From NCBI GenBank assembly GCA_016125225.1, contig WGME01000028.1, forward strand, positions 62,001 to 126,000: 64,000 nucleotides of DNA. The letters are read 5' to 3'. This document shows, piece after piece, positions 1 to 64,000 of this stretch (position 1 is the stretch's first letter; each line of letters opens with the position of its first letter). Origin of the DNA: a bacterium. GTDB taxonomy: Bacteria > Planctomycetota > Planctomycetia > Planctomycetales > Planctomycetaceae. The notes under the pieces were generated by a model. The model did no database searches. It was not told the DNA's origin and saw only the letters and a program-made list of their open reading frames with translations. Made by a program: the position numbers and the translations under genes.

Positions 1-823
1 GCAAGCCCGGGCCGGTCCGGTTCAAGACGTTATTGAAGAACTGCTTGTGAAACAGGTCAGGGGCTTTCGCGATCAGCAACCCCCAGGGCGATGCTCCCAC
101 GATTGAAAGCCCCACCAATGCCGCCCCGCGTCCCAACCGTTGCCACCATCGGCCGTGGATTAACAGCACCCACACACCGCACTGCAGCGCATAAACCAAT
201 GCGAACGGATGAGTCATAAAGCCGACGCCAATCAATAACCCGGCGACGACCAACCAGCGATTCCGCAGCGTGCGTTCCAACCGCTCGATACAGACCAAGG
301 CCGCAATGCCCAGCATGGCACACATTAAGTCAGGGCGACCATTGATGCTGGGAAACATGAAGGCCCGTGACAAGGCATACAACATCACGCCCCACCAGGC
401 CGCCTGATGTCGACCCGTCAACCGCCAGCCCAACTCATACAACAGGGGCAGCAGCATCAGGCCGGTGATCAGCGATGCCAGCCGTGCGACACTGGTGGTC
501 GGTTCCAGAATCACGTACCACAACGCCTGCCAGTAGAAGTAGGCCGGCGGTAACGTGAAGAGGACTTCGTCGGACCGGTAAAATGCACTGGTCGGATCGC
601 GGGAGGGCAAGTACGGCACACGCGGCACACCGTCCTGAAGAATGGTGTAGCCCGGCACCGCAAAGAAGTCTTCGTCCTGAGCGGGAAGTTGATGCGTAAT
701 CACCGGCACCCGCAGCAGCAGTTCGACCAGCATCAGACCCAGCAGTTTCAGATAGACACTGCGCGGCCAACGCGGTTCCATGGTCTTCAGCACAGATGTC
801 TGCACAGCTTCGGCATCACTCAT
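1..823 (-). CDS. GT39-type membrane glycosyltransferase, C-terminus beyond window (partial)
   Basis: The minus-strand frame is open from position 823 to the left edge, so the gene is cut off at its 3' end; at least 274 codons are present. Translation starts MSDAEAVQTSVLKTMEPRW and continues with several hydrophobic segments (for example LYALSRAFMFPSINGRPDL and LVVAGLLIGVGFMTHPF). An acidic DEDFF stretch in the first periplasmic loop follows the first membrane helix, as in the PMT/ArnT family (GT39/GT83) that uses lipid-linked sugars. The ATG at 821-823 overlaps the TGA of the upstream glycosyltransferase (ATGA), so the two are probably translationally coupled and may act on the same substrate. 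An alternative start is the ATG at 781. The specific sugar and acceptor are unknown. Confidence 0.8.
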   Translation of the reverse strand, partial: MSDAEAVQTSVLKTMEPRWPRSVYLKLLGLMLVELLLRVPVITHQLPAQDEDFFAVPGYTILQDGVPRVPYLPSRDPTSAFYRSDEVLFTLPPAYFYWQALWYVILEPTTSVARLASLITGLMLLPLLYELGWRLTGRHQAAWWGVMLYALSRAFMFPSINGRPDLMCAMLGIAALVCIERLERTLRNRWLVVAGLLIGVGFMTHPFALVYALQCGVWVLLIHGRWWQRLGRGAALVGLSIVGASPWGLLIAKAPDLFHKQFFNNVLNRTGPGL

Positions 824-2595
824 CGAGTCGTTCGATCGACAGAGGGTTGAAAGGTCGTTCGGCTGCGATACAACCGGAGTGTGGGAAACGTCGCGACCAG
901 TTCATAGGCCTGATCCTGCCAGGGAGCGTTGGTCCAGACCACCACGCCGTCTTCCAGTGTCTCCGCGATGATGTCGTCCCGGGCCGTGATCACCCACAAC
1001 GTTTCGCCCGGCTGCGGCGTGCCTTCCACGGAGATGTGGCGGCCTTGCCTTGCCAGATAAAACAGGCTCGGCAAGTCGGTCGGCAAGGGGGCTGCCAATC
1101 GATGCCGGGCATCATCATCGGCGGGAACTTCCTGACACAGCCGGGCAATTACGGCGGGAACATCGGCCCACTCTTCACGGTATTCGGCATCAATCAATGC
1201 GGGTTCCTGCCAGACGAACAACCCGCCACCTAACAAGGTGAGCAAGACCAGTCCTGCACATATACGTGCCTTCCCTTGAGAGGAAATGAAATGGAATCGC
1301 AGACATCCGACAGCCACGGCAAACGCAATCCAAGGCATCAACCACAGAAAGATGCGCGGGGGGGCAATTGCCGACCGTAAGACATTGATCACCAGAACCA
1401 CGACAAACGGGCTCATCCAGCGAGATAGATGACGAACAGGGTGTGACATTTCTGCCAAGCCCAAGAATACTAGAATGACCCAGATATGTTCGGAAACCAT
1501 TCCGGCAGTCCACCACTCCAACGCGTGATACCAACTGTCCCCGAAAGCCGCCCAGAAGTTTGTAACGTTGTCCGGCCGCATGATCGGGTCGTTCAGGAAC
1601 ATCAGACCACGGAAGATGTAGGCGACTGAGTAGAACGCTGCGACCAGAACAGATGTGGCCAATCCCATCGTGGCCAGTTGCAGAATTCGTGTTTTGAGAT
1701 GTGGGCCCGAGGACGGCCGCCAGCCTTTTGCCAAGTACCACAGCGATGTCCCCAGGATCGCATACAACATGATCGGCATCGACCACAAGCCAAAGGTCGC
1801 GGCTCCGACGGCCAGACAACAGGTCCGTTTCGGGGATGGTCCGCTGCGATCAAGACTTGCCAGGGCGGCGTCAAATGTCACCGCTGCCAAAGTGACGAAC
1901 ATGTAACCCCGGGCATCTGTCGAATAGGCAATGAGTGCCGGTGCGATGGCCACCAAGGCGGCCGTCCACAAACCGGTTTCTCGCCCTCCCCAGGCACGAG
2001 CCCACCGCCATACGGCATAGGGGACGAGACACCCCAACACAAAGACCGGCAACCGCAAAGCCCACTCACTATCGCCCCACAATCGGTAGCTGACATGCAT
2101 CAGCAAGGTGTTCAGCAGATGATTGTTGGTGGAGTTGTAGTCGCCGATCGCCTCATACCAGGGTCGTCGGGCGAAGTTCAGGAAGGTGTAGGCTTCGTCG
2201 TAGGCCATGCCGTCTTGCAGATGCCAAGCCCGGAAGAGCACCCCCGCAACGAAAATGGCCAACGCCAATCCCAACTCCCAGCGGGCAATGTCGGCTGGCA
2301 GCCATGGCAATCGCGGCTCGGCACGCAATTCGTTATACAGTCCGACCCACCAGTCACCGTGCCACCACAAGAAATGGGACACGATAAAACCGACGGCAGC
2401 AAAGCCCCAGCAGAGTTGCCGCCCCCGCATCAATCGATCAGGCGTCACGTCATCAATGCGGCGAACGAACTGCCCCAGCGACTGCAGCCACTCGGCCGGC
2501 AACACCCCGATGGCCAATAATACGCAGGAAATGAGCAGCCCCGCGGCTCCGCACCAGCGCAAGGTTGTGGTCGAGAGAGAGAACGGGGAGGCCAT
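820..2595 (-). CDS. GT39-type membrane glycosyltransferase (dolichyl-phosphate-mannose-protein mannosyltransferase-like)
   Basis: A 591-residue polytopic membrane protein with more than ten hydrophobic segments. After the first helices it carries a YDEAYTF stretch and, some 20 residues on, YNSTNNHLLNTLLMHVSYRL followed by GDSEWALRLP, the usual layout of the large first extracytoplasmic loop in GT39 enzymes. The acidic residue in that loop is catalytic in the family. The start was set at the ATG at 2593-2595 (MASPFSLSTTTLRW), because the longer frame would run across the promoter and start of the divergent TPR lipoprotein. The stop overlaps the start of a second GT39-like gene. Likely role: transfer of a lipid-linked sugar to a cell-envelope acceptor. 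The substrate cannot be inferred. Confidence 0.85.
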   Translation of the reverse strand: MASPFSLSTTTLRWCGAAGLLISCVLLAIGVLPAEWLQSLGQFVRRIDDVTPDRLMRGRQLCWGFAAVGFIVSHFLWWHGDWWVGLYNELRAEPRLPWLPADIARWELGLALAIFVAGVLFRAWHLQDGMAYDEAYTFLNFARRPWYEAIGDYNSTNNHLLNTLLMHVSYRLWGDSEWALRLPVFVLGCLVPYAVWRWARAWGGRETGLWTAALVAIAPALIAYSTDARGYMFVTLAAVTFDAALASLDRSGPSPKRTCCLAVGAATFGLWSMPIMLYAILGTSLWYLAKGWRPSSGPHLKTRILQLATMGLATSVLVAAFYSVAYIFRGLMFLNDPIMRPDNVTNFWAAFGDSWYHALEWWTAGMVSEHIWVILVFLGLAEMSHPVRHLSRWMSPFVVVLVINVLRSAIAPPRIFLWLMPWIAFAVAVGCLRFHFISSQGKARICAGLVLLTLLGGGLFVWQEPALIDAEYREEWADVPAVIARLCQEVPADDDARHRLAAPLPTDLPSLFYLARQGRHISVEGTPQPGETLWVITARDDIIAETLEDGVVVWTNAPWQDQAYELVATFPTLRLYRSRTTFQPSVDRTTR

Positions 2596-2745
2596 AAGGG
2601 GAACTGATTCCGCGACGGATTCGGGCAAATTTGGCGTAAGTCGTGAGTTTACAGGGCTCACCGACCATGTGCCAACCGCCGTCCGGCTCTCCTTGTGCGG
2701 TTCTTTCCGGTCTTTGCAGGCGAAACTGTTCCTGCGGACTCGCAA

Positions 2746-2774
2746 TTGACCCTGTTGTCGATCTCCACTACAAA
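2746..2774 (+). promoter_or_regulatory. sigma-70-like promoter candidate for the TPR lipoprotein
   Basis: TTGACC (2746-2751), a 17-base spacer and TACAAA (2769-2774) lie about 50 bases upstream of the lipoprotein ATG at 2824. They match the -35 and -10 consensus at 5/6 and 4/6. Found by eye only. Confidence 0.4.
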
Positions 2775-2823
2775 CTGCCAAACCATTTCCCATTTTATGA
2801 ACACATGTTCGGGAGTCGCACGG

Positions 2824-4146
2824 ATGCGTGCCCTGATCATTACCGTTGGCCTGGGTGTCACTCTCTGTGGATGCTCGGGTGGCAGCACTCCGAGTGAGCA
2901 ACCGCCGCTACTAAGCGTGACATCGCCCCCCAGTGTGGCAACGCCCTCGTCGCCGCCCACTAGTCCGACCGCCCAACTGCTGTCTCAGGGCAAACTCTCG
3001 GAAGCACTGGACTTGGCCAACACGGAAATTCAAAAGCAGCCGACCGCGCTGGCTTTTGAATCCCGCGCTGCCGTCCTGCATAAACAGGGCAAACTCGATG
3101 CCGCCGTTCAGGATTTCACGCGGGCGATCGAGCTAGACCCTCGCAGTCCCCGTCTGCTCAATAACCGTGGATTTCTGCAATTCAGCCGCCAGCAGTTCGA
3201 CGCCGCTCTCGTTGATTTCGATGCCGCGATTTCCCTCGACCCGCACTATGCCAACGCTTTCAACAATCGAGGCCTATTGCACATCGCCCAAGGGCAGCAC
3301 CGGCAAGCCGTGCTCGATCTGAACCAGGCAATTCAGGCGAATCCCGAATATGTCGATGCCTATAACAACCGCGGCTTTGCCCTGATGCAATTGGGCAAAT
3401 GGGACCGCGCGCTGGCAGACTTTAATCAGGCATTGAAACGCGATCCCAAATATGTGAATGCGATCGCCAACCGCGGGCTGGTCAAGTTGAACCTCGGCGA
3501 CGCGGCCGGCGCCATCTTCGACTTCACCAATGCCATGCTCATCGACCCTGATAATCCGAAATACTACGTGCATCGTCGTGAAGCCTATCTCCTGAGTGGT
3601 AGCCTCGACAAAGCCCAGCAGGACGCCGACAAAATTCGTCTGCTGAATGATCTGCAGGTCTATGCACTGGCGATGGCCGAGCATCCTGAAGATGCGCAAC
3701 CTTACCTGCAGCGCGCTCAGCGCTGGCAACAGCAAGGCGATCTGGATCGCGCTCTACGAGATCTCACGACGGCGGTCGAGCGACAGCCTTCTAATAGCAT
3801 CGCACGGCTGGCACGCGCTACAGTGGCTGTGCAATCCAAAGACTACCAACTGGCCGAAGACGACTGCGAAGCGGTCCTGGCGTTGGGGCCGAATCAGCAG
3901 GCTTATTCCTTACGAGGAGACTGCCGATTGGCCGCTGGCCAGCTAGAAGAAGCCTTGCAGGACTTTGAAGCCGCGCAACGGATCGACTCCAAGGTCATTG
4001 CGACTTATGAGCAACGGTCAGAAGAGTTGGCAAAAAGCGGAGACAAATCCCGCGCCGAGGAGTACCATAGCAAAGCGACGGCCTTACGTGAGCTGCTCGC
4101 AGAACCGACGGAACAGGCCGCGGCGGAAATCCGACCGATTCCGTAA
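2824..4146 (+). CDS. TPR-repeat lipoprotein
   Basis: 440 residues. The start at 2824 gives MRALIITVGLGVTLCGCSGG, a clear lipoprotein signal peptide with lipobox LCGC; longer in-frame starts would bury this signal. A Ser/Pro/Thr-rich linker (about residues 20-55) follows. Then come roughly nine tetratricopeptide repeats of 34 residues, recognisable from repeated A-x-x-D-F-x-x-A-I-x-L-D-P and N-N-R-G-x-x patterns. The C-terminus is more charged. Such proteins serve as protein-protein scaffolds anchored in a membrane. It is 24 bases upstream of a PPP-type phosphatase and may share a transcript with it. The binding partner is unknown. Confidence 0.88.
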   Translation: MRALIITVGLGVTLCGCSGGSTPSEQPPLLSVTSPPSVATPSSPPTSPTAQLLSQGKLSEALDLANTEIQKQPTALAFESRAAVLHKQGKLDAAVQDFTRAIELDPRSPRLLNNRGFLQFSRQQFDAALVDFDAAISLDPHYANAFNNRGLLHIAQGQHRQAVLDLNQAIQANPEYVDAYNNRGFALMQLGKWDRALADFNQALKRDPKYVNAIANRGLVKLNLGDAAGAIFDFTNAMLIDPDNPKYYVHRREAYLLSGSLDKAQQDADKIRLLNDLQVYALAMAEHPEDAQPYLQRAQRWQQQGDLDRALRDLTTAVERQPSNSIARLARATVAVQSKDYQLAEDDCEAVLALGPNQQAYSLRGDCRLAAGQLEEALQDFEAAQRIDSKVIATYEQRSEELAKSGDKSRAEEYHSKATALRELLAEPTEQAAAEIRPIP

Positions 4147-4170
4147 CACATCCACCCGGGGGGCCACAGG

Positions 4171-4974
4171 GTGTCTGTCAAATTTCCAACCAAGATACAG
4201 GGACCAGTCGCGCTCATCGGTGACGTACATGGTCAAGTGGACAAGCTCCTCACCGTGCTGGATCACATCCGGGCACTGCCCGATTTTGAGCAACGCTGGA
4301 TCGTCTTCATTGGTGACTTTGTCGATCGCGGGACTGACCCGAAAGCCACCATCGACATCTATTTTGAACTGGCGAAAGAACACCCCAAAACTACGGCCGT
4401 CATGGGGAATCATGAACTGGTGATGGGGGCGGCTCTCGGTTGGCTACCCTTGCCAGCTAGTACCGAACTCGCTCAGAAATGGGTTGAGTTCTATGATTCG
4501 GAAAGTACGTTCGAATCGTACGGTGTACCGCATGGTGATCTAGCGGCGCTGAACCGCGCCATTCCCCAAAGCCATCGCGACTGGTTAGTGAATTTGCCCT
4601 GGGTGGTCGAACACCCACGTTGCCTGTTCGTGCATGCGGGACTCGATCCGAATACTCCATTCGCGATGCAATTGCGGATCTTGCAACAGCGCGACTTCAC
4701 CCTCAATCGTCCGCCGTGGCTGTGTACCAAAACTTTTGTCGATACCGATCCGCCGCAGGATTGTCCGCTACCGGTAGCAAGTGGGCATGTGCGTGTGCCC
4801 AGCGTGCAACTGCGACCGAAACGGATCTTGTGCGACACCTCAGGTGGAACGGACGGCCCGCTCAGTTGCGTGCTGTTGCCCGAACGTCTGGTCATTTCCT
4901 CACCCGGCCAGGCACAACCTGTGAGCACTACCAGCGCAGGAACCAAATCGGGCTGGTGGAAGCTCTGGAGTTGA
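4171..4974 (+). CDS. PPP-family metallophosphatase (serine/threonine phosphatase-like)
   Basis: 267 residues, GTG start (MSVKFPTK). The phosphoprotein-phosphatase signature is complete and in order: GDVHG (17-21), GDFVDRG (48-54), GNHE (79-82), then FVHAGLD and SGHVRV in the C-terminal half, which provide the remaining metal-binding histidines. It lacks a signal peptide and should be cytoplasmic. Members hydrolyse phosphate esters with a dinuclear Mn/Fe/Zn centre; some act on phosphoproteins and some on diadenosine tetraphosphate (ApaH-like), so the substrate is open. It follows the TPR lipoprotein closely and precedes an exported propeller protein. The window also holds a Hanks-type kinase at about 40.5 kb, but no physical link suggests they are a pair. 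Confidence 0.88.
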   Translation: MSVKFPTKIQGPVALIGDVHGQVDKLLTVLDHIRALPDFEQRWIVFIGDFVDRGTDPKATIDIYFELAKEHPKTTAVMGNHELVMGAALGWLPLPASTELAQKWVEFYDSESTFESYGVPHGDLAALNRAIPQSHRDWLVNLPWVVEHPRCLFVHAGLDPNTPFAMQLRILQQRDFTLNRPPWLCTKTFVDTDPPQDCPLPVASGHVRVPSVQLRPKRILCDTSGGTDGPLSCVLLPERLVISSPGQAQPVSTTSAGTKSGWWKLWS

Positions 4975-5130
4975 CGCGGCGGCAAGGGCTGATGGTTGAG
5001 GCAGAAAGCCAGCCAGCAGAGCGGCAACTTCCACGCGCCACGCCCATGTCTTGACAACCTGCGGGCAAATGCGATTCGATGGCGGGTCTATCTCACATCG
5101 ACGTCGTGTATTCAGTTAAGGTTGTCCGCC

Positions 5131-7083
5131 ATGTTATTTCGTGCTTGCTGCTTTGCCCTCTGGCTTCCCACCTGCGTCTTTGCGCAGGCACTGGAGAAGC
5201 TGCCGTACAATCATCCGGGATTAACTGTCGATCTCGGCGTCGGCCTGTGGGCCTGGCCGGTCCCGTGTGATGCCGACGGTGACGGTGATTATGACCTACT
5301 CGTCTCCTGTCCCGATAAGCCTTCCAATGGCATCTGGCTGTTTGAGAACACCACCGGAGATACTCGCGAGCACCGTTTTCCGGTCTTCGCTCCGGCCCGC
5401 AAGCTGAGCAAAACCGTGCATTATGTGATGCCCAGTTATGTCAATGGGGAACTACGAGTACTGAGTCCGGGGTTTGAGTACCCACAGTTTACCACGCACG
5501 GGTTGGAGACTCGCATCCCCTTGCCGGTTGATACTAAGTACTACAAGCCCGTCGGCAATCAACCGAAAGGCCCCAAGGTTCGGCATCATCAATGGCGGTA
5601 TGTCGACTATGACGGCGATGGCTCACTCGATCTCATCACCGGGGTCGAAGACTGGAGCGATTATGGCTGGGATGATGCCTGGAATGCTCAAGGCCAATGG
5701 ACTAATGGCCCGTTGCATGGCTTCGTGTTTGTCCATCGCAACGAAGGGACTACGGCTGAGCCACACTATGGCGCGCCGCAAAAGCTGTTGGCGGGTGATA
5801 GACCCATCGACACGTTCGGCTGTCCGTCACCCAACTTTGCCGACTTCGATCATGATGGAGATCTCGACCTCCTGTGTGGCGAATTCCTCGATGGCTTTAC
5901 TTATTTCCAGAACATCGGCACGCGGACGAAGCCCCAATATGCGGCCGGTATCTCATTGCAGAATGCCGAGGGCCAACGTCTGGCGATGGATCTCGAGATG
6001 ATCGTGCCAGTGGCATTTGACTGGGATCGCGACGGCGATCTTGACCTGGTGGTCGGAGACGAAGATGGTCGCGTCGCGCTCATCGAGAACCTCGGAAGCT
6101 TGAATGCGGATCAGTCGCCGAAGTTTGCAGCCCCGCGTTACTTTCAGCAGCAGGCCGACACGCTGAAAAGCGGGGCACTCGCTACACCGTTCGGTGTTGA
6201 TTGGGATGGCGATGGGGATACCGATATCGTATCCGGCAACACGGCGGGTTACATCGAGTTCTTTGAGAATTTGAGTGGACCGAAGGTGGCTCAGCCGCGC
6301 TGGGCCGCTCCGGTAAGGCTTACCGCTGGTGGGAAAGTCTTCCGTGTGATGGCTGGTCCGAATGGCAGCATTCAAGGACCGGCCGAAGCCAAATGGGGCT
6401 ACACCACACTCAATGTCGCCGACTGGGATCACGATGGCGACCTGGACATCGTTTTGAATTCGATTCTCGGGCGTGTGCAATGGCTGGAAAACATTGGCAC
6501 GCGTACTCAACCTCAATTGGCCGCACCGGCCGCACTGCAGGTGAACTGGACCGGCGATACCCCGAAACCCGCCTGGACATGGTGGCAACCACAAGGGGAC
6601 GAACTGGTGACGCAATGGCGTACCACCCCAGTGGTGCATGACTTCACAGGAGATGGCTTGGTCGATCTGGCGATGCTGGACCCCGAAGGTTATTTCGTGC
6701 TGTTCATTCGGGAAAAGCAGGGGGAGCAACTGCGGCTGCAACCACCCCAGCGAGTTTTTCTGGATGAGCAAGGCCAACCGTTGCGGTTCAATCCCAAGAC
6801 CGCCGGTGGCAGCGGCCGACGGAAAATCGCGATCGTTGACTGGGATAGTGACGGCGTGCTCGATCTCTTGCTCAACTCGGCTAATGCCGATCTTTATCGC
6901 GGCTTGGGGGGTGACCAGAGCGGCTGGCGGTTTCAGCGTGTTGGGGCGCTGGCACAGCAGAACATCGAAGGACACGATGTCAGTCCTACCGTCGTCGATT
7001 TCGATGGCAACGGCATCCTCGATTTTCTCGGTGGGGCGGAAGACGGCCGATTCTATTGGCTGAAGAATCCGCGGGCCGAATAG
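5131..7083 (+). CDS. exported FG-GAP/VCBS-repeat beta-propeller protein
   Basis: 650 residues. The start at 5131 gives MLFRACCFALWLPTCVFAQA, a Sec signal peptide with a predicted cut after FAQA; the longer frame is rejected for that reason. At least eight calcium-binding-like FG-GAP/VCBS motifs of the type D-x-D-x-D-G-x-x-D-L follow, for example DADGDGDYDLL, DYDGDGSLDLI, DFDHDGDLDLL, DWDRDGDLDLV, DWDGDGDTDIV, DWDHDGDLDIV and DFDGNGILDFL. These repeats fold as integrin-like propellers. No enzymatic motif was recognised. Similar exported propellers are abundant in planctomycetes and have no proven substrate. Confidence 0.88.
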   Translation: MLFRACCFALWLPTCVFAQALEKLPYNHPGLTVDLGVGLWAWPVPCDADGDGDYDLLVSCPDKPSNGIWLFENTTGDTREHRFPVFAPARKLSKTVHYVMPSYVNGELRVLSPGFEYPQFTTHGLETRIPLPVDTKYYKPVGNQPKGPKVRHHQWRYVDYDGDGSLDLITGVEDWSDYGWDDAWNAQGQWTNGPLHGFVFVHRNEGTTAEPHYGAPQKLLAGDRPIDTFGCPSPNFADFDHDGDLDLLCGEFLDGFTYFQNIGTRTKPQYAAGISLQNAEGQRLAMDLEMIVPVAFDWDRDGDLDLVVGDEDGRVALIENLGSLNADQSPKFAAPRYFQQQADTLKSGALATPFGVDWDGDGDTDIVSGNTAGYIEFFENLSGPKVAQPRWAAPVRLTAGGKVFRVMAGPNGSIQGPAEAKWGYTTLNVADWDHDGDLDIVLNSILGRVQWLENIGTRTQPQLAAPAALQVNWTGDTPKPAWTWWQPQGDELVTQWRTTPVVHDFTGDGLVDLAMLDPEGYFVLFIREKQGEQLRLQPPQRVFLDEQGQPLRFNPKTAGGSGRRKIAIVDWDSDGVLDLLLNSANADLYRGLGGDQSGWRFQRVGALAQQNIEGHDVSPTVVDFDGNGILDFLGGAEDGRFYWLKNPRAE

Positions 7084-7128
7084 TCGCCTGAGAGATTGTG
7101 AATCCCGGCATTCCCAGCAGAATGGCAA

Positions 7129-7157
7129 TTGACCGGATCACCACTTACCACAAAAAT
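7129..7157 (+). promoter_or_regulatory. sigma-70-like promoter candidate for the ThDP decarboxylase
   Basis: TTGACC (7129-7134), a 17-base spacer and AAAAAT (7152-7157). The -10 match is only 4/6. It lies about 55 bases upstream of the ATG at 7211. Found by eye. Confidence 0.3.
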
Positions 7158-7210
7158 AGCAGGTGGAGTGGTCGATCCGGTTCTGTGCCTCCATTCGAAG
7201 GGATGCGTCG

Positions 7211-8932
7211 ATGGCCAGTTCACGTTCGTCGTCTGCCGGCAAGAAGCCCGCCCGGACGAATCCGAGTGCCAATGGTCACGGTCCCACGCATGAGCCGGTA
7301 TCGGCATCCCCTACCATCGGGGAATATCTGATCCAGCGGTTGCAGGATTATGGCGTCACCGATGTCTTCGGCATCCCCGGTGACTTTGTCCTGCAGTTCT
7401 ACGGTCAGCTCGAAGCCAGCCCGCTGAAGGTGATTGGTGCCACGCGGGAAGACTGTGCTGGCTACTCGGCCGATGCCTATGCCCGTGTGCATGGTCTGGG
7501 GGCCGTCTGCGTGACATATTGCGTGGGCGGTTTGAGCCTGTGCAATTCGATCGCCGGGGCTTATGCCGAGAAATCGCCGGTGGTGGTCATCAGCGGGGCA
7601 CCCGGCGTGGTGGAACGGCAGTCGAATCCATTACTGCATCACCGTGTTCGAGACTTCAGCACGCAACGCGAAGTCTTTGAGAAGATCACCGTCGCGACTG
7701 CCGCACTTGAAGACCCACTCACGGCCTTTCGTGAAATCGACCGCTGCCTGGAAGCCGCCGTACGGTACAAGCGACCGGTCTACCTCGAACTGCCACGCGA
7801 TCGCGTGCAGTCGCGGTGTCCGTATCCACATCAGCCCACAGGCGAGCCGCTCAAAAGTCACAAGGATGCCCTAAAGGAAGCCCTCTCCGAAGCCCGCGCC
7901 ATGATCACCCGCAGCGAAAAACCGGTCATCATCGCCGGCGTCGAAATTCATCGCTTTGGCCTCAGCGATGAAGTGACCAAATTCGCCGAGCAAACCGGCA
8001 TCGGCATGTCGACCATGCTGCTTGGCAAATCGACCATCAGCGAAAAGCATCCGCAGTTCATCGGCATCTATGAGGGGGCAATGGGCCGCGAATCGGTCCG
8101 CAAGTTTGTCGAAGAAAGCGACTGCATCATCCTGCTGGGTGCGTTTCTGACCGACATCGATCTGGGCATCTACACGGCTCAACTCGACCCCGGCAAATGT
8201 ATTTATGTAACCAGCGAGGAACTGCGAATTTCGCATCATCACTTTCACGATGTGCTCATCTCCGATTTTGTAAAGGGCCTGCTCAAGCTCGATATTCCCA
8301 AATCGAAACGGCCGCTCCCGACGAAACCCAAGACGCCCGGCAAGTTCGTGCTGAATAAGAAGGCCCCCATCACCACGGCCCGGTTGTTCGAGCGGATCAA
8401 CGACCTGCTCGATGAATCGATGGTCGTCGTCGCCGATGTGGGGGACTGCCTGTTTGGTGCCGCCGATCTTACCATCTACCGTCGCACGGAATTCCTCAGC
8501 CCGGCCTATTACACTTCGATGGGATTCGCCATTCCCGCCTCGATCGGGGCTCAGGTCGCCAATCCGCAGTTACGACCGATCGTGCTGGTCGGTGATGGGG
8601 CGTTCCAGATGACCTGCCTGGAACTGTCTACGGCCGTGAAGTACGGCTTCAACCCGATCGTGATCGTGCTCAACAACAAGGGCTACACCACCGAACGCTT
8701 CATTCAGGATGGGCCGTTCAACGATATCGTGAACTGGAACTATCACCGGCTGCCCGACTTGCTCGGGGCCGGGTGGGGGTTTGAGGTGCGGACCGAGCAG
8801 GAACTCGATCAGTCGCTCAATGCGGCCCTAGCCCACAAAGACGCCTTCAGCCTGCTCAATGTCCATCTTGACCCGATGGATGTCAGCCCGGCCCTCAAGC
8901 GATTAGGCGAGCGGTTGTCCAAGCGGATCTGA
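7211..8932 (+). CDS. thiamine diphosphate-dependent 2-oxoacid decarboxylase (pyruvate/indolepyruvate decarboxylase family)
   Basis: 573 residues. The ATG at 7211 is preceded by GAAGGGA at good spacing. Residues 1-32 are a basic, low-complexity tail not usual in the family. The ThDP-enzyme core follows: the cofactor-activating Glu in [10 protein letters not shown] (E80), a His-His pair in NPLLHH (143-144) that marks the pyruvate/indolepyruvate/phenylpyruvate decarboxylase branch, and the C-terminal ThDP/Mg motif GDGAFQMT ending in LNNKGYTTE. It should non-oxidatively decarboxylate a 2-oxoacid to an aldehyde in the cytoplasm. The precise acid (pyruvate, phenylpyruvate, indolepyruvate or branched-chain) cannot be decided by eye. 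It has its own candidate promoter and is followed directly by an 8-base-pair stem-loop. Confidence 0.88.
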
Positions 8933-8941
8933 TGGACAACT

Positions 8942-8993
8942 GGCAAAGCGTTCGGCTTTGCCTCGCGGCAAAGGGGGCATGAAAGATAGAAAC
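8942..8993. repeat. stem-loop plus REP-like tail downstream of the decarboxylase
   Basis: GGCAAAGC (8942-8949), a 5-base loop and GCTTTGCC (8955-8962) form a perfect 8-base-pair stem ten bases after the stop codon. It may act as a transcription terminator, although no T-run follows. The tail at 8983-8993 (AAGATAGAAAC) is identical to one after the palindromes at 60354-60364, which suggests a dispersed palindromic repeat family. Confidence 0.45.
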
Positions 8994-9149
8994 CCCTCGC
9001 AGCACGACGCACTCTGTCACCGCAGGCTACGGAACCCGTGGGAACAAATGGCGTCGACTGCGAAGGGCTCGTCCCCCCCGGCGGCAGGCGAACCTTGAGC
9101 AGGTTACGCACACCGCACGAGTAAATCGTTCCGCCTCAGCAGCACACCC

Positions 9150-9398
9150 TTAGGGTGCGGCTCCGGCTTCCAGGAAGCCTTCCTGCTCGACTTTGTAGCG
9201 TTCGAGCGCGCGGATTTGATTCGCGAGTTTCGTTTCCGGCCCCTTGGGGAAGTACTGCACATCATCATCCAGATAGTACGCCGAAGGCAGCGTCTGTCCA
9301 CCGATGTTGGTCTGCAGGCAGCCGACAGAGCCCAGGCTGGAGAGCAGACAGCACCCCACGAGCCAACGGTATCCGGTTGTGCGTGACCGAGCATTCAT
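9150..9398 (-). CDS. small planctomycete-type lipoprotein of unknown function
   Basis: 82 residues, starting MNARSRTTGYRWLVGCCLL with a basic n-region, hydrophobic core and lipobox ending GSVGC (Cys28). The mature part is short and has an acidic YYLDDDVQYFPKGPE stretch and a helical ANQIRALERYKVEQE tail. I have the impression that proteins with an LPSAYYLDDDVQYFPKGPE-like core recur in planctomycetes, but no search could be run. The longer 143-residue frame is rejected because its N-terminus has no signal and would hide the lipobox. Function unknown; expected to be anchored in a membrane facing the periplasm. Confidence 0.72.
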   Translation of the reverse strand: MNARSRTTGYRWLVGCCLLSSLGSVGCLQTNIGGQTLPSAYYLDDDVQYFPKGPETKLANQIRALERYKVEQEGFLEAGAAP

Positions 9399-9851
9399 AG
9401 CCAGCGTCCTTGCCCGCCTCTTACCACGGCAAATCTCAGGGCCAAACCACGGCAGGGGTTGCCAACGGCAAACACCAACCGCACAGAGAATTGAATCGAC
9501 CGTCACGGCCGAAAACTTCGGCACAATCGCCACCACCCGCGCAGTTTTCCAGATTCCCACGCCGGATGTGCCTAGTAGCAAGTCCGGACGAAACTAACCA
9601 CAACATCCGCATCCAATTGACACAGCGAGAGTTACGACGAAAGAATCAACTTTCCATCTCGCCAACATCATCAAGTGGGATGGCCGGACCCTCTGGCATT
9701 CTTTCCAACCCACTCGCTGCCGACCACGCTGAATACCATCTAAGAAACCCCACCCATGGTCTAAAAATCGGAGTCCACTTCGGTGGAACTCACTCCCGAT
9801 CAAAAAAAGCCACGCACCCAATTCGGATATGTGGCGCGACAGTCGCCAATC
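9399..9851. other. intergenic region with no supported gene
   Basis: About 450 bases between the small lipoprotein and the HTH protein. Short frames on both strands lack ribosome sites or recognisable domains. The only supported structure is a terminator-like hairpin at 9763-9791. Base composition falls from here rightwards. Confidence 0.5.
9763..9791 (-). terminator. rho-independent terminator candidate after the HTH protein
   Basis: Read on the minus strand, ACTC and CCAC arms pair across a 4-base loop (plus-strand arms 9771-9778 and 9783-9791, one bulged base). A CGATTTTT run follows (complement of 9763-9770). It lies about 60 bases downstream of the stop of the minus-strand HTH gene. Confidence 0.55.
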
Positions 9852-10436
9852 CTACGTCTTCGATGTGGCGGCAACGTATTCGCAAATTCGCTGGTGCGCC
9901 CGATAGGCAATGACCGCAACATTCTGCCGAGAAAGGCCTGTGATGCTGGCAATCTCGACATCATCGAATCCAGCCAGCCGAAGCTCAAGGACGGTGCGCT
10001 GCCTTGGCGTCACGATTTTAATCAGGTCGGCACAATCAAGGCGGTCGTCAACTTTTTGAAGACCGTCCGCTACGGAACTACCTTGCCTTGGAAGTTGTTT
10101 CTGGCGATTCCAGCGACGGCGAATTGTCTTCTTGACATTCACCAACTTTCGGCAGCGGAGGTCAACAGCCGCCTGACGCAACACAACAATGCGGGCCGAT
10201 TCGCCACGAACCGGGTCGGCGATTGCGAGTTGGATTTCCTCGTCTGAGAAATTGCCCAAACTCGCCAAATCCGGGTCAGGTTCTGCATCGAAAATGCCTT
10301 TCAGCAGGTTGTCCGCGGCACGAAGATACCGCTCCTGGTAGAAAAGCTTTGGCGTCCGAGACGCCAGATTTTGAAGTTGCCCTACTGCGACGAATCGCAG
10401 AGCGCGCGCAGGCGCATGGAGACTTTCTTTCATCAT
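9852..10436 (-). CDS. sigma-70 region-4-like HTH protein next to the GHKL ATPase
   Basis: 194 residues, ATG at 10434-10436 preceded by GGAAAGAAGA. The C-terminal third (about 138-186) reads LIKIVTPRQRTVLELRLAG, then DDVEIASITGLSRQNVAVIA and YRAHQRI. This is the pattern of sigma-factor region 4 or LuxR/ECF-type helix-turn-helix domains (R-Q-R-x-V-L-x-L-R, then x-E-I-A-x-I-T-G-L-S-x-x-x-V). The N-terminal part is helical with a basic patch (KKTIRRRWNRQKQ) and has no convincing region 2, so it may be a transcription regulator rather than a complete sigma factor. It has its own candidate promoter and terminator and lies downstream of the GHKL ATPase on the same strand. Opposite-strand frames here are shadows. 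Confidence 0.7.
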   Translation of the reverse strand: MMKESLHAPARALRFVAVGQLQNLASRTPKLFYQERYLRAADNLLKGIFDAEPDPDLASLGNFSDEEIQLAIADPVRGESARIVVLRQAAVDLRCRKLVNVKKTIRRRWNRQKQLPRQGSSVADGLQKVDDRLDCADLIKIVTPRQRTVLELRLAGFDDVEIASITGLSRQNVAVIAYRAHQRICEYVAATSKT

Positions 10437-10516
10437 TCTTCTTTCCTGTTGGTCTGTGCTGCTCGCTGTGGCAGCTGGGATTTACCCCGCTCGCTATGGC
10501 GGGACTTGACCGCATT

Positions 10517-10544
10517 ATCATATCAAAGCAGTTCGATATGACAA
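10517..10544 (-). promoter_or_regulatory. promoter candidate with inverted repeat upstream of the HTH protein
   Basis: On the minus strand, TTGTCA (complement of 10539-10544), a 16-base spacer and TATGAT (complement of 10517-10522) form a good sigma-70-like promoter about 75 bases before the ATG at 10436. An inverted repeat, CATATC (10519-10524) and GATATG (10535-10540), overlaps both hexamers, as an operator would. Confidence 0.5.
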
Positions 10545-10638
10545 TCGCAATTTGCCGTTTTCCTGTTGGGCGACGGCGGAAAACGATCCTCATCGAACCC
10601 GGGGACGATCAACCGATGCCCCCACGCCCCTCAGAATC

Positions 10639-10702
10639 CTCGGCCGGCGGTGTTGGCCGAGTTTCCATCGTCCGTAATGGCGGCTCAATCATCAGCCATT
10701 AC
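10639..10702. other. two inverted repeats at the 3' end of the GHKL ATPase gene
   Basis: CTCGGCC (10639-10645) pairs with GGCCGAG (10655-10661), and GTAATGGC (10674-10681) pairs with GCCATTAC (10695-10702). The second repeat overlaps the ATPase stop codon. Neither has a T-run on the minus strand, so termination is possible but not shown. Confidence 0.4.
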
Positions 10703-12438
10703 ATGAGATTGTTCAAAAATGTCCGCAACACCGTGGACCACTCGGATCTCATGTTGCGGAAGAATTCTTCCGCTTCCTCGCCTCGACTTCTGAACGCCAA
10801 CTCGACACGGCCCAGGCTGAGGAGCAACATCGCCAACGCGGACTGCGGAGATTTTCCATTGAGTTCATCTTCGGCAGGATCAGATTCGCCAGACTCGCCA
10901 TCTGATTCGCTCCGGCTGACGCCGGACAATGGTTCCCAAACCTGATCGTAGAACCGGTGCGCCGTATTTAAGTAGACCACAACACGCGGACCGAAGCTGT
11001 CCACCCGATAGAAGGGACCTTCTGGTGAGTGCTCGAATTCCAGCAAGTACTTCGAATTCTTGACCCGCTGAAATGCCATCTCTGGCGTCTCGCCAGTCCT
11101 GCAATGACCTTTTGCGAATTGCATCAACGATGCATCAACACTTGCTTGATACTCCGGGTTTGTTGGCACTTCGAATGGAGCGGTCAGCAACCGTTCGGCT
11201 TCTGCTGCTCGACGTTCCGTGAATGTCGGTTGGCCACCACTTCGCTGTTCCCTCTGCTCCTTTCGTCGCTGCTGCGAAATCTGTCGCAAACGAGCAATCG
11301 CCGGGCGCAATTCCTTCCTAAGATAATCCTTGACGTAAGCTTTTGGGTGGATTCCCTGCTTGTTGTTGCTGATTCCAAATGCCTCATCCAAGGCTGGCGG
11401 AATATGTACTTCGCCACCCCACCAAGCATCTGCAGCGGTTTCCCTTAGGTCGACGAGTTTGGTCAAGGCCATTTCCATTTCGCGTTCAGCCCGAACGACA
11501 CTCAGGCCATGATGATGGAAGATGTGCCGCTGGTTCCGGTTGACCTTGATATCGTCCTTCATCCACTCTTCGGGAAGCAGTGAAAATCGAGCGACAACGG
11601 TCGCTGTCGGAATCTGATTGCGCGCGAATTCCTCTTCCTCAAGCGTTGGGTCGTAAAGCGGCACATTGATTTTCAACTCGTCACCCCATGCAGCAGCACC
11701 GAAGTGACGGCTCTCATGGTGGATAAACAATGGATCAACTGCCTCGATCAATCGATTATTCACGTAGATGTGAACACCGTTCCAAATCTTGTGCCGGTAG
11801 ATGCGACCGAGTTCCCAACTATGCTCGACAAACGGCCTTGTTTGCTTGTAGCTCAGGCGATCACTTTCGGAAACAACAACAAGGGTTCCATGATCGGGCC
11901 ATGACTGGACTGGAAGCAGGTGCTGTTCTTGTTCGTCACCTTTCGGATAGGTCCCAATCGGCTTCGCCAGGAGTCGTTTCAGGCTATCCGGTACATCCTC
12001 AAGCTCAGGCTCTTCGATCCCGTCGGTTTCTCCTGACTTGATGCGTTCGACATCGAGGACGGCTTTGTAGGTTTCGTTTGGATTCTGCCAAGTGTAAACC
12101 TCAAGCCTTTTTCCCTGTGAAATCGCGGCATTGGGAAGTCCGTAACCGAATCGTCCAATTCCGTGTCTCTCGAATCGATCCCCGCCTCCGAATGCGAGTG
12201 CCTTCTGGAGCAACTCAGGATCCATTCCACGACCGTTGTCAAAAACAACAATGTCGTGGCTGACGATCTTCCGCCCCTCGCGTTGCGGAACATAGTAGAC
12301 TCGAACGTCGTTTGCCCCCGCTTCGATTGAGTTGTCAACGAATTCGTTGACCGCGCTGTGCGTATCTCGGTAGCCGCTGCTCCGCTGAGATTCGACGCTC
12401 GTCTGTGCAATGAACAACGGGATCGTGTTAGCAGGCAT
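10699..12438 (-). CDS. GHKL-superfamily ATPase, MORC/MutL-like (HATPase_c_3 type)
   Basis: 579 residues. The ATG at 12436-12438 is preceded by AAGGAG on the minus strand, so the longer frame is rejected. The N-terminal Bergerat ATP fold is complete: N-box NEFVDNSIEAGA (E32, D35, N36), G1 FDNGRGMDP (D67, G69, G71, M72), G2 HGIGRFGYGLPNAA (92-105) and G3 HGTLVVVSESD. A second domain ends in NRNQRHIF and GLSVVRAEREME, resembling the S5-like domain that follows the ATPase in MORC, MutL and related proteins. The C-terminal half is helical and charged (RQISQQRRKEQREQRSGG) with no known nuclease or kinase motif. Members use ATP-driven dimer closure; bacterial MORC-like ATPases have been linked to restriction-modification and other defence loci. 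Codon and base use look unlike the neighbours, suggesting transfer. Confidence 0.82.
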   Translation of the reverse strand: MPANTIPLFIAQTSVESQRSSGYRDTHSAVNEFVDNSIEAGANDVRVYYVPQREGRKIVSHDIVVFDNGRGMDPELLQKALAFGGGDRFERHGIGRFGYGLPNAAISQGKRLEVYTWQNPNETYKAVLDVERIKSGETDGIEEPELEDVPDSLKRLLAKPIGTYPKGDEQEQHLLPVQSWPDHGTLVVVSESDRLSYKQTRPFVEHSWELGRIYRHKIWNGVHIYVNNRLIEAVDPLFIHHESRHFGAAAWGDELKINVPLYDPTLEEEEFARNQIPTATVVARFSLLPEEWMKDDIKVNRNQRHIFHHHGLSVVRAEREMEMALTKLVDLRETAADAWWGGEVHIPPALDEAFGISNNKQGIHPKAYVKDYLRKELRPAIARLRQISQQRRKEQREQRSGGQPTFTERRAAEAERLLTAPFEVPTNPEYQASVDASLMQFAKGHCRTGETPEMAFQRVKNSKYLLEFEHSPEGPFYRVDSFGPRVVVYLNTAHRFYDQVWEPLSGVSRSESDGESGESDPAEDELNGKSPQSALAMLLLSLGRVELAFRSRGEEAEEFFRNMRSEWSTVLRTFLNNLM

Positions 12439-12481
12439 GTCATTTCTCCTTTTCACTGTGTCGGTCGCTGTGCCGATTTGA

Positions 12482-12496
12482 CACGAACCTCTCGTG
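12482..12496. promoter_or_regulatory. inverted repeat in the GHKL ATPase leader
   Basis: CACGA (12482-12486), a 5-base spacer and TCGTG (12492-12496), about 45 bases upstream of the ATPase ATG. It could be an operator or a leader hairpin. Further upstream on the minus strand there is a weak promoter-like pair (TTGTCC and GCTAAT). Confidence 0.25.
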
Positions 12497-12666
12497 CATC
12501 CAATACCGTTAGGGGCGCGATTAGCAGAGGCAATTACGTAACAGGACAAAAAATCACACTTTTTGCGACCGGTGGCTGGAATCGACCAACGGGAGCCCTC
12601 AGAAACTATGTGGATCGTTCTGAGAGCAGGTCGTCTGCCGTGACGTGGGGGCATGAAGACTTAACG

Positions 12667-12697
12667 CACGGCTGGACAAGCCAGCCTTGGCACACCG
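12667..12697. repeat. REP-like palindrome at the edge of the ATPase island
   Basis: GGCTGG (12670-12675), ACAAG and CCAGCC (12681-12686), followed by TTGGCACACC. The pattern of a short palindrome built on GGCT/AGCC followed by GGCAC is shared with the element at 60329-60351. It lies just downstream of the PQQ propeller gene. Confidence 0.4.
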
Positions 12698-12722
12698 TAG
12701 CGGCCAAAATCGTCAGACGATT

Positions 12723-13985
12723 TCACTCACCAATCGCGTACAGATGGCTGGCGGTGCGTAGGTAGAGGTGCTGGCCGCTCACCGCGATCGAAGCTTGGCA
12801 GACTTCGCCCAGGGGGTTCTGGGCCAGCAGTTGGAACTCGGCGCCCGGTTGAATGACTGAGGTCGTGCCGTCTTCCGCCAGGAAATAAATCTTCCCGTCC
12901 GCAGCGACCGGCGATGCCGAGAACTTGCCGCTCAAACGGTCCTGCCAAACCACCTCGCCGGTGGTTCCCTGATAACAGGTCAACACGCCGTTGTCGGTCA
13001 CGGCATAGAGATAGGGTGCGACGTAAATGAGCGATGACTGCGTGGGCGTTCCCTTCAATTGTTCCCAGGCGATATGCGTCTCGGTGACATCGCCACTGGC
13101 TCCCTGAATTTTCACCGCACGAATGGTTGGCTTTTCAAAGCCGGACGAGGTGAAAAGCAAGCCGTCGCCATACACCGGAGAGGGCGTCACACCTTCGCCT
13201 TGCGAATACGCCGACCAGAGGAGTTTCCCGGTCAACGGATCGAACCCCTGAATGCGGTCACCCGCCGGGCTGATGAGTTGGTCTGAACCGTCGATGTTCA
13301 AAAGAAGCGGTGTCATGTGGGAGACGCGCGACAAACCCCGTGGCGTCTTCCAGCGCTGCTTGCCTGTGTTCGCATCAAGCGCGAGTACATAGGCGTCTTC
13401 CCAGGGAATCTTCCAGCCGATCTGCACATCGGGTCCAGGGCTGCTGCCATCACGCGGCATGATCAGCAGGTCTTCGTAGACAATCGGCGACTCTCCCAGA
13501 CCATGTTTGCTGTAGAACGGATAGTCGCGATTGGTCCAGGCAATTTCGCCATCGAGGCTCAAAGCCACGAAACTGCCATCGGCGAAGCAGGCATAAATCC
13601 GGCGACCGTCGGTGCAGGGGGTGGGCGTCGCGAAGGAGTTCTTATTCTCTTTGCGTTTGAGTTCCTGCTGAAAGACGACTTTGTCCCACACAATTTTGCC
13701 GGTCGCTTGATCCAGACAGAGGACACGACACGAGGCGCCGCCATCCGTCGCCGAGGTCAGATAGATGCGGCCTTGCCAGGTGATGGGCGACGACCAGCCG
13801 TCTCCCGGAATGGGTGTCTTCCAGGCGATGTTGTGGTCCGCGGACCATTCCGTGGCCAGACCGGTTTCCGTCGAAATGCCCTGACCAGTGGGTCCGCGAA
13901 AGCGAGGCCAGTCTTCCGACCAGGCGGCAGGGGCCAAACTCATCATCCAGGCGGCCAGCGAGAGAGCGCAGAAGAGGCAACGCAT
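12723..13985 (-). CDS. exported PQQ-like beta-propeller repeat protein
   Basis: 420 residues. The start at 13985 gives MRCLFCALSLAAWMMSLAPA with signal-peptide cleavage near AAWS, and GAGG precedes the ATG; the longer frame is rejected. The mature protein begins DWPRFRGPTGQGIS, a hallmark of planctomycete PQQ-binding-like (outer-membrane BamB-like) propellers. Repeated blades of the type W-x-x-x-x-G-x-x-x-S-S-P-x-x and L-x-A-x-D-x-x-T-G-K follow. These proteins usually do not bind PQQ; they form an eight-bladed propeller used for binding or scaffolding in the periplasm. No partner gene is adjacent. It is transcribed divergently from the esterase at 14187. Confidence 0.9.
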   Translation of the reverse strand: MRCLFCALSLAAWMMSLAPAAWSEDWPRFRGPTGQGISTETGLATEWSADHNIAWKTPIPGDGWSSPITWQGRIYLTSATDGGASCRVLCLDQATGKIVWDKVVFQQELKRKENKNSFATPTPCTDGRRIYACFADGSFVALSLDGEIAWTNRDYPFYSKHGLGESPIVYEDLLIMPRDGSSPGPDVQIGWKIPWEDAYVLALDANTGKQRWKTPRGLSRVSHMTPLLLNIDGSDQLISPAGDRIQGFDPLTGKLLWSAYSQGEGVTPSPVYGDGLLFTSSGFEKPTIRAVKIQGASGDVTETHIAWEQLKGTPTQSSLIYVAPYLYAVTDNGVLTCYQGTTGEVVWQDRLSGKFSASPVAADGKIYFLAEDGTTSVIQPGAEFQLLAQNPLGEVCQASIAVSGQHLYLRTASHLYAIGE

Positions 13986-14186
13986 ATCTAACCTCGGTGA
14001 AATCAGGGCGAGAAACATCGACAGGCAAGAGACAGAACTGGTGAATCGCAGCATATTCGGAATCGGAACGCAACGCACGTCTGTCGTGTGCCGCATCCGT
14101 TCGCTTTACGATCCACGTAGACCAGCTTAGGCTAGACCATCGCTCTCACGAAACGATCGGCTTCTTCTTGTCACTATGAGGTCAGC

Positions 14187-15317
14187 ATGCAACGCGGATC
14201 ATTGATGTTCTGGATCGGTCTGTCTCTGTGTCTGATTGCCAAAACTCCAGGGATGGCACAAGACAATGCCCCGGCGAAACCGGAGGTGCAATGGAAGGAC
14301 GTCAAAGAATTGGGCCTCGAAGGGCAGGGGTGGACCGACGTCAAAGCCCCGTATGATCGGCTGCCCGCGCGGGCGGAAGGGAAAGTCCGCGATGCTGTGT
14401 GGAACCTAAGCCGAAATTCGGCCGGCATGTGCGTGCGTTTCGTGACCGACTCGCCCACCATTCATGCCCGCTGGACGGTGACCAGTTCGAATCTGGCGAT
14501 GCCTCACATGGCGGCTACCGGCGTGAGTGGGGTCGATCTGTATGCTCGCAATGATCAAGGACAGTGGCGCTGGGTCGCAGTCGGTCAACCGAAAGCACAA
14601 ACCAACGACATCATGCTCGCCCAAAAGCTGGCACCTGGAAAGCGCGAGTATCTGCTGTACCTGCCGCTCTACAATGGAGTCAGCCAGGCGGAAATCGGAG
14701 TGCCGAGCGGTTCAACGCTCGAAGCGGCTCCGAGCTACGCTCAAGATCGGGCTAAGCCGATTGTGTACTACGGCACCTCGATCACACATGGTGCCTGTGC
14801 GTCGCGACCCGGCATGGTCCACACGGCGATTCTGCAGCGTCGGTACGATCGCCCGGCCATCAACCTCGGGTTCTCTGGCAATGGTCGCATGGAGCCGGAA
14901 GTGGGCGACTTTCTGATCGAACTCGATCCCGCGGTCTATGTGATCGACTGCTGCCCCAACATGAGTGGTGCTGACACGGCCGCCAAGACCAAGCCTCTGG
15001 TGGCTCAGTTACGGAAAGCCCATCCCGAAACGCCGATCGTGCTGGTGGAAGATCGTCGCTACACCGATTCGTGGTTGATCACTTCCAAGGGCGAACGCAA
15101 CGATGCCAACCATATCGCCTTGAAGAAGGCCTATGACGAATTGATCGCGGCTGGGGAGAAGAACCTGTACTACATTACCGGCGATGAACTGCTGGGCGAA
15201 GATGGTGAGGGCGCTGTCGATAGTTCACATCCCAACGATCTGGGTTTCATGCGACAGGCCGATGCGTTCGACAAAGTGCTGGCACCGCTGGTCGGCCTCG
15301 CACCGCTGAAAGAATAG
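14187..15317 (+). CDS. exported SGNH/GDSL hydrolase with N-terminal GxDLY domain
   Basis: 376 residues, signal peptide MQRGSLMFWIGLSLCLIAKT cut after GMAQ. Residues about 30-190 form the beta-rich domain named after its GVDLYAR motif (GxDLY, seen at about 112-118). The catalytic SGNH domain follows: block I YYGTSITHG with the nucleophile Ser, block II GFSGNGRMEPE, block III DCCPNMS and block V DSSHPNDLG with the Asp/His pair. This domain pair is typical of exported carbohydrate or sialate esterases, so the likely reaction is removal of acyl groups from polysaccharides. GAGG precedes the ATG. It is divergent from the PQQ propeller and ends at a strong hairpin shared with the convergent next gene. 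Confidence 0.88.
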   Translation: MQRGSLMFWIGLSLCLIAKTPGMAQDNAPAKPEVQWKDVKELGLEGQGWTDVKAPYDRLPARAEGKVRDAVWNLSRNSAGMCVRFVTDSPTIHARWTVTSSNLAMPHMAATGVSGVDLYARNDQGQWRWVAVGQPKAQTNDIMLAQKLAPGKREYLLYLPLYNGVSQAEIGVPSGSTLEAAPSYAQDRAKPIVYYGTSITHGACASRPGMVHTAILQRRYDRPAINLGFSGNGRMEPEVGDFLIELDPAVYVIDCCPNMSGADTAAKTKPLVAQLRKAHPETPIVLVEDRRYTDSWLITSKGERNDANHIALKKAYDELIAAGEKNLYYITGDELLGEDGEGAVDSSHPNDLGFMRQADAFDKVLAPLVGLAPLKE

Positions 15318-15351
15318 GCCGCTGGCCAACTGTCGAGAGATGAAAAACAAT

Positions 15352-15384
15352 GGGGCTGTGAACTCTGATCGAGCTCACAGCCCC
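15352..15384. terminator. bidirectional hairpin terminator between convergent genes
   Basis: GGGGCTGTGA (15352-15361) pairs perfectly with TCACAGCCCC (15375-15384), and GTTTCT follows. It lies 35 bases after the esterase stop and before the end of the convergent gene. A second small hairpin, TCTCTC/GAGAGA at 15411-15427, directly follows the minus-strand stop. Confidence 0.65.
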
Positions 15385-15428
15385 GTTTCTGCATGATCTG
15401 AGAAGATCCGTCTCTCTATGTGAGAGAT

Positions 15429-16550
15429 TCACTTTTTCATGGGGAGCGGACTCGTGTACTTCAAGGCCATCAGCGCATAAGCCGTGGCGAGATTCGGGTC
15501 CCCTTCCATCCAGCGTGAGTTCTCATTCACCCAACTGCCGTTGGCTTGCTGGCGGCTGATGAGTTCGCCGGAAAGTTCTTTCCGCCAGTCGTGCTTCTGC
15601 CCCGCGGCATCTTCGAATTCGTCGACCTCGAGTGTCGACAACGCCTTAGCGAACATCTGGTAGTAGTAATAGACCCCTTGCTGACTGAGGCCGGGATTCT
15701 CTTCCACGGTGTAGAACTTACGAATCCAGTCGGTCGCGGCTTTCACACGCGGATCGTCCTTGTTCAGCCCGGCATACACCATGCTCTTAAGGCCCGCATA
15801 GGTCATGCTGCCATAAGATCGCAGGCCACCTTCCGGCGTGTTCCCTGCCTGTGAGTTGCCACCAGCCGCCGGGGTGTAATAGAACCCGCCATCGTTGACC
15901 TTGGCTGGAAACGGAGTGGTGTTGAACTCAGTTTCGAGGTTCTGACAGCGCGACAAAAAGACCAACGCGTTCTGCACAGCCGGATCGTCCGATTTCGCAC
16001 CGGTCGCCTGCAGGGCTTCCAGAAAGAAGACCGTATTCGATAAATCAGGCCGGTCGCCCGTCCGTCCATAACCCGCTCCGCCGAACTTCACATCGCTCTT
16101 GTCGATCTTCTCCGATTCATCCCATTGCAGGCCCCGGACGTGCTTTTCCGCCTTGGACAGAGCGTCTGCGTATTGTCCATTCGAATTCGCTGCGGAGAGC
16201 ACCATCATAGTGATGGCGGTTTCATAGTTGCCATGATGGGTTTTCGGGAAATAGATTCCGCCATCGGGTTGAGTAAACGTCAGCAAATGCTTGATCGCCT
16301 TTTCGATAGCCGGATCATCGGCCGGGCAGCCCCCCGCCAGCAGACCAAACGTCACCAGCCCGGTGACGCCCGGAGCTTCTGACGAGGTCCAGCTACCATC
16401 CTCGCGCTGCGACGTTTTGAGGAATTCCAGCGCTTTCTCTCGCGCGGCCGCCAACTGTTGTGGGCTCACACCGCTCGTCTCCTGGGCGGGCAGCAGTGTC
16501 GCGCTGCACAACAACATCCAGGTCATCATTCCCAAGGCCAGTGATTTCAT
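15429..16550 (-). CDS. exported prenyltransferase/squalene-oxidase-repeat (alpha/alpha barrel) protein
   Basis: 373 residues. The start at 16550 gives MKSLALGMMTWMLLCSATLL with a signal peptide cut near LPAQ; an ATG six bases upstream is equally close to the AAGGA site. The body has repeated helical pairs with Q-x-x-D-G-S/G-W/I motifs (SQREDGSW, TQPDGGIYF, NDGGFYY, QQANGSW), the signature of the squalene-cyclase/prenyltransferase alpha-alpha barrel. The DxDD acid motif of true cyclases is absent. Exported members in planctomycetes are probably binding or structural proteins rather than terpene enzymes. It converges on the esterase. Confidence 0.83.
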   Translation of the reverse strand: MKSLALGMMTWMLLCSATLLPAQETSGVSPQQLAAAREKALEFLKTSQREDGSWTSSEAPGVTGLVTFGLLAGGCPADDPAIEKAIKHLLTFTQPDGGIYFPKTHHGNYETAITMMVLSAANSNGQYADALSKAEKHVRGLQWDESEKIDKSDVKFGGAGYGRTGDRPDLSNTVFFLEALQATGAKSDDPAVQNALVFLSRCQNLETEFNTTPFPAKVNDGGFYYTPAAGGNSQAGNTPEGGLRSYGSMTYAGLKSMVYAGLNKDDPRVKAATDWIRKFYTVEENPGLSQQGVYYYYQMFAKALSTLEVDEFEDAAGQKHDWRKELSGELISRQQANGSWVNENSRWMEGDPNLATAYALMALKYTSPLPMKK

Positions 16551-16721
16551 GACCATCTTTTCCTTGAAAGAACTCTTGTTCAATGAATTTGCGTACTCGC
16601 AAGCGGGGCAGAAATTCCGTGCTGCTACCCCCGCTCTGACACGAAAAAGGGATTCCCTCAGGTCATTATGCCGGTCGATAGACTGGTTCCCAAGATCGGG
16701 ATCGCCAATTGTTGATCACTG

Positions 16722-16736
16722 GGGAGAAGTTCTCCC
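16722..16736. promoter_or_regulatory. perfect inverted repeat, operator candidate
   Basis: GGGAGAA (16722-16728), one central base and TTCTCCC (16730-16736). It lies between the divergent squalene-fold protein and Fur-family genes, about 100 bases upstream of the Fur promoter candidate. It is too GC-rich for a classical Fur box. Confidence 0.35.
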
Positions 16737-16829
16737 TCCGGCGAATCCTTCAGCAGCCGTGGCGAAACAGTGTCGACTATGATGGGCCAAAACGACTCTA
16801 ACTCCCTTCAAACCGGAGTGAAAAGCCGA

Positions 16830-16858
16830 TTGCCCCGGTGACGGTACGTCTTTATACT
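16830..16858 (+). promoter_or_regulatory. sigma-70-like promoter candidate for the Fur-family regulator
   Basis: TTGCCC (16830-16835), a 17-base spacer and TATACT (16853-16858; 5/6 match), about 60 bases upstream of the ATG at 16920. Confidence 0.45.
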
Positions 16859-16919
16859 TCTGGAGTTGTATCAGCCGTCTTGGTGAAAGCCAGGCAGACA
16901 AGGGGAAGGTCTGAGTCGC

Positions 16920-17357
16920 ATGGCGCGTCAGGAAGAGATCGATTCAGTCGCTCAGATCAGGACTCTCTTGAGTACCGTGGGATTGCGAACTACCGCGGCT
17001 CGATTGGCCGTGATCCGTCGCCTGCGGCGAGCCACATCGCCTCTCTCGCATGCGGAAGTCGCCGAAGAGCTTGTCCCGCTGGGGTTTGATAAAGCCACGA
17101 TCTTCCGCAACTTGACCGATCTGGTGGACGCGGGATTAGTAGCCCGCACCGAATTGGGCGACCATGTCTGGCGGTTTGAACTCAGGAACCCCGACCACGA
17201 GGCGGGCCATCATCCGCACTTCGTCTGTGTCGACTGTGGCAGCGTCACCTGTCTGCACGATGTCGACATGTCCAAAAGTGCTCAGAAGAGTTGGACCAAG
17301 GTCGGCCGCGTGACCGAGATCCTGCTCAAAGGGCACTGCAACACCTGCGCAAAATGA
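16920..17357 (+). CDS. Fur-family metal/peroxide-responsive transcriptional regulator
   Basis: 145 residues, the usual length for the family. The N-terminal winged helix (about 10-85) includes GLRTTAARLAVIRRL and FDKATIFRNLTDLVDAGLV, the recognition-helix region of Fur proteins. The C-terminal metal domain has HHPHFVCVDCG with Cys103/Cys106 and HCNTCAK with Cys140/Cys143, the two CxxC pairs of the structural zinc site, and the histidines at 97-100 typical of the sensory site. It represses genes in a metal-loaded form. Iron (Fur), zinc (Zur) and peroxide (PerR) sensing cannot be separated by eye. No uptake or storage genes are adjacent. Confidence 0.9.
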   Translation: MARQEEIDSVAQIRTLLSTVGLRTTAARLAVIRRLRRATSPLSHAEVAEELVPLGFDKATIFRNLTDLVDAGLVARTELGDHVWRFELRNPDHEAGHHPHFVCVDCGSVTCLHDVDMSKSAQKSWTKVGRVTEILLKGHCNTCAK

Positions 17358-17383
17358 CCTGTCGGGTTTAGATCGTTCACCGG

Positions 17384-18505
17384 TCAGATCGTTAACTGGC
17401 GATCACGGGCCGTCACTTCCCAGCGTTCCTGAACGAAGTTTCCCTCAGCAACATAAGCCCATTTGTGCAAGGCGCTGGTGGGGCAGACGTGGCGGGGAAT
17501 GGCCCAGAGAACATCACCCGGACGGTAACGTGACGCCTCCGGTGTTTCGAGCACTAGATGCTCTTCGTTATGCAGCACCTGCACGGCCTCGGGTAAATCT
17601 GGGAAAAAGATTCGCTGGCCTTTCGGCGGGTCCGATGCCACGGCTTTGTTGCCGACATCAAGCGTTAATCGGTCGGCTGTGGGCCGGCTGATCACGCGGG
17701 TCAGAATCCACAAGGCGGGTTCAAAATCCATCTCGGGAAATGCCGTACCATAGCCGGTGTCATGAAAGACGCAGGTTCCGGGGCTCAATTCCACCACGGG
17801 ATCGTCGAGTTGGGCAAAGATCGGGAACGAACCGGTGCCGCCGCACACAATCCGATCAACGGGCCAACCTTGCGCCGTCAAATGATCGCGAAATCGGCGG
17901 GCCTGATCCCAGCCAGCCAGCACCGCCGCTTTGCGTTCTTCCCAAGGGGTCTGGTGATTATGTCCGTCATACAGATGAAACCCCGATGGTACCAGCCCCG
18001 GCGCATCGACCAAACAGCGGTACAGTTCCGTCGCCTTGGCCTGATCGCTGACCCCGGTCCGATGCAGGCCGGTATCAAGGTCAAGCAGCACACCAATTGT
18101 TTTCCCGGGTCGGCTTTGAACGGCTGTTGAAAGCTCTCCGATCATGGCGACATCGTCGGCCGTCACGGAAAACGTCACATCCGGGTAGCGATCGAGAAAC
18201 TGAATGGCCCGACCGATGTTCGGCCCGACCAGATTGTAGGCCAGGAAGATGTCCTTGGCCCCGGCTTCGGCAAGCATTTCGGCTTCCGCAAATGTGGCAC
18301 ACTTATGCCTGGTGATACCGGCGGCAAGTTCAATGCGTGTCACCGCCGACATTTTATGCGTCTTGCAGTGAGGCCGCAGACGGTTCACATCACCCGCGAT
18401 GGCAACCATTTTCGCCAGATTGCGTTCCATCGCTTCACGCACCACAACGAGCGAGGGCGAAATGAGGTCAGCCGTATTCGAAATAACAGGGGGGTTGATC
18501 AGCAT
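17384..18505 (-). CDS. D-threonine aldolase / D-serine dehydratase-like PLP enzyme (fold-type III)
   Basis: 373 residues. The N-terminal alanine-racemase-like barrel has RPHCKTHK (44-51), with Lys48 as the expected PLP lysine. Glycine-rich GGTGSFP and the GTCVFHDTGYG stretch help bind the PLP phosphate. The C-terminal metal site reads HVC (339-341) in PRHVCPTSALH. In this family His-x-Asp is the Mn site of D-threonine aldolases and His-x-Cys the Zn site of D-serine dehydratases, so a dehydratase-like activity is favoured. It is cytoplasmic, with no signal peptide. It ends 26 bases beyond the convergent Fur-family gene. The amidohydrolase upstream on the same strand could form a unit with it. 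Confidence 0.85.
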   Translation of the reverse strand: MLINPPVISNTADLISPSLVVVREAMERNLAKMVAIAGDVNRLRPHCKTHKMSAVTRIELAAGITRHKCATFAEAEMLAEAGAKDIFLAYNLVGPNIGRAIQFLDRYPDVTFSVTADDVAMIGELSTAVQSRPGKTIGVLLDLDTGLHRTGVSDQAKATELYRCLVDAPGLVPSGFHLYDGHNHQTPWEERKAAVLAGWDQARRFRDHLTAQGWPVDRIVCGGTGSFPIFAQLDDPVVELSPGTCVFHDTGYGTAFPEMDFEPALWILTRVISRPTADRLTLDVGNKAVASDPPKGQRIFFPDLPEAVQVLHNEEHLVLETPEASRYRPGDVLWAIPRHVCPTSALHKWAYVAEGNFVQERWEVTARDRQLTI

Positions 18506-18637
18506 CGGGATCTACACAGGGGGGCACAAAGGGGAACAACAAACTCGCGAAGGTCCAACCGACGGCGTGTGCTCACGTTTCTAGTTCGGTTGGATCTGCT
18601 AGACAACACGGCTACGTCGGAAGTCTCAACGATCCAT

Positions 18638-19471
18638 TCAGGAATAGAAGACCCGTTCTGCGGTCTTGGCCAGCAGCCATTCCTTGTCGGTCGGCTTCAA
18701 GAAACTCAAGCCGTCGCGGATCAGTTCGACCGAAGCCTTGTAACTGTGCGGCGGCTGCATCTGATAGGGGCCATCGGAGGCCCACATCAATCGCTCTGGT
18801 CCGAAGGCCGTGAGAAGCTTCTCGATCATCGGCCCCAGGTCGGTGTAGGGTGGCGACTTTTTGCCGAGTGCGTAGAAGGCGGAAACCTTCACCGTCACAT
18901 TTCGATGCCGGGCCATATCACACAGGGCCTGCAATTCACTTTCAACGATTTCGCCGGTCACGCCAATCCGGCACATGTGGTCAATGACCACCGGCGTTTG
19001 CGGATACATCCGGCACATCTGATCGAGAGCCGGCAGGCCATTGGTATCCATCAGGCAGCACATGTTGAGATGCTCGGCGGCTCCCACTTTCCACATGGTG
19101 TGCATGGTGTCTGATGACAGCCAGGTCTTGAATTGGCGGTCTTTCGGATAGATGCGGAAACCGCTGCAGCCCTGCTTTTTCAGCTGCTTCATCAGTTCGG
19201 TCGGGTCGCCTTCATCCTGCTCAATGACCGCCACGCCGCGAAATTTGTCAGGATGGTCGGCGATGGCTTTCAACATATAACTATTGTCGTAGCCGTAAAA
19301 CGACATCTGAATGAGAACGACCTTATCGACGTTCACTCCTTGCATTTGCTTCATCAGTTCTTCAACGGTGAAGCTGGCGGGTTCCATGTTGGCCCGACGA
19401 TGCCCCGGAGCGAGCGGAAACCGTTCGGTATCAGGCGTCCAGATATGACAATGGGCGTCGATCGTTGTCAT
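18638..19471 (-). CDS. amidohydrolase-2 family TIM-barrel metal hydrolase
   Basis: 277 residues, no signal peptide. It opens with IDAHCHIW (His7 and His9 form the HxH metal motif) and has YPQTPVVIDHMCRIG with a conserved His. It ends with MWASDGPY, carrying the catalytic Asp at the end of the barrel. This is the amidohydrolase-2 (COG3618/COG2159-like) layout found in lactonases such as 2-pyrone-4,6-dicarboxylate hydrolase and in decarboxylases. The substrate is not predictable. A 130-base gap separates it from the D-threonine aldolase-like gene on the same strand; cotranscription is possible. Confidence 0.83.
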   Translation of the reverse strand: MTTIDAHCHIWTPDTERFPLAPGHRRANMEPASFTVEELMKQMQGVNVDKVVLIQMSFYGYDNSYMLKAIADHPDKFRGVAVIEQDEGDPTELMKQLKKQGCSGFRIYPKDRQFKTWLSSDTMHTMWKVGAAEHLNMCCLMDTNGLPALDQMCRMYPQTPVVIDHMCRIGVTGEIVESELQALCDMARHRNVTVKVSAFYALGKKSPPYTDLGPMIEKLLTAFGPERLMWASDGPYQMQPPHSYKASVELIRDGLSFLKPTDKEWLLAKTAERVFYS

Positions 19472-19600
19472 CGAGATGTCTCTAGCCGGAATTCAGGGAG
19501 GACGAGCGCAGGCGGTCGGTTCACGCTGCGTATCGTATCAACGATCACCAGCGCAGGGGAGGCTTGCGACAGGTCGGGACTCGGACATCGTCTCGGAGAG

Positions 19601-19609
19601 TGTTAGAAT
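19601..19609 (+). promoter_or_regulatory. extended -10 promoter candidate for the DUF983 gene
   Basis: TGTTAGAAT contains a TAGAAT hexamer (5/6 match to TATAAT) preceded by TG, an extended -10 form, 57 bases upstream of the ATG at 19667. No good -35 hexamer is seen. Confidence 0.3.
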
Positions 19610-19666
19610 GCTGGATGAGAACCACGACATCTGCGACGACTCTCCGATAGAAATCTGGCCGATATC

Positions 19667-20110
19667 ATGAAACCACTTGATTATGGAACTGCATCCCGTC
19701 GTGCTTTGCGATTACGGTGTCCACGCTGCGGAAAAGGGCCGTTATTCCGCGGCTTCTTGAGCATGTACTCCCGGTGTTCGGAATGCGGCTTCGTGTTTGA
19801 ACGGGCCCCGGGATACTTTTTGGGGTCGACTTACCTGAACTATGGCTTCACCGCCATGACTCTGACGCCACTGTATATGTATCTGCATTTTGGTCTGGGA
19901 TGGTCGAATCAGGTTTTGACCGTGCCACTCCTTCTGTACTGCACAATCGTCCCGCTGGTCGTTTTTCGGTATGCACGGGCCTGGTGGCTGGCCATGGACT
20001 GCATGCTCGATACCACCCATTTCCAGGAGGCGGCCGATCTCGCGTCCGTTTCCTCATCGGCATCGGAGACGCGATCAGGGGAGGCTCTGCCGCCCACTCG
20101 TGAACGCTAA
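19667..20110 (+). CDS. DUF983 membrane protein
   Basis: 147 residues. The N-terminus has two zinc-ribbon-like CxxC pairs (RCPRCGKGPLFRGFL and RCSECGFVFERAPGYF), then the conserved GSTYLNYGF segment leads into two hydrophobic helices (MTLTPLYMYLHFGL and LTVPLLLYCTIVPLVVFRYA). This layout defines DUF983. The C-terminal tail is Ser/Ala-rich. Function unknown; it sits in the cytoplasmic membrane with the Cys-rich part probably in the cytoplasm. The RND-type transporter follows after a 235-base gap on the same strand. Confidence 0.88.
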   Translation: MKPLDYGTASRRALRLRCPRCGKGPLFRGFLSMYSRCSECGFVFERAPGYFLGSTYLNYGFTAMTLTPLYMYLHFGLGWSNQVLTVPLLLYCTIVPLVVFRYARAWWLAMDCMLDTTHFQEAADLASVSSSASETRSGEALPPTRER

Positions 20111-20195
20111 AATACGTGCTTAATTTCCCGGTCTTGGTGTGCAAGCAGACGCAACCTGACGAAAACGACAGAATTCGCTCGTCACCAGTTGAAGT

Positions 20196-20224
20196 TTGAC
20201 GTTGGTGCTCCACGGGGGTACTGT
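20196..20224 (+). promoter_or_regulatory. weak promoter candidate for the RND/MMPL transporter
   Basis: TTGACG (20196-20201), a 17-base spacer and TACTGT (20219-20224; 3/6 match), about 120 bases upstream of the ATG at 20346. Confidence 0.2.
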
Positions 20225-20345
20225 TGGGTGCTTTGACGGGGATGGTTGTTGATCCTCGATGGGTGTTCGCCCTTCGCTCCTCAACTCGACAGCTCTGAGT
20301 CGCCACGACGCCGTCATACGATTCGCGAGAAAGTAACCAGGCACA

Positions 20346-22823
20346 ATGTTTTTCCGGTTTGGCCAGCAGGTCGCTCGCTACTGGCCCGTGGTGCTGCTTG
20401 TGTGGCTGGGGGCGGTGGTGACCGCCGGACTTCTGGCCCCGCCGCTTGACCGGGTGGCCCAGACGGGCGAATTTGCCTTTCTTCCGGAAGACAGCCCTAG
20501 CCGGACCGCCGAACGTCAGTTTGCAGCGGCTTTTCCCGATCAGGCACAGGCCAGCACCATCGCTATTGTGGCCCGCCGCGCCGCTGACCCGCTGCAGCCA
20601 GCCGACCTCGATTTCATCGATGACGGACACGCCCCCGACACACCAGAGGCCGACACCGATCTCGTCGATCAAATCCGTGCGATTCTGACCACGACGCCCC
20701 CCGTTTCCACCACGGAAGCTGCCAGTCCTGCAGAAAAATCTGAAATCGAAATCACGACCTACCGTGACCGATCGGTGGGCAAGCTGCTGAGGTCGGACGA
20801 TGGTCATGCAACACTGATCATCGTCAACCTTCCGACAGAGTTCATGGATGCCGCCAACAGTCCGACCATCCATGCCATCGAGTCGCGATTGTTCTACGAA
20901 TCGGAGTTTCTGCAGCAGGTGCCGAAAGGCTTGGAACTATATTTGAGCGGCACTGCGGTGGTTGGTCGCGACATGCTGCAGACCGCACGCGACAGTGCGA
21001 AAGCGACCGAACATCTGACGATCATTCTCGTAATCGCCCTGCTGATTCTGATTTACCGCGCTCCCTTGCTGGCATTGGTTCCGCTGATCACGGTGTTTGT
21101 GTCGGTCAAGCTCACGATGTCGCTCCTGTGCCTGATGGCTGCCCAAGGCTGGGTCATCCTCTTCACGGGAATCGAGTCGTATGTAACGGTCCTTTTGTAT
21201 GGTGCGGGGGTCGATTACTGCCTGTTTCTGATTGCCCGTTACAAAGAAGAAATTGATGGCGGGATTGTTCCACGCACCGCATTAGTCGATTCACTGGGTT
21301 ACGTGGGCGCTGCGATTGCGGCCAGTGCGGGCACAGTGATCTGCGGGATCGGCATGATGATCTTCGCGGAATTCGGCAAGTTTCACGATGCGGGAATCGC
21401 CATTTCCTTTGGTTTGGTGATTGTGCTGTGTGCCTCGTTGACACTCACCCCGGCGCTCCTCTGTTCCACCGGCGTGCATGTCTTCTGGCCGCAACATCGA
21501 GTGATCGGACAATCGGCACCAGCGGAAGCGGCGCATGGCTTGCAGAAAATGTGGGACACCGTTTCGCATCTGTTGCTGAAACGGGCTGGCTGGCTGTGGT
21601 TGGGTTGCCTGGCCTTCATGATTCCCTTCGGGCTGGTCGGAGCTTGGTTTTACAGTGATTTGAGCTACGGGCTCCTTTCCGACCTGCCGAAGACGGCCCG
21701 CAGCGTCGTGGGCACCAATGTCGTGCGTGGCCATTTCCCCGATGGCCTCACCGGCCCCATCACCGTGCTGGTTGATGCCCCCGATCTCGATTTCGCGGAC
21801 CTCGGCGAAGCAGGTGGCATCGAAGTGATCGATCAATTCCATCTTGCGTTGAAGACTCGACACGACGAATTTGGCCTGGCGGATGTGCGTAGCGTCGCTT
21901 TTCCGCTCGGCGGAGATCAGGGCCTGCTGCAGATTCAAAGCGAAGCACAGACGCTGCGTGAACGTGCCGAACTCAAAGAAACCGTGCGACGTTCCAAGCT
22001 GACCTATGTCAGCGGAAGCGATGATGACCAGCCTGCCCATCTGACGCGGCTGGAACTGATCACCAGCGAAGATCCGTTCGCTCAAAACAGCATTCGTGAT
22101 CTCGCACGGCTGGAAGAAAAACTTCCCGAGGTCTGGGAAAAGGTTTCCAACAAGTCTGCCCGCTTTTACTTACTGGGCCCGACCGCCAGTATTCGCGATT
22201 TGAAAACCGTGACCGATCGCGATCAGGTACGGATTGATCTGCTGGTCACCTGTGGCGTCTTCACCATTCTGGTGGTCCTGCTCCGTCAACCCGCCATTTG
22301 TGTCTATCTGATTCTGTCGGTCCTGTTGAGTTATCTGGTCACGCTGGGTGTCACGTATCTGGCGTTCTGGGTGTGGGACGGTACAGAGTTCGCCGGGCTC
22401 GACTGGAAGGTCCCGATGTTCCTCTTCACCATCCTGATTGCGGTGGGCGAAGACTACAACATCTTCCTGATGAGCCGGGTGGCTGAAGAGCAGGCCAAGC
22501 GGGGACGTGTGGCGGGGATTCTCCACGCGCTGACGTGTACGGGGCGGATCATTTCCAGTTGCGGCATCATCATGGCCGGGACGTTTGCCTCGCTGGCAGC
22601 CGGATCACTGAAAGGGATGTCACAACTGGGTTTTGCCTTGGCATTTGGTGTACTTCTCGACACATTTGTCGTGCGTCCCATTCTGGTGCCGGCCTACCTG
22701 GTGCTCATTGAAAGTGGACGCTGGGGACGAGCTTCACGATGGCTCGGTGGCCATCCGGAAGCAGACACCCTGGAAACTGCACAATCGACCATCGAAGAAC
22801 CTGTCACGGAGCCAGCCGCGTGA
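20346..22823 (+). CDS. RND-superfamily transporter (MMPL/HAE3-like)
   Basis: 825 residues. The layout is a duplicated RND unit: helix 1 (RYWPVVLLVWLGAVVTAGLL), a soluble periplasmic loop to about residue 215, and helices 2-6 (LTIILVIALLILIYRAPLLA onwards) with GAGVDYCLFLIARYKEE. The second half repeats this with VTCGVFTILVVLLRQPAI and AVGEDYNIFLMSRVAEE. GVDY and GEDY are the proton-relay region motifs of MMPL/HAE3 exporters. It should export a lipid or other hydrophobic compound using the proton gradient. The stop overlaps the GTG start of the M24 peptidase. A second RND-type exporter occurs at 60.4-62.6 kb, also without a membrane-fusion partner. Confidence 0.88.
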   Translation: MFFRFGQQVARYWPVVLLVWLGAVVTAGLLAPPLDRVAQTGEFAFLPEDSPSRTAERQFAAAFPDQAQASTIAIVARRAADPLQPADLDFIDDGHAPDTPEADTDLVDQIRAILTTTPPVSTTEAASPAEKSEIEITTYRDRSVGKLLRSDDGHATLIIVNLPTEFMDAANSPTIHAIESRLFYESEFLQQVPKGLELYLSGTAVVGRDMLQTARDSAKATEHLTIILVIALLILIYRAPLLALVPLITVFVSVKLTMSLLCLMAAQGWVILFTGIESYVTVLLYGAGVDYCLFLIARYKEEIDGGIVPRTALVDSLGYVGAAIAASAGTVICGIGMMIFAEFGKFHDAGIAISFGLVIVLCASLTLTPALLCSTGVHVFWPQHRVIGQSAPAEAAHGLQKMWDTVSHLLLKRAGWLWLGCLAFMIPFGLVGAWFYSDLSYGLLSDLPKTARSVVGTNVVRGHFPDGLTGPITVLVDAPDLDFADLGEAGGIEVIDQFHLALKTRHDEFGLADVRSVAFPLGGDQGLLQIQSEAQTLRERAELKETVRRSKLTYVSGSDDDQPAHLTRLELITSEDPFAQNSIRDLARLEEKLPEVWEKVSNKSARFYLLGPTASIRDLKTVTDRDQVRIDLLVTCGVFTILVVLLRQPAICVYLILSVLLSYLVTLGVTYLAFWVWDGTEFAGLDWKVPMFLFTILIAVGEDYNIFLMSRVAEEQAKRGRVAGILHALTCTGRIISSCGIIMAGTFASLAAGSLKGMSQLGFALAFGVLLDTFVVRPILVPAYLVLIESGRWGRASRWLGGHPEADTLETAQSTIEEPVTEPAA

Positions 22824-23923
22824 GTACGCCATTCCCGTATGCAGAACGCCGAGCCAAGCTGCGAGCCGCGCTGAAAAAAGCCAAGCTCCCCGGGTTGCTG
22901 GTTTCGCACGATCCGAATGTGCGCTATCTGACCGGCTTCACCGGCGATTCCACGCAGTTGCTGATCACCCCGAAACTGGCGGTGATGATCAGCGACAGCC
23001 GGTTCGAAACCCAACTGCGTGACGAATGTCCCGATGTCGAAGCGGAAATCCGCACCGCCAAAACGACACAGGCAGACTTTCTCGCACAAGTTCTTACGGC
23101 CAGGCATATCACTCAGCTCGCCATTGAGGGCGATGTGGTGAATGTCGCCAGCTTTGAGAAGTACAAGGAGAAAGCCACCGGGACTGAATTCGTGGTCACC
23201 AGCGGGTTGGTTGATCAGTTGCGGATGATCAAGGACAAGCACGAAATCGCCGCGCTCCGCCGGGCCATTGACATCGCACAACGGGGGTTTCAGGCCGTTC
23301 AGGGTTTGTTCACGCCGGAAATGACCGAGCGGGAAATTGCCCATGAACTGGAGCACCTGATGCGCCGGCATGGGGCATTAAAAGCAGCCTTTGAACCAAT
23401 AATTGGTGTGGGTCCCCAGGCGGCGTTACCCCATTACCGGGCGGGTGCCATCCGACTCGCTGACGCCCCATTTGTGCTGATGGACTGGGGGGCCGTCGAA
23501 CCCGAGGGCTACCACAGTGACTTGACGCGGGTGCTGGCCACCAGTAAGATTCCGCCGAAACTTGAGAAGCTGTATAGAGTTGTGTTCGAAGCGCAAGCAG
23601 CGGCTCTCGCACTGATGCGGCCAGGAGCACTGGCCAAAGACGTCGACGCGGCTGCCCGCAACGTGATCGCCAAAAGTGGTTATGAGCGTTATTTCGGACA
23701 TGGGTTAGGCCACGGCATCGGCTTGGAAATTCATGAGCAGCCGCGGCTCAGTCCCTTGTCGAACGATGTTTTGCAGCCAGGCATGGTCATCACGGTCGAA
23801 CCCGGCATTTATCTGCCCGATTTTGGCGGAATTCGCCTGGAAGATGACGTTTTGATCACACGTGATGGCCATGAAGTGCTCACCTCAACTCCTCTGGAGA
23901 TGGGGCCAGCGCGACTCGGCTGA
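22820..23923 (+). CDS. M24-family aminopeptidase (Xaa-Pro aminopeptidase type)
   Basis: 367 residues. The GTG at 22820-22822 overlaps the TGA of the transporter (GTGA) and gives MSTPFPYAERRAKLRAALKK, typical for creatinase N-terminal domains; the longer frame lies inside the transporter gene. The N-terminal domain has YLTGFTGDS. The C-terminal pita-bread domain shows all five metal ligands: Asp in LMDWGA, Asp in YHSDLTR, His in FGHGLGHGIG, Glu in VEPGIYLP and Glu in IRLEDDVL. It should cleave an N-terminal residue before proline in the cytoplasm. Its position before accB and accC is common in Firmicutes and related genomes (pepP-efp-accBC order), but efp is missing here. Confidence 0.92.
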   Translation: MSTPFPYAERRAKLRAALKKAKLPGLLVSHDPNVRYLTGFTGDSTQLLITPKLAVMISDSRFETQLRDECPDVEAEIRTAKTTQADFLAQVLTARHITQLAIEGDVVNVASFEKYKEKATGTEFVVTSGLVDQLRMIKDKHEIAALRRAIDIAQRGFQAVQGLFTPEMTEREIAHELEHLMRRHGALKAAFEPIIGVGPQAALPHYRAGAIRLADAPFVLMDWGAVEPEGYHSDLTRVLATSKIPPKLEKLYRVVFEAQAAALALMRPGALAKDVDAAARNVIAKSGYERYFGHGLGHGIGLEIHEQPRLSPLSNDVLQPGMVITVEPGIYLPDFGGIRLEDDVLITRDGHEVLTSTPLEMGPARLG

Positions 23924-24071
23924 TGGCTGTAAGATGTCCGCCCGAATGAACTGACAAACCGTAACGGCCTGACGGTCGTTGTTCCTCGTAGTGTGAGTTG
24001 TTGATCCCATGCCCAAATCGACCGGTTCGACCCCACCGCGGGGACTTCGCCGTTCGCCAAAGGAACCAGAA

Positions 24072-24566
24072 ATGGCAGAATCGTCGGCAGCGACTCCTGC
24101 GCCGTTCGACCTCGAGAAGCTGCAACAGCTCATCGAGTTGATGGAAAAGCACGGACTCAGCGAGGTCAGCCTGAGTCGTGGTGAGGAGAAGTGGCGCTTA
24201 CGCCGCGGCTCTTTGACACCGACACTGGTTTCTGCGCCGGCGATGATGGCCCCGGCTCCCGTTGCGGCCCCGATGGCCGCTCCCGCTCCGGTGGCAGCCC
24301 CGGCTCCCGTTGCTGCGGCCGATGATGGCTTGCTGATGATTCGGTCCCCTACCGTGGGAACGTTCTACTCCGCCCAAACGCCGGAAGATCCTCCGTTCGT
24401 TTCGGTCGGCAGCAAAGTTTCCGCGGCCACTACGGTCTGTCTGATCGAAGCCATGAAGGTCTTCAATCCGATCGCGGCGGAACTCGCCGGAACGGTGGAA
24501 GCCATCCTGGTGAAGAACGGCGACCCCGTGGAATTTGGACAACCGTTGTTCAAGGTTCGCCCCTGA
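24072..24566 (+). CDS. accB: biotin carboxyl carrier protein of acetyl-CoA carboxylase (AccB)
   Basis: 164 residues. The start at 24072 has AAGGA eight bases before; an in-frame upstream ATG at 24009 gives a poorer, basic N-terminus. The helical N-terminal part (FDLEKLQQLIELMEKHGLSE) is followed by an Ala/Pro hinge of repeated PAPVAAP units (about 55-82). The biotinyl domain has IEAMKVFN with the modified Lys at position 129. It carries the carboxybiotin between AccC and the transferase in fatty acid synthesis. accC follows after 160 bases, and the peptidase gene lies 148 bases upstream. Confidence 0.95.
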   Translation: MAESSAATPAPFDLEKLQQLIELMEKHGLSEVSLSRGEEKWRLRRGSLTPTLVSAPAMMAPAPVAAPMAAPAPVAAPAPVAAADDGLLMIRSPTVGTFYSAQTPEDPPFVSVGSKVSAATTVCLIEAMKVFNPIAAELAGTVEAILVKNGDPVEFGQPLFKVRP

Positions 24567-24726
24567 TTGATAAGCGGGCTCCCGTAATGTGCCCGAACGT
24601 CTGGTGCTGAAAGCCAGATCGGTATCGCCTGCTGTCGAGACTGACAGGTGATACCGGTCGGCCAGGTTCAGCGACCGAATCTGATAGCCAAGGCTCTATT
24701 CCCGACACTCGGAAAGCAGCTTCGCA

Positions 24727-26082
24727 ATGTTCCAGCGGATTTTGATTGCGAACCGTGGCGAAATCGCTTTGCGGATTATTCGTGCCTGTCGCGAACTCGG
24801 CATCGAAACCGTTGCCGTCTTCAGCGAAGCCGATCGTCAGTCCGACTATGTGCGACTGGCCAACGAAGCCTATTGCATCGGTCCGGCCCAGGGCTCTTTG
24901 AGCTACCTGCAGATCAAAAACATCATCAGTGCCGCCGAAATCGGTAATGTTCAAGCCATTCACCCCGGCTATGGGTTCCTCTCTGAAAACGAGCACTTTG
25001 CCGACGTCTGCCGCAGTTGCAACATCACCTTCATCGGCCCGTCACCCGAAGCGATGGCGGCTCTCGGCGATAAAGTGACGGCGAAGGAGATCGCTCAGAA
25101 GGCCCAGGTGAATCTTGTCCCCGGCAGCGATGGCCTCGTGAAAAGCGAAGACGAAGGTCTCGCGATCGCGCAGAAAATTGGCTACCCCGTACTCATCAAG
25201 GCCACTGCGGGTGGGGGTGGTAAGGGGATGCGTGTCGCTCGCAACGACATCTCCCTCAAAGCCGGTCTCAAGCAGGCCGCGATGGAAGCGGAAAAGGCCT
25301 TCAACAACGCGGGTGTCTATCTCGAAAAATACATCGAGAACCCTCGCCACGTTGAAGTGCAAATCATCGCCGACCACCATGGCAATGTCCGGCATCTCTG
25401 GGAACGTGATTGCAGCACCCAGCGACGCCATCAAAAGCTGATCGAAGAATCCCCAGCACCGCACCTGCCCCTCAAAGTTCGTGAAGAAATCTGTGCGGCC
25501 GCCGTACGGTTGATCAAGACGGCCAATTACTCCAACGCGGGCACCGTCGAGTTCATCGTCGATCAGGAAGACAACTTCTACTTCATCGAAGTCAACGCCC
25601 GCATTCAGGTCGAACACCCGGTGACCGAATCGGTGACGGGCATCGACCTGATTCAACAACAGATTCGCGTGGCTGCCGGAGAGGTGTTGCCGTGGTCACA
25701 GTCCGATATCGATTGCCGTGGCTCGGCGATCGAGCTGCGCATCAATGCGGAAGATCCTGACAACGATTTCCGCGGCAGCCCGGGCAAAATTACCAAGCTG
25801 CGTTTGCCGGGCGGACCGGGTGTCCGTTTCGATTCACATGTGCATGAAGGCTATGTGATTCCGCCGTATTACGATTCGATGATTGGCAAACTGATTGTCC
25901 ACAAGCCGACGCGTGAGCAATCGATTGCCTGCCTGCGTCGCTGCCTGGATGAGTTTGTGCTGGAAGGTGTGAAAACCACCATTCCGCTCTTGAAGAAGAT
26001 CCTGAATAACTCCGCCTTCGTTGAAGGCCGGATGCATACCACCTTCGTTGAACAGCACCTGGTGAGCAAGGAACGGACATGA
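24727..26082 (+). CDS. accC: biotin carboxylase subunit of acetyl-CoA carboxylase (AccC)
   Basis: 451 residues, standard length. It starts [20 protein letters not shown], the BC N-terminal signature. The ATP-grasp glycine loop [42 protein letters not shown] and [14 protein letters not shown] (metal and bicarbonate-site residues) are present in order. It carboxylates the biotin on AccB using ATP and bicarbonate, the first step of fatty acid synthesis. The last bases overlap the start of the phosphofructokinase gene (ATGA), so synthesis of the two is probably coupled. AccA and AccD are not in the window. Confidence 0.96.
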
Positions 26083-27110
26083 AAGTCGGCATTCTGACGG
26101 GCGGCGGAGACTGCCCCGGACTTAATGCAGTGATCCGCGGCGTCGTCCGCGTGGTCTCCAACGCGGGCGGACAGGTTCTTGGTCTTCAACGCGGCTGGAA
26201 AGGTGCGATCGATGGTGATCACGAAATCCTGACGCCGGAAAACACCGACGATATCGTGAGCAAAGGGGGAACCATCCTGGGTTCTTCCCGAACCAATCCG
26301 TACAAGCGACCGGAAGACGTCACCAAGCTGCTCGACACCTTCGCCAAGCTCGGGCTCGATGCGCTGGTTGCCATCGGTGGTGACGACACCCTCGGTGTCG
26401 CGAATCGCTTGTACAACGACCATCGCCTGTCAGTCATTGGTTGCCCGAAGACGATCGATAACGACTTGAGTTGCACCGATGTCACCTTCGGTTTTGACAC
26501 CGCGATCAACATCTGCGTCGATGCTATCGAACGGTTGCGAACCACGACGGAATCACATCGCCGCATCATGGTGGTCGAGACCATGGGTCGGCATGCTGGC
26601 TGGATCGCTTGCGAAACCGCTATGGCTGTCGGTGCAGACTTTGTCCTCGTTCCCGAAGAACCTGTCAGTATCGATGTCATGTGCGATGTGCTGATGAAAC
26701 GCCGGGCCGCTGGCAAAAAGTACGGCATCGTCGTTGCGAGCGAAGGGGCCGTGCTGTCCCAGACCGAAGGTCTGGTGACCCAGAATGCGAAGATCGACGA
26801 CTTCGGACATGTCAGCCTGGGTGGCGTCGGCGAGTTGCTCGCTGAGATTATCGAAAAGAAGACCGGCATCGAAACGCGATTTGTGGTTCTGGGCCACGTG
26901 CAGCGCGGCGGTGCTCCGAGTGCTTATGACCGCGTGCTCGGCACGCGCCTCGGTGTGGCGGCAGGCCGTCTGATTCTGGAAAAACGTTTCGGACGGATGG
27001 TGGGGCTGTCGGGAACCAAGATCATCGACGTGGCATTAGCCGACGCGGTGGGCCAACTGAAGACCCTGACTTCCGACTTCTATCGCGACGCGATGGAATT
27101 CTGCAAGTAA
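26079..27110 (+). CDS. 6-phosphofructokinase, active-site pattern of the pyrophosphate-dependent type
   Basis: 343 residues. It starts [20 protein letters not shown], typical of PfkA-type enzymes. The active site reads GGDDT (100-104) and PKTIDND (123-129). ATP-dependent enzymes have Gly at the position of Asp103, and Escherichia coli-type enzymes have Gly instead of Lys124. Asp plus Lys at these two places is the signature of pyrophosphate-dependent phosphofructokinases. MGRHAGW and the HVQRGG substrate region are conserved. The enzyme should interconvert fructose 6-phosphate and fructose 1,6-bisphosphate, reversibly if pyrophosphate is used. It overlaps accC at its 5' end and the convergent GNAT-like gene by 31 bases at its 3' end. 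Confidence 0.9.
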
Positions 27111-28231
27111 TCGCTGCCTGCCAGTCGCAGTTGCCGGCGTTCGATCGGAAGTGTTGACGATTCCGGCGTTGGATAGATTGGTTGAGCCACGGCAGAGACC
27201 GATTCGCGCTCGGGTTTGATCCATTGAGCCATGCGTAACAGCTGTGCCTTGGGACGGTACGCGCTGAAGTGCGTGTATCGCTGGGTCGGTTGTGTGGTGG
27301 CTCCCCAAGGCACGGCATACGGCACCCAAGCTGAGCCGAACTGATACTCAGGTCTCGCGGAACAGAACTCATCGTACAGCAAGCGTCCGAAGAGGACATC
27401 TGTGATCCCGGTCAGCCCTGGCTTCACAGCCAGATGCAGCGGTTGCAGGGTCTTGCCGATGAGAGTCGACAACAGACAACCGACAACGCGACCGTGCATG
27501 CGAATCGTCTGACACGACAGCCACTCCGACCGAGCGGCAGCCCAAGCCAGATCGTGGCAAGGCAATCGTTCTTCTGTTGGCATTAAGTCCTGGAATGAAG
27601 CCCAGCAGGCCTCGAAAGCCTGACTCGAACTGAGTTCATCCCCCATCAGATGCTCATGATCCCAGGGGCCATGTTTCCACAACTGGCGTTCCCAGGTCTT
27701 CAACTGAGAACGGAAGCGGTACTGTTCGCTCAGCGGTTGTGCGGCTGGTTGGAACGTCGCGGTGGTCGACCAGTTTCGGACAGTGGCGGCAAGTCCCGCA
27801 ATCTGCAACGCATTGCGAGTTCGTCCACGATCGCGGCGGGGATCATCGATTCCCCGCAGGTCGATCACATCCCAATCACGTGGGGCTGCTGCGAGGTACT
27901 GAAACGCTCCGAGTAACGTCGCAGTCACATTCGGTCCGATCGGCCCGCAACACTCCAGCCGATCCCATGTGGGAAATGTGAGAGCCCGCAGCGTTCCCAG
28001 GCGTGAGGGGATCGATCGACGCACCAGTGGCAGAATGCCGACCGGCTGCCAACCGACATGAACCACGAGCACCTTCAGCGAAACTTCATCGCGATGCTGG
28101 CGGGCATACTCTTCCAGAACCTCGCGCGACTGCAGCAACGTCGCTCCGGGAGTTCGTTCCAGCAACGATCGCCAGAGTACCCGAAATTCTTCGAGCTGTT
28201 TCGGGTGGTTGAGTTCAGCAACGTGGATCAC
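27080..28231 (-). CDS. GNAT-like acyltransferase domain protein (CelD/BcsL type)
   Basis: 383 residues. The GTG at 28229-28231 ([20 protein letters not shown]) is preceded by GGAG at six bases, so the longer frame is not needed. The order of features matches the CelD/BcsL acyltransferase group: an N-terminal helix with W-x-x-L, a middle [16 protein letters not shown] block, and a C-terminal GNAT fold with [20 protein letters not shown] and the G-x-x-x-x-L-F-x-x-L-L-Y-D-E helix. The C-terminal tail is proline-rich. These proteins are often tied to polysaccharide or cell-envelope synthesis; the acceptor is unknown. It ends inside the 3' end of the phosphofructokinase gene. Confidence 0.65.
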
Positions 28232-28447
28232 GAGCGGCTCCAAGTCCAAGGCGGAGTTTCCAGACCTCAGACACCGCACGGAACGTGCCAAACTTTAACC
28301 CGTGCACGTTCAGAACTCTAAACACCGATGATCACTGATGTTTCGCAGATGTGTCAGACTGATTCCGTCGTAGCTCAACGGGTTCAATGATGCCATTAGA
28401 CCACGGCTATGTTGCCAAAAGACCACGCTTCCGCACCAGCAGGATCA

Positions 28448-30490
28448 TTACTTCAGTCGCTCTAACCCAGCGGCGGCGGCGGCACGAATGGCGGGTTCAT
28501 CGGAATGCAGCAATTCGGTCAGCACGGCACGCACTTCCGGGCGGCGAGCACCGCGACGGCTGGCGAGGCGGATCAATTGCACCACGGCCTCGGGCCGTTC
28601 AACCGCCATGCCTTCCAACACGATGGGCAATGCCGTTTCCAGCGTGGCCTGATCATCCTGAATCTGCAGCAGCGCCCAGGCAGCGACCAAACGTTCTCCG
28701 GGCAGGCGGCTGGTGAGGACCGTCTTCAGGACTGGCACAGCCGCAGAGGCAACTGGCCCCAGGCTTCCCAAGGCATAAATCGCGGCACGTCGACCTTCGG
28801 CATCGGGACTTTCCGCGAGAGCCAGCAGTCCAGGAACCGCCGGGGCTGCGGACGATCCTAAATATGAGACAGCCAAAGCTGACGCGATGCGGACCATTGG
28901 TTCCGGATCATGTCCGATCGCCTTGACCAGACCGGGGACTGCGGGGGTCGCAGAGGTGCCCAAGGTTCCCAGAGTCCGGGCGGCCTGCAATCGCACACTC
29001 GGCTCCGGCCGATCAAGGCCTTCAATCAACCGCGGGACAGCCAGCTTGATGTATTCGGGGTTCTGCGGGTCGAGATGCAACAGCGACCAGGCGGTGGCCA
29101 ATCGCAGCAAAGGATCTTCGGCTTCCACCGCATTCGTGAGTTCCTTCACGGCAGAGGCATCACCAATTCGGCCCAAGGCATAAGCGGCAGCGGGGCGAGC
29201 CTCGCTCTTTTCGTCAGCCAGTACGTGTTTCAACGCGGGACCGGCAACTTTGGGATCGGCTCCAATCGCGGCGATCGCCAGGCATACGCTCCGTGGCGGT
29301 AACGCATCGGGTTTGCCGAGGAGTTCCACCAGCTTGGCTGCGGCCGGGCGAGCCGAGGGTCCCATGCCCTCTAAGGTCTGCAAGGCCAGAACCGAGTAAT
29401 TGCGATCTTCGAGCAGTGGTACCAAAGCGGGAATGGATGGCGTGCCGATGCGACCCAGCGTCTCCGCCGCACGCAAAGTGACCGCCGCTTCACTGTCTTT
29501 CACGGCAGCCGCCAGGCTTTGAATCGCTTCCGGTGACTGAGTTCCCGTGGCAGCCAAAGCATCCAGAGCAGCCAGACGAACCGTTGGCTCCGCATCCTTC
29601 AGTGCGGCCAAAAATGTCGCCACTTGACCTTGCGCCGCCGAACCATACCGGCCCATGGCTTCCAAAGCCGCCACTCGCACTTGCGGCGTTTCGCAATCGC
29701 ATTCCGCCTGCAATTGAGGCAACACGACTTGAGGTTGGGCGCCGATTTCTCCTAAGGCACGCACGACAACCGTCCGTAAATCTGGTGCTTCCATTTTCAA
29801 AGACGCCAGCAATTCCGGCACAGCAGAATCAGCGACTGGACCAAGGTCTCCCAAAGCATCGGCCGCGGCAAGACGAGCTTCAGTCGCACCATTTTTCAGT
29901 GCCGCTCGCAACATCGGGACGGCATCAGCCCCGGCTAACCGAAGGGCCTGTGCTGCGGCAATGCGGACACTGGCCCGCTCATCGCCTAATGCTGTTTTTA
30001 AGACCGAAAGTGCCTGTTCACGGGCGGGCAGTTTCCAGGCCAGAATCAGGTTTGCCGCTTCCACATGAATGATCGATTCCGGATCATTCAGTAGAGAGCC
30101 AATTTTCGCCCCGACCACTTTGGGATCCGGCTCCATCGCCTGCAGTGTCATTAATGCACTGTGCTTGATGATGACATTCGGATCACTGAGCAGGCCGAGC
30201 ACGTCAACCGTCGCCGGTTGTGCCCACGGTCCCCAAGCTGTGAGAAGTTCCAGAGCCGATAGCTGAACGGTTAAATCATCCTGCTTCAAAAGACGCTGCA
30301 CATCGGGAAGAGTGGCGAGGGCTTCCGGCCCCAAATCTGCGGCATTCTCCAGAGCAGAAACGACAACCACCGGGTCGGAACTGGCGAGTTCCTTCCGAAG
30401 TTTGGCCACAGAATCGTCATCGGCAGCAGCACACCATGTCGCCGAAGTGCTCACTACAAGGATTAAAGCCAACCACCAGCGCCGTGTCAT
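28448..30490 (-). CDS. exported HEAT-repeat protein
   Basis: 680 residues. The start at 30490 gives MTRRWWLALILVVSTSATWC with a signal peptide ending near CAAA, and AAGG precedes it. The rest is about 17 consecutive HEAT repeats with the consensus V-R-x-x-A-A-x-A-L-G-x-L-G-x-x-A-x-x-A-V-P-x-L, for example VRIAAAQALRLAG, ARLAAADALGDLG and VRLQAARTLGTLG. It forms an extended alpha-solenoid for protein binding in the periplasm. No enzymatic motif is present. It is transcribed away from the small coiled-coil protein at 30653 and a dyad lies between the two. Confidence 0.88.
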   Translation of the reverse strand: MTRRWWLALILVVSTSATWCAAADDDSVAKLRKELASSDPVVVVSALENAADLGPEALATLPDVQRLLKQDDLTVQLSALELLTAWGPWAQPATVDVLGLLSDPNVIIKHSALMTLQAMEPDPKVVGAKIGSLLNDPESIIHVEAANLILAWKLPAREQALSVLKTALGDERASVRIAAAQALRLAGADAVPMLRAALKNGATEARLAAADALGDLGPVADSAVPELLASLKMEAPDLRTVVVRALGEIGAQPQVVLPQLQAECDCETPQVRVAALEAMGRYGSAAQGQVATFLAALKDAEPTVRLAALDALAATGTQSPEAIQSLAAAVKDSEAAVTLRAAETLGRIGTPSIPALVPLLEDRNYSVLALQTLEGMGPSARPAAAKLVELLGKPDALPPRSVCLAIAAIGADPKVAGPALKHVLADEKSEARPAAAYALGRIGDASAVKELTNAVEAEDPLLRLATAWSLLHLDPQNPEYIKLAVPRLIEGLDRPEPSVRLQAARTLGTLGTSATPAVPGLVKAIGHDPEPMVRIASALAVSYLGSSAAPAVPGLLALAESPDAEGRRAAIYALGSLGPVASAAVPVLKTVLTSRLPGERLVAAWALLQIQDDQATLETALPIVLEGMAVERPEAVVQLIRLASRRGARRPEVRAVLTELLHSDEPAIRAAAAAGLERLK

Positions 30491-30582
30491 AGTTCTGCCT
30501 TCGAGATGTGCCAAGCTTCCGGTCTGCAGAGAGCGGTCGATGCTTGTTCTCAGACTGTGATCGATGTACAACAAATATAGGT

Positions 30583-30596
30583 AACGTGTTCACGTT
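30583..30596. promoter_or_regulatory. perfect dyad in the divergent promoter region
   Basis: AACGTG (30583-30588), TT and CACGTT (30591-30596). On the minus strand it lies directly upstream of a TATATT -10-like hexamer (complement of about 30574-30579), as expected for a repressor site over the HEAT-repeat promoter. Confidence 0.4.
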
Positions 30597-30652
30597 GGTG
30601 CTGCAAGTTGGGACAGATCTTGAAGGTTGCTTCTCCTGTAGGAATTCGTCCG

Positions 30653-31342
30653 ATGAAGACTGTGGCCCCCCTTTCTTTGATCGTGCTGCTGTCGGTCGTC
30701 CTGGTGGCTGATGGGCAGGTTTATCGTAACTATGGCTACCGTAATCCCGGTTATGGTGGTTGGTGGGGCGGCGTGGGCATTTATGCGGGCGGCATCGGTA
30801 CAACTCCGGCGGAAAGCTATGCCCGTGGTCAGGCTGATGTCTTGAGAGCTCAGGGGCAGGCCTATGAAGCGGCCGCCCGTGGAGCCGTCAGTTATGAACA
30901 GGCCCGAGCCACCTATATTGAAAATCAGGAACGCTGGCATCAGATTCAGATGGAGCGGCAAAAGCAAGGGGAACAGGCGCGGGCGGAAAAGCAAGCGGCC
31001 GACCGGGCTGCCCGTGAGCGTCGTCAGGCCAACCAGTCTCCCCCAACACCGCAACTGGCACTCTCCGATTCGCAGTACGATCGCGCGAGTGGAACCGTGC
31101 ACTGGCCCTTGCTGCTCGGCGATGCCCGCTTCAATACCAATCGCGAGGAACTGGAGCAGGAACTACTGCTGCGAGCCCATGTCGGTTCCACACTGGATAA
31201 CGACGCTCGAATCGTCGCCACGACCGATGCGTTGATTGCCCAGCTTAAGGCCGATATCAAAACCTTGCCGCCGACCGATTACATCGAAGCACGCAAGTTT
31301 CTGAATGCCCTCAAGAATGAAGTCGAGCAGCCAGCCGGTTAG
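30653..31342 (+). CDS. exported Gly/Tyr-rich and coiled-coil protein of unknown function
   Basis: 229 residues, start at 30653 (MKTVAPLSLIVLLSVVLVAD) with AGGA upstream. A signal peptide, cut near ADGQ, is followed by a Tyr/Gly-rich stretch (YRNYGYRNPGYGGWWGG). A long charged helical part (about 60-140: QARATYIENQERWHQIQMER and AEKQAADRAARERRQ) is likely a coiled coil. The C-terminal part is helical and ends RKFLNALKNEVEQPAG. Proteins with this arrangement occur widely in planctomycetes. No function is assignable; it could be a surface or periplasmic structural protein. Confidence 0.75.
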   Translation: MKTVAPLSLIVLLSVVLVADGQVYRNYGYRNPGYGGWWGGVGIYAGGIGTTPAESYARGQADVLRAQGQAYEAAARGAVSYEQARATYIENQERWHQIQMERQKQGEQARAEKQAADRAARERRQANQSPPTPQLALSDSQYDRASGTVHWPLLLGDARFNTNREELEQELLLRAHVGSTLDNDARIVATTDALIAQLKADIKTLPPTDYIEARKFLNALKNEVEQPAG

Positions 31343-31423
31343 TCGATTGCGAGAGTTCTTTCTGAAACTTGAACGCCAGACTTCTGATGACCGCAGCCGA
31401 GTCTGCCTGATGGTTGCCCGCAC

Positions 31424-32245
31424 ATGGCGTTGACGCTCACGCTGCGATCCGAAACGCATTTCCCTCTGGAAGTCTTCGGGATTGATACGCAGGCCGTGGC
31501 AGGCTTGTCGCTCGCCGCCATCGAACGGTTGCCCCTGCTTGCGGGACGGCACACCGCCCCGCTCGCTGAGTTCTTCACGGTCGCTGGATCGGCAACGGAT
31601 GATCACACTCTCGTCTGGCAAGGAAACCTGCAACAAGTCAAAGGCATCGCAGCCCGGCAAACTTGCGGCCATGTGCGGGTCATCGGTTCCGCCGGTCTAC
31701 ATCTCGCTGCAGAAATGATGGGGGGCACGGTACTCGTTGAAGGCTCCGTGAGTGATTGGGCGGGTGCGGAAATGTACGGTGGTCTGCTGACGATCCAAGG
31801 AAATGCCGGTCGCTGCCTCGGCGGTGCCTATCGCGGCTCACTCAAGGGAATGAGGGGTGGCGAAATCCTCGTGCATGGCCATGCCGATGACGAAGCCGGT
31901 GCTCTCATGCGTCGTGGCACGTTGACAATTGCAGGCAATGCCGGGCAGGGGGTCGGTTTCGGCATGCTGGCCGGAACGATCGCCGTGGGAGGGACGACAG
32001 GGCGTCTAGTGGCCGCCGGCATGAAACGAGGCAGCGTGATTCTGCGCCAACCGTGCGAATCTTTATTGCCCTCGTTTCGACGATCCGGCATTGATGCACC
32101 GGTATTTGTCCGTCTGCTGATCCGCCGCTGGCAAGAGCTGGGATGCACTCATTTTGATTCGCTGCTCGATCAGCCCTTGCAACGCTATTGCGGCGATTTC
32201 ACCGAACTTGGTCGCGGTGAAATCTGGATGCCCGCAACCCATTAA
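31424..32245 (+). CDS. formyltransferase/hydrolase complex subunit C (FhcC), GXGXG-repeat protein
   Basis: 273 residues. The right-handed beta-helix of GXGXG-type repeats (GGTVLVEGSVSDWAGAEMYG, then GNAGRCLGGAYRGSLKGMRG, GDAD-like and GQGVGFGMLAGTIAVGG) is diagnostic for subunit C of formylmethanofuran dehydrogenase and its bacterial relative Fhc. In methylotrophs and planctomycetes Fhc transfers the formyl group from formyl-tetrahydromethanopterin and hydrolyses it to formate. FhcA, FhcB, FhcD and other C1 genes do not lie next to it, so the complex must be encoded elsewhere. The similar glutamate synthase C-terminal domain is less likely because this protein is freestanding and has the FhcC length. 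Confidence 0.75.
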   Translation: MALTLTLRSETHFPLEVFGIDTQAVAGLSLAAIERLPLLAGRHTAPLAEFFTVAGSATDDHTLVWQGNLQQVKGIAARQTCGHVRVIGSAGLHLAAEMMGGTVLVEGSVSDWAGAEMYGGLLTIQGNAGRCLGGAYRGSLKGMRGGEILVHGHADDEAGALMRRGTLTIAGNAGQGVGFGMLAGTIAVGGTTGRLVAAGMKRGSVILRQPCESLLPSFRRSGIDAPVFVRLLIRRWQELGCTHFDSLLDQPLQRYCGDFTELGRGEIWMPATH

Positions 32246-32363
32246 GCCAATGTTACAGTAAGCCCAGCCTGCCCGGGTAATCGCCGTATTCATCCCGGGG
32301 CAAAATCGGGTAGAATCGGCTCTTGAATTTGGCAAGCTCTCACAACAGAAAGGCCAACACTCC

Positions 32364-33572
32364 ATGCATCGCGTTGCGGGCCTCTGTGTCTTCATTCTTG
32401 CGCTGACCAGTCCAGTATGGTCACAATCACGTGATCCGTTTCGAGATGCGCGTGAACGACTGGTCTCTCAAGACATTGAACGGGAAGGCATTCGCAATCC
32501 CCGTGTGCTGGAGTCGATGCGGACTGTCCCCCGGCACGAGTTCGTTCCGTTGTCACAGAAGAATTTCGCCTATTTCGATGCGGCCCTGGCAATTGGTTAC
32601 AAGCAGACGATCTCGCCGCCGTTTATCGTCGCCTACATGACTCAGGCGATCGATCCACAACCCGACGATGTCGTCCTGGAAATCGGAACGGGCAGCGGCT
32701 ATCAGGCGGCAATTCTCTCGGGGTTGGTGAAAGACGTTTATACCATCGAAATTGTGGAACAACTTGGCAAGACAGCGGAAGAGCGGCTCGACCGGCTCGG
32801 CTACAAAAACGTGCATGTGAAAGTTGGCGACGGTTACAAAGGCTGGCCCGAACATGCCCCGTTCGACAAGATCATCGTCACCTGTTCGCCCGAAGATGTC
32901 CCTTTGCCGCTCGTGGCCCAGTTGAAAGAAGGGGGAAAAATGATTGTTCCCCTCGGCGAACGCTACAACCAGGTCTTCCACCTCTTCGAAAAGAAGGCGG
33001 GCAAACTGACCGCGACAAAGCTGATCAACACGCTCTTTGTCCCCATGACGGGCACATCAGAAGATCAACGGCAAATCAAACCCGATCCGCTGCATCCCGA
33101 AATCAAAAACGGCGGCTTTGAAATCGACGCGAACAAGGACGGCTACCCCGACGACTGGCACTATCAACGCTTGATCCGCATCGATCCTAACGGGGGGCTG
33201 AACAGCACTCCCTGTGCGGTCTTTGAAAACGACGAAGCGGGACGTCCGGCCCAGGCGCTGCAAGGCATGGCGATCGATCCCAGCAAAATTTCCGGCGTGC
33301 AGATCAGTCTGAAATACAAACTTGCTAACTCACGTTTCGGCGGACAACCCCATGAGAAACCGGGGATGGTGCTGCATTTTTACGATGACCAGCGGCGGGT
33401 GATCGCAGAACCGAGTGTCGGTCCGTGGTTCGATACCGATGACTGGACCACGGTCTCCAAGACCTTTCCCGTGCCCGCCAAGGCCCGCGAGATGATTTTT
33501 CGCGTCGGGCTGAACGGTGCGACCGGCGTGCTCTCCGTCGATGATGTCATCCTGACCCCGGTCTACCGGTAA
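32364..33572 (+). CDS. exported protein-L-isoaspartate O-methyltransferase with C-terminal beta domain
   Basis: 402 residues, about twice the usual length. It opens with a signal peptide (MHRVAGLCVFILALTSPVWS, cut near WSQ). Residues 25-235 are a complete PIMT domain: RTVPRHEFVP, QTISPPFIVAYM, the S-adenosylmethionine loop VLEIGTGSGYQ (104-114), GDGYKGWPEHAPFDKIIVTC and GGKMIVPLGE. From about 245, NGGFEIDANKDGYPDDWHY starts a jelly-roll-like carbohydrate-binding-type domain to the end, ending DDVILTPVYR. Isoaspartyl methyltransferases repair aged proteins with S-adenosylmethionine in the cytoplasm, so a signal peptide and extra domain are unusual. It could also act on another carboxylate. Confidence 0.82.
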   Translation: MHRVAGLCVFILALTSPVWSQSRDPFRDARERLVSQDIEREGIRNPRVLESMRTVPRHEFVPLSQKNFAYFDAALAIGYKQTISPPFIVAYMTQAIDPQPDDVVLEIGTGSGYQAAILSGLVKDVYTIEIVEQLGKTAEERLDRLGYKNVHVKVGDGYKGWPEHAPFDKIIVTCSPEDVPLPLVAQLKEGGKMIVPLGERYNQVFHLFEKKAGKLTATKLINTLFVPMTGTSEDQRQIKPDPLHPEIKNGGFEIDANKDGYPDDWHYQRLIRIDPNGGLNSTPCAVFENDEAGRPAQALQGMAIDPSKISGVQISLKYKLANSRFGGQPHEKPGMVLHFYDDQRRVIAEPSVGPWFDTDDWTTVSKTFPVPAKAREMIFRVGLNGATGVLSVDDVILTPVYR

Positions 33573-33609
33573 TCGCCGAGCAATCCTGATTTTTGGGCCA
33601 TTCTCTCTG

Positions 33610-34527
33610 ATGTTCTCCACCGCCTTGCAAGACGCCATTCAACAGACTGCGGCCTGGTTCCCGTTACCGGGTCGCACTTCCATCGAAGTCCGTGGCAAAG
33701 ACCGTGCGACATTCCTGCACAACTTCTGTACGAATGAGATCAAAAAGCTGCAACCGGGGCAGGGGTGTGAGGCCTTTTTCTGTAATGCCAAAGGGCGTGT
33801 GATTGGACACGGCTCCATTTTCGCGACGAACGATGCCCTGTGGATCGATTCGGTTCCCGGCCAATCTCAAAAGCTCATCGCACATCTCGATCGATACCTC
33901 ATTCGAGAGGATGTGACGCTAACCGACCAGACATCGGCATCCCTGGCACTCTGTTCGGTAGCGACCCCTTCGGCCGTCAATCCAGCGAGCAGGCCAGATG
34001 ACCTCTTCACGATCGATCTGAACTGGCAGGGCCTACGGTGTTCGCTCCACATCGGACCAACGTCCGCTATCGAACAGGTCATGACGGACCTGCAAGGGCA
34101 GGGGGCACAATTCGGCACTGCAAGTGACTGGGACGCTCTGCGCATCGCAGCGGGATGGCCGGTTTATGGTCTTGACATCACGGAAGAGAACCTGCCGCAG
34201 GAAGTGGCCAGGAATGACCAGGCGATTAGTTTCACCAAAGGCTGCTATCTCGGGCAGGAACCGATTGCCCGGCTCGATGCGTTGGGCCATACCAACCGGG
34301 AATTGCGTCGTCTGGTCATCGACGGTGAGATCATCCCGCCCGCAGGAGCTAACTTGAGTGATTCGTCCACCGGAGATGTTGTCGGTCACATCACCTCAGC
34401 AGCACTAGCTCCGTTTCAGGCTGGGATTGTCGCCCTGGGCTATCTCAAAACGAAATGGACCAAACCCGGTACCGTAGTGACTGTCGAGTCGACGCCGACC
34501 ATGTCTGCCACGGTCCAACTGATGTAG
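33610..34527 (+). CDS. YgfZ/GcvT-domain folate-binding protein (Fe-S cluster maintenance)
   Basis: 305 residues. The diagnostic YgfZ motif K-G-C-Y-x-G-Q-E is present as FTKGCYLGQEPIARLDALGH, in the second half, and the N-terminal GcvT-like part includes GKDRATFLHNFCTNEIK and LQPGQGCEAFFCNAKGRV. YgfZ proteins bind tetrahydrofolate and help maintain Fe-S enzymes such as MiaB; they do not carry the glycine-cleavage activity itself. It sits 37 bases downstream of the methyltransferase fusion, on the same strand, and could be cotranscribed. It is followed by a promoter candidate for purH. Confidence 0.87.
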   Translation: MFSTALQDAIQQTAAWFPLPGRTSIEVRGKDRATFLHNFCTNEIKKLQPGQGCEAFFCNAKGRVIGHGSIFATNDALWIDSVPGQSQKLIAHLDRYLIREDVTLTDQTSASLALCSVATPSAVNPASRPDDLFTIDLNWQGLRCSLHIGPTSAIEQVMTDLQGQGAQFGTASDWDALRIAAGWPVYGLDITEENLPQEVARNDQAISFTKGCYLGQEPIARLDALGHTNRELRRLVIDGEIIPPAGANLSDSSTGDVVGHITSAALAPFQAGIVALGYLKTKWTKPGTVVTVESTPTMSATVQLM

Positions 34528-34542
34528 GAAATCGCTATCCGT

Positions 34543-34571
34543 TTGACGGTATGTCTGCGACGGGATAGCAT
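34543..34571 (+). promoter_or_regulatory. sigma-70-like promoter candidate for purH
   Basis: TTGACG (34543-34548), a 17-base spacer and TAGCAT (34566-34571), about 70 bases upstream of the purH ATG. Matches are 5/6 and 4/6. Confidence 0.4.
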
Positions 34572-34641
34572 CAATCAGTACATTGAAGTTTCAGCCTGAA
34601 CCTGCAGTATTTCACTCACCATTTGACCACCACGGAACAGC

Positions 34642-36219
34642 ATGACCGCCGATCGACCCCGACGCGCTCTCGTCAGTTGCAGCGATAAGCATGGCCTCGC
34701 CGATTTTGCCCAAGCCCTGGTAAAGCTCGGGTTTGAATTAGTCTCGACGGGCGGCACACGCACGGCACTGGAAGCCGCAGGTCTGCCCGTCACCGACGTT
34801 TCTACTTACACGGGCTTTCCTGAAATGATGGATGGCCGGTTGAAAACGTTGCATCCCAAGGTGCATGGCGGATTGCTCGGCCGACCGAATCTCCCGGATG
34901 ATGCCGCGGCCATGGAGCAACATGGCATTCTGCCTTTCGAACTCGTCGTCGTGAACCTCTATCCGTTCGCGGAAACCATTGCGAAACCGGGTGTGACGGT
35001 CGAGCAGGCGATCGAACAAATCGACATCGGCGGCCCGAGCATGGTGCGTTCTGCCGCCAAGAATCATGCCTACGTCGGCGTGGTGACGTCTCCAAGTCAG
35101 TATGGAACAGTGCTGGAACAACTCGCGTCGGGTTCTCTCACTGCGGAATTCCGTCGTCAACTGGCCGCCGCCGCCTTCGAACTGACAGCCCGCTACGACC
35201 GCATGATTGCCGATTACTTTGCGACCATCACCACCCCGGTGGCAGAGCACATCTTCCCGCAATCGCTGGTCTTATCATTTGATCGCCGGTCGACGTTGCG
35301 CTACGGCGAGAATCCGCATCAGACGGCGGCCTTCTATGTTGAACCGCGGCCCCATGCTTCGTCGCTGGCCTCCGCAGAGATTCTGCACGGTAAGGAACTC
35401 TCTTACAACAACCTGCTCGATCTTGATGCGGCAATGCAGATCGCTCGCGAGTTCCGCCAACCCGCTGCCGTGGTGATCAAGCATAACAACCCGTGTGGTT
35501 GTGCCGTCGCCGAGCATCTGGTTGACGCTTATACCAAAGCCGACGCGGGTGACCCTGTGAGTGCGTTCGGCTCGATCCTCGGATTTAACCGTCCGGTCGA
35601 TCGCGAGACGGCAGAGCAACTCAGTGTGCCCGGTCGGTTCATCGAAGCCATCATCGCTCCGGAATATCTTCCGGAGGCCTTTGAAATTCTGACGACCAAG
35701 CCGAAGTGGAAATCGAACGTGCGGCTGCTGAAGTGTCCGGCCTTTCTCGACCCTCACCCCGTGGGCATGGAATACCGCCGGATTTCGGGGGGCTTGCTGG
35801 TTCAGGAGCGCGATGAAGACGAAGACCCCAGAGCGAACTGGACGGTGATGACCAACCGCCATCCGACTCCGCAGGAATATGCCGACCTTGAATTTGGTTG
35901 GCTGGTGTGTAAACACGTGAAATCGAATGCGGTTCTCTTCGCCAAAGAAGGCATGGTGGTGGGTGTCGGTGCCGGTCAGATGAGCCGCCTCGATTCCGCC
36001 TACATTGCCTGTCATAAAGCCGGTGAACGGAGCCACGGCGCCGTCTGTGCTTCGGATGCGTTCTTCCCGTTCCGCGATGGCATCGACCAGATTCATCAGG
36101 CCGGCATCACGGCAGTCATTCAACCGGGCGGTTCCAAACGCGACGACGAAGTCATTGCGGCTTGTAATGAATTCGGAATTGCCATGCTGTTTACCGGACG
36201 GCGCCATTTCCGGCACTAA
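34642..36219 (+). CDS. purH: bifunctional AICAR formyltransferase / IMP cyclohydrolase (PurH)
   Basis: 525 residues, standard length. The N-terminal IMP cyclohydrolase (MGS-like) domain has LVSTGGTRTALEAAGLPV, MDGRLKTLHPKVHGGLLG and GGPSMVRSAAKN. The C-terminal AICAR transformylase has RYGENPHQTAAFY, KELSYNNLLDLDAA and KHNNPCGCAVA with the catalytic Lys-His. It catalyses the last two steps of IMP synthesis with 10-formyl-tetrahydrofolate as the formyl donor. It is preceded by its own candidate promoter and lies apart from other purine genes in this window. Confidence 0.96.
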   Translation: MTADRPRRALVSCSDKHGLADFAQALVKLGFELVSTGGTRTALEAAGLPVTDVSTYTGFPEMMDGRLKTLHPKVHGGLLGRPNLPDDAAAMEQHGILPFELVVVNLYPFAETIAKPGVTVEQAIEQIDIGGPSMVRSAAKNHAYVGVVTSPSQYGTVLEQLASGSLTAEFRRQLAAAAFELTARYDRMIADYFATITTPVAEHIFPQSLVLSFDRRSTLRYGENPHQTAAFYVEPRPHASSLASAEILHGKELSYNNLLDLDAAMQIAREFRQPAAVVIKHNNPCGCAVAEHLVDAYTKADAGDPVSAFGSILGFNRPVDRETAEQLSVPGRFIEAIIAPEYLPEAFEILTTKPKWKSNVRLLKCPAFLDPHPVGMEYRRISGGLLVQERDEDEDPRANWTVMTNRHPTPQEYADLEFGWLVCKHVKSNAVLFAKEGMVVGVGAGQMSRLDSAYIACHKAGERSHGAVCASDAFFPFRDGIDQIHQAGITAVIQPGGSKRDDEVIAACNEFGIAMLFTGRRHFRH

Positions 36220-36299
36220 TTCCGCCGGTCCAAGAACACAGTCAGGCCCACCCTGTGACCCATGCTCGGATGCCAACATACGTAGGTCAGGAATGCAGG

Positions 36300-39200
36300 A
36301 TGCAACGATTCACGGTGTGGTTACCGCTGCTGTGCGGTTTGACCGGAGTCTTATCGGCCGCCGAACCGACAGTACCCGCCAGCGACATGGTGCAGGTCCC
36401 CGCAGGGTTCGAAGTCACCGAGTTCGCTGGCGATGATCTGGCCCATGACATTTACTGCCTGACTCACGATGCCCAGGGTCGCGTGGTGGTGGCCGGTGCC
36501 GGCTACATCAAAATCCTGATCGACAACGACAGCGATGGCCGGGCCGATGAAGCCAAACTCTTCGCCAACACACCGAAGTCAGGGGCCATGGGCCTCTACT
36601 TTCATGGCCGGACGTTACTGGCCGTGGGGGATGCCGGTCTGCTGCGATATCGCGATCAGAATGGCGATGATATCGCCGATGGGCCGCCCGATGTGTTGAT
36701 CAAAATGAAGACCGGCGGCGAGCATGATGCCCATGCCATTCAGCTTGGTCCCGATGGCTGGTGGTATCTGATCGCAGGCAATACCACGGAAATCACCGCG
36801 GCTTATGCCACGCTGCCAACCTCGCCCGTAAAATACCCACGGGCCGGCACGATCATCCGTTTCAAACCCGACCTGTCTGGCGGTGAGATTTACGCCGATG
36901 GTCTGCGGAACGCCTATGATTTCACGTTCAATCCGGCGGGTGACCTGTTCACATACGACAGCGATGATGAGCGCGATATCTCCTTACCGTGGTATCGACC
37001 GACGCGGGTCTTTCATGTGTTACCCGGGGCCGATCATGGCTGGGTCAGCCGAAGTTGGAAACGTCCGAACTACTTCTTTGATATGCCCCCGGTGGTGGGT
37101 TCCTTCGGCCGCGGTTCACCAACCGGGTTGGTCAGTTATCGACACACGCAGTTTCCCGAAGAGTATCAGGGCGCCGTCTTTGCCGAGGACTGGACCTATG
37201 GCCGTGTGTTGTGTTTGAAACTCCGTCCTTCGGGAAGTACCTGGACGGCCGAGTCTGATGTATTCATGTCGGGGCGCGGCGGCTACGGTTTTGCGCCGAC
37301 AGATCTGGAGATTGGTCCGGATGGTTCCCTGGATGTCAGCGTGGGCGGACGTGGCACACGGGGGGCAGTCTATCGAGTGCGTGCCAAAGACCGGCAAGCC
37401 GTGGCACTCGATAAGTCATCCACCATCGAGAAGGTGCTGCGAGCCCCGCAACCCCTGACCAGTTGGTCGCGGGCACGGTGGGTTCCGCTCGCCAAATCCC
37501 TCGCCAAAGACGACTTTGTCGCCGCCGCTCGTGATAGCCAACGAACCGATGCCGAACGCGTGCGAGCCGTGGAAGTCGTCACCGAACTCTTTGGTGGCTT
37601 CGAGACGAAGGCCATTCCTCTGATTGCGTCGCTAAGCCCGGCTGCCGTCAAAGCTCGGCTGGTCTGGTCGTATGGACGGACGCAAACAGATCAGGTGGAC
37701 CCCGAGATTCTGGCGGCCTTCCTGCATGACGAGAATCCGGCGGTCTGTCGGGCAGCGCTTGAGGCGGCCCTGAATCTCAAGGCTGATGCGAACTGGTCGG
37801 TGCTGATTCCCGACCTGGCTCGGCAACTAGGATCGGACGACAAGTTCAATCGTGCCCTTTCCGCCGCTGTTGTCGCACGCATGCCGGAAGCACAACTCCC
37901 TGCGGTCTCGCAAGCGGCCACAGAACATAGCGCGCGTGCCGTCGTTTCGTATGCAGCGGGATGGTTGGCTCAAGTCGGGACCGACCTGGGCCGCGTGCGT
38001 CGGGCGATGTCACCCGTCACGGTATCGCTGTTGGCGGGAGATTATCCTCCTGATCTGAAGCTCGATGCCCTCCGTTTGCTGGAATGGATGCTGGGCGATC
38101 TCGGACCATCGCCACGTCATCGGGCCGCTTTCGATGGCTATGCACCCGGCATCGATCCTGCGGAATTAGAACGCGACTGGGATAACCTGCGGATTCAACT
38201 CGCGGAACTTTATCCCACCCAGAATCCGCTGGTGGATACGGAACTTTCACGGGTCCTCGCCATGCTCGCCCCGATCAACCAGAAACTGGTCGATCGGCTG
38301 CTGGCCCCCATCACATCAGCTTCAGACCCTATTGAAGATATCCATCAGCTTCTGGTCGTGGCCCGGTTACCCGTGCCGCGTTCTACCGATCAGCGTCAGC
38401 AGATCGCCACGGCCCTGGTCAATATCGACGCGAAGTTCACCAGTCGGAAATTGCCGCAGGACAACGCCTGGAACGATCGCTTCAAAGATTTGTACCAGGA
38501 GTTGACCCAAGTCGATGAATTCCTGGCTCCAGTGTTGGTCGACATTCCCGGCTTCGGACGACCGGGCCACGTGCTGTTCATGAGCGAGATGCCGGAACGC
38601 CGACTGAACGATGCCATTGCCGCGTTTGTCCGGCAAATTGAAGACGATTCGGACTACCCATGGTCGAATGATGTGGTGTTTCTGATCGGTGCGTCCTCCG
38701 ACCCGGCCCATCGCGAGTTGATTCGTCGGCAAGCCGACCGGTTCGCCGTGCGTGGTGCCGTGTTGATGACGCTGGCTGAAAGCCCCGATCCCATTGATCG
38801 CCCGCTGTTCCACGAGGGTCTGGAGTCATCGCAATACGAAGTGCTCTCTGCCTGCCTGTCGGCCTTAGAGCAACTCCCCGCCAGTGCAGAACCGGCGGAA
38901 CAGATCGCGTTATTGAAGGCCTTGCGACGCTTGAATCAGGATGCGCGGGAATACGCTGCCCGCGAACGCGTGGTAAAATTGCTCGAACGGAACACTGGCC
39001 AGCAGATCGCGTTCATTTCCGGTATGGACGGTTATCGGCCGCAGCCGGAAACCATTCGGGGTTGGACGGAATGGCTGCAGCAGAAATGGCCCGATGCTGT
39101 GGGCGATGCGATGGGTTCTGAAACGGCCGATCTGGCACAGCTACAAAAGCAGTTGCAAGCGGTCGACTGGTCGAAGGGCAACGTGCAGCGTGGGGCTCAA

Positions 39201-39626
39201 CTCTTCGAGAAGCGGGCCTGTGCTCAATGCCACGGCGGTCGCTCGGCATTAGGGCCCGATTTGGCCGGGGTCGCTGGTCGTTTTTCCCGTGACGACCTCT
39301 TCACCGCCATCGTCTTACCCAGTCGCGATGTCTCCGCCCGATATCAAACCACGATCATCGAATCGAAATCGGGGAAAACCTACGCGGGACTCATCGTCTA
39401 TGAATCGATCGATGGATTGTTGCTAAGAAATGGGTCTCAACAAACCTTTCGCGTCGAAACCACCGACATTGAAGAGCGGCATCAATCACCCGTCTCCCTG
39501 ATGCCAGCCGGATTACTGAAAGACCTCGGCAACCAGGACTACGCCGATCTGTATGCTTATCTTCAATCGTTAGGGAAATCGCGTTCGGCGGTGGCGGAAA
39601 CTGCACCGAACGCCCTTGGGGATTAG
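36300..39626 (+). CDS. PVC-type membrane-bound dehydrogenase with HEAT region and C-terminal heme c domain
   Basis: 1108 residues. The start at 36300 gives MQRFTVWLPLLCGLTGVLSA with a signal peptide; the longer frame is rejected. The N-terminal third (about 20-370) is a six-bladed propeller of the sosondehydrogenase/PVC type with VPAGFEVTEFAGDDL, GLRNAYDFTFNPAGDLFTYD and GADHGWVSRSWK. A long helical HEAT-like part follows (about 390-930). The C-terminal cytochrome module has CAQCHGG (CxxCH heme motif) within RGAQLFEKRACAQCHGGRSA and then GPDLAGVAGRFSRDDLFTAI. This set is found almost only in planctomycetes and Verrucomicrobia. It may oxidise a sugar-like substrate and pass electrons to its heme. 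The DNA methyltransferase starts five bases after the stop. Confidence 0.9.
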   Translation: MQRFTVWLPLLCGLTGVLSAAEPTVPASDMVQVPAGFEVTEFAGDDLAHDIYCLTHDAQGRVVVAGAGYIKILIDNDSDGRADEAKLFANTPKSGAMGLYFHGRTLLAVGDAGLLRYRDQNGDDIADGPPDVLIKMKTGGEHDAHAIQLGPDGWWYLIAGNTTEITAAYATLPTSPVKYPRAGTIIRFKPDLSGGEIYADGLRNAYDFTFNPAGDLFTYDSDDERDISLPWYRPTRVFHVLPGADHGWVSRSWKRPNYFFDMPPVVGSFGRGSPTGLVSYRHTQFPEEYQGAVFAEDWTYGRVLCLKLRPSGSTWTAESDVFMSGRGGYGFAPTDLEIGPDGSLDVSVGGRGTRGAVYRVRAKDRQAVALDKSSTIEKVLRAPQPLTSWSRARWVPLAKSLAKDDFVAAARDSQRTDAERVRAVEVVTELFGGFETKAIPLIASLSPAAVKARLVWSYGRTQTDQVDPEILAAFLHDENPAVCRAALEAALNLKADANWSVLIPDLARQLGSDDKFNRALSAAVVARMPEAQLPAVSQAATEHSARAVVSYAAGWLAQVGTDLGRVRRAMSPVTVSLLAGDYPPDLKLDALRLLEWMLGDLGPSPRHRAAFDGYAPGIDPAELERDWDNLRIQLAELYPTQNPLVDTELSRVLAMLAPINQKLVDRLLAPITSASDPIEDIHQLLVVARLPVPRSTDQRQQIATALVNIDAKFTSRKLPQDNAWNDRFKDLYQELTQVDEFLAPVLVDIPGFGRPGHVLFMSEMPERRLNDAIAAFVRQIEDDSDYPWSNDVVFLIGASSDPAHRELIRRQADRFAVRGAVLMTLAESPDPIDRPLFHEGLESSQYEVLSACLSALEQLPASAEPAEQIALLKALRRLNQDAREYAARERVVKLLERNTGQQIAFISGMDGYRPQPETIRGWTEWLQQKWPDAVGDAMGSETADLAQLQKQLQAVDWSKGNVQRGAQLFEKRACAQCHGGRSALGPDLAGVAGRFSRDDLFTAIVLPSRDVSARYQTTIIESKSGKTYAGLIVYESIDGLLLRNGSQQTFRVETTDIEERHQSPVSLMPAGLLKDLGNQDYADLYAYLQSLGKSRSAVAETAPNALGD

Positions 39627-39631
39627 CCGGC

Positions 39632-40498
39632 ATGCCGCGGAAATCTGCTGCGGACGCAAATCCGCCTCTGAAACCCCGGCGATCCAGTCCGCCCAAATGC
39701 AACACGCTCGACGGCAAACGGTGGTTACAGAACTCCATCAGTGTCTGGAGCGATCTCCGCAAAACGGCCGATGAACAACGACTCAAACATCCGGCCCAGT
39801 TTCCGGTGTCACTCGTCTCTCGGCTGATTGCGTCATTTTTGCCCGCGGGAAATCATACGGTTCTGGACCCGTTCAGTGGTTCCGGATCGACAGTGGTCGC
39901 AGCCTGTCAGTCGGAAAAACAGGGGGTGGGGATCGAGCTTTCCGAAAGCTATCGAGAGTTGTCGCAGCAACGGCTGATGGCGTTGTCCGACTCCGCAGTG
40001 GAGCGGTGTCCGGTGCATCTTGGTAATGCCCACCATGTCCGCCAATGGGTTGCGGATGACAGTATCGATCTTTGCGTCACCTCACCGCCATACTGGAATA
40101 TCCTTGGACAGAAGCGAACAGCCGACTACAAAAGCATTCGGCATTACGGCAACCTGCCGGGTGACCTGAGCCTATTGCCGAAGTATGACGACTACCTGAC
40201 CGCGTTAACCCAGGTCTTCGCGGAGGTCTGGCATACCCTGAAACCGGGTGCCCATTGCGCGATTGTAGTGATGGACTTGCGACAGAAAGATCGGTTCTTT
40301 CCTTTGCACAGCGATCTCGCAACCCGTCTGCAAGACGTGGGCTACCGCTGGGATGACCTCATCATCTGGAATCGTCAGGCCGACTATAACAACCTGCGGC
40401 CGCTGGGTTATCCCAGTGTTTTTCGGATTAACAAAGTGCACGAATACATCGTGCTGATGCAGAAGCCGGGTCGCTTGAATCATGCCCCAGCGAGTTGA
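39632..40498 (+). CDS. orphan DNA methyltransferase, beta-class-like motifs in permuted order
   Basis: 288 residues, ATG five bases after the previous stop. Residues 75-105 have VLDPFSGSGSTVVAACQ and GVGIELSESYRELSQQRL, the SAM-binding motif I region. Motif IV TSPPYWNILG comes later (about 150-158), followed by the YDDYLTALTQVFAEVWHTLK helix and VMDLRQKDRFF. In beta-class N4-cytosine/N6-adenine enzymes motif IV normally precedes motif I, so the two halves are swapped here. SPPY is commonest in N4-cytosine methyltransferases. There is no adjacent restriction enzyme. The recognition site is unknown. It converges with the kinase gene. Confidence 0.83.
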   Translation: MPRKSAADANPPLKPRRSSPPKCNTLDGKRWLQNSISVWSDLRKTADEQRLKHPAQFPVSLVSRLIASFLPAGNHTVLDPFSGSGSTVVAACQSEKQGVGIELSESYRELSQQRLMALSDSAVERCPVHLGNAHHVRQWVADDSIDLCVTSPPYWNILGQKRTADYKSIRHYGNLPGDLSLLPKYDDYLTALTQVFAEVWHTLKPGAHCAIVVMDLRQKDRFFPLHSDLATRLQDVGYRWDDLIIWNRQADYNNLRPLGYPSVFRINKVHEYIVLMQKPGRLNHAPAS

Positions 40499-40526
40499 GT
40501 TCCAGGTCGCTTTGTGACTGCAGCGA

Positions 40527-42242
40527 TCACTGCCAAAGCCAAGCGACGGCCAATCCGCCGAGAAGTGCGAGCGTAAACACGGCAGCGGCCAACATCCACC
40601 AGAATCGTCCGCGAGCACCGTTCTTCTGTGAGCCAGTGCCATCATCGAAGCGATATCGCAGATGGCGGCCGATCTGAATTTCGTCACCATCGACGAGCGC
40701 ATGCTGCTTGATCTGGACGCGATTGACGAAGGTGCCATTGCGGCTGTTCAAGTCCATCAACCACCATTGCTGACCGTCATAGCGAAGTTCACAGTGCCGC
40801 CCCGACACACCACCGTCGTCTGCCACCAGTTGGCAACCCGGTTGGCGACCAATCACCCAGGTATCGAGGCTTAAAGGAATGCGTTCCGTTGATCCGACGG
40901 CGATCAGTGCAGCCTTCGAAGTCAGCTCATGCGGAGAACTGCTCTCAGCCGAACGCACTGTGGAAGCGGGAGGAGCACTTGGCAGTAATTCTCCGGCCAG
41001 TTCGGTCGATAGGCGCACGACTGAGGAGGCCTGATCGAACTTCGCGGCGGTCTCTTCGGAGATCTGGGCCACCGAACTGGTCATGGTCGGCCGGGCCGTC
41101 GAATTCGACATCGCCGGTGACGATGCTTGCTGCCGGTGCAGTTGTTTCAGTTTGCGGCGGGCCTGCAGTTGCCGTTCTGCCAGAATGCCCGCGAAATCGA
41201 AATGGACCTCAGCCGGTTTCGCCCACGGCGTTAAGGCGTCGACCACATCATTCGCTGTGGCAAATCGCTCGGTGGGCTGTTTGGCGAGCATCCTTTTGAC
41301 GATGGCGGCCACTTCCGAAGGAATCTCGGGAACAAGCTCCGTCACATTCCGTGGTGGCTTGAACTTGTGAGCGTCGAGCAGTTCATCACGACTGCTCACC
41401 CGAAATGGTAGTTCTCCAGTCAGGGCCGCAAAGAGGGTGCCCCCTAAACTATAGATGTCGCTGCGAGCATCGGCTGCAAGACTGTTATCGGCTTGTTCCG
41501 GTGCTGCGAACTCGACGGTCCCGACGCTTTCATGACCAAAGATCATCGCCATCGAAAACTCGTCGCCGGTTGAGCCTTCGCATTTCATGGCGAGACCGAA
41601 GTCGAGCAACCGCACCTGCCCTGCTTCATCGACGAGCAGGTTCTGCGGTTTCACATCCCGATGAACCAGTCCCAGTTGATGAGCATACGCCAGAGCCGAG
41701 GCCGCCTGTCGGATGTATTCACAGGCTTCCGGCCAGGGGATATACCGCCGCCGCAGGATTAACTCGAGCAGACTGGCCCCGCGAATGAGTCCCATCGTGA
41801 CGTAAGGCAAGCCCCCAGCGGAACCCATGTCGTAGGTGCGCACGATATGCGGATGCTGCAGCAGCAAGCCAACGCGAGCTTCCTGCAGAAAACGCGCCTG
41901 CAGCCCTTGATCGGCCTTAAACTGCTCCTGTAGAACTTTCAAAGCAAGTTGCTGGCCGGTCCGCACATCGATGGCACGGTAAACCCAGCCCATACCGCCG
42001 ACACCGAGAATGTCTTCCACGCGGTAGTGATCGAAGAAGAAGCCCCGCGTTCGGCCTTCGAGCAAGCGTTCGGCCTGGAAGCGGGTCAACCAGCCGCGGC
42101 TGATCAAGGATTTGGCGAGATCGGTTTCACTCGCGGTCTCTGCAGACGGACCCTGAGACCACTCTGCCCATTGCGCAGAGCTCAAGAGACCGCTGGTTTT
42201 GACGCGTGATGGAAACGATGCTGGTTTTTGAGTGGGCTGCAT
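40527..42242 (-). CDS. Hanks-type serine/threonine kinase with C-terminal FHA domain and membrane anchor
   Basis: 571 residues, start at 42242 (MQPTQKPASF) with AGGAG upstream. Kinase motifs are complete: glycine loop GVGGMGWVYRA (about 80-90), Lys102 in LALKVL, HRDVKPQN (194-201), DFGLAMK (214-220) and TVEFAAPEQ with DIYSLGGTLFAALTG. The N-terminal LTRFQAERLLEG element is common in planctomycete kinases. A Ser/Pro/Ala-rich linker leads to an FHA domain (about 455-535) with IGRQPGC, SGRHCEL and NSRNGTFVN, which binds phosphothreonine, probably for self-docking or substrates. The C-terminal helix RFWWMLAAAVFTLALLGGLA anchors it. Target proteins are unknown. Confidence 0.93.
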   Translation of the reverse strand: MQPTQKPASFPSRVKTSGLLSSAQWAEWSQGPSAETASETDLAKSLISRGWLTRFQAERLLEGRTRGFFFDHYRVEDILGVGGMGWVYRAIDVRTGQQLALKVLQEQFKADQGLQARFLQEARVGLLLQHPHIVRTYDMGSAGGLPYVTMGLIRGASLLELILRRRYIPWPEACEYIRQAASALAYAHQLGLVHRDVKPQNLLVDEAGQVRLLDFGLAMKCEGSTGDEFSMAMIFGHESVGTVEFAAPEQADNSLAADARSDIYSLGGTLFAALTGELPFRVSSRDELLDAHKFKPPRNVTELVPEIPSEVAAIVKRMLAKQPTERFATANDVVDALTPWAKPAEVHFDFAGILAERQLQARRKLKQLHRQQASSPAMSNSTARPTMTSSVAQISEETAAKFDQASSVVRLSTELAGELLPSAPPASTVRSAESSSPHELTSKAALIAVGSTERIPLSLDTWVIGRQPGCQLVADDGGVSGRHCELRYDGQQWWLMDLNSRNGTFVNRVQIKQHALVDGDEIQIGRHLRYRFDDGTGSQKNGARGRFWWMLAAAVFTLALLGGLAVAWLWQ

Positions 42243-42458
42243 GACACTCCTGCCAGAACTGGCAAACCCGAACACTTGGCCCGCAGCAGTGATTAGTATT
42301 CGGCTTAGTCGCTTTCGCGCCAAGCAGGAATCCGTATCTCTCTGCGGAAAATCAGCATTCCGGTTAATGATCGACCGGAGGGTTCTGCCCCTTTGAACAG
42401 GTTTTCCAGCCGATTTTCGCCCAGCAGGAAATCGCTGTCGATTCAGTAAACGACAAGA

Positions 42459-42477
42459 GCCCGGCGAGGTGCCGGGC
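42459..42477 (-). terminator. stem-loop terminator candidate after the matrixin-like gene
   Basis: GCCCGGC (42459-42465), GAGGT and GCCGGGC (42471-42477), about 30 bases after the stop of the minus-strand metalloprotease. On the minus strand a TCTTGT sequence follows. Confidence 0.5.
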
Positions 42478-42508
42478 CCTTGGAATGCTCTTGATCTGTG
42501 AGCCAGGT

Positions 42509-43873
42509 CTACGGGAACGCCGTCGACACATTGGTCTGAATCACCGATGAGGTGAAGACCAAGGTGTCGATATCGGAATCGCTGCCGCCATTCAATTGCA
42601 ACGTGGTGACATTGCACAGGTTGAGGATGGCCTTGTCGGCACCTGCTCCCAGATTCAACACTAGCGAATTCACATTCAGCGAAGTGAAGGCCACGGAATC
42701 GACTCCAGCCCCCATGTTCCCGGTGATGTTAATCTTGGAGCTTTTGCCGACGTTGCGGAAGGAAAGAGCCTTACGGTTGACCGTCGATGTCCCCTGGCGA
42801 AGCTGGGTTGTTCCCCCGCCCTGAACCATCAGCGTGTTGCCGCGCATCGAGATCGACACCCCGGATGAATTGGCATCTCCCGTGAGTGATAACGTACGAG
42901 TGCCGGTGTTGTAGTTCACCACCACCACACCATCCGGGACCGGCGGCGGAGGCGGGGGTGGAGGAGTCGGACCACCATAGATGGCCTGAATGCCATCGAT
43001 ATCATCCTGAAAGAGGAATGACGTGCCGAGGCCAGTGAAACGCTCGGCATAGAAGGGGTTCATGATTGCAACAGGGGGCGGATTTTGATGTCCCAACCCC
43101 AAGGCATGGCCTAATTCGTGCAGACAGACTTCCAGGTAATCGATGTCAGTGGATGTGGGAACGACGCCCCATTGCTCGGACGTATCAAAGTGCATATCAC
43201 CAGAAAGCCCATCACCCGTCACATCAAACGGGAAAAAGCCATGGGCGAGTACGCCGAACTGACCGTCGATCGGGTGATGCCCGAACCGCAGATTCGGCGT
43301 GGTTCCTGGCGGGTATGACACATCTGCGATCGTTGTCGGCCCTGAATCAGGAACTTCGGTAAAGACCAGCGGCGAGACGGCGGCCCAGCGAGTTGTTGTT
43401 TCGGCTGTCGCAGCTTGCAAATCAGCCGGCAGAACGCCTCGCATGCCGCCATCGAGCAAATTGCTGTAGCTGTAAGTCAGAGAAACCGTAGTTCCCAGCC
43501 CGCCCGGTTGTGGCCATTTCCACAAAGGGTTCTGCACCGTGAAGTCAGCCCGGCCTGCTGGTGCAGGAGTGTCGGACGGTTGACGTCGCGGATTGTAACC
43601 GGGGGCATACATCGAACAGAGAATGCCGTCGCGATTATGACCGCCGCAGCAGTTCAATTCACCGGCTTTCACCATTTCGACATGGACCAGCGGAGCCTGG
43701 CTGCGTAACCGTGGCTTAACCGACGCCGGTTGTGGCATCTCGACCGATCGAGCGATCGGAACTGGAGCAACTCCAGCAGACTCACCGAGTTTGGGAGTCT
43801 GGCTGGCAGATTGCAGCGCGACCACACTGGCCATGCCCGCCAAGCCCAAAATGGTCCAAGCCCTGAAATGCAT
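42509..43873 (-). CDS. exported matrixin-type (M10A) zinc metalloprotease with C-terminal beta repeat
   Basis: 454 residues. The start at 43873 (MHFRAWTILGLAGMASVVAL) has AAGGA upstream and gives a signal peptide; a 12-residue-longer start exists. The peptidase domain has VEVCLHELGHALGLGHQNPP, with the zinc motif HELGHALGLGH, and the Met-turn IMNPFYAERF, defining matrixins. The upstream GILCSMYAPGYNPR region lacks the classical cysteine-switch PRCGVPD. A poly-proline linker (PTPPPPPPPPVPDG) leads to a C-terminal region of short beta repeats (ISMRGNTLMVQGGGTTQL and LVLNLGAGADKAILNL). It should digest extracellular protein. Autoinhibition must differ from that of animal matrixins. Confidence 0.87.
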   Translation of the reverse strand: MHFRAWTILGLAGMASVVALQSASQTPKLGESAGVAPVPIARSVEMPQPASVKPRLRSQAPLVHVEMVKAGELNCCGGHNRDGILCSMYAPGYNPRRQPSDTPAPAGRADFTVQNPLWKWPQPGGLGTTVSLTYSYSNLLDGGMRGVLPADLQAATAETTTRWAAVSPLVFTEVPDSGPTTIADVSYPPGTTPNLRFGHHPIDGQFGVLAHGFFPFDVTGDGLSGDMHFDTSEQWGVVPTSTDIDYLEVCLHELGHALGLGHQNPPPVAIMNPFYAERFTGLGTSFLFQDDIDGIQAIYGGPTPPPPPPPPVPDGVVVVNYNTGTRTLSLTGDANSSGVSISMRGNTLMVQGGGTTQLRQGTSTVNRKALSFRNVGKSSKINITGNMGAGVDSVAFTSLNVNSLVLNLGAGADKAILNLCNVTTLQLNGGSDSDIDTLVFTSSVIQTNVSTAFP

Positions 43874-44155
43874 CGTTAAAAATCCTTTCGCCGAGAAGTG
43901 CCGGCTCATGACGGCACGCGCTCGAACTCTGGCTCAGTTCCGACAGCAACGTCGATTGAACACAAAGTATCTTACAACTGATCCCCCCAGTCCGAATTGG
44001 ATACCGGGAGTTTTATCCATTACTAGTTTGGGGAAGTTTAGCCTGCCAAGTCTGACATGGACGGATAAGCAGCGCCAAGCGGAATTGAGCAGACACCAAG
44101 AAAATTCAGCGATCTGGCGTGAACAGTGCATTCGCGCCGTTTCACCCCGGGTCTC

Positions 44156-45694
44156 TCATTCCATCTCCTGTACCCGTTGCTCCAGCAGTGCCGCCAATTC
44201 CGAAATTAACGCCTGACTCACATGCCGTGTTGCGGAGATCGGTGCACGGAATTCGCAACGAAGCTGATCCGCCCGAGGGGACGGCACAATTTGCAGAGTA
44301 ACGACATCGCGTTGACTGGTTGCGGGGTCGTTTGGCGCGAACCTCTGGCCTGTGATCACACCCGCCAACCATGTCGCCGAACAACGAAGCGCTAACGGTG
44401 ACGGATCTGCGGTGGACGGCCAATCGGGAAAGGCTTGCGACAGTTGCAATAACCGCTCACCCGCGACCTCCTCCTGACCAAACGCCAGCCAGAGTCGAGA
44501 GTCGCCTTGCCGGGTAATCCAGGCAGTTGCGGGAACCTGCAACCACCGCCTCCACCAGAGGTGTTCCGGTCCAACAGTAATTCGCCCGGGAGCAGACTGG
44601 GGAATCGAATTCGTTCCCGCAGGGAGCAACAGATCCTCAAACCAGCGACGTGTTTCGCCCGACAGCCCGAAGACGACTACGCGAGATTCCAATGCCAGAC
44701 CAAAGACCGCCCAACCCAAATCGGCCCGTGCCATTGATGGCTCAGTCTCAGCGGATCTGTCACGCCCCAGACCGTCCCAACGCAGCCCTCCAGCAAAGAT
44801 GGCGTCGGGCAACTTCGCCATTTCGGTCCATTCCGACGGAGACTTTTGCCACTGGGACAATTGCCGAGACAATGGTGAGCCCGCTGCACACTGCACGACG
44901 AGAGTCGCTACCACCTGTTGTTCCTCTTCCTCTGTGGTCAGGGTCAAACGGACCGTTTCAACTCCTTCCGCAAGTTCCCCGGCCAACTTCTGCAGCGGTT
45001 CTCCCCAATAATTTCGCCAGCGATGGCTGACTTCGCTTTCCCCATCCCGCTTTTGCAGCCGGTTGGATAACGATTGCAACCAGATGGCCTGCCAGATGTT
45101 CCGTTGATTGAGCGGAATCTGCCTCAGGTCCATCTCCCATGCGAGCAGGGGACGCTTCGGATCTGGCTGTAACTTCGGCTGCAGCCGTCGAGCGACGGCC
45201 TCGATTTCGGGAACTCGATCACCAAACCACGCCACTCCCTCCTGAACGACCATGTGATATGGAATCTCCGGACGCTCGATCACGGCCAGATGCTCACCAT
45301 CCCAGTGAAACTCAACCTCTTTCCCCATCACAGTTTCCAGTAACTGAGGCGGATCGGTTGCGGGCAGGGCGACGAATTGCGTACCTGGACGAGAGTCACC
45401 CGGCCAGACTAGGCACCAGGCCAGAGGCCGCCGCAGATCAATACCCTCGAAATCTTGGAAAGCTGTTTTCGTCTGGTCTGCCAGAAGGTCCGCAAATTCT
45501 GGCCGCCCTGCCGACGCAAGCACCTCATCAATAAAGACTTGTAAATCTTCCACACTACTGGCAGTGACCGTTATCCAAGGCGCCACGCTGGGGAATGACT
45601 CTTGGGCCAGTACCACAGGAGCCATCAAAGCCCCGAGCAGCAGGCAGAGACATGGAATCCATTTTTTGGACAAACCAGCCGATCGCATTTTCAT
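44156..45694 (-). CDS. exported protein of unknown function
   Basis: 512 residues with signal peptide MKMRSAGLSKKWIPCLCLLL cut after VLAQ. No catalytic motif or known domain was recognised. The mature protein alternates beta and helical segments (for example QVVATLVVQCAAGSPLS and VVVFGLSGETRRWFEDLLLP), has many tryptophans and ends in a charged helix (ELAALLEQRVQEME). The composition and length are like other large exported proteins typical of planctomycetes, including the truncated gene at 63 kb. A second start two codons downstream is possible. It is monocistronic as far as can be judged. Confidence 0.78.
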   Translation of the reverse strand: MKMRSAGLSKKWIPCLCLLLGALMAPVVLAQESFPSVAPWITVTASSVEDLQVFIDEVLASAGRPEFADLLADQTKTAFQDFEGIDLRRPLAWCLVWPGDSRPGTQFVALPATDPPQLLETVMGKEVEFHWDGEHLAVIERPEIPYHMVVQEGVAWFGDRVPEIEAVARRLQPKLQPDPKRPLLAWEMDLRQIPLNQRNIWQAIWLQSLSNRLQKRDGESEVSHRWRNYWGEPLQKLAGELAEGVETVRLTLTTEEEEQQVVATLVVQCAAGSPLSRQLSQWQKSPSEWTEMAKLPDAIFAGGLRWDGLGRDRSAETEPSMARADLGWAVFGLALESRVVVFGLSGETRRWFEDLLLPAGTNSIPQSAPGRITVGPEHLWWRRWLQVPATAWITRQGDSRLWLAFGQEEVAGERLLQLSQAFPDWPSTADPSPLALRCSATWLAGVITGQRFAPNDPATSQRDVVTLQIVPSPRADQLRCEFRAPISATRHVSQALISELAALLEQRVQEME

Positions 45695-46232
45695 AAATCA
45701 AAACCCCACCGGTCTGGCTCACGTCAAAATTCAATGCAAGGTAAGTAATGTCGCCCACGAATTTGGAGGGGACCGCTCACAGATTCGGCCAGCAAGTCTT
45801 GCTATCAGATTTTCAATTTACTCTGGGACAGCCCGGATACCACCAGTTTTCCTGGTTCGAGACCGGGAATTCCCTGAACATACCCACCTGACACACATTG
45901 ACCATAAATCATTACACAACAATCAATTGCAGTATTCGAAGTGGATTTCCATCCGTCCGACACCAGAACAAATGGAGAGGATTCTGGTGGGATTGTGCCA
46001 ATTGGCGTGGAGTTTGCTTGTAATCCGAATCGCACGGCTTCACCGAATTTTCGTGAAGAACTCACCGTGTGGATGGGGTGCCGATGGTAGCGGTCAGCCA
46101 AACCGATTGGTAAACTCTTACGTATCACCCGTCCAGCGGCCCGTAACTGGCTTTCGGCTGGCTTGAAATTGAGACGGCGGCATCGTGAGTCGCCCACCTC
46201 AGTTGGCAAGCTGCGGAACCTGAGGATGCTGC
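45695..46232. other. AT-richer intergenic region between divergent genes
   Basis: About 540 bases without a supported gene. Frames on both strands start inside or overlap neighbours and lack domains. The one clear element is the perfect dyad AGCAAG-T-CTTGCT at 45791-45803, roughly 100 bases upstream of the exported-protein gene. Promoters for both flanking genes are expected here; none was convincing. Confidence 0.5.
45791..45803. promoter_or_regulatory. 13-base perfect dyad, operator candidate
   Basis: AGCAAG (45791-45796), one central base and CTTGCT (45798-45803), in the divergent intergenic region, about 100 bases upstream of the minus-strand gene that starts at 45694. Confidence 0.3.
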
Positions 46233-47678
46233 ATGAAATTCGCACAATTGGGGCTTTCGACGCCCATCACCCGTGCCATCGCGAAAGCGGGGCTGGTCAC
46301 TCCCACACCCATCCAAGTGCTCGCGATTCCAGAGGCTCTTGCCGGTCGCGATGTTCTCGGTGCCGCCGAGACGGGGACCGGGAAAACCGCGGCTTTCGCA
46401 TTACCTCTGCTACAACGCCTCAGTAAAACCACTCCGCCCCGCCACCCACTTCTCCACCGCGTGCGGGCCTTGATCATCACGCCGACCCGTGAGTTGGCAC
46501 TCCAAATCGGTCAGCAGTTCACGAGTCTCGGTCGCTATTGTGGCCTGACTCATGCCACGCTGGTGACACCGGGTGACCGACTGCTCCGCAGCATCGACAT
46601 TCTGATTGCAACTCCCGAACGGCTTCTCGATCTGCATCAGCATGGCGGAGTTGACCTTCGGGCGGTCGAAATCCTGGTGATCGATGAAGCCGATCGCCTG
46701 CTCGATATGAATCGTCTGCCCGATGTGCAGCGGATCATCAGTCAGTTGCCACTCGATCGGCAGACCATGTTGTATTCGGCGACGCTGCCTGCCGCCATCA
46801 ATTCTCTGGCCGATGTGATTTTGCGGGAACCAGCTCGGATTCGTATTCCACCGACGCAAAAAGCCACCGATGCTGTCCGCCAGTCGGTCAGCTTCGTATC
46901 GCGTCCGCAGAAGACATCTCTGTTGGTGGCCTGGCTGAATCAGCACCATGTCGACCGGGCGATCGTCTTCACGCGCACCAAGCACGGGGCCGATCGCGTT
47001 GTTCGTCAACTTCTCACCTGTGGCATCCGGGCGGAAGCCATCCACGGGGAAAAGACACTCGCGGCCCGACAGGAAACTCTGGCCCGGTTCAAAGCCGCAC
47101 ACCCGCCGATTCTCGTGGCGACCGACTTGGCCGCTCGTGGTATCGATGTCGACCATGTCTCGCACGTGCTGAATTACGACCTGCCGCTGGAACCGGAAAC
47201 CTATATCCACCGCGTCGGTCGCATGGCCAAAGCCGGGGCGAAAGGCATGGCGGTCACGTTCTGCGACGACAGCGAACGCCCGTTGCTGAAGAGCATCGAG
47301 AAGCTGCTACGGCGGGAAATTCCCGTCGATAGTGCCACGCAACCGCTCGATCAGTTGCCCCGGACGAAGCTGGCTCCGTTGGAACCCGCCCCCACGCCTG
47401 CTCCACAACGGAAACCGCGACCTTCTCAGGCCGCGAAAGAAGCCGCTGCGGCTGAAGTGGTAACGCGAAAGCCTGTTTCGCGGGCTAAGCCTGTCAGTTC
47501 CTCACACCGGACCTCTTCCAAGGCCATAGAAGCGACTGGCAAGACCAAGGCAACTGAGCGTTCGCGAACTAAGACGCAGGCCAAAGCCAAGGTGGAAACC
47601 CGCAGCAAACGGAATACTGCTTCGTCAAAGAAGACGCCGGTTCCCGCGCGGGGGGCCGTGGCTTCACGGCGTCGCTAA
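46233..47678 (+). CDS. DEAD-box ATP-dependent RNA helicase
   Basis: 481 residues. Motifs in order: F/Q-motif (FAQLGLSTPITRAIAKAG, PTPIQ), Walker A AETGTGKT, PTRELALQ, TPERLLD, DEAD in VIDEADRLLD, SAT in YSATLP, then domain 2 with IVFTRTK, ATDLAARGID and HRVGRM. The C-terminal 110 residues are basic and low-complexity, rich in Lys, Ala, Ser, Thr and Pro (KPRPSQAAKEAAAAEV, TKTQAKAKVETRSKRN), a typical RNA-binding tail of RhlE-type helicases. It should unwind short RNA duplexes in ribosome assembly or RNA decay, often important in the cold. The SGNH hydrolase follows 54 bases later on the same strand. Confidence 0.95.
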   Translation: MKFAQLGLSTPITRAIAKAGLVTPTPIQVLAIPEALAGRDVLGAAETGTGKTAAFALPLLQRLSKTTPPRHPLLHRVRALIITPTRELALQIGQQFTSLGRYCGLTHATLVTPGDRLLRSIDILIATPERLLDLHQHGGVDLRAVEILVIDEADRLLDMNRLPDVQRIISQLPLDRQTMLYSATLPAAINSLADVILREPARIRIPPTQKATDAVRQSVSFVSRPQKTSLLVAWLNQHHVDRAIVFTRTKHGADRVVRQLLTCGIRAEAIHGEKTLAARQETLARFKAAHPPILVATDLAARGIDVDHVSHVLNYDLPLEPETYIHRVGRMAKAGAKGMAVTFCDDSERPLLKSIEKLLRREIPVDSATQPLDQLPRTKLAPLEPAPTPAPQRKPRPSQAAKEAAAAEVVTRKPVSRAKPVSSSHRTSSKAIEATGKTKATERSRTKTQAKAKVETRSKRNTASSKKTPVPARGAVASRRR

Positions 47679-47732
47679 TGCAGACAGTCTGAACCGATTT
47701 TGATCAAGCGATTGCCAATTGGAGCTGCGCTC

Positions 47733-48485
47733 ATGGGATCTGCACGGACTCTGTGGTTAACTTTGGTCTGTGGTTTGGCTGTTGCGATGGCCGCCCCGTC
47801 TTTTGCACAAGACACAGCCAAGGCGAAAAAGAAGGCCGCTCCCAACCCGGCCTTTGCCCCAGTCACCGATGTCGCTGGGTTACCCCGAGTGCTGATCATT
47901 GGGGATTCAATCTCCATCGGCTACACGGTGGATGTCCGCGAGATGCTGGCAGGCAAGGCAAATGTGCATCGCATCCCCACGAATGGTGGCCCGACGACGA
48001 ACGGTCTCAAGAACATCGATGCCTGGCTGGGGGACAAACCATGGGATGTGATTCACTTTAACTGGGGTCTGCACGATCTGAAGTACATCACGCCCGATAA
48101 CCCGGCCGCCCTCGCCGATCCCAAACTGCCGGACAGTCGCCAGCAGGTGCCACTCGACGAGTACGAACAGAATCTCGCCAAGCTGGTGGAACGGATGAAA
48201 GCGACCGGGGCGACCCTCATCTGGTGCAGCACGACCCCAGTGCCGGAAGGTTCGGCTGGTCGCATCGCCGGTGACGAGCAGAAATACAACGCCGCCGCCG
48301 CCCAAGTGATGACGACCGCCGGGGTCCAGACCAACGACCTGTGTGCTTACGCGCAGCCGAAGCTGGCGGAAATTCAACTCCCGAAGAATGTCCACTACAC
48401 TCCGGCGGGCTCGAAAGTCCTCGCTGAGAAAGTCGCCGCCGAAATTACAGCCGCTCTTGAGCAGCGGGCCAAAGCCGCGAAGTAA
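47733..48485 (+). CDS. exported SGNH/GDSL hydrolase
   Basis: 250 residues. The ATG at 47733 has GGAG eight bases before it and gives [20 protein letters not shown] as a signal peptide (cut after SFAQ). A longer frame begins with TTG at 47700. Block I is [12 protein letters not shown] with the nucleophile Ser, and [16 protein letters not shown] (block III Asn/Gly region) and NVHYTPAG (block V His) complete an SGNH site. A short Lys/Ala-rich linker follows the signal peptide. Likely substrates are acylated sugars or lipids outside the cytoplasm. It ends at a strong bidirectional terminator. Confidence 0.87.
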
Positions 48486-48509
48486 GCGCTATAGACAATT
48501 GCCGAATAG

Positions 48510-48541
48510 AGAAGCCCACCCATAGCGATGGGTGGGCTTCT
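48510..48541. terminator. strong bidirectional terminator between convergent genes
   Basis: AGAAGCCCACCCA (48510-48522) pairs perfectly with TGGGTGGGCTTCT (48529-48541) around the loop TAGCGA, giving a 13-base-pair stem. It lies 25 bases after the SGNH stop and 14 bases before the end of the convergent oxidoreductase gene. T-rich flanks are weak on the plus side. Confidence 0.75.
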
Positions 48542-48555
48542 AATCGTATCTCTCG

Positions 48556-49899
48556 TTAGCTGCTCAGGCCTTCGACTTCCCAGCCGTTGCGGTAGGCTTT
48601 GCGGATGTAGCGGTTCGGCTCGCGCAGGTTAATTACCTTCATTTCGGCGGCGTTCCACTCCAGCGTCTGCTCGGGGAAGTGCGTGGCAATGCCCCCCAGC
48701 AGCACCCATTCGGTGAGCGGACCGGCATAGCCGAAATGAGCTGATGTTTTGCCTTCACCCCGCACGGCATCAATGAAGCTGTGCCAGTGATTGACAGGTT
48801 CGAGTTGCGGATACTCAACGTCATTGAAACTGTCCGCCGGGTAGAGCGTCGGCATGGCGATGTGGGGCAGCAGCATCGCCCCTTTGGAACCGACGAATAG
48901 CGAACCCTGTCCCGGAGGATTCGCCCCTTCGAGTTTCGCGAGTGCCTCTGCCGACGGCTTCTGATCGCCATCGTACCAGGTCAGTTTGATGCCTTCCGGG
49001 GCGCTGAATTCGGTCTTCGGGAAGTGGAATTCAACGATGACATCGTTCCCCCAGTTGTGTTCGGTCGGACGACTGCCAATCGACTTGACCGCCGTGGGAG
49101 CCGTCAATGCCAGGGCTTTGCAGACCGGGTCGAGAATATGGCAACCCATGTCGCCGAAGGTTCCGGTGCCGAAGTCGAGCCGCTTCCGCCAGTTACCAGG
49201 GTGATAGTACCCGCCCCCGATGAATGGCCGCATGGCACAGACACCCAGCCATTTGTCCCAGTCGAGCGATTCCGGCACGGCATCCATCCGGTCGGGTCGG
49301 GGAGTCGGGTCGCCCCATTTCTTGTCACTCCAGGTGTGCACGGTATGCACCGGGCCAATCGCCCCCGATTGAATCAGATGCACCGCCGTGCGGTACTGAT
49401 TACTGGAATGAATCTGAATGCCCATCTGCGTGACGAGTTTTTTCTCGGCGGCCACTTCCGCCAACCGACGCGATTCGTAGATGTCATGCGTTAACGGCTT
49501 CTGGCCATACACATGCAGTCCACGATTCATTGAGGCCATGCCTTGGGGGGCATGCATATGGTCCGGCGTGGAGACATTCACGCAATCGAGGTTCTTCTCT
49601 TCCTTGTCGAGCATCTCCCGCCAGTCCTGGTAGACCTTGCAGTTCGGGAATTGCTGCCGCAGATCGACCGCCCGGGAAAGATCGACTTCGGCGACAGCCA
49701 CGAGTTCCACATTCGGATGGCTGGTGATGGCCCGCAGATCGGCCCCGGCCATGCCGTTGGCTCCAAAGCTGGCGTGACGGACTTTTCCGCTGGGAGGGGC
49801 AGCGAGTGTCCAGTTGGCGATCGCCGGAGCGAAGATCCCCGCAGCAGCAGCTTGTTTAAGGAAGGTACGACGCGTCGATCCGGTGCGTGGAGCCATCAT
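48556..49899 (-). CDS. Tat-exported Gfo/Idh/MocA-family oxidoreductase
   Basis: 447 residues. The N-terminus has a twin-arginine signal (GSTRRTFLKQAAAAGIFAPA) cut near LAAP. The NAD(P)-binding fold starts with VRHASFGANGMAGADLRAI and includes VELVAVAEVD and VNVSTPDHMHAPQGMASMNR. The catalytic Lys lies in YGQKPLTHDI, and the C-terminal half has the usual beta-sheet domain (NNWGNDVIVEFHFP-like, in HNWGNDVIVEFHF). Members oxidise or reduce sugars and inositols. Tat export suggests that the cofactor is bound before export, as in glucose-fructose oxidoreductase. An alternative start is the second ATG. No dedicated partner is adjacent. Confidence 0.9.
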   Translation of the reverse strand: MMAPRTGSTRRTFLKQAAAAGIFAPAIANWTLAAPPSGKVRHASFGANGMAGADLRAITSHPNVELVAVAEVDLSRAVDLRQQFPNCKVYQDWREMLDKEEKNLDCVNVSTPDHMHAPQGMASMNRGLHVYGQKPLTHDIYESRRLAEVAAEKKLVTQMGIQIHSSNQYRTAVHLIQSGAIGPVHTVHTWSDKKWGDPTPRPDRMDAVPESLDWDKWLGVCAMRPFIGGGYYHPGNWRKRLDFGTGTFGDMGCHILDPVCKALALTAPTAVKSIGSRPTEHNWGNDVIVEFHFPKTEFSAPEGIKLTWYDGDQKPSAEALAKLEGANPPGQGSLFVGSKGAMLLPHIAMPTLYPADSFNDVEYPQLEPVNHWHSFIDAVRGEGKTSAHFGYAGPLTEWVLLGGIATHFPEQTLEWNAAEMKVINLREPNRYIRKAYRNGWEVEGLSS

Positions 49900-50046
49900 T
49901 CGATCTCACAAGGGGTTACAGCGAACTGATGACGTCGCGATTCGAGGCGATGGACGTCTTTCACGCATCGTAACAGCCTGATATGTCAGCGTCACCTCTT
50001 AACCGGCAGAATCGTCCAAAGTCCGGTGGTTACTCATGTTCTGCAC

Positions 50047-50075
50047 TGGAAACGTCGATCAGGTAGACGTATATT
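50047..50075 (+). promoter_or_regulatory. sigma-70-like promoter candidate for the DUF1549/1553 gene
   Basis: TGGAAA (50047-50052), a 17-base spacer and TATATT (50070-50075; 5/6 match), about 47 bases upstream of the ATG at 50122. Confidence 0.4.
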
Positions 50076-50121
50076 GATACGAGCGCTGCCTTCCTGCCAT
50101 TTTGATCCCGCCCGAGCCACC

Positions 50122-52587
50122 ATGCCTGTTCGCCCACTGGCCGCCGTGTGCAGCTTTGTGTTGGTATTGTTCAATACCAGCGTTCTTCCCGCGGCCGACA
50201 GCCCAGCGTCTCGCATTGTTGTGCAGCCTGCTGCGATTTCCTTGAAAGGGCAGGGGGCGGGTGCTCAAGTCGTCTTGACGGTGACCGAAAATGGTCGCCA
50301 GATCGATCTGACACGTGAAGCCGAATTGGAATGGCTCGGCGCGGGGAACGTGGTCCAGATCGATGACCACCGGATGATCTCCGCCATGGGCGATGGACAG
50401 GGCGAACTGCGAGTTCGCCTCCGCAGTCTCGATCAACGCATTCCGGTCACAGTCACTGGCGTGACGGTCCCGCCCCCGGTCGATTTCGATCAGGAAGTGC
50501 AACCGGTGCTCACCAAGTTCTCCTGCAATGCGGGGACCTGTCACGGAAAACAACGCGGTCAGAACGGCTTTCAACTTTCACTGCTGGGGTTCGATTCTGA
50601 CTTCGATTTTGATGCGTTGGTGAAAGAAGGCCGTGGTCGTCGGACATCGGCGACGGTCCCCGTCAGCAGTCTGTTGTTGCAAAAGCCCTGTGGCGGCGTG
50701 CCTCATGGCGGCGGTGTTCGCATCACCAAAGATTCCCCAGCGTATGACCTGCTGGAACGTTGGATTGCCGATGGATTGCCACGCCGTATCGATAATACCC
50801 CGGTGGTGCTGTCAGTCGCGGTCTTTCCGTCGGAAGTGGTCCTGGGTCGAGAATCGCGGCATCAACTCCGCGTCGTCGCGACTTATTCTGATGGCAGCGA
50901 ACGGGATGTCACACAATGGGCCTCGTTCCAATCGAGTGATGCCCCGATCGCCGAAGTCGATGAACGGGGCTTGATCACGGCGGGTTCGATTCTCGGTGAC
51001 GCGGCGATCATGGCCCGCTTTCAGGGGCAGATCACGGTGGCCTCGGTGCTGGTACCCCATCCCCAACCGGCGGAAGCGGCTCAGTATGCCAACCTGCCCA
51101 TTCCCACATATATTGATGGTCTGGTCTGGAAACGGCTGCAGAAACTCGGCATCACTCCCTCGGCTGAAGCCCCGGAAGCAACCGTGTTGCGGCGGTTGTA
51201 TCTCGACATCATCGGCCGAGGCCCAACCGCAGAAGAAGCCCGCAGCTATCTCGACAGCACGGCCTCCGACAAACGATCGCAACTGATCGACTCGTTACTA
51301 CAGCATCCCGAATACGCCGAGCATTGGGCCAGCAAATGGGCCGACCTGTTAAGACCGAATCCGTATCACGTGGGCATCAAGGCGACGCTCAACTACGACC
51401 AGTGGATTCGGCAGGCATTCCGTCGGAATATGCCTTATGACCAGTTCGTACGGGAACTGGTGACGGCACAGGGGAGCACCTTCCGGCATGGCAATGCGAC
51501 GCTGTACCGGAACCGTCGCACGCCCGACGAACTGACGACGCAAATCAGCCAACTCTTCCTGGGTGTGCGGCTCGAATGTGCCAAGTGCCATCAGCATCCC
51601 TTCGAAGTCTACAGCCAACGCGATTTCTACAGTTTTGCGGCGTTCTTTGCCCGCGTGGGTCGCAAGGGGACTGGCATCTCGGCTCCCATCTCCGGATCGG
51701 AAGAATTCATTTTCGTCGCCGACAAAGGGTCCGTGAGCCATCCGCTAACGGGCGAAACGCTTACGCCGAAGCCGCTCAAAGGTGAACCGCTCGAAATCGC
51801 CGTAGGGGCTGATCCACGGGAAGCGTTGGTCGATTGGATGACGGCGGCTGAGAACCCGTACTTCAGTCGCGTGATTGCGAACCGTGTCTGGGCCGACCTG
51901 ATGGGCCGCGGACTGGTCGAACCGGTCGATGATCTGCGGGGCACCAACCCACCTTCCAACCCCGAATTGCTCGATGCGCTCGCCGACGATTTGAAGTCGC
52001 ATGGTTACGATCTGAAACATCTGATTCGCAGTATCACCAACTCGCAGGTCTATGCCCTCAGTTCAGTGCCCAGCGAAACCAATGCGGCCGATCATCGCAA
52101 CTTCTCGCGGCACTATCGGCAGCGACTTCGCGCGGAAACGTTGTACGACACATTGACCCAAATCACCGGGGATGCCGACCGGTTCGATGCGATGCCGGCA
52201 GACTCCCGCGCGAAAGAACTCTGGACGGTCCGTGTCGATTCGCTGTTTCTGGATGCTTTCAGCCGCCAGGACCCGAATCAGGACCCGCCCTGTGAACGCA
52301 ACACCGAACCCACCATCGTGCAGGCCCTGCACCTGATGAACTCGAAAGATTTGTACCAACGAGTGACTGCCAAAGACGGCCGGGCGGCGGATCTGGCCGA
52401 GCGGGAACTGTCACCAGAGCAGATCGTCGAAGAAGTCTACCTTGCGGTATATGGCCGGCGTCCCTCAGCGGATGAATTGTCGATTGCGGTGACCGATTTC
52501 CCCACCGATCCCAAAGACCGGCGGGTTTTGATTGAAGACTTGATGTGGGCGCTCATCAACACTGCGGAATTTGTGTTTGAAGATTGA
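50122..52587 (+). CDS. exported DUF1549/DUF1553 (PSCyt2/PSD1) protein with Ig-like and heme-like motifs
   Basis: 821 residues. The start at 50122 (MPVRPLAAVCSFVLVLFNTS) gives a signal peptide; the longer frame is rejected. An Ig-like (BIG2-type) region (30-115) is followed by PVDFDQEVQPVLTKFSCNAG with CNAGTCH (135-141), a C-x4-C-H heme-like motif, then a second Ig-like region (225-310). DUF1549 (about 325-510) has LYLDIIGRGPTAEE, HWASKWADLL and LECAKCHQHPFEVYSQRDFY, with CAKCH (486-490) as a canonical CxxCH. DUF1553 (about 545-815) has NPYFSRVIANRVWADLMGRG and LIRSITNSQVYALSS. It is probably a periplasmic cytochrome-like protein. A DUF1501 protein follows 45 bases later, the usual gene pair of planctomycetes. 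Confidence 0.93.
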   Translation: MPVRPLAAVCSFVLVLFNTSVLPAADSPASRIVVQPAAISLKGQGAGAQVVLTVTENGRQIDLTREAELEWLGAGNVVQIDDHRMISAMGDGQGELRVRLRSLDQRIPVTVTGVTVPPPVDFDQEVQPVLTKFSCNAGTCHGKQRGQNGFQLSLLGFDSDFDFDALVKEGRGRRTSATVPVSSLLLQKPCGGVPHGGGVRITKDSPAYDLLERWIADGLPRRIDNTPVVLSVAVFPSEVVLGRESRHQLRVVATYSDGSERDVTQWASFQSSDAPIAEVDERGLITAGSILGDAAIMARFQGQITVASVLVPHPQPAEAAQYANLPIPTYIDGLVWKRLQKLGITPSAEAPEATVLRRLYLDIIGRGPTAEEARSYLDSTASDKRSQLIDSLLQHPEYAEHWASKWADLLRPNPYHVGIKATLNYDQWIRQAFRRNMPYDQFVRELVTAQGSTFRHGNATLYRNRRTPDELTTQISQLFLGVRLECAKCHQHPFEVYSQRDFYSFAAFFARVGRKGTGISAPISGSEEFIFVADKGSVSHPLTGETLTPKPLKGEPLEIAVGADPREALVDWMTAAENPYFSRVIANRVWADLMGRGLVEPVDDLRGTNPPSNPELLDALADDLKSHGYDLKHLIRSITNSQVYALSSVPSETNAADHRNFSRHYRQRLRAETLYDTLTQITGDADRFDAMPADSRAKELWTVRVDSLFLDAFSRQDPNQDPPCERNTEPTIVQALHLMNSKDLYQRVTAKDGRAADLAERELSPEQIVEEVYLAVYGRRPSADELSIAVTDFPTDPKDRRVLIEDLMWALINTAEFVFED

Positions 52588-52632
52588 ACCGGGTCACCGG
52601 CTTGACGGTGAATCTCGACGGGAGTGGATGGC

Positions 52633-53961
52633 ATGGACTTCATGAACTGTGCGGGTGTGCGACGACGGAGTTTCCTCCAGCTCGGTTTGGGGGGCTTGCT
52701 GGGTGGGACGGTGTTCCAGTCACTCACCTCTCAACTTGCCGCATCTCCCACGGCTGCCAATCCAGCTGCTGTGGCGAAAAGCTGCATCCTGATCTGGCTG
52801 GATGGCGGGCCGACTCACTACGAAACGTTTGACCCAAAACCGCTGGCCCCTTCAGAAATCCGGGGGGAGTTCGCTCCCATTCCGACGCAGACGCCGGGTT
52901 ATCATTTCTCGCAGCACATGACGAAGCTGGCGGCGATGTCGAACAAGCTCGCCGTGATTCGTTCCATTTGCCATGAGCAGGGGAATCATGGGGCGGGTAA
53001 TCACTACATGATGACCGGAGCCCCGCCGCGTATTCCCGTCGGTTGCGGGGCTTTCGTCAGCTTCCATCCCAGCATGGGTTCCGCGGTCGCGCATCAGCGG
53101 GGACATCAGAATGGATTGCCGGCCTACTTCTCGCTGCCATCGATGACACGTTCCGGCGGCCCGAACTTCCTGGGTGCCCAGTATGCCCCGTTCGCGGTGC
53201 CGAATGATCCTAACAATACCAATTTCCGCGTGCGGGATGTAGCCCTGCCGGAAGGCGTCAATGAAGAACGCTTCGAACGCCGCCAGTCGGTCCGCCGCCG
53301 TGTCGATCAACTGGTTCGCATCACCGATGCCGCCGCTGCCGACCCGGTCCGAGCCCTGGATGAATATTATCAGCAGGGCCAAGATTTGATGTTGTCGTCG
53401 ACCGCCCAAGCGGCCTTCAACATTCATGCGGAGTCCGATGAAGTCCGCCAGGCTTATGGTCGCAATTCGTTCGGTCAACGGGCGCTGTTATCGCGGCGGC
53501 TGGTGGAAGCGGGTGTGCCCTTCGTGGTTCTCAATGAAGGGGGCTGGGATCACCACACGAATCTCTTCACCAGTTGCTCGAAGCGGCTGCCGGAAGTTGA
53601 TAACACGGTGGCGACGTTGATCAGCGATCTGGAACAAAGGGGCCTGCTCGATTCGACACTGGTGGTCATGCTGGGGGAATTCGGCCGCACACCGAAGATC
53701 AATAAAGATGGCGGCCGCGACCACTGGTCCAATGCCATGTCGGTCTTGATGGCTGGGGCAAAGATTCCCGGTGGACAGATCATCGGGGCGACCGATCGGC
53801 AAGGTTACTCGGCGGTCGAACGCGTGCTGTCACCGGAAAACTTTGTGTCGAGCATCTACCGTAAGCTGGGCCTCGATCCCAACATGGTGCTCTACACACC
53901 GCAAGGTCGGCCGTCGCACCTCGTGAGTGATCCCACTCCGATCGACGAACTCTTCGCATAG
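52633..53961 (+). CDS. exported DUF1501 protein (sulfatase-like fold)
   Basis: 442 residues. It has a Tat-type N-terminus with GVRRRSFLQLGLGGLLGG. The ATG at 52633 was chosen; GTG at 52624 is an in-frame alternative. DUF1501 hallmarks: LIWLDGGPTHYETFDPKP, HGAGNHYMMTGAPPR, GGWDHHTNLFTSCSKRLPEV, VVMLGEFGRTPKINKDGGRD and HWSNAMSVLMAG, which resemble the metal-site residues of the alkaline phosphatase/sulfatase superfamily. The function is not proven for any member. It is tightly linked to the DUF1549/DUF1553 gene before it and the PPC-domain gene after it (12-base gap), so the three are probably one transcription unit and act together outside the cytoplasm. Confidence 0.93.
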   Translation: MDFMNCAGVRRRSFLQLGLGGLLGGTVFQSLTSQLAASPTAANPAAVAKSCILIWLDGGPTHYETFDPKPLAPSEIRGEFAPIPTQTPGYHFSQHMTKLAAMSNKLAVIRSICHEQGNHGAGNHYMMTGAPPRIPVGCGAFVSFHPSMGSAVAHQRGHQNGLPAYFSLPSMTRSGGPNFLGAQYAPFAVPNDPNNTNFRVRDVALPEGVNEERFERRQSVRRRVDQLVRITDAAAADPVRALDEYYQQGQDLMLSSTAQAAFNIHAESDEVRQAYGRNSFGQRALLSRRLVEAGVPFVVLNEGGWDHHTNLFTSCSKRLPEVDNTVATLISDLEQRGLLDSTLVVMLGEFGRTPKINKDGGRDHWSNAMSVLMAGAKIPGGQIIGATDRQGYSAVERVLSPENFVSSIYRKLGLDPNMVLYTPQGRPSHLVSDPTPIDELFA

Positions 53962-53973
53962 ACAGGAATCCAG

Positions 53974-55632
53974 GTGCCAAGCGGGTGCTCTCAATTTCGA
54001 CTGGTCGTTCGACTCCTGGCGTGCCTGACAGTGAGTTTGTGCCTGGGTGTTGATGACAGCGTCTTGGCTGCGGCTCCTGATGTCACGGCGCTTTATCCTG
54101 CCGGAGGACGTCGTGGCAGCGAAGTGGTCGTGAAGCTGGAAGGCAAAGTCGATCCCGCATCGTTACAACTCCGCGTGAATGTCCCCGGTATCGAACTGAT
54201 CGGTCCGGAGGGAAAGGACAGCGTTAAACTTCGCATTGCCGAAGATGCCCCCCTGGGTCCTGTCTGGTTGACCTTTTACAACCCAGACGGAGTGAGCACG
54301 CAACGCCCGTTTGTGATCGGTCAACTCCCAGAGTCTTTGGAGTCCGAGCCCAATAACAAGCAGACGGGGATCGATTCGACGGTGGATTTGCCACTGGTCA
54401 TGAACGGCGTGCTTGCCAAGTCTGGTGATGTCGACACCTTTGCGGTTTCGCTGAAGGCTGGCGAAACCCTGGTCGCCATGCTGGATGCCTTGCAGACCTT
54501 CGGCTCACCGATGGATGGTCTGCTCCAAGTCGCCGATGAGGCCGGCTTTGTCATCGCCCAGAATGATGATGCGCCCGATTTTGATCCGCGTGTGACCATG
54601 ACGGCACCGCGTGACGGCCGTTACTTCGTACGGGTTTTCGCATTTCCCGCGGCACCAGACAGCAGCATTCGCTTCTCCGGGGCTGCGACTTATGTGTATC
54701 GACTGACATTGACCACCGGCCCGGTCATCACGCGCTGGTCTCCACCAGCCATCACCGCCGCCACAGGTACGACGTTGAAAGGACATGGCTGGAACACGTT
54801 GGAAGACGGGCACGCACTCGAAATAACCGCAGCAGCTGCGGGCGTGTTGCCGGTCTCGTCCCCCGATGTTTCCGTGGCATCACCGGTCTGGGTCTCGGCA
54901 TTCCCGGTCACGACTGCCGCCGGAGACAATACGCGCGAGACACCACAATCGATCACCTTGCCCATTTGCATCACCGGCCAATTGCTGACACGCAAGGCGG
55001 AACAGGCTTGGAAGTTCACCGGCACCAAAGGTCAGAAGGTTCATCTTCGCCTGGCGACACGATCGCTGAATTCTCCGCTGGATGCAGTCGTGCAGATTTT
55101 TGATGCCACCGGCAAACGGCTGCAGCAATATGACGATGCCGTTCATGGTGATGCTGAGATCGATACTGAGTTCACGCTGCCCGCTGATGGTGATTTTACC
55201 GTGAGCATTGGCGAACGATTCTGGCATGCGGGCGGCGATTACATTTATGCCTGCGAATTGTCGCCGTCTCAGCCGGACATAGAGTTGACCGTCGCTGCGA
55301 ACTCTTACCTCCTCAAACCCGGTGAATCGCTGGAAATCCCTGTCAGCATCGATCGCCGCCGTGGAATGAACCAAGCCGTGCAGATTACGGCTGTTGATCT
55401 TCCCGAAGGAGTCACCGCCGATCCCGTTGTGTCGGAAGCCAAAGGGGACTCGTCCAAGAGTGTCAAACTGGTCCTGAAATCGACGCGGACAGAACCTTGG
55501 TTAGGTGCCTTGTTGATTGTGGGAACCACGCAGGACGAAGCGAAGCACGAGCGGCGTGCCAGCGTGGCACCGGTGGCTCGCCAAACCGTGGCTCCTGAGG
55601 TGGTCCTGCACGTCTTGCCCGTCAAACCCTAG
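53974..55632 (+). CDS. exported protein with PPC (pre-peptidase C-terminal-like) domains
   Basis: 552 residues, GTG start at 53974 with AGGA upstream, signal peptide (CSQFRLVVRLLACLTVSLCL) cut near LAAA. The N-terminal part (VTALYPAGGRRGSEVVVKLE) is IPT/TIG-like. At least two PPC-type beta domains follow: SEPNNKQTGIDSTVDLP with GDVDTFAVSLKAGE and NDDAPDFDPRVTMTAPRDGR, and later WKFTGTKGQKVHLRLATRSL and DAEIDTEFTLPADGDFTVSI. No catalytic motif is present. PPC domains mediate secretion or substrate binding. It is the third gene of the DUF1549/1553-DUF1501 set and may form an exported complex with them. Confidence 0.85.
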   Translation: MPSGCSQFRLVVRLLACLTVSLCLGVDDSVLAAAPDVTALYPAGGRRGSEVVVKLEGKVDPASLQLRVNVPGIELIGPEGKDSVKLRIAEDAPLGPVWLTFYNPDGVSTQRPFVIGQLPESLESEPNNKQTGIDSTVDLPLVMNGVLAKSGDVDTFAVSLKAGETLVAMLDALQTFGSPMDGLLQVADEAGFVIAQNDDAPDFDPRVTMTAPRDGRYFVRVFAFPAAPDSSIRFSGAATYVYRLTLTTGPVITRWSPPAITAATGTTLKGHGWNTLEDGHALEITAAAAGVLPVSSPDVSVASPVWVSAFPVTTAAGDNTRETPQSITLPICITGQLLTRKAEQAWKFTGTKGQKVHLRLATRSLNSPLDAVVQIFDATGKRLQQYDDAVHGDAEIDTEFTLPADGDFTVSIGERFWHAGGDYIYACELSPSQPDIELTVAANSYLLKPGESLEIPVSIDRRRGMNQAVQITAVDLPEGVTADPVVSEAKGDSSKSVKLVLKSTRTEPWLGALLIVGTTQDEAKHERRASVAPVARQTVAPEVVLHVLPVKP

Positions 55633-55738
55633 ACGACACGGCAAAGACCGTCAAGCTAGGGCAATCTGACTTGCCATTCGAAATGTCCTCAACTCGCCGT
55701 GGGACCCGTTCCGATGCCGAAGGGCAGGGGGAGATTCC

Positions 55739-56347
55739 ATGTCGTATCCAGACCATCGCCTGCTGGCCTGCCTCGCGATCTGCCTGCAAATGGCAGGACC
55801 GGCGAAAGCTGCCGATCCAACTCCCAATGCCGGTACGCCCCTCTCGATGGGGTTGCCGACTGCTGCTGCCCATTCGCCTCAGCCCACAGTGATTGTCCGC
55901 GGTGTCGGCGCAAACTCTCTGGGTCAGGTCGTCGGTTCGCCCCGCACCAACTCACCACGGGACGAGTTCCAGCAGCGCATCCAACAGGTTCAACAAGAAC
56001 GCATGCGGCAGGAATTCGAAGCGGCCCATCGGCCCACCGCGTGGCAATTGCAGAATCCCTCGGGCATTCAAAACCGCTATGGGGAATCGCAGTTCCATGT
56101 GAATGGGTATCAGGCCCCCAATACTTACTTTGGTGCGGAGTATCGCCCTTGGTCGAACATGTCTGCCCCGCTGTTCGAGCCGCAGCAACCCCCCAACATC
56201 GTGCCGGTGCCACCTTTGACACAGACGGAAGTCATGGTCGCCCCCTACAGTTACTGGGGACCGCAAAACAACCTCTGGCATCAGGTCAGCCCGGCCGTAG
56301 GCAGCCCGAACCCGCTGGGGAGCTGGGATATTGGCCCCGGTTGGTGA
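55739..56347 (+). CDS. small exported proline/glutamine-rich protein of unknown function
   Basis: 202 residues with signal peptide MSYPDHRLLACLAICLQMAG cut after AKAA. The mature part has low complexity, rich in Pro, Gln, Asn and Tyr, with a Gln/Arg-rich helix (DEFQQRIQQVQQERMRQEFE) and a C-terminal stretch with repeated PYSYWGPQNNLW-like aromatic motifs. GGGGGAG precedes the ATG. No function is recognised. It lies 106 bases downstream of the PPC gene and ends 18 bases before the stop of the convergent kinase gene. Confidence 0.72.
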   Translation: MSYPDHRLLACLAICLQMAGPAKAADPTPNAGTPLSMGLPTAAAHSPQPTVIVRGVGANSLGQVVGSPRTNSPRDEFQQRIQQVQQERMRQEFEAAHRPTAWQLQNPSGIQNRYGESQFHVNGYQAPNTYFGAEYRPWSNMSAPLFEPQQPPNIVPVPPLTQTEVMVAPYSYWGPQNNLWHQVSPAVGSPNPLGSWDIGPGW

Positions 56348-56365
56348 GCTCACCCTGACTGGGGC

Positions 56366-57349
56366 TTACTTCAACAATGCCTCAATGTCCTGCGGCGTGA
56401 ATTTGCGCTGCAGGCGGGCACCCATCTGAGAAACCACACGGCCCGCCGCATGCGACGCCAGATGCCCGGCCTGTTTCCACGACAGACCATTGGTGATGCC
56501 GTACAGAATGCCCGCCGCATACATGTCTCCCGCACCGGTCGTATCCACTGCGGAGACGGAAACCCCTTCAACCGGGGTGACCTGCCCGGCGTGCATCAGC
56601 AGCGAACCTTCCGCCCCGAGAGTGAGCGCCACATCGGCCGCATGATGATGGATCTTCTGGGCACAGTCGACGGGATCGGTTTGTCCCGTCAGGCTGCGGG
56701 CTTCTTCCAGATTGCAGAACAGCAGATCGACGGAATCGGCAATCAACTCCCAGAAGAGTTCGCGGTGCATGCCGACCAGGAACGGATCGGAAATCGTGAA
56801 CGCGACTTTCACGCCCTGTTCTTTCGCCAGTCGCATGGCCTTAATCGCGGCCTGTTTGGTCGATTCACCGGTGAAGAGATAGCCTTCGACATAGACATAC
56901 TTGGCCCGGGCGATCTGCTCGGCGGTGATATCGTCCGGCCCTAAGGTGGCCGACAGTCCGAGATGGGTGAGCATGGTCCGCTGAGCATCTTCGGTGATCA
57001 GAATCACCGAGGTACCGGTCTGACCGACGGCGGATGGGACTTCGATTTTGACGCCGAGGTTTCGCAGGTCGTTCAGAAAGAATTCACCCAGTTCATCATG
57101 ACCGACCTTAGCGGCATAGGCGGCGGTCCCACCGAAATCGACGACGCCCGCGATGGTATTGGCCGCCGAACCTCCCGCACAGCGATGAATGGTAATGCCA
57201 TCGAGCGATTCCAGCACCCGCAACTGGTCATGCTCATCGACCAGCGTCATGATGCCTTTCGAAAAGCCCAGGCGTTCCAGATGTTCGTCAGGAATCTGCA
57301 CCTGGATATCGACGAGCGCATTGCCCACACCGTAAACGTCGTACTGCAT
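56366..57349 (-). CDS. adenosine-kinase-like PfkB-family sugar/nucleoside kinase
   Basis: 327 residues. It starts [20 protein letters not shown] and has [13 protein letters not shown], the PfkB substrate-binding loop, and [20 protein letters not shown]. The catalytic signature [16 protein letters not shown] carries the Asp base and anion hole, and AVDTTGAGD is conserved. The EARSLTG stretch and the overall length match adenosine kinases and related nucleoside kinases of this family in bacteria. It should phosphorylate adenosine or a similar substrate with ATP in the cytoplasm. No other purine gene is adjacent. An exact substrate call would need comparison of the lid residues. Confidence 0.85.
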
Positions 57350-57478
57350 CTCTCAGTGGCTTCTATTGGAAGGAATTCTGTCGAAAACTTCGCGGTGATT
57401 CAGCGAGAGTTGTAGCATATTCCGTCCACAGGCACGAGGTTCGCGAGGGCCCAACGGCCATCACGACGAGATCTTGTT

Positions 57479-57973
57479 TCAACGCAAATGCACATCGGCT
57501 CCGGTACGCATCTTGAGCAGCGAGACATTTTGCTCGAAAAACTGCTGACTGAACCCGGCCCAAGCCAGAATCTCGCGGCCTTTGGAGGTTTCCAACCAGA
57601 TTTCATACGGACCACCGAGGACAGGCAGCAAGCGATCGAAAACCATCCCCAGCACCCACTGCATCGGGCCGAAGAGAAAGAATGTCCACAGCCCCGTTTG
57701 GGCCGCTTTGTATGTTGTATGGACGCAGACCACCGCCGCCAGATTGCATTTCACGTGACTGACGCAAATGAAGCCCATGTAGAACCACGTATCGAAGCGA
57801 TCCCCTTTCAACTTGGTGAGCCGGTATGTCCCCGTGAGCATCACCGGTAAAAAGCAGGAGAGGATCTGCCAGATCACGCCGATACGGTACGACAACAGCA
57901 CGGGGACCAGCAAAATCCCCAAGGCGATCAGCCGATTCCGCAGATGGGGTTGCGGGGCTAGTTGACGTTCCAT
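57479..57973 (-). CDS. small membrane protein of unknown function
   Basis: 164 residues with four hydrophobic segments (RLIALGILLVPVLLSYRI, ILSCFLPVMLTGTYRL, NLAAVVCVHTTYKAA and TFFLFGPMQWVLGMVFDRLL). The C-terminal tail is charged and helical (ETSKGREILAWAGFSQQFFE). No family was recognised. It lies 42 bases downstream of the O-GlcNAc-transferase-like gene on the same strand, so it is probably cotranscribed and could help anchor or support that enzyme. The start at 57973 is preceded by a weak GAGG. Confidence 0.65.
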   Translation of the reverse strand: MERQLAPQPHLRNRLIALGILLVPVLLSYRIGVIWQILSCFLPVMLTGTYRLTKLKGDRFDTWFYMGFICVSHVKCNLAAVVCVHTTYKAAQTGLWTFFLFGPMQWVLGMVFDRLLPVLGGPYEIWLETSKGREILAWAGFSQQFFEQNVSLLKMRTGADVHLR

Positions 57974-58015
57974 CTCGCAGACCTCGTCTGGCTTCTTCGT
58001 TCCCGGATTTTCGCA

Positions 58016-60115
58016 CTATGGCAAGTCGGTCAGTTCACCACCCGCCACGCGCAGAAAACAGTGCTCATACGCAGCGACTGCCGCTGCGGATTCAAACAAA
58101 TTCCCGGCGAGCCCGAGAATCCGTGTCTGCATCTCCTCTCGAAACAGACGATCGGTGCAAAGACGCAAGACCTGGCGGGCATAGTCGTCTGTCGTGTCGA
58201 CATTGAGTTCCGGCACATCGAGCAGGCGATTCACAGCCGTCTGCCAGCGTCCCCTATGATATCGCCCCGTGAGTGTCACGACCGGCGTTCCCACCGACGC
58301 GGCATCCAACGCCGTATTGGCCCCGCCGCCGTATCCAATCGAATCGAGAACCACATCAGCCGCACGAATCAATCCGAGATAGACATCCCGAGGCATGCGT
58401 GAAACAAACTGCACACGATCCATGAACGGCCCCACCGTTTGCGATAACCGCTGACGGTACATCTCGGTGATGGTGGGTTGCTCATCGGCAAGTAGCAGCA
58501 CCACGGCTGCCGCATCTTGTTCCAGCAAGGTCCTCAACATGCGATCAAAGACGGGCAGCAGCTTCCGCAGATTCTGGGCACACACCAGCAGATGCTGATC
58601 GGCCGCGATCCCCCAGCGGGCCCGTGTCGCCGACTCTGCTGGAGCTTCCGGACGTTCATACCAGGTCGGCAACACCGGCAGCGAAATCAGGCGTTCGACA
58701 TAGTGGTCGGCACCGTCCTCGGGTTCCAGCAACGCACTGCTGAGAAATCCATCCATGCGGTCGTGCCCCGCCGTCGACGGCCAGCCCCATGTCGCCAGTT
58801 GATAGGGAACCGCTCGAAAGAAGGGCAAAAAGTAATTCATCGAATCGGTACCGACTTCCCAATAGCACAGGATGTCGATGTCGGAAGCGGCCAGTTGCTG
58901 AGCGGCCTCGGCGACTTTGTCTGAGATTTCGAATCGCCCGCCGGCGAACGATGGCCGCAGATGTTGCAACACATTCAACCCGGCCCGCGTGCTGACCCAA
59001 CTGACCTGCAGTTGACCACGTTGGACCAGTTGCTCGACCAAGCCCCCCAGGCACCGATTGAAGACTCCTTCATGGCCGGTGGTCACCAGCCAGCCGACAT
59101 GCGGCCGGGTTCGTGGGACGCGCGGCGTGATTGTGACTGGCGCAATCCGATTTAGAAACAGGTCGGCATAGGCCGCTTTCAACGGGCGTTCATTTTCGCC
59201 GTGATAGGTCCAGATCATCGGGGGTTCGGCGGACGATCCCGAGAGATCAGCGATCTCCCATGACATTGCCGAATTGCGATCGCTTTGCAGGAGCCGGATA
59301 GCCTCTTGCCGTTGCTTCTGGATGGCATCCTCATCGGCAGAAATGACAGGGCCGAGCATTTCATTTCGCAGTCGACTCAGGCTGCGCTCCGGATGAAGTT
59401 CCAGCACGCGTTGATAATGTTGACGTGCCAGTTCGATCTGTCCACGGCGGGCGTAGATGTCACCCAGTAAGGTATCGGGTTCGATTTCTGCCGTGGGGGG
59501 AATCAGCGGCTTCAGTTGCTGCAGTCGGGCCAGTGCCTGCTCCGATTCACCCAGTTCGAGTTGCGTCACCGCCAGATTCCATTGCGGCTCCCACCATTGC
59601 GGCTGACAGGCGATGGCCTGTTGATAATGCGTCACGGCCACGGGAAGTTTCCCCTCGCCCCGCATAAGATTCCCGAGATTATGATGGGCACGGGCATAGT
59701 TCGGCCGCAGCTCCACAGCCCGACGGAAGGCATTGATTGCCGCCTCGATCTGCCGGGCATCGCGTAAGGCACATCCCAGATTGAAGACGGCTTCGGGAAA
59801 TTGCGGCGCAAGCTTCAAGGCTCGCTGGAGGCATTCGATGGCCGCGGGAAGATTCCCCGCACGACGTTCGGCTTCGCCCAGGTTCGCCCAGACATCGGCT
59901 CTTTGCGGACAAAGCGGGGCCGCCCGTCGAAAGAGTTGCAGGGCTTCGGCTGTTCGTCCCTGTTGTGCGAAGACCAGGGCCAATTGATGCAGCGCAGCGC
60001 CATCTTGCGGGACGAAGGAAAGCCACTTCTGATATTCGGCTTCGGCTTCGGATAAGCGCCCCGCCTGATGGGCGGCAATCGCCTGCTGCCAAATCGCCTG
60101 CGGCGCGCGGTTCAT
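58016..60115 (-). CDS. TPR-repeat protein with O-GlcNAc transferase (SPINDLY-like, GT41) domain
   Basis: 699 residues, start at the ATG at 60115; a TTG frame begins 12 bases earlier. The N-terminal half (about 8-240) has six to seven TPR repeats (for example AIAAHQAGRLSEAEAEYQKW and NLGCALRDARQIEAAINAFR). The C-terminal half matches the O-GlcNAc transferase family: HVGWLVTTGHEGVF, DIDILCYWEVGTDSMNYFLP, PYQLATWGWPSTAGHDRMDG, DVVLDSIGYGGGANTALDAA and VGTPVVTLTGRYHRGRW. This is the GT-B fold of GT41 with the UDP-sugar site. It probably glycosylates proteins on Ser/Thr in the cytoplasm. The donor and target are unknown. It heads a two-gene unit with the small membrane protein. Confidence 0.88.
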   Translation of the reverse strand: MNRAPQAIWQQAIAAHQAGRLSEAEAEYQKWLSFVPQDGAALHQLALVFAQQGRTAEALQLFRRAAPLCPQRADVWANLGEAERRAGNLPAAIECLQRALKLAPQFPEAVFNLGCALRDARQIEAAINAFRRAVELRPNYARAHHNLGNLMRGEGKLPVAVTHYQQAIACQPQWWEPQWNLAVTQLELGESEQALARLQQLKPLIPPTAEIEPDTLLGDIYARRGQIELARQHYQRVLELHPERSLSRLRNEMLGPVISADEDAIQKQRQEAIRLLQSDRNSAMSWEIADLSGSSAEPPMIWTYHGENERPLKAAYADLFLNRIAPVTITPRVPRTRPHVGWLVTTGHEGVFNRCLGGLVEQLVQRGQLQVSWVSTRAGLNVLQHLRPSFAGGRFEISDKVAEAAQQLAASDIDILCYWEVGTDSMNYFLPFFRAVPYQLATWGWPSTAGHDRMDGFLSSALLEPEDGADHYVERLISLPVLPTWYERPEAPAESATRARWGIAADQHLLVCAQNLRKLLPVFDRMLRTLLEQDAAAVVLLLADEQPTITEMYRQRLSQTVGPFMDRVQFVSRMPRDVYLGLIRAADVVLDSIGYGGGANTALDAASVGTPVVTLTGRYHRGRWQTAVNRLLDVPELNVDTTDDYARQVLRLCTDRLFREEMQTRILGLAGNLFESAAAVAAYEHCFLRVAGGELTDLP

Positions 60116-60431
60116 CGTTTGTCCCAATGTGGCCCCGGTAACTCAGAGACCTCGATTGATCTCGGGGATGCCGTCGCATGCTACGACACCAGTTAACAGT
60201 GCATCATTGGGACGAGATGGGCAACGAAGTGCAAGCCGCCGGGGCGTGAAATAGAAAATCCGTCGTGAGTCGTTTCAGCAACCCAAAGGGACCACGGCTT
60301 TGTGAGCCGTGAAATGAACAAAGAGACGCATGGCTCGCAGAGCCATGGCACTCAAGATAGAAACTGCCCGCAAGACCAGAAAATGCCGAGGGATTGATTG
60401 AGAGCGTCGGACTTCGTCGAACAAACGCCAC
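60116..60431. other. intergenic region with REP-like palindromes
   Basis: About 315 bases between the O-GlcNAc-transferase-like gene and the RND exporter, both on the minus strand. It has no supported gene. Two palindromes occupy 60293-60347 and are described separately; a promoter for the downstream minus-strand gene should also be in this region. Confidence 0.5.
60293..60364. repeat. pair of REP-like palindromes with a conserved tail
   Basis: CACGGCT (60293-60299), TTGTG and AGCCGTG (60305-60311) form one stem. CATGGCTC (60329-60336), GCA and GAGCCATG (60340-60347) form a second. The second is followed by GCACTC and AAGATAGAAAC (60354-60364). The last 11 bases are identical to 8983-8993 near another stem-loop. 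Confidence 0.5.
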
Positions 60432-62648
60432 TCAAGCCACGTTTTCCAGCGAATCGATAGCGGGCAAACCCAAGGCCGGGCGATGTCGCAGGAATTTGGG
60501 AGCCGGAACGGCATCCACAGGAGACGTGGCGGTCTCTTCCACAGTAACAGCACGGGGTGACGGGCGACAGCATAACAAAGCGGGCAACAGCACCAGTTCC
60601 CCGAGCAGAGACGCCAGCATCTGCCCGGCCATCAACGCGCCAAACCGAGCCGTGGGCACAAAGCTGCTCAGACACAATGCCAGCATCCCGAGGCTGCAAA
60701 TCATGGTCGATTCCAGCATCGGCTCGCCCGAATGCAACAGGGCACGGCGACACGCCTCGGCTGACGTGCAGCCTTCGTTATAAGCGGATCGGTAATGGAC
60801 CAGAAAATGGAAGGTGCAGTCGACCGAAATGCCCAGGGCAATGCTCCCCGTCATCATCATGCCAATGTCGACCGGCATACCGAGAAAGCCAACACCGCCA
60901 AAGACCAGGGCAATCGGTGCCATGTTCGGGATCATGGCGATAAGACCCGCGACCACCGATCGCAATGACAAGATCATGACCACCGTGATGGTCAGGCAGG
61001 CCATCGTGAAGCTCTGCCAGAAGCCATCAAAAATTTCCTGCTGGGCACTCTTCAACAGCGGAGTCAGCCCGGTAAAGCGAATCGGTGTCCCCGCGAGATC
61101 ACGGTCCAGATCGGTCAAAATATCGATGGGGGAAAACTCAGCCGAACGTCGAACGCGAGCCGAGATGCGCCATTGCCGTTCCCGATCGGCCACCCAACCG
61201 GAATCCGAACCCATCGATCGAGCCCGCGACAGAATGCCCGCCACTTCGAACGAGCTTTCCGGCATTTCCGTCGGAAAGAAACTGGCAGCCGACATCACAT
61301 GCCGGACACCGGGGTGAGCCGCGATCTGATTATGCACCGCTCGAACCGCTTGCAAACGCTCGAAGAAGGGCTGTTCACGGTCTGTGAATTCTACGATGGC
61401 TTCGATGGAATCGACATTGGTCAACCGAGATTCGATGGTCTTCAAGTTGGTCAGAATGGGACTGCGACGCGGCAGAAACTCCACCGGGTCGATATCCGAC
61501 TTCAACTGCATCAGGCCGAACACGACGAGGACTGCGGTGCCGGCGGCGACTTGCAGAATGGTTCGTCGCGATTGATTGATGCGGTCGGCCCAATTGCCGA
61601 AGTCCATCCGGAAGCCCATGGAGCGAGTCGTGCAATCGGGCCAGACCACCACCAGGGCGGGCATCACGCCGAGTCCGACAACCAAAGCCAGAATGGCTCC
61701 GAGGGCTGCGGCATAGCCGAACTGTGCCACGGGCAGAATGTTGCTCACATTGAGAGACAGCAGACCCAGCAATGTGGTCAGGGTCGACAACCAGCAGGGG
61801 GCCCAACACTCACGCAACGCTTGAGCCATGGGATCGGGGTGCTGAGCCTGACGAGCCGAAGAGTAATAGCTGACAAAGTGCACGGCGATGGACAGCGTGA
61901 AGATCATCACCATCACGCTGAGCGATCCCATGATGAAGTTCATCTCGCCACCACACCACGCGAGCACCGTCTGGGTGACGTAAATTCCCCATAAGGTCAC
62001 ACCGAGAGTCGATAGTGACATGCCCCAATGACCGAAGGACAGATACAGCAAGCTCAGCGAGATGAGGCAGGTGATCGCGAAGTATTTGCGGCTGGAGTCC
62101 TGACTACCGAGACGATCGAGTTCCGTCACGATTACGGGCGGGCCGGTCATCACGACCTGCTCGTTCGTCAACTGGCAGTAATCGAGCACTTTGCGGAAGG
62201 CAGTGACGACAGCCGCCCGGTTGGCGATCCCTTCGCGATCCAGCAGGGCAATCACCCCCTGATAGTCGCCTTCCGGAGAGATGAGCAAACCTTCCAGACG
62301 CTGCCGGGCGTCGGTGGTATCGACGCCCATGCCGTCCATGTGTCCCTGAACACGCGCTGCGGTCCAGCAGGAACGCACACCGGGGATCAGTTCCAATCGT
62401 CCGGCCACGGCTTCCATCAGACCGGGGGCCGCCAGTTCCTGCGGCAAGCCAATGATGATGGCTTCTTCAGCGCCGAAGTCGCGTTTGAAGTTTTCGTAGG
62501 TCTGGCGGACGTCGGTATCGCGCGGTAACCAGGTTTCGATGTCGTTATTCGACCGGATCGAATTGGCCTGGATGTAGAAGTAAGGGAAGGACAACGCCAC
62601 GAAGGCCAGCAGCAAATGGGCATGGCGGCGGTAGAGGAAAGAAATCAT
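60432..62648 (-). CDS. RND-superfamily exporter (MMPL/HAE3-like)
   Basis: 738 residues. It has a duplicated RND layout: N-terminal helix (HAHLLLAFVALSFPYFYIQA), a periplasmic loop with DIETWLPRDTDVRQTYENF, then helices 2-6 with FAITCLISLSLLYLSFGHWG and GSLSVMVMIFTLSIAVHFVS. The second half carries SFTMACLTITVVMILSLRSV and SIALGISVDCTFHFLVHYRS, the repeated proton-relay region. A short basic/Pro tail ends the protein. It should export a hydrophobic substrate without a visible adaptor or outer-membrane partner. It is distinct from the exporter at 20.3 kb, which has a longer C-terminus. Confidence 0.87.
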   Translation of the reverse strand: MISFLYRRHAHLLLAFVALSFPYFYIQANSIRSNNDIETWLPRDTDVRQTYENFKRDFGAEEAIIIGLPQELAAPGLMEAVAGRLELIPGVRSCWTAARVQGHMDGMGVDTTDARQRLEGLLISPEGDYQGVIALLDREGIANRAAVVTAFRKVLDYCQLTNEQVVMTGPPVIVTELDRLGSQDSSRKYFAITCLISLSLLYLSFGHWGMSLSTLGVTLWGIYVTQTVLAWCGGEMNFIMGSLSVMVMIFTLSIAVHFVSYYSSARQAQHPDPMAQALRECWAPCWLSTLTTLLGLLSLNVSNILPVAQFGYAAALGAILALVVGLGVMPALVVVWPDCTTRSMGFRMDFGNWADRINQSRRTILQVAAGTAVLVVFGLMQLKSDIDPVEFLPRRSPILTNLKTIESRLTNVDSIEAIVEFTDREQPFFERLQAVRAVHNQIAAHPGVRHVMSAASFFPTEMPESSFEVAGILSRARSMGSDSGWVADRERQWRISARVRRSAEFSPIDILTDLDRDLAGTPIRFTGLTPLLKSAQQEIFDGFWQSFTMACLTITVVMILSLRSVVAGLIAMIPNMAPIALVFGGVGFLGMPVDIGMMMTGSIALGISVDCTFHFLVHYRSAYNEGCTSAEACRRALLHSGEPMLESTMICSLGMLALCLSSFVPTARFGALMAGQMLASLLGELVLLPALLCCRPSPRAVTVEETATSPVDAVPAPKFLRHRPALGLPAIDSLENVA

Positions 62649-63073
62649 CGACCGGGACTCACTCTCAGCTCACATCAACAGCAGGTCTGTTCGTTTTGGA
62701 CGAGACACAAGCACGGTGTCCCGCAGCAACAGCCTCCCTGCCGTTGGCCGGTCGTCGGACCATCAATTCCCTCCGCGACACTGAGTGGCCTGGGGATGTC
62801 TCCCCGGTACTTCCTCGGTTGGTCGCGGTTTCCCGCGGGTGATCGATGTCTAACAAAACAATTCGACGACCCAGCCCGAGAATTTCACGCAAAACCCCAT
62901 CCTGACTGGGGGATAGCCGTCTGCACGTCTCGCAGGCTGCCCCTTCGTCATTGCCCGCGAAGTCTTACATCTTGAGACCAGCCTGAAACCGCCGTGACAT
63001 TTGTGAGGTATCTCAGTCAGTTCCGGGAAAATCGCGGGCAAAACCCAATTTGATTTGAGTTCGGGAGGCTTCG
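62649..63073. other. divergent intergenic region, no supported gene
   Basis: About 425 bases between the RND exporter (minus) and the truncated exported gene (plus). Two small GC-rich hairpins are seen (GGGGA/TCCCC at 62792-62805 and CGCGG/CCGCG near 62827-62840). Promoters for both genes are expected here but none is clear. GGGAGG at 63063-63068 is the ribosome site of the next gene. Confidence 0.5.
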
Positions 63074-64000
63074 ATGCGGCAACGAATGGGATGGCGCTGT
63101 CTGATCTGGTGTGGAGTTTGCCTTGCCACCACGGCGATTCACGCGGAAGAATCGCTGACCAAGGTCGTGCCTGCCGGGGCCATCGTCTCCGCGGAAATCA
63201 CTGATGCCGCTGCCACGATTTCTCGCCTCAAAACATCCGAGGCATTACGCCAGGCCACATCGTCTCCCGTGTACCGTACCTGGGCCAATTCCAGCAATGG
63301 ACGCAAGTTCCGTGGTGGTCGCGCACTCCTCGAAGGCCAGTTGGGCATGAACCTGTGGGACGCCGCCGAGCGTCTTATTGGTCAGCAAGTGCTAGTTGCA
63401 GTTTATCCCCCCTCGGCTGGTAACCAGCCAGACGGTGTGTTAGTGATCCGTTTCGAGACGATGGAAACCGCAGCCTTGATCCGCGAGAAACTTTCCCCCT
63501 GGATTGAAATCTCCGACGGCGCGATTCAGGCCGATGAACGCGATGGCAGTTGGCTGGTGCAGTCCGCCGACAACAAGGCCTTTGGTGCCTTGCGCGAACA
63601 ATGGCTCGTGATTTCCAACCGTGAGTCCTTACGCACGGCTGTACTCGATCGCGTGTCAAAGACCGTGACCGAATCCCTGGCCGATTCCCCCGCCTGGAAG
63701 CATCAGACGGCGTTGGCAAACACCACTTCCGAATCACGCTTACAGGTGATCTGGGACAGTGCCCCGGTTCGTCCATTGTTGGGTGCTGAGTCGGAAGCTC
63801 GTCTGCTTCCCGCGAAACTCGATAACCCGCTGGCTTCACTTCTATTAGGTGGACTCATCGAAGTCGCGGCGAAGGCTCCGGAGATGCAGGGGGCCTTGAC
63901 GATCCATGAAAGTGGCTTCGTAGCCTCGGTTCTGGCACCCGTGGGGAAAGCTGAGATCGATCCGGCACATCAAACGTTGCTGGCCACCGCCCCATCAACA
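63074..64000 (+). CDS. exported protein of unknown function (partial, runs off the window)
   Basis: The ATG at 63074 is preceded by GGGAGG at six bases and opens MRQRMGWRCLIWCGVCLATT, a signal peptide cut near IHAE. The frame stays open to the last base, giving 309 codons without a stop. The mature part begins SLTKVVPAGAIVSAEITDAA and contains QVLVAVYPPSAG and WLVISNRESLRTAVLDRV. The pattern resembles DUF3352-like exported proteins, in which a predicted beta/alpha repeat alternates, but this could not be verified. The style is similar to the exported gene at 44.2-45.7 kb. No catalytic residues were identified. Confidence 0.78.
   Translation, partial: MRQRMGWRCLIWCGVCLATTAIHAEESLTKVVPAGAIVSAEITDAAATISRLKTSEALRQATSSPVYRTWANSSNGRKFRGGRALLEGQLGMNLWDAAERLIGQQVLVAVYPPSAGNQPDGVLVIRFETMETAALIREKLSPWIEISDGAIQADERDGSWLVQSADNKAFGALREQWLVISNRESLRTAVLDRVSKTVTESLADSPAWKHQTALANTTSESRLQVIWDSAPVRPLLGAESEARLLPAKLDNPLASLLLGGLIEVAAKAPEMQGALTIHESGFVASVLAPVGKAEIDPAHQTLLATAPST

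What the first reader, a model, noticed from the sequence alone, without database searches (positions are those of the whole stretch)
9399..12697. Lower-GC island with a GHKL (MORC/MutL-like) ATPase and a sigma-region-4-like regulator
The ATPase (10699-12438) has all four Bergerat motifs and an S5-like second domain but no nuclease, kinase or helicase motif. A small HTH protein (9852-10436) follows on the same strand with its own promoter, an inverted repeat over that promoter and a terminator. Three hand-counted lines inside the ATPase gene gave about 43-55% GC, against about 58% in a neighbouring line. Bacterial MORC-like ATPases are known from restriction and other defence loci, but a stand-alone ATPase paired with a sigma-like regulator is not an arrangement I recognise. 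It could be a two-gene conflict or stress module acquired by transfer.
Basis: partly seen in the sequence, partly recalled or inferred. Interest (0 to 1): 0.65.

Follow-up and report, generated by a model that had tools for sequence, protein, structure and literature searches.

The report
MORC-type ATPase module with structured leaders
This planctomycete carries a patchily inherited pair of genes, a MORC-like molecular clamp and a small sigma-factor-like protein, found as a unit in distant bacteria and often beside DNA-restriction genes; the start of each gene's message bears conserved RNA-like hairpins, suggesting a new defence-type module with its own built-in control.

Summary
The ATPase gene (10699-12438, -) is 53.1% GC against 58.4 ± 1.4% for 37 other window genes. 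The protein is a GHKL + S5 ATPase whose model matches MORC2/3/4 best. The small protein (9852-10436, -) has only a sigma-region-4-like HTH.

In the family nearest the ATPase (20 other full-length members in Proteobacteria, Myxococcota, Acidobacteriota and Planctomycetes), 19 are followed at once, on the same strand, by a small sigma-4-like gene; the 20th has it about 8 kb away. Other GHKL subfamilies examined lack it. At least six members sit beside restriction or other defence genes.

A feature nobody had noted: a strongly covarying hairpin (variable stem, conserved 8-nt loop CAYAGCGN) lies before the small gene in all 20. Another hairpin sits 17-24 nt before the start codon of both genes. 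The window has all three, in matching places. Rfam has none of them.

Best reading: a mobile, defence-associated MORC-type ATPase module whose two genes are co-controlled through structured leaders, probably by the small protein. The module, its conservation and the hairpins are shown; defence and autoregulation are inferred.

The parts
10699..12438 (-). MORC-type GHKL + S5 ATPase, 579 aa (P0001)
   Evidence: HATPase_c_3 E 4.7e-20; four Bergerat motifs invariant; AF2 model pLDDT 85, best PDB hits MORC2/4/3; sister of the partner-carrying clade, SH-aLRT 97
9852..10436 (-). small partner protein, 194 aa (P0002): N-terminal helical part, Arg-rich stretch (about residues 94-115), sigma-region-4-like HTH (about 140-190)
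   Evidence: Sigma70_r4_2 E 1.7e-5; ECF sigma region 4 E 8.5e-6; best of 574 background proteins against the 20-member partner profile, 10.9 bits, next 7.2; same position and strand as partners in relatives
12461..12476 (-). hairpin in the ATPase leader: TCGG-CACAGCGA-CCGA, then CACAG-TGAAA-AGGAG-AAATGAC-ATG
   Evidence: best hit of the hairpin model R1 in the whole window (12488-12449 -, 16.3 bits, E 0.049); same place as the hairpins of 20 relatives; the window copy is weak on its own and RNAfold prefers another pairing here
10486..10503 (-). hairpin 1 in the P0002 leader: CCCGC-CATAGCGA-GCGGG
   Evidence: loop CATAGCGA and perfect 5-bp stem; R1 hit 10502-10487 -, 9.2 bits; predicted fold
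10458..10475 (-). hairpin 2 in the P0002 leader: GCTGC-CACAGCGA-GCAGC, then ACAGA-CCAAC-AGGA, 21 nt before the ATG
   Evidence: second-best R1 hit of the window (10486-10447 -, 15.7 bits, E 0.077); relatives have hairpin 2 at 17-21 nt before the ATG, permutation 0/2000; fold
10514..10545 (-). imperfect inverted repeat ATTGTCATATCG-aactgctt-TGATATGATAAT overlapping an extended -10 promoter-like site (TTGTCA-16-TATGAT); possible DNA operator, transcript would start near 10510
   Evidence: inverted repeat, 14-nt arms 86%; promoter-like site 10 of 12 with TG (not above chance by itself); core occurs once in the genome

Best explanation
The stretch is a horizontally spread two-gene module: a MORC-type GHKL/S5 ATPase plus a small basic protein with a sigma-region-4-like helix-turn-helix. 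By analogy with MORC and MutL, the ATPase would close as a dimeric clamp on DNA and act in host-invader conflict, using nucleases encoded elsewhere or supplied by neighbours in other genomes. The module is kept at low or conditional expression by structured leaders on both genes. A hairpin with an ACAGC-type loop, followed by ACA, sits just upstream of each Shine-Dalgarno sequence, and a second hairpin with a conserved CAYAGCGN loop precedes the small gene. The likeliest regulator is the small protein, binding these hairpins (or the same sites in DNA) and damping its own and the ATPase's production. Shown: gene anatomy, ATPase fold, conserved pairing, conserved hairpins with strong covariation, defence neighbourhoods of relatives. 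Inferred: defence role, hairpins acting as RNA, and the small protein as their ligand.
For: Conserved pair: 14 of 14 loci of the first set and 5 of 6 of an independent planctomycete set have the small gene directly downstream; L143 has it about 8 kb away. Tree: the window ATPase is sister to this clade (SH-aLRT 97). Small proteins of relatives hit ECF sigma region 4 at E down to 6e-7. Hairpin 1: covariation score 0.793 against 0.224 ± 0.032 shuffled (0/500) and at most 0.293 slid; all 12 pairs show double changes. Its model hits 19 loci with E 8e-8 to 0.01, the module locus in each, and no other subfamily's locus below E = 0.8. The two best hits in the window fall in the two leaders. SD-proximal hairpins of both leader sets exceed 200 other leaders of the same loci (p = 2e-6 and 1e-4). 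Defence context of relatives. ATPase fold = MORC.
Against: The window copy has no restriction, modification or nuclease gene next to it; the own genome has one C5-methylase locus, on another contig. Sequence similarity of P0002 to the partner family is weak (10.9 bits), so membership rests mainly on position, architecture and leader hairpins. The window hairpins have short stems (4-5 bp), and the local folding z-scores are weak (-1.5 and 0.0). G-U versus A-C counts in the stems (about 7 against 5 in the inner pairs) do not tell RNA from DNA hairpins. Several relatives (L019, L024) lie among ordinary metabolic genes.
Confidence: 0.5

Rival explanations
1. The small protein is a structural partner of the ATPase (DNA-binding specificity or loading subunit), and the leader hairpins are controlled by something else: ribosome occupancy, another RNA-binding protein, or intrinsic SD sequestration.
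For: Fixed order ATPase then partner, often translated from separate leaders; r4-like HTH domains also occur as DNA-binding parts of other defence proteins (DndH variants, PMC10853773; BrxL, PMC12839542); in many predicted folds an outer stem pairs with the SD.
Against: The two genes share the same leader type, which fits a shared regulator encoded in the module; the Arg-rich stretch and small size fit a nucleic-acid-binding regulator at least as well. No direct evidence either way.
Confidence: 0.25
2. The hairpins are DNA-level sites: dyad operators, or cruciform/single-stranded hairpins recognised by the partner or by the MORC-like ATPase, not RNA elements.
For: G-U and A-C mismatches are about equally frequent in the stems; the window also has a dyad over the promoter; a sigma-4-like HTH usually binds double-stranded DNA.
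Against: The hairpins sit at a fixed 17-24 nt from both start codons, next to the SD and downstream of the likely promoter; the stem sequence varies freely while the loop is conserved, unlike a dsDNA operator read by a conserved recognition helix.
Confidence: 0.25
3. The pair is not a defence module but a housekeeping or stress DNA-topology module that happens to be mobile.
For: The window and several relatives (L019, L024) lack defence neighbours.
Against: Six of twenty relatives lie with restriction/modification or other defence genes; patchy phyletic pattern; distant homologues are embedded in phosphorothioation and Druantia-type loci.
Confidence: 0.2
4. P0002 is unrelated to the partner family and lies next to the ATPase by chance.
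For: Sequence similarity alone is weak and there is no significant match to relatives by BLAST.
Against: Same strand, same order, same domain plan, same SD-proximal hairpin with CACAGCGA loop 21 nt before the ATG, and best of 574 candidates by profile.
Confidence: 0.07

Closest known systems
Prokaryotic MORC / paraMORC GHKL ATPases of restriction-modification systems (Iyer, Abhiman, Aravind 2008, PMC2292703)
   Same: GHKL + S5 architecture, four motifs, MORC as closest solved folds, lateral mobility, neighbours in relatives include Dcm methylase, Vsr and type II endonuclease
   Different: No helicase or nuclease fused or adjacent in the window; conserved small sigma-4-like partner and structured leaders, which the parts of that paper read here do not mention
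MZA anti-phage system, MzaB ATPase
   Same: N-terminal GHKL domain is the nearest curated defence match (NCBIfam E 8e-13)
   Different: 47.6 bits against a cut-off of 850; only residues 15-140 match; no Z1, AIPR or other MZA gene present
paraMORC3 / Shedu VcSduA (PMC12137116)
   Same: GHKL ATPase in phage defence
   Different: No DUF4263 nuclease domain here
HEF_HK / Response_reg_2 two-component-like pairs linked to paraMORCs (PMC8011034)
   Same: GHKL protein paired with a regulator near type II restriction genes
   Different: The regulator here is a sigma-4-like HTH, not a response-regulator-like domain; no second HATPase_c or HEF_HK domain
ECF sigma factors
   Same: Region-4 helix-turn-helix of the small protein
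   Different: Region 2 is missing, so it cannot be a canonical sigma factor

Membership tests
MORC family (Iyer 2008) | GHKL domain with all four nucleotide-binding motifs | tested here: met
   Pfam HATPase_c_3; invariant motif residues
MORC family (Iyer 2008) | C-terminal S5 domain | tested here: met
   AF2 model and Foldseek hits MORC2/3/4, MutL
MORC family (Iyer 2008) | GhXhhpXXRhl motif in S5 | tested here: inconclusive
   P0001 has G311-LSVV-R-AE-R319-E-M: matches through R319, but E320 stands where a hydrophobic residue is expected (read); motif definition
MORC family (Iyer 2008) | restriction-modification gene neighbourhood | tested here: not met
   none beside the window copy; met in relatives L025/L026 and others
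MZA system | MzaB above curated score and MZA partner genes | tested here: not met
   47.6 vs 850 bits; no such neighbours
Shedu / paraMORC3 | C-terminal DUF4263 PD-(D/E)xK nuclease | tested here: not met
   no Pfam nuclease hit
Sigma-70/ECF sigma factor | region 4 HTH | tested here: met
Sigma-70/ECF sigma factor | region 2 | tested here: not met
   only residues about 110-190 match sigma models
ATPase + sigma-4-like partner module (this work) | full-length ATPase of the clade, partner directly downstream on the same strand | tested here: met
ATPase + sigma-4-like partner module (this work) | CAYAGCGN-loop hairpin before the partner; SD-proximal hairpins before both genes | tested here: met
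   stems of the window copies are short
ATPase + sigma-4-like partner module (this work) | significant sequence homology of the partner | tested here: inconclusive
   10.9 bits, E 0.013 among 574

The most novel reading that the evidence does not exclude
A sigma-region-4-like protein with an Arg-rich stretch has been turned into an RNA-hairpin-binding regulator (in the manner of phage N-boxB or coat-operator pairs) that sets translation of a MORC-type defence ATPase and of itself through a new leader RNA family with a conserved CAYAGCGN loop. The stems diverge fast between close relatives while pairing is kept, so loop recognition, not stem sequence, would be under selection.
Probability: 0.35. 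Interest if true: 0.85.

Novelty: new variant of a known kind. Interest (0 to 1): 0.7.

Why it matters
Bacterial MORC-type ATPases have been tied to restriction systems since 2008, yet how they act and how they are kept in check is unknown. Here a clade of them has an obligate small partner and a conserved, covarying leader structure on both genes. That makes control of a MORC-type system directly testable in laboratory bacteria with simple reporter fusions. It would also add a leader RNA (or DNA hairpin) family not in Rfam, and an example of a sigma-4-like domain outside promoter recognition. For eukaryotic MORC biology it offers small bacterial models with a defined partner.

Tried and rejected
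1) Single-sequence scans of genome contigs and viral contigs found nothing; the alignment query worked. 2) P0002 as query: no plasmid or same-family genome match beyond generic sigma factors. 3) First P0002-partner comparison with 14 sequences was not significant (rank 11 of 322); with 20 it was the best by HMMER and second by hhalign, still weak. 4) AF2 of P0002 alone failed (pLDDT 46), so no fold claim is made for it. 5) Clean empty-site test failed: the flanking decarboxylase gene is conserved in the genus but its downstream neighbours differ, and other flanks map to unrelated contigs. 6) Rfam: no match in the window or in eight relatives beyond tRNAs. 7) The terminator-like and promoter-like sites are at chance level. 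8) The same inverted repeat elsewhere in the genome: none. 9) Strand test by G-U versus A-C mismatches: undecided. 10) The permutation test for the ATPase-leader hairpins used anchors picked on predicted folds, so it is biased upward; the unbiased control is. 11) Considered and dropped: two-component system, toxin-antitoxin pair, Shedu, MZA membership.
Full report
Observation. Both reading frames are real. The ATPase gene is 53.1% GC and the HTH gene 55.0%, against 58.4 ± 1.4% for 37 other genes of at least 200 aa in the window; codon use is only mildly deviant. The protein has a HATPase_c_3 domain (E = 4.7e-20), four invariant Bergerat motifs and a confident model (pLDDT 85) whose best solved matches are MORC2, MORC4 and MORC3, then SMCHD1, Hsp90 and MutL. 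The small protein has a sigma-region-4-like HTH and nothing else. The inverted repeat over a promoter-like site exists; the terminator is not above chance.

Acquisition. The ATPase occurs once in its genome, in neither of the two other sampled genomes of the genus, and in few of the 170 sampled genomes of its order. Those few hold only distant relatives matched over part of the query. Full-length relatives of about 35% identity turn up in other planctomycetes, Proteobacteria, Myxococcota and Acidobacteriota and on a Roseomonas plasmid. With low GC, this fits horizontal transfer. A clean empty site could not be shown.

The pair. In a tree of 98 relatives the window ATPase is sister to one clade (SH-aLRT 97). 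In all 14 full-length members of that clade a small gene follows on the same strand within about 100-300 nt. Six further full-length members found independently in planctomycetes have it directly downstream in five; in L143 a methylase-like gene follows the ATPase and the small gene lies about 8 kb away on the other strand. None of the other subfamilies examined has it. One clade row, L051, is truncated and lacks it. The small proteins share a plan: an N-terminal helical part, an Arg-rich stretch, and a C-terminal HTH. Planctomycete members hit ECF sigma region 4 with E down to 6e-7. P0002 has the same plan, place and strand. Against a 20-member profile it scores best of 574 background proteins, but weakly (10.9 bits; next, a sigma factor, 7.2).

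Neighbourhoods of relatives. L025/L026: Dcm-type methylase, Vsr and MvaI/BcnI endonuclease directly upstream. L008: C5-methylase, helicase-related protein and Vsr within 12 kb, DUF4917 next door. L022: DUF4917 (PADLOC candidate PDC-S21), DUF499 and DUF1156 methylase; L029: DUF1156-type methylase and an HmaA/DrmD-like helicase. L028: cysteine desulfurase and PAPS-reductase-type genes, Dnd-like by clustering with annotated loci. Others, such as L019 and L024, lie among metabolic genes. The window copy has no such neighbour; its genome has one C5-methylase locus on another contig.

The hairpins. While testing whether the window's inverted repeat has counterparts, a search for inverted repeats before the small gene gave, in 12 of 20 loci, one with an 8-nt spacer at about -104. 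The spacer proved conserved, CA[C/T]AGCG[T/C], while the arms were different in almost every locus yet complementary. Anchored on the loop alone, 20 loci give a gapless alignment; 12 pairs have a covariation score of 0.793 against 0.224 ± 0.032 in shuffles and at most 0.293 when slid, with 82 double-change cells against 29. Close relatives L025 and L027 share both flanks but differ in half of the stem bases, with pairing kept. A covariance model finds it in 19 loci at E 8e-8 to 0.01, at the module, and in no other subfamily's locus below E = 0.8. In ten whole genomes the strongest hit was usually the module. In the window the two best hits of 64 kb lie in the two leaders, 12488-12449 and 10486-10447, and a weaker one at 10502-10487. 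The model was built without the window.

A second hairpin abuts the Shine-Dalgarno sequence. Before the small gene its 3' end lies 17-21 nt from the ATG in 16 of 17 anchored loci (one start is uncertain), followed by ACA; own arms pair better than arms swapped between loci (0/2000). The ATPase leaders have the same design (hairpin, ACA, about 8 nt, GGAG, ATG), for example GACGTCC-AACAGC-GGACGTC-ACAGAGCCTGGAGG in L028. Since the anchors were picked on folds, an unbiased control was run: hairpins ending 15-26 nt before the ATG are stronger in both leader sets than in 200 other leaders of the same loci at equal GC (p = 2e-6 and 1e-4). The window copies follow the design with short stems (4-5 bp). 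If the promoter-like site is right, the P0002 transcript starts near 10510 and its leader holds both hairpins.

Mechanism. Established knowledge of GHKL/S5 proteins (MutL, MORC) suggests an ATP-driven dimeric clamp on DNA. In relatives it stands beside restriction sets, so a role in handling foreign DNA is the likeliest use; in the window the nuclease would have to be unlinked. The matched leaders imply joint control. The small basic protein is the obvious candidate ligand, by RNA binding (Arg-rich stretch) or by DNA binding (HTH). RNA is favoured by the fixed spacing to the SD and the free variation of the stems, but G-U counts do not decide.

Known or new. Prokaryotic MORCs in restriction operons are known (PMC2292703). 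GHKL-nuclease fusions act in phage defence (PMC12137116), and GHKL proteins pair with response-regulator-like proteins (PMC8011034). In the papers searched none describes a sigma-4-like partner or these leaders, and Rfam has no such family. The search covers open-licence PMC papers only. Hence: a new variant of a known kind, with a new leader element.

Noticed in passing
window 9684-9781: A 98-nt stretch between the P0002 3' end and the lipoprotein-like gene is 84-86% identical at three other places in the two other genomes of the genus with no Rfam match; possibly an intergenic small RNA or repeat.
   Followed up: no
L010 7923-12230, L037, L038 4877-11470, L147 4288-11223: A different GHKL ATPase subfamily is followed by a DruA-like protein (PADLOC DruA E 9.5e-178 in L010), in L010, L038 and L147 with a second GHKL ATPase and in L010 and L038 with a sigma-like HTH gene: a Druantia-related arrangement that may be an undescribed subtype.
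   Followed up: partly
L011-L015, L044-L097: A large clade of MORC-like ATPases sits between a DEAD/DEAH helicase and a phospholipase-D-fold protein beside phosphorothioation genes (PAPS reductase, DUF4007, cysteine desulfurase). The two phosphorothioation/BREX papers searched do not mention MORC or GHKL.
   Followed up: no
L031-L043: A planctomycete-specific clade of about 550-aa GHKL ATPases without the small partner, in L031 followed by a DNA-methylase-like gene.
   Followed up: no
L025 9552-9591 and L027 3848-3887: Hairpin stems change in about half of their bases between close relatives while the flanks and loop stay the same and pairing is kept; the reason for such fast stem turnover is unexplained.
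   Followed up: partly
G795 (C38, C12, C4), G796 (C68), G753 (C226): Further hairpin-model hits at E 0.005-0.03 away from the module; they could be chance or a small regulon.
   Followed up: no
L017 104-4489: In planctomycete G220 a distant GHKL ATPase is followed by a second large GHKL-like protein (842 aa) next to an integrase gene.
   Followed up: no
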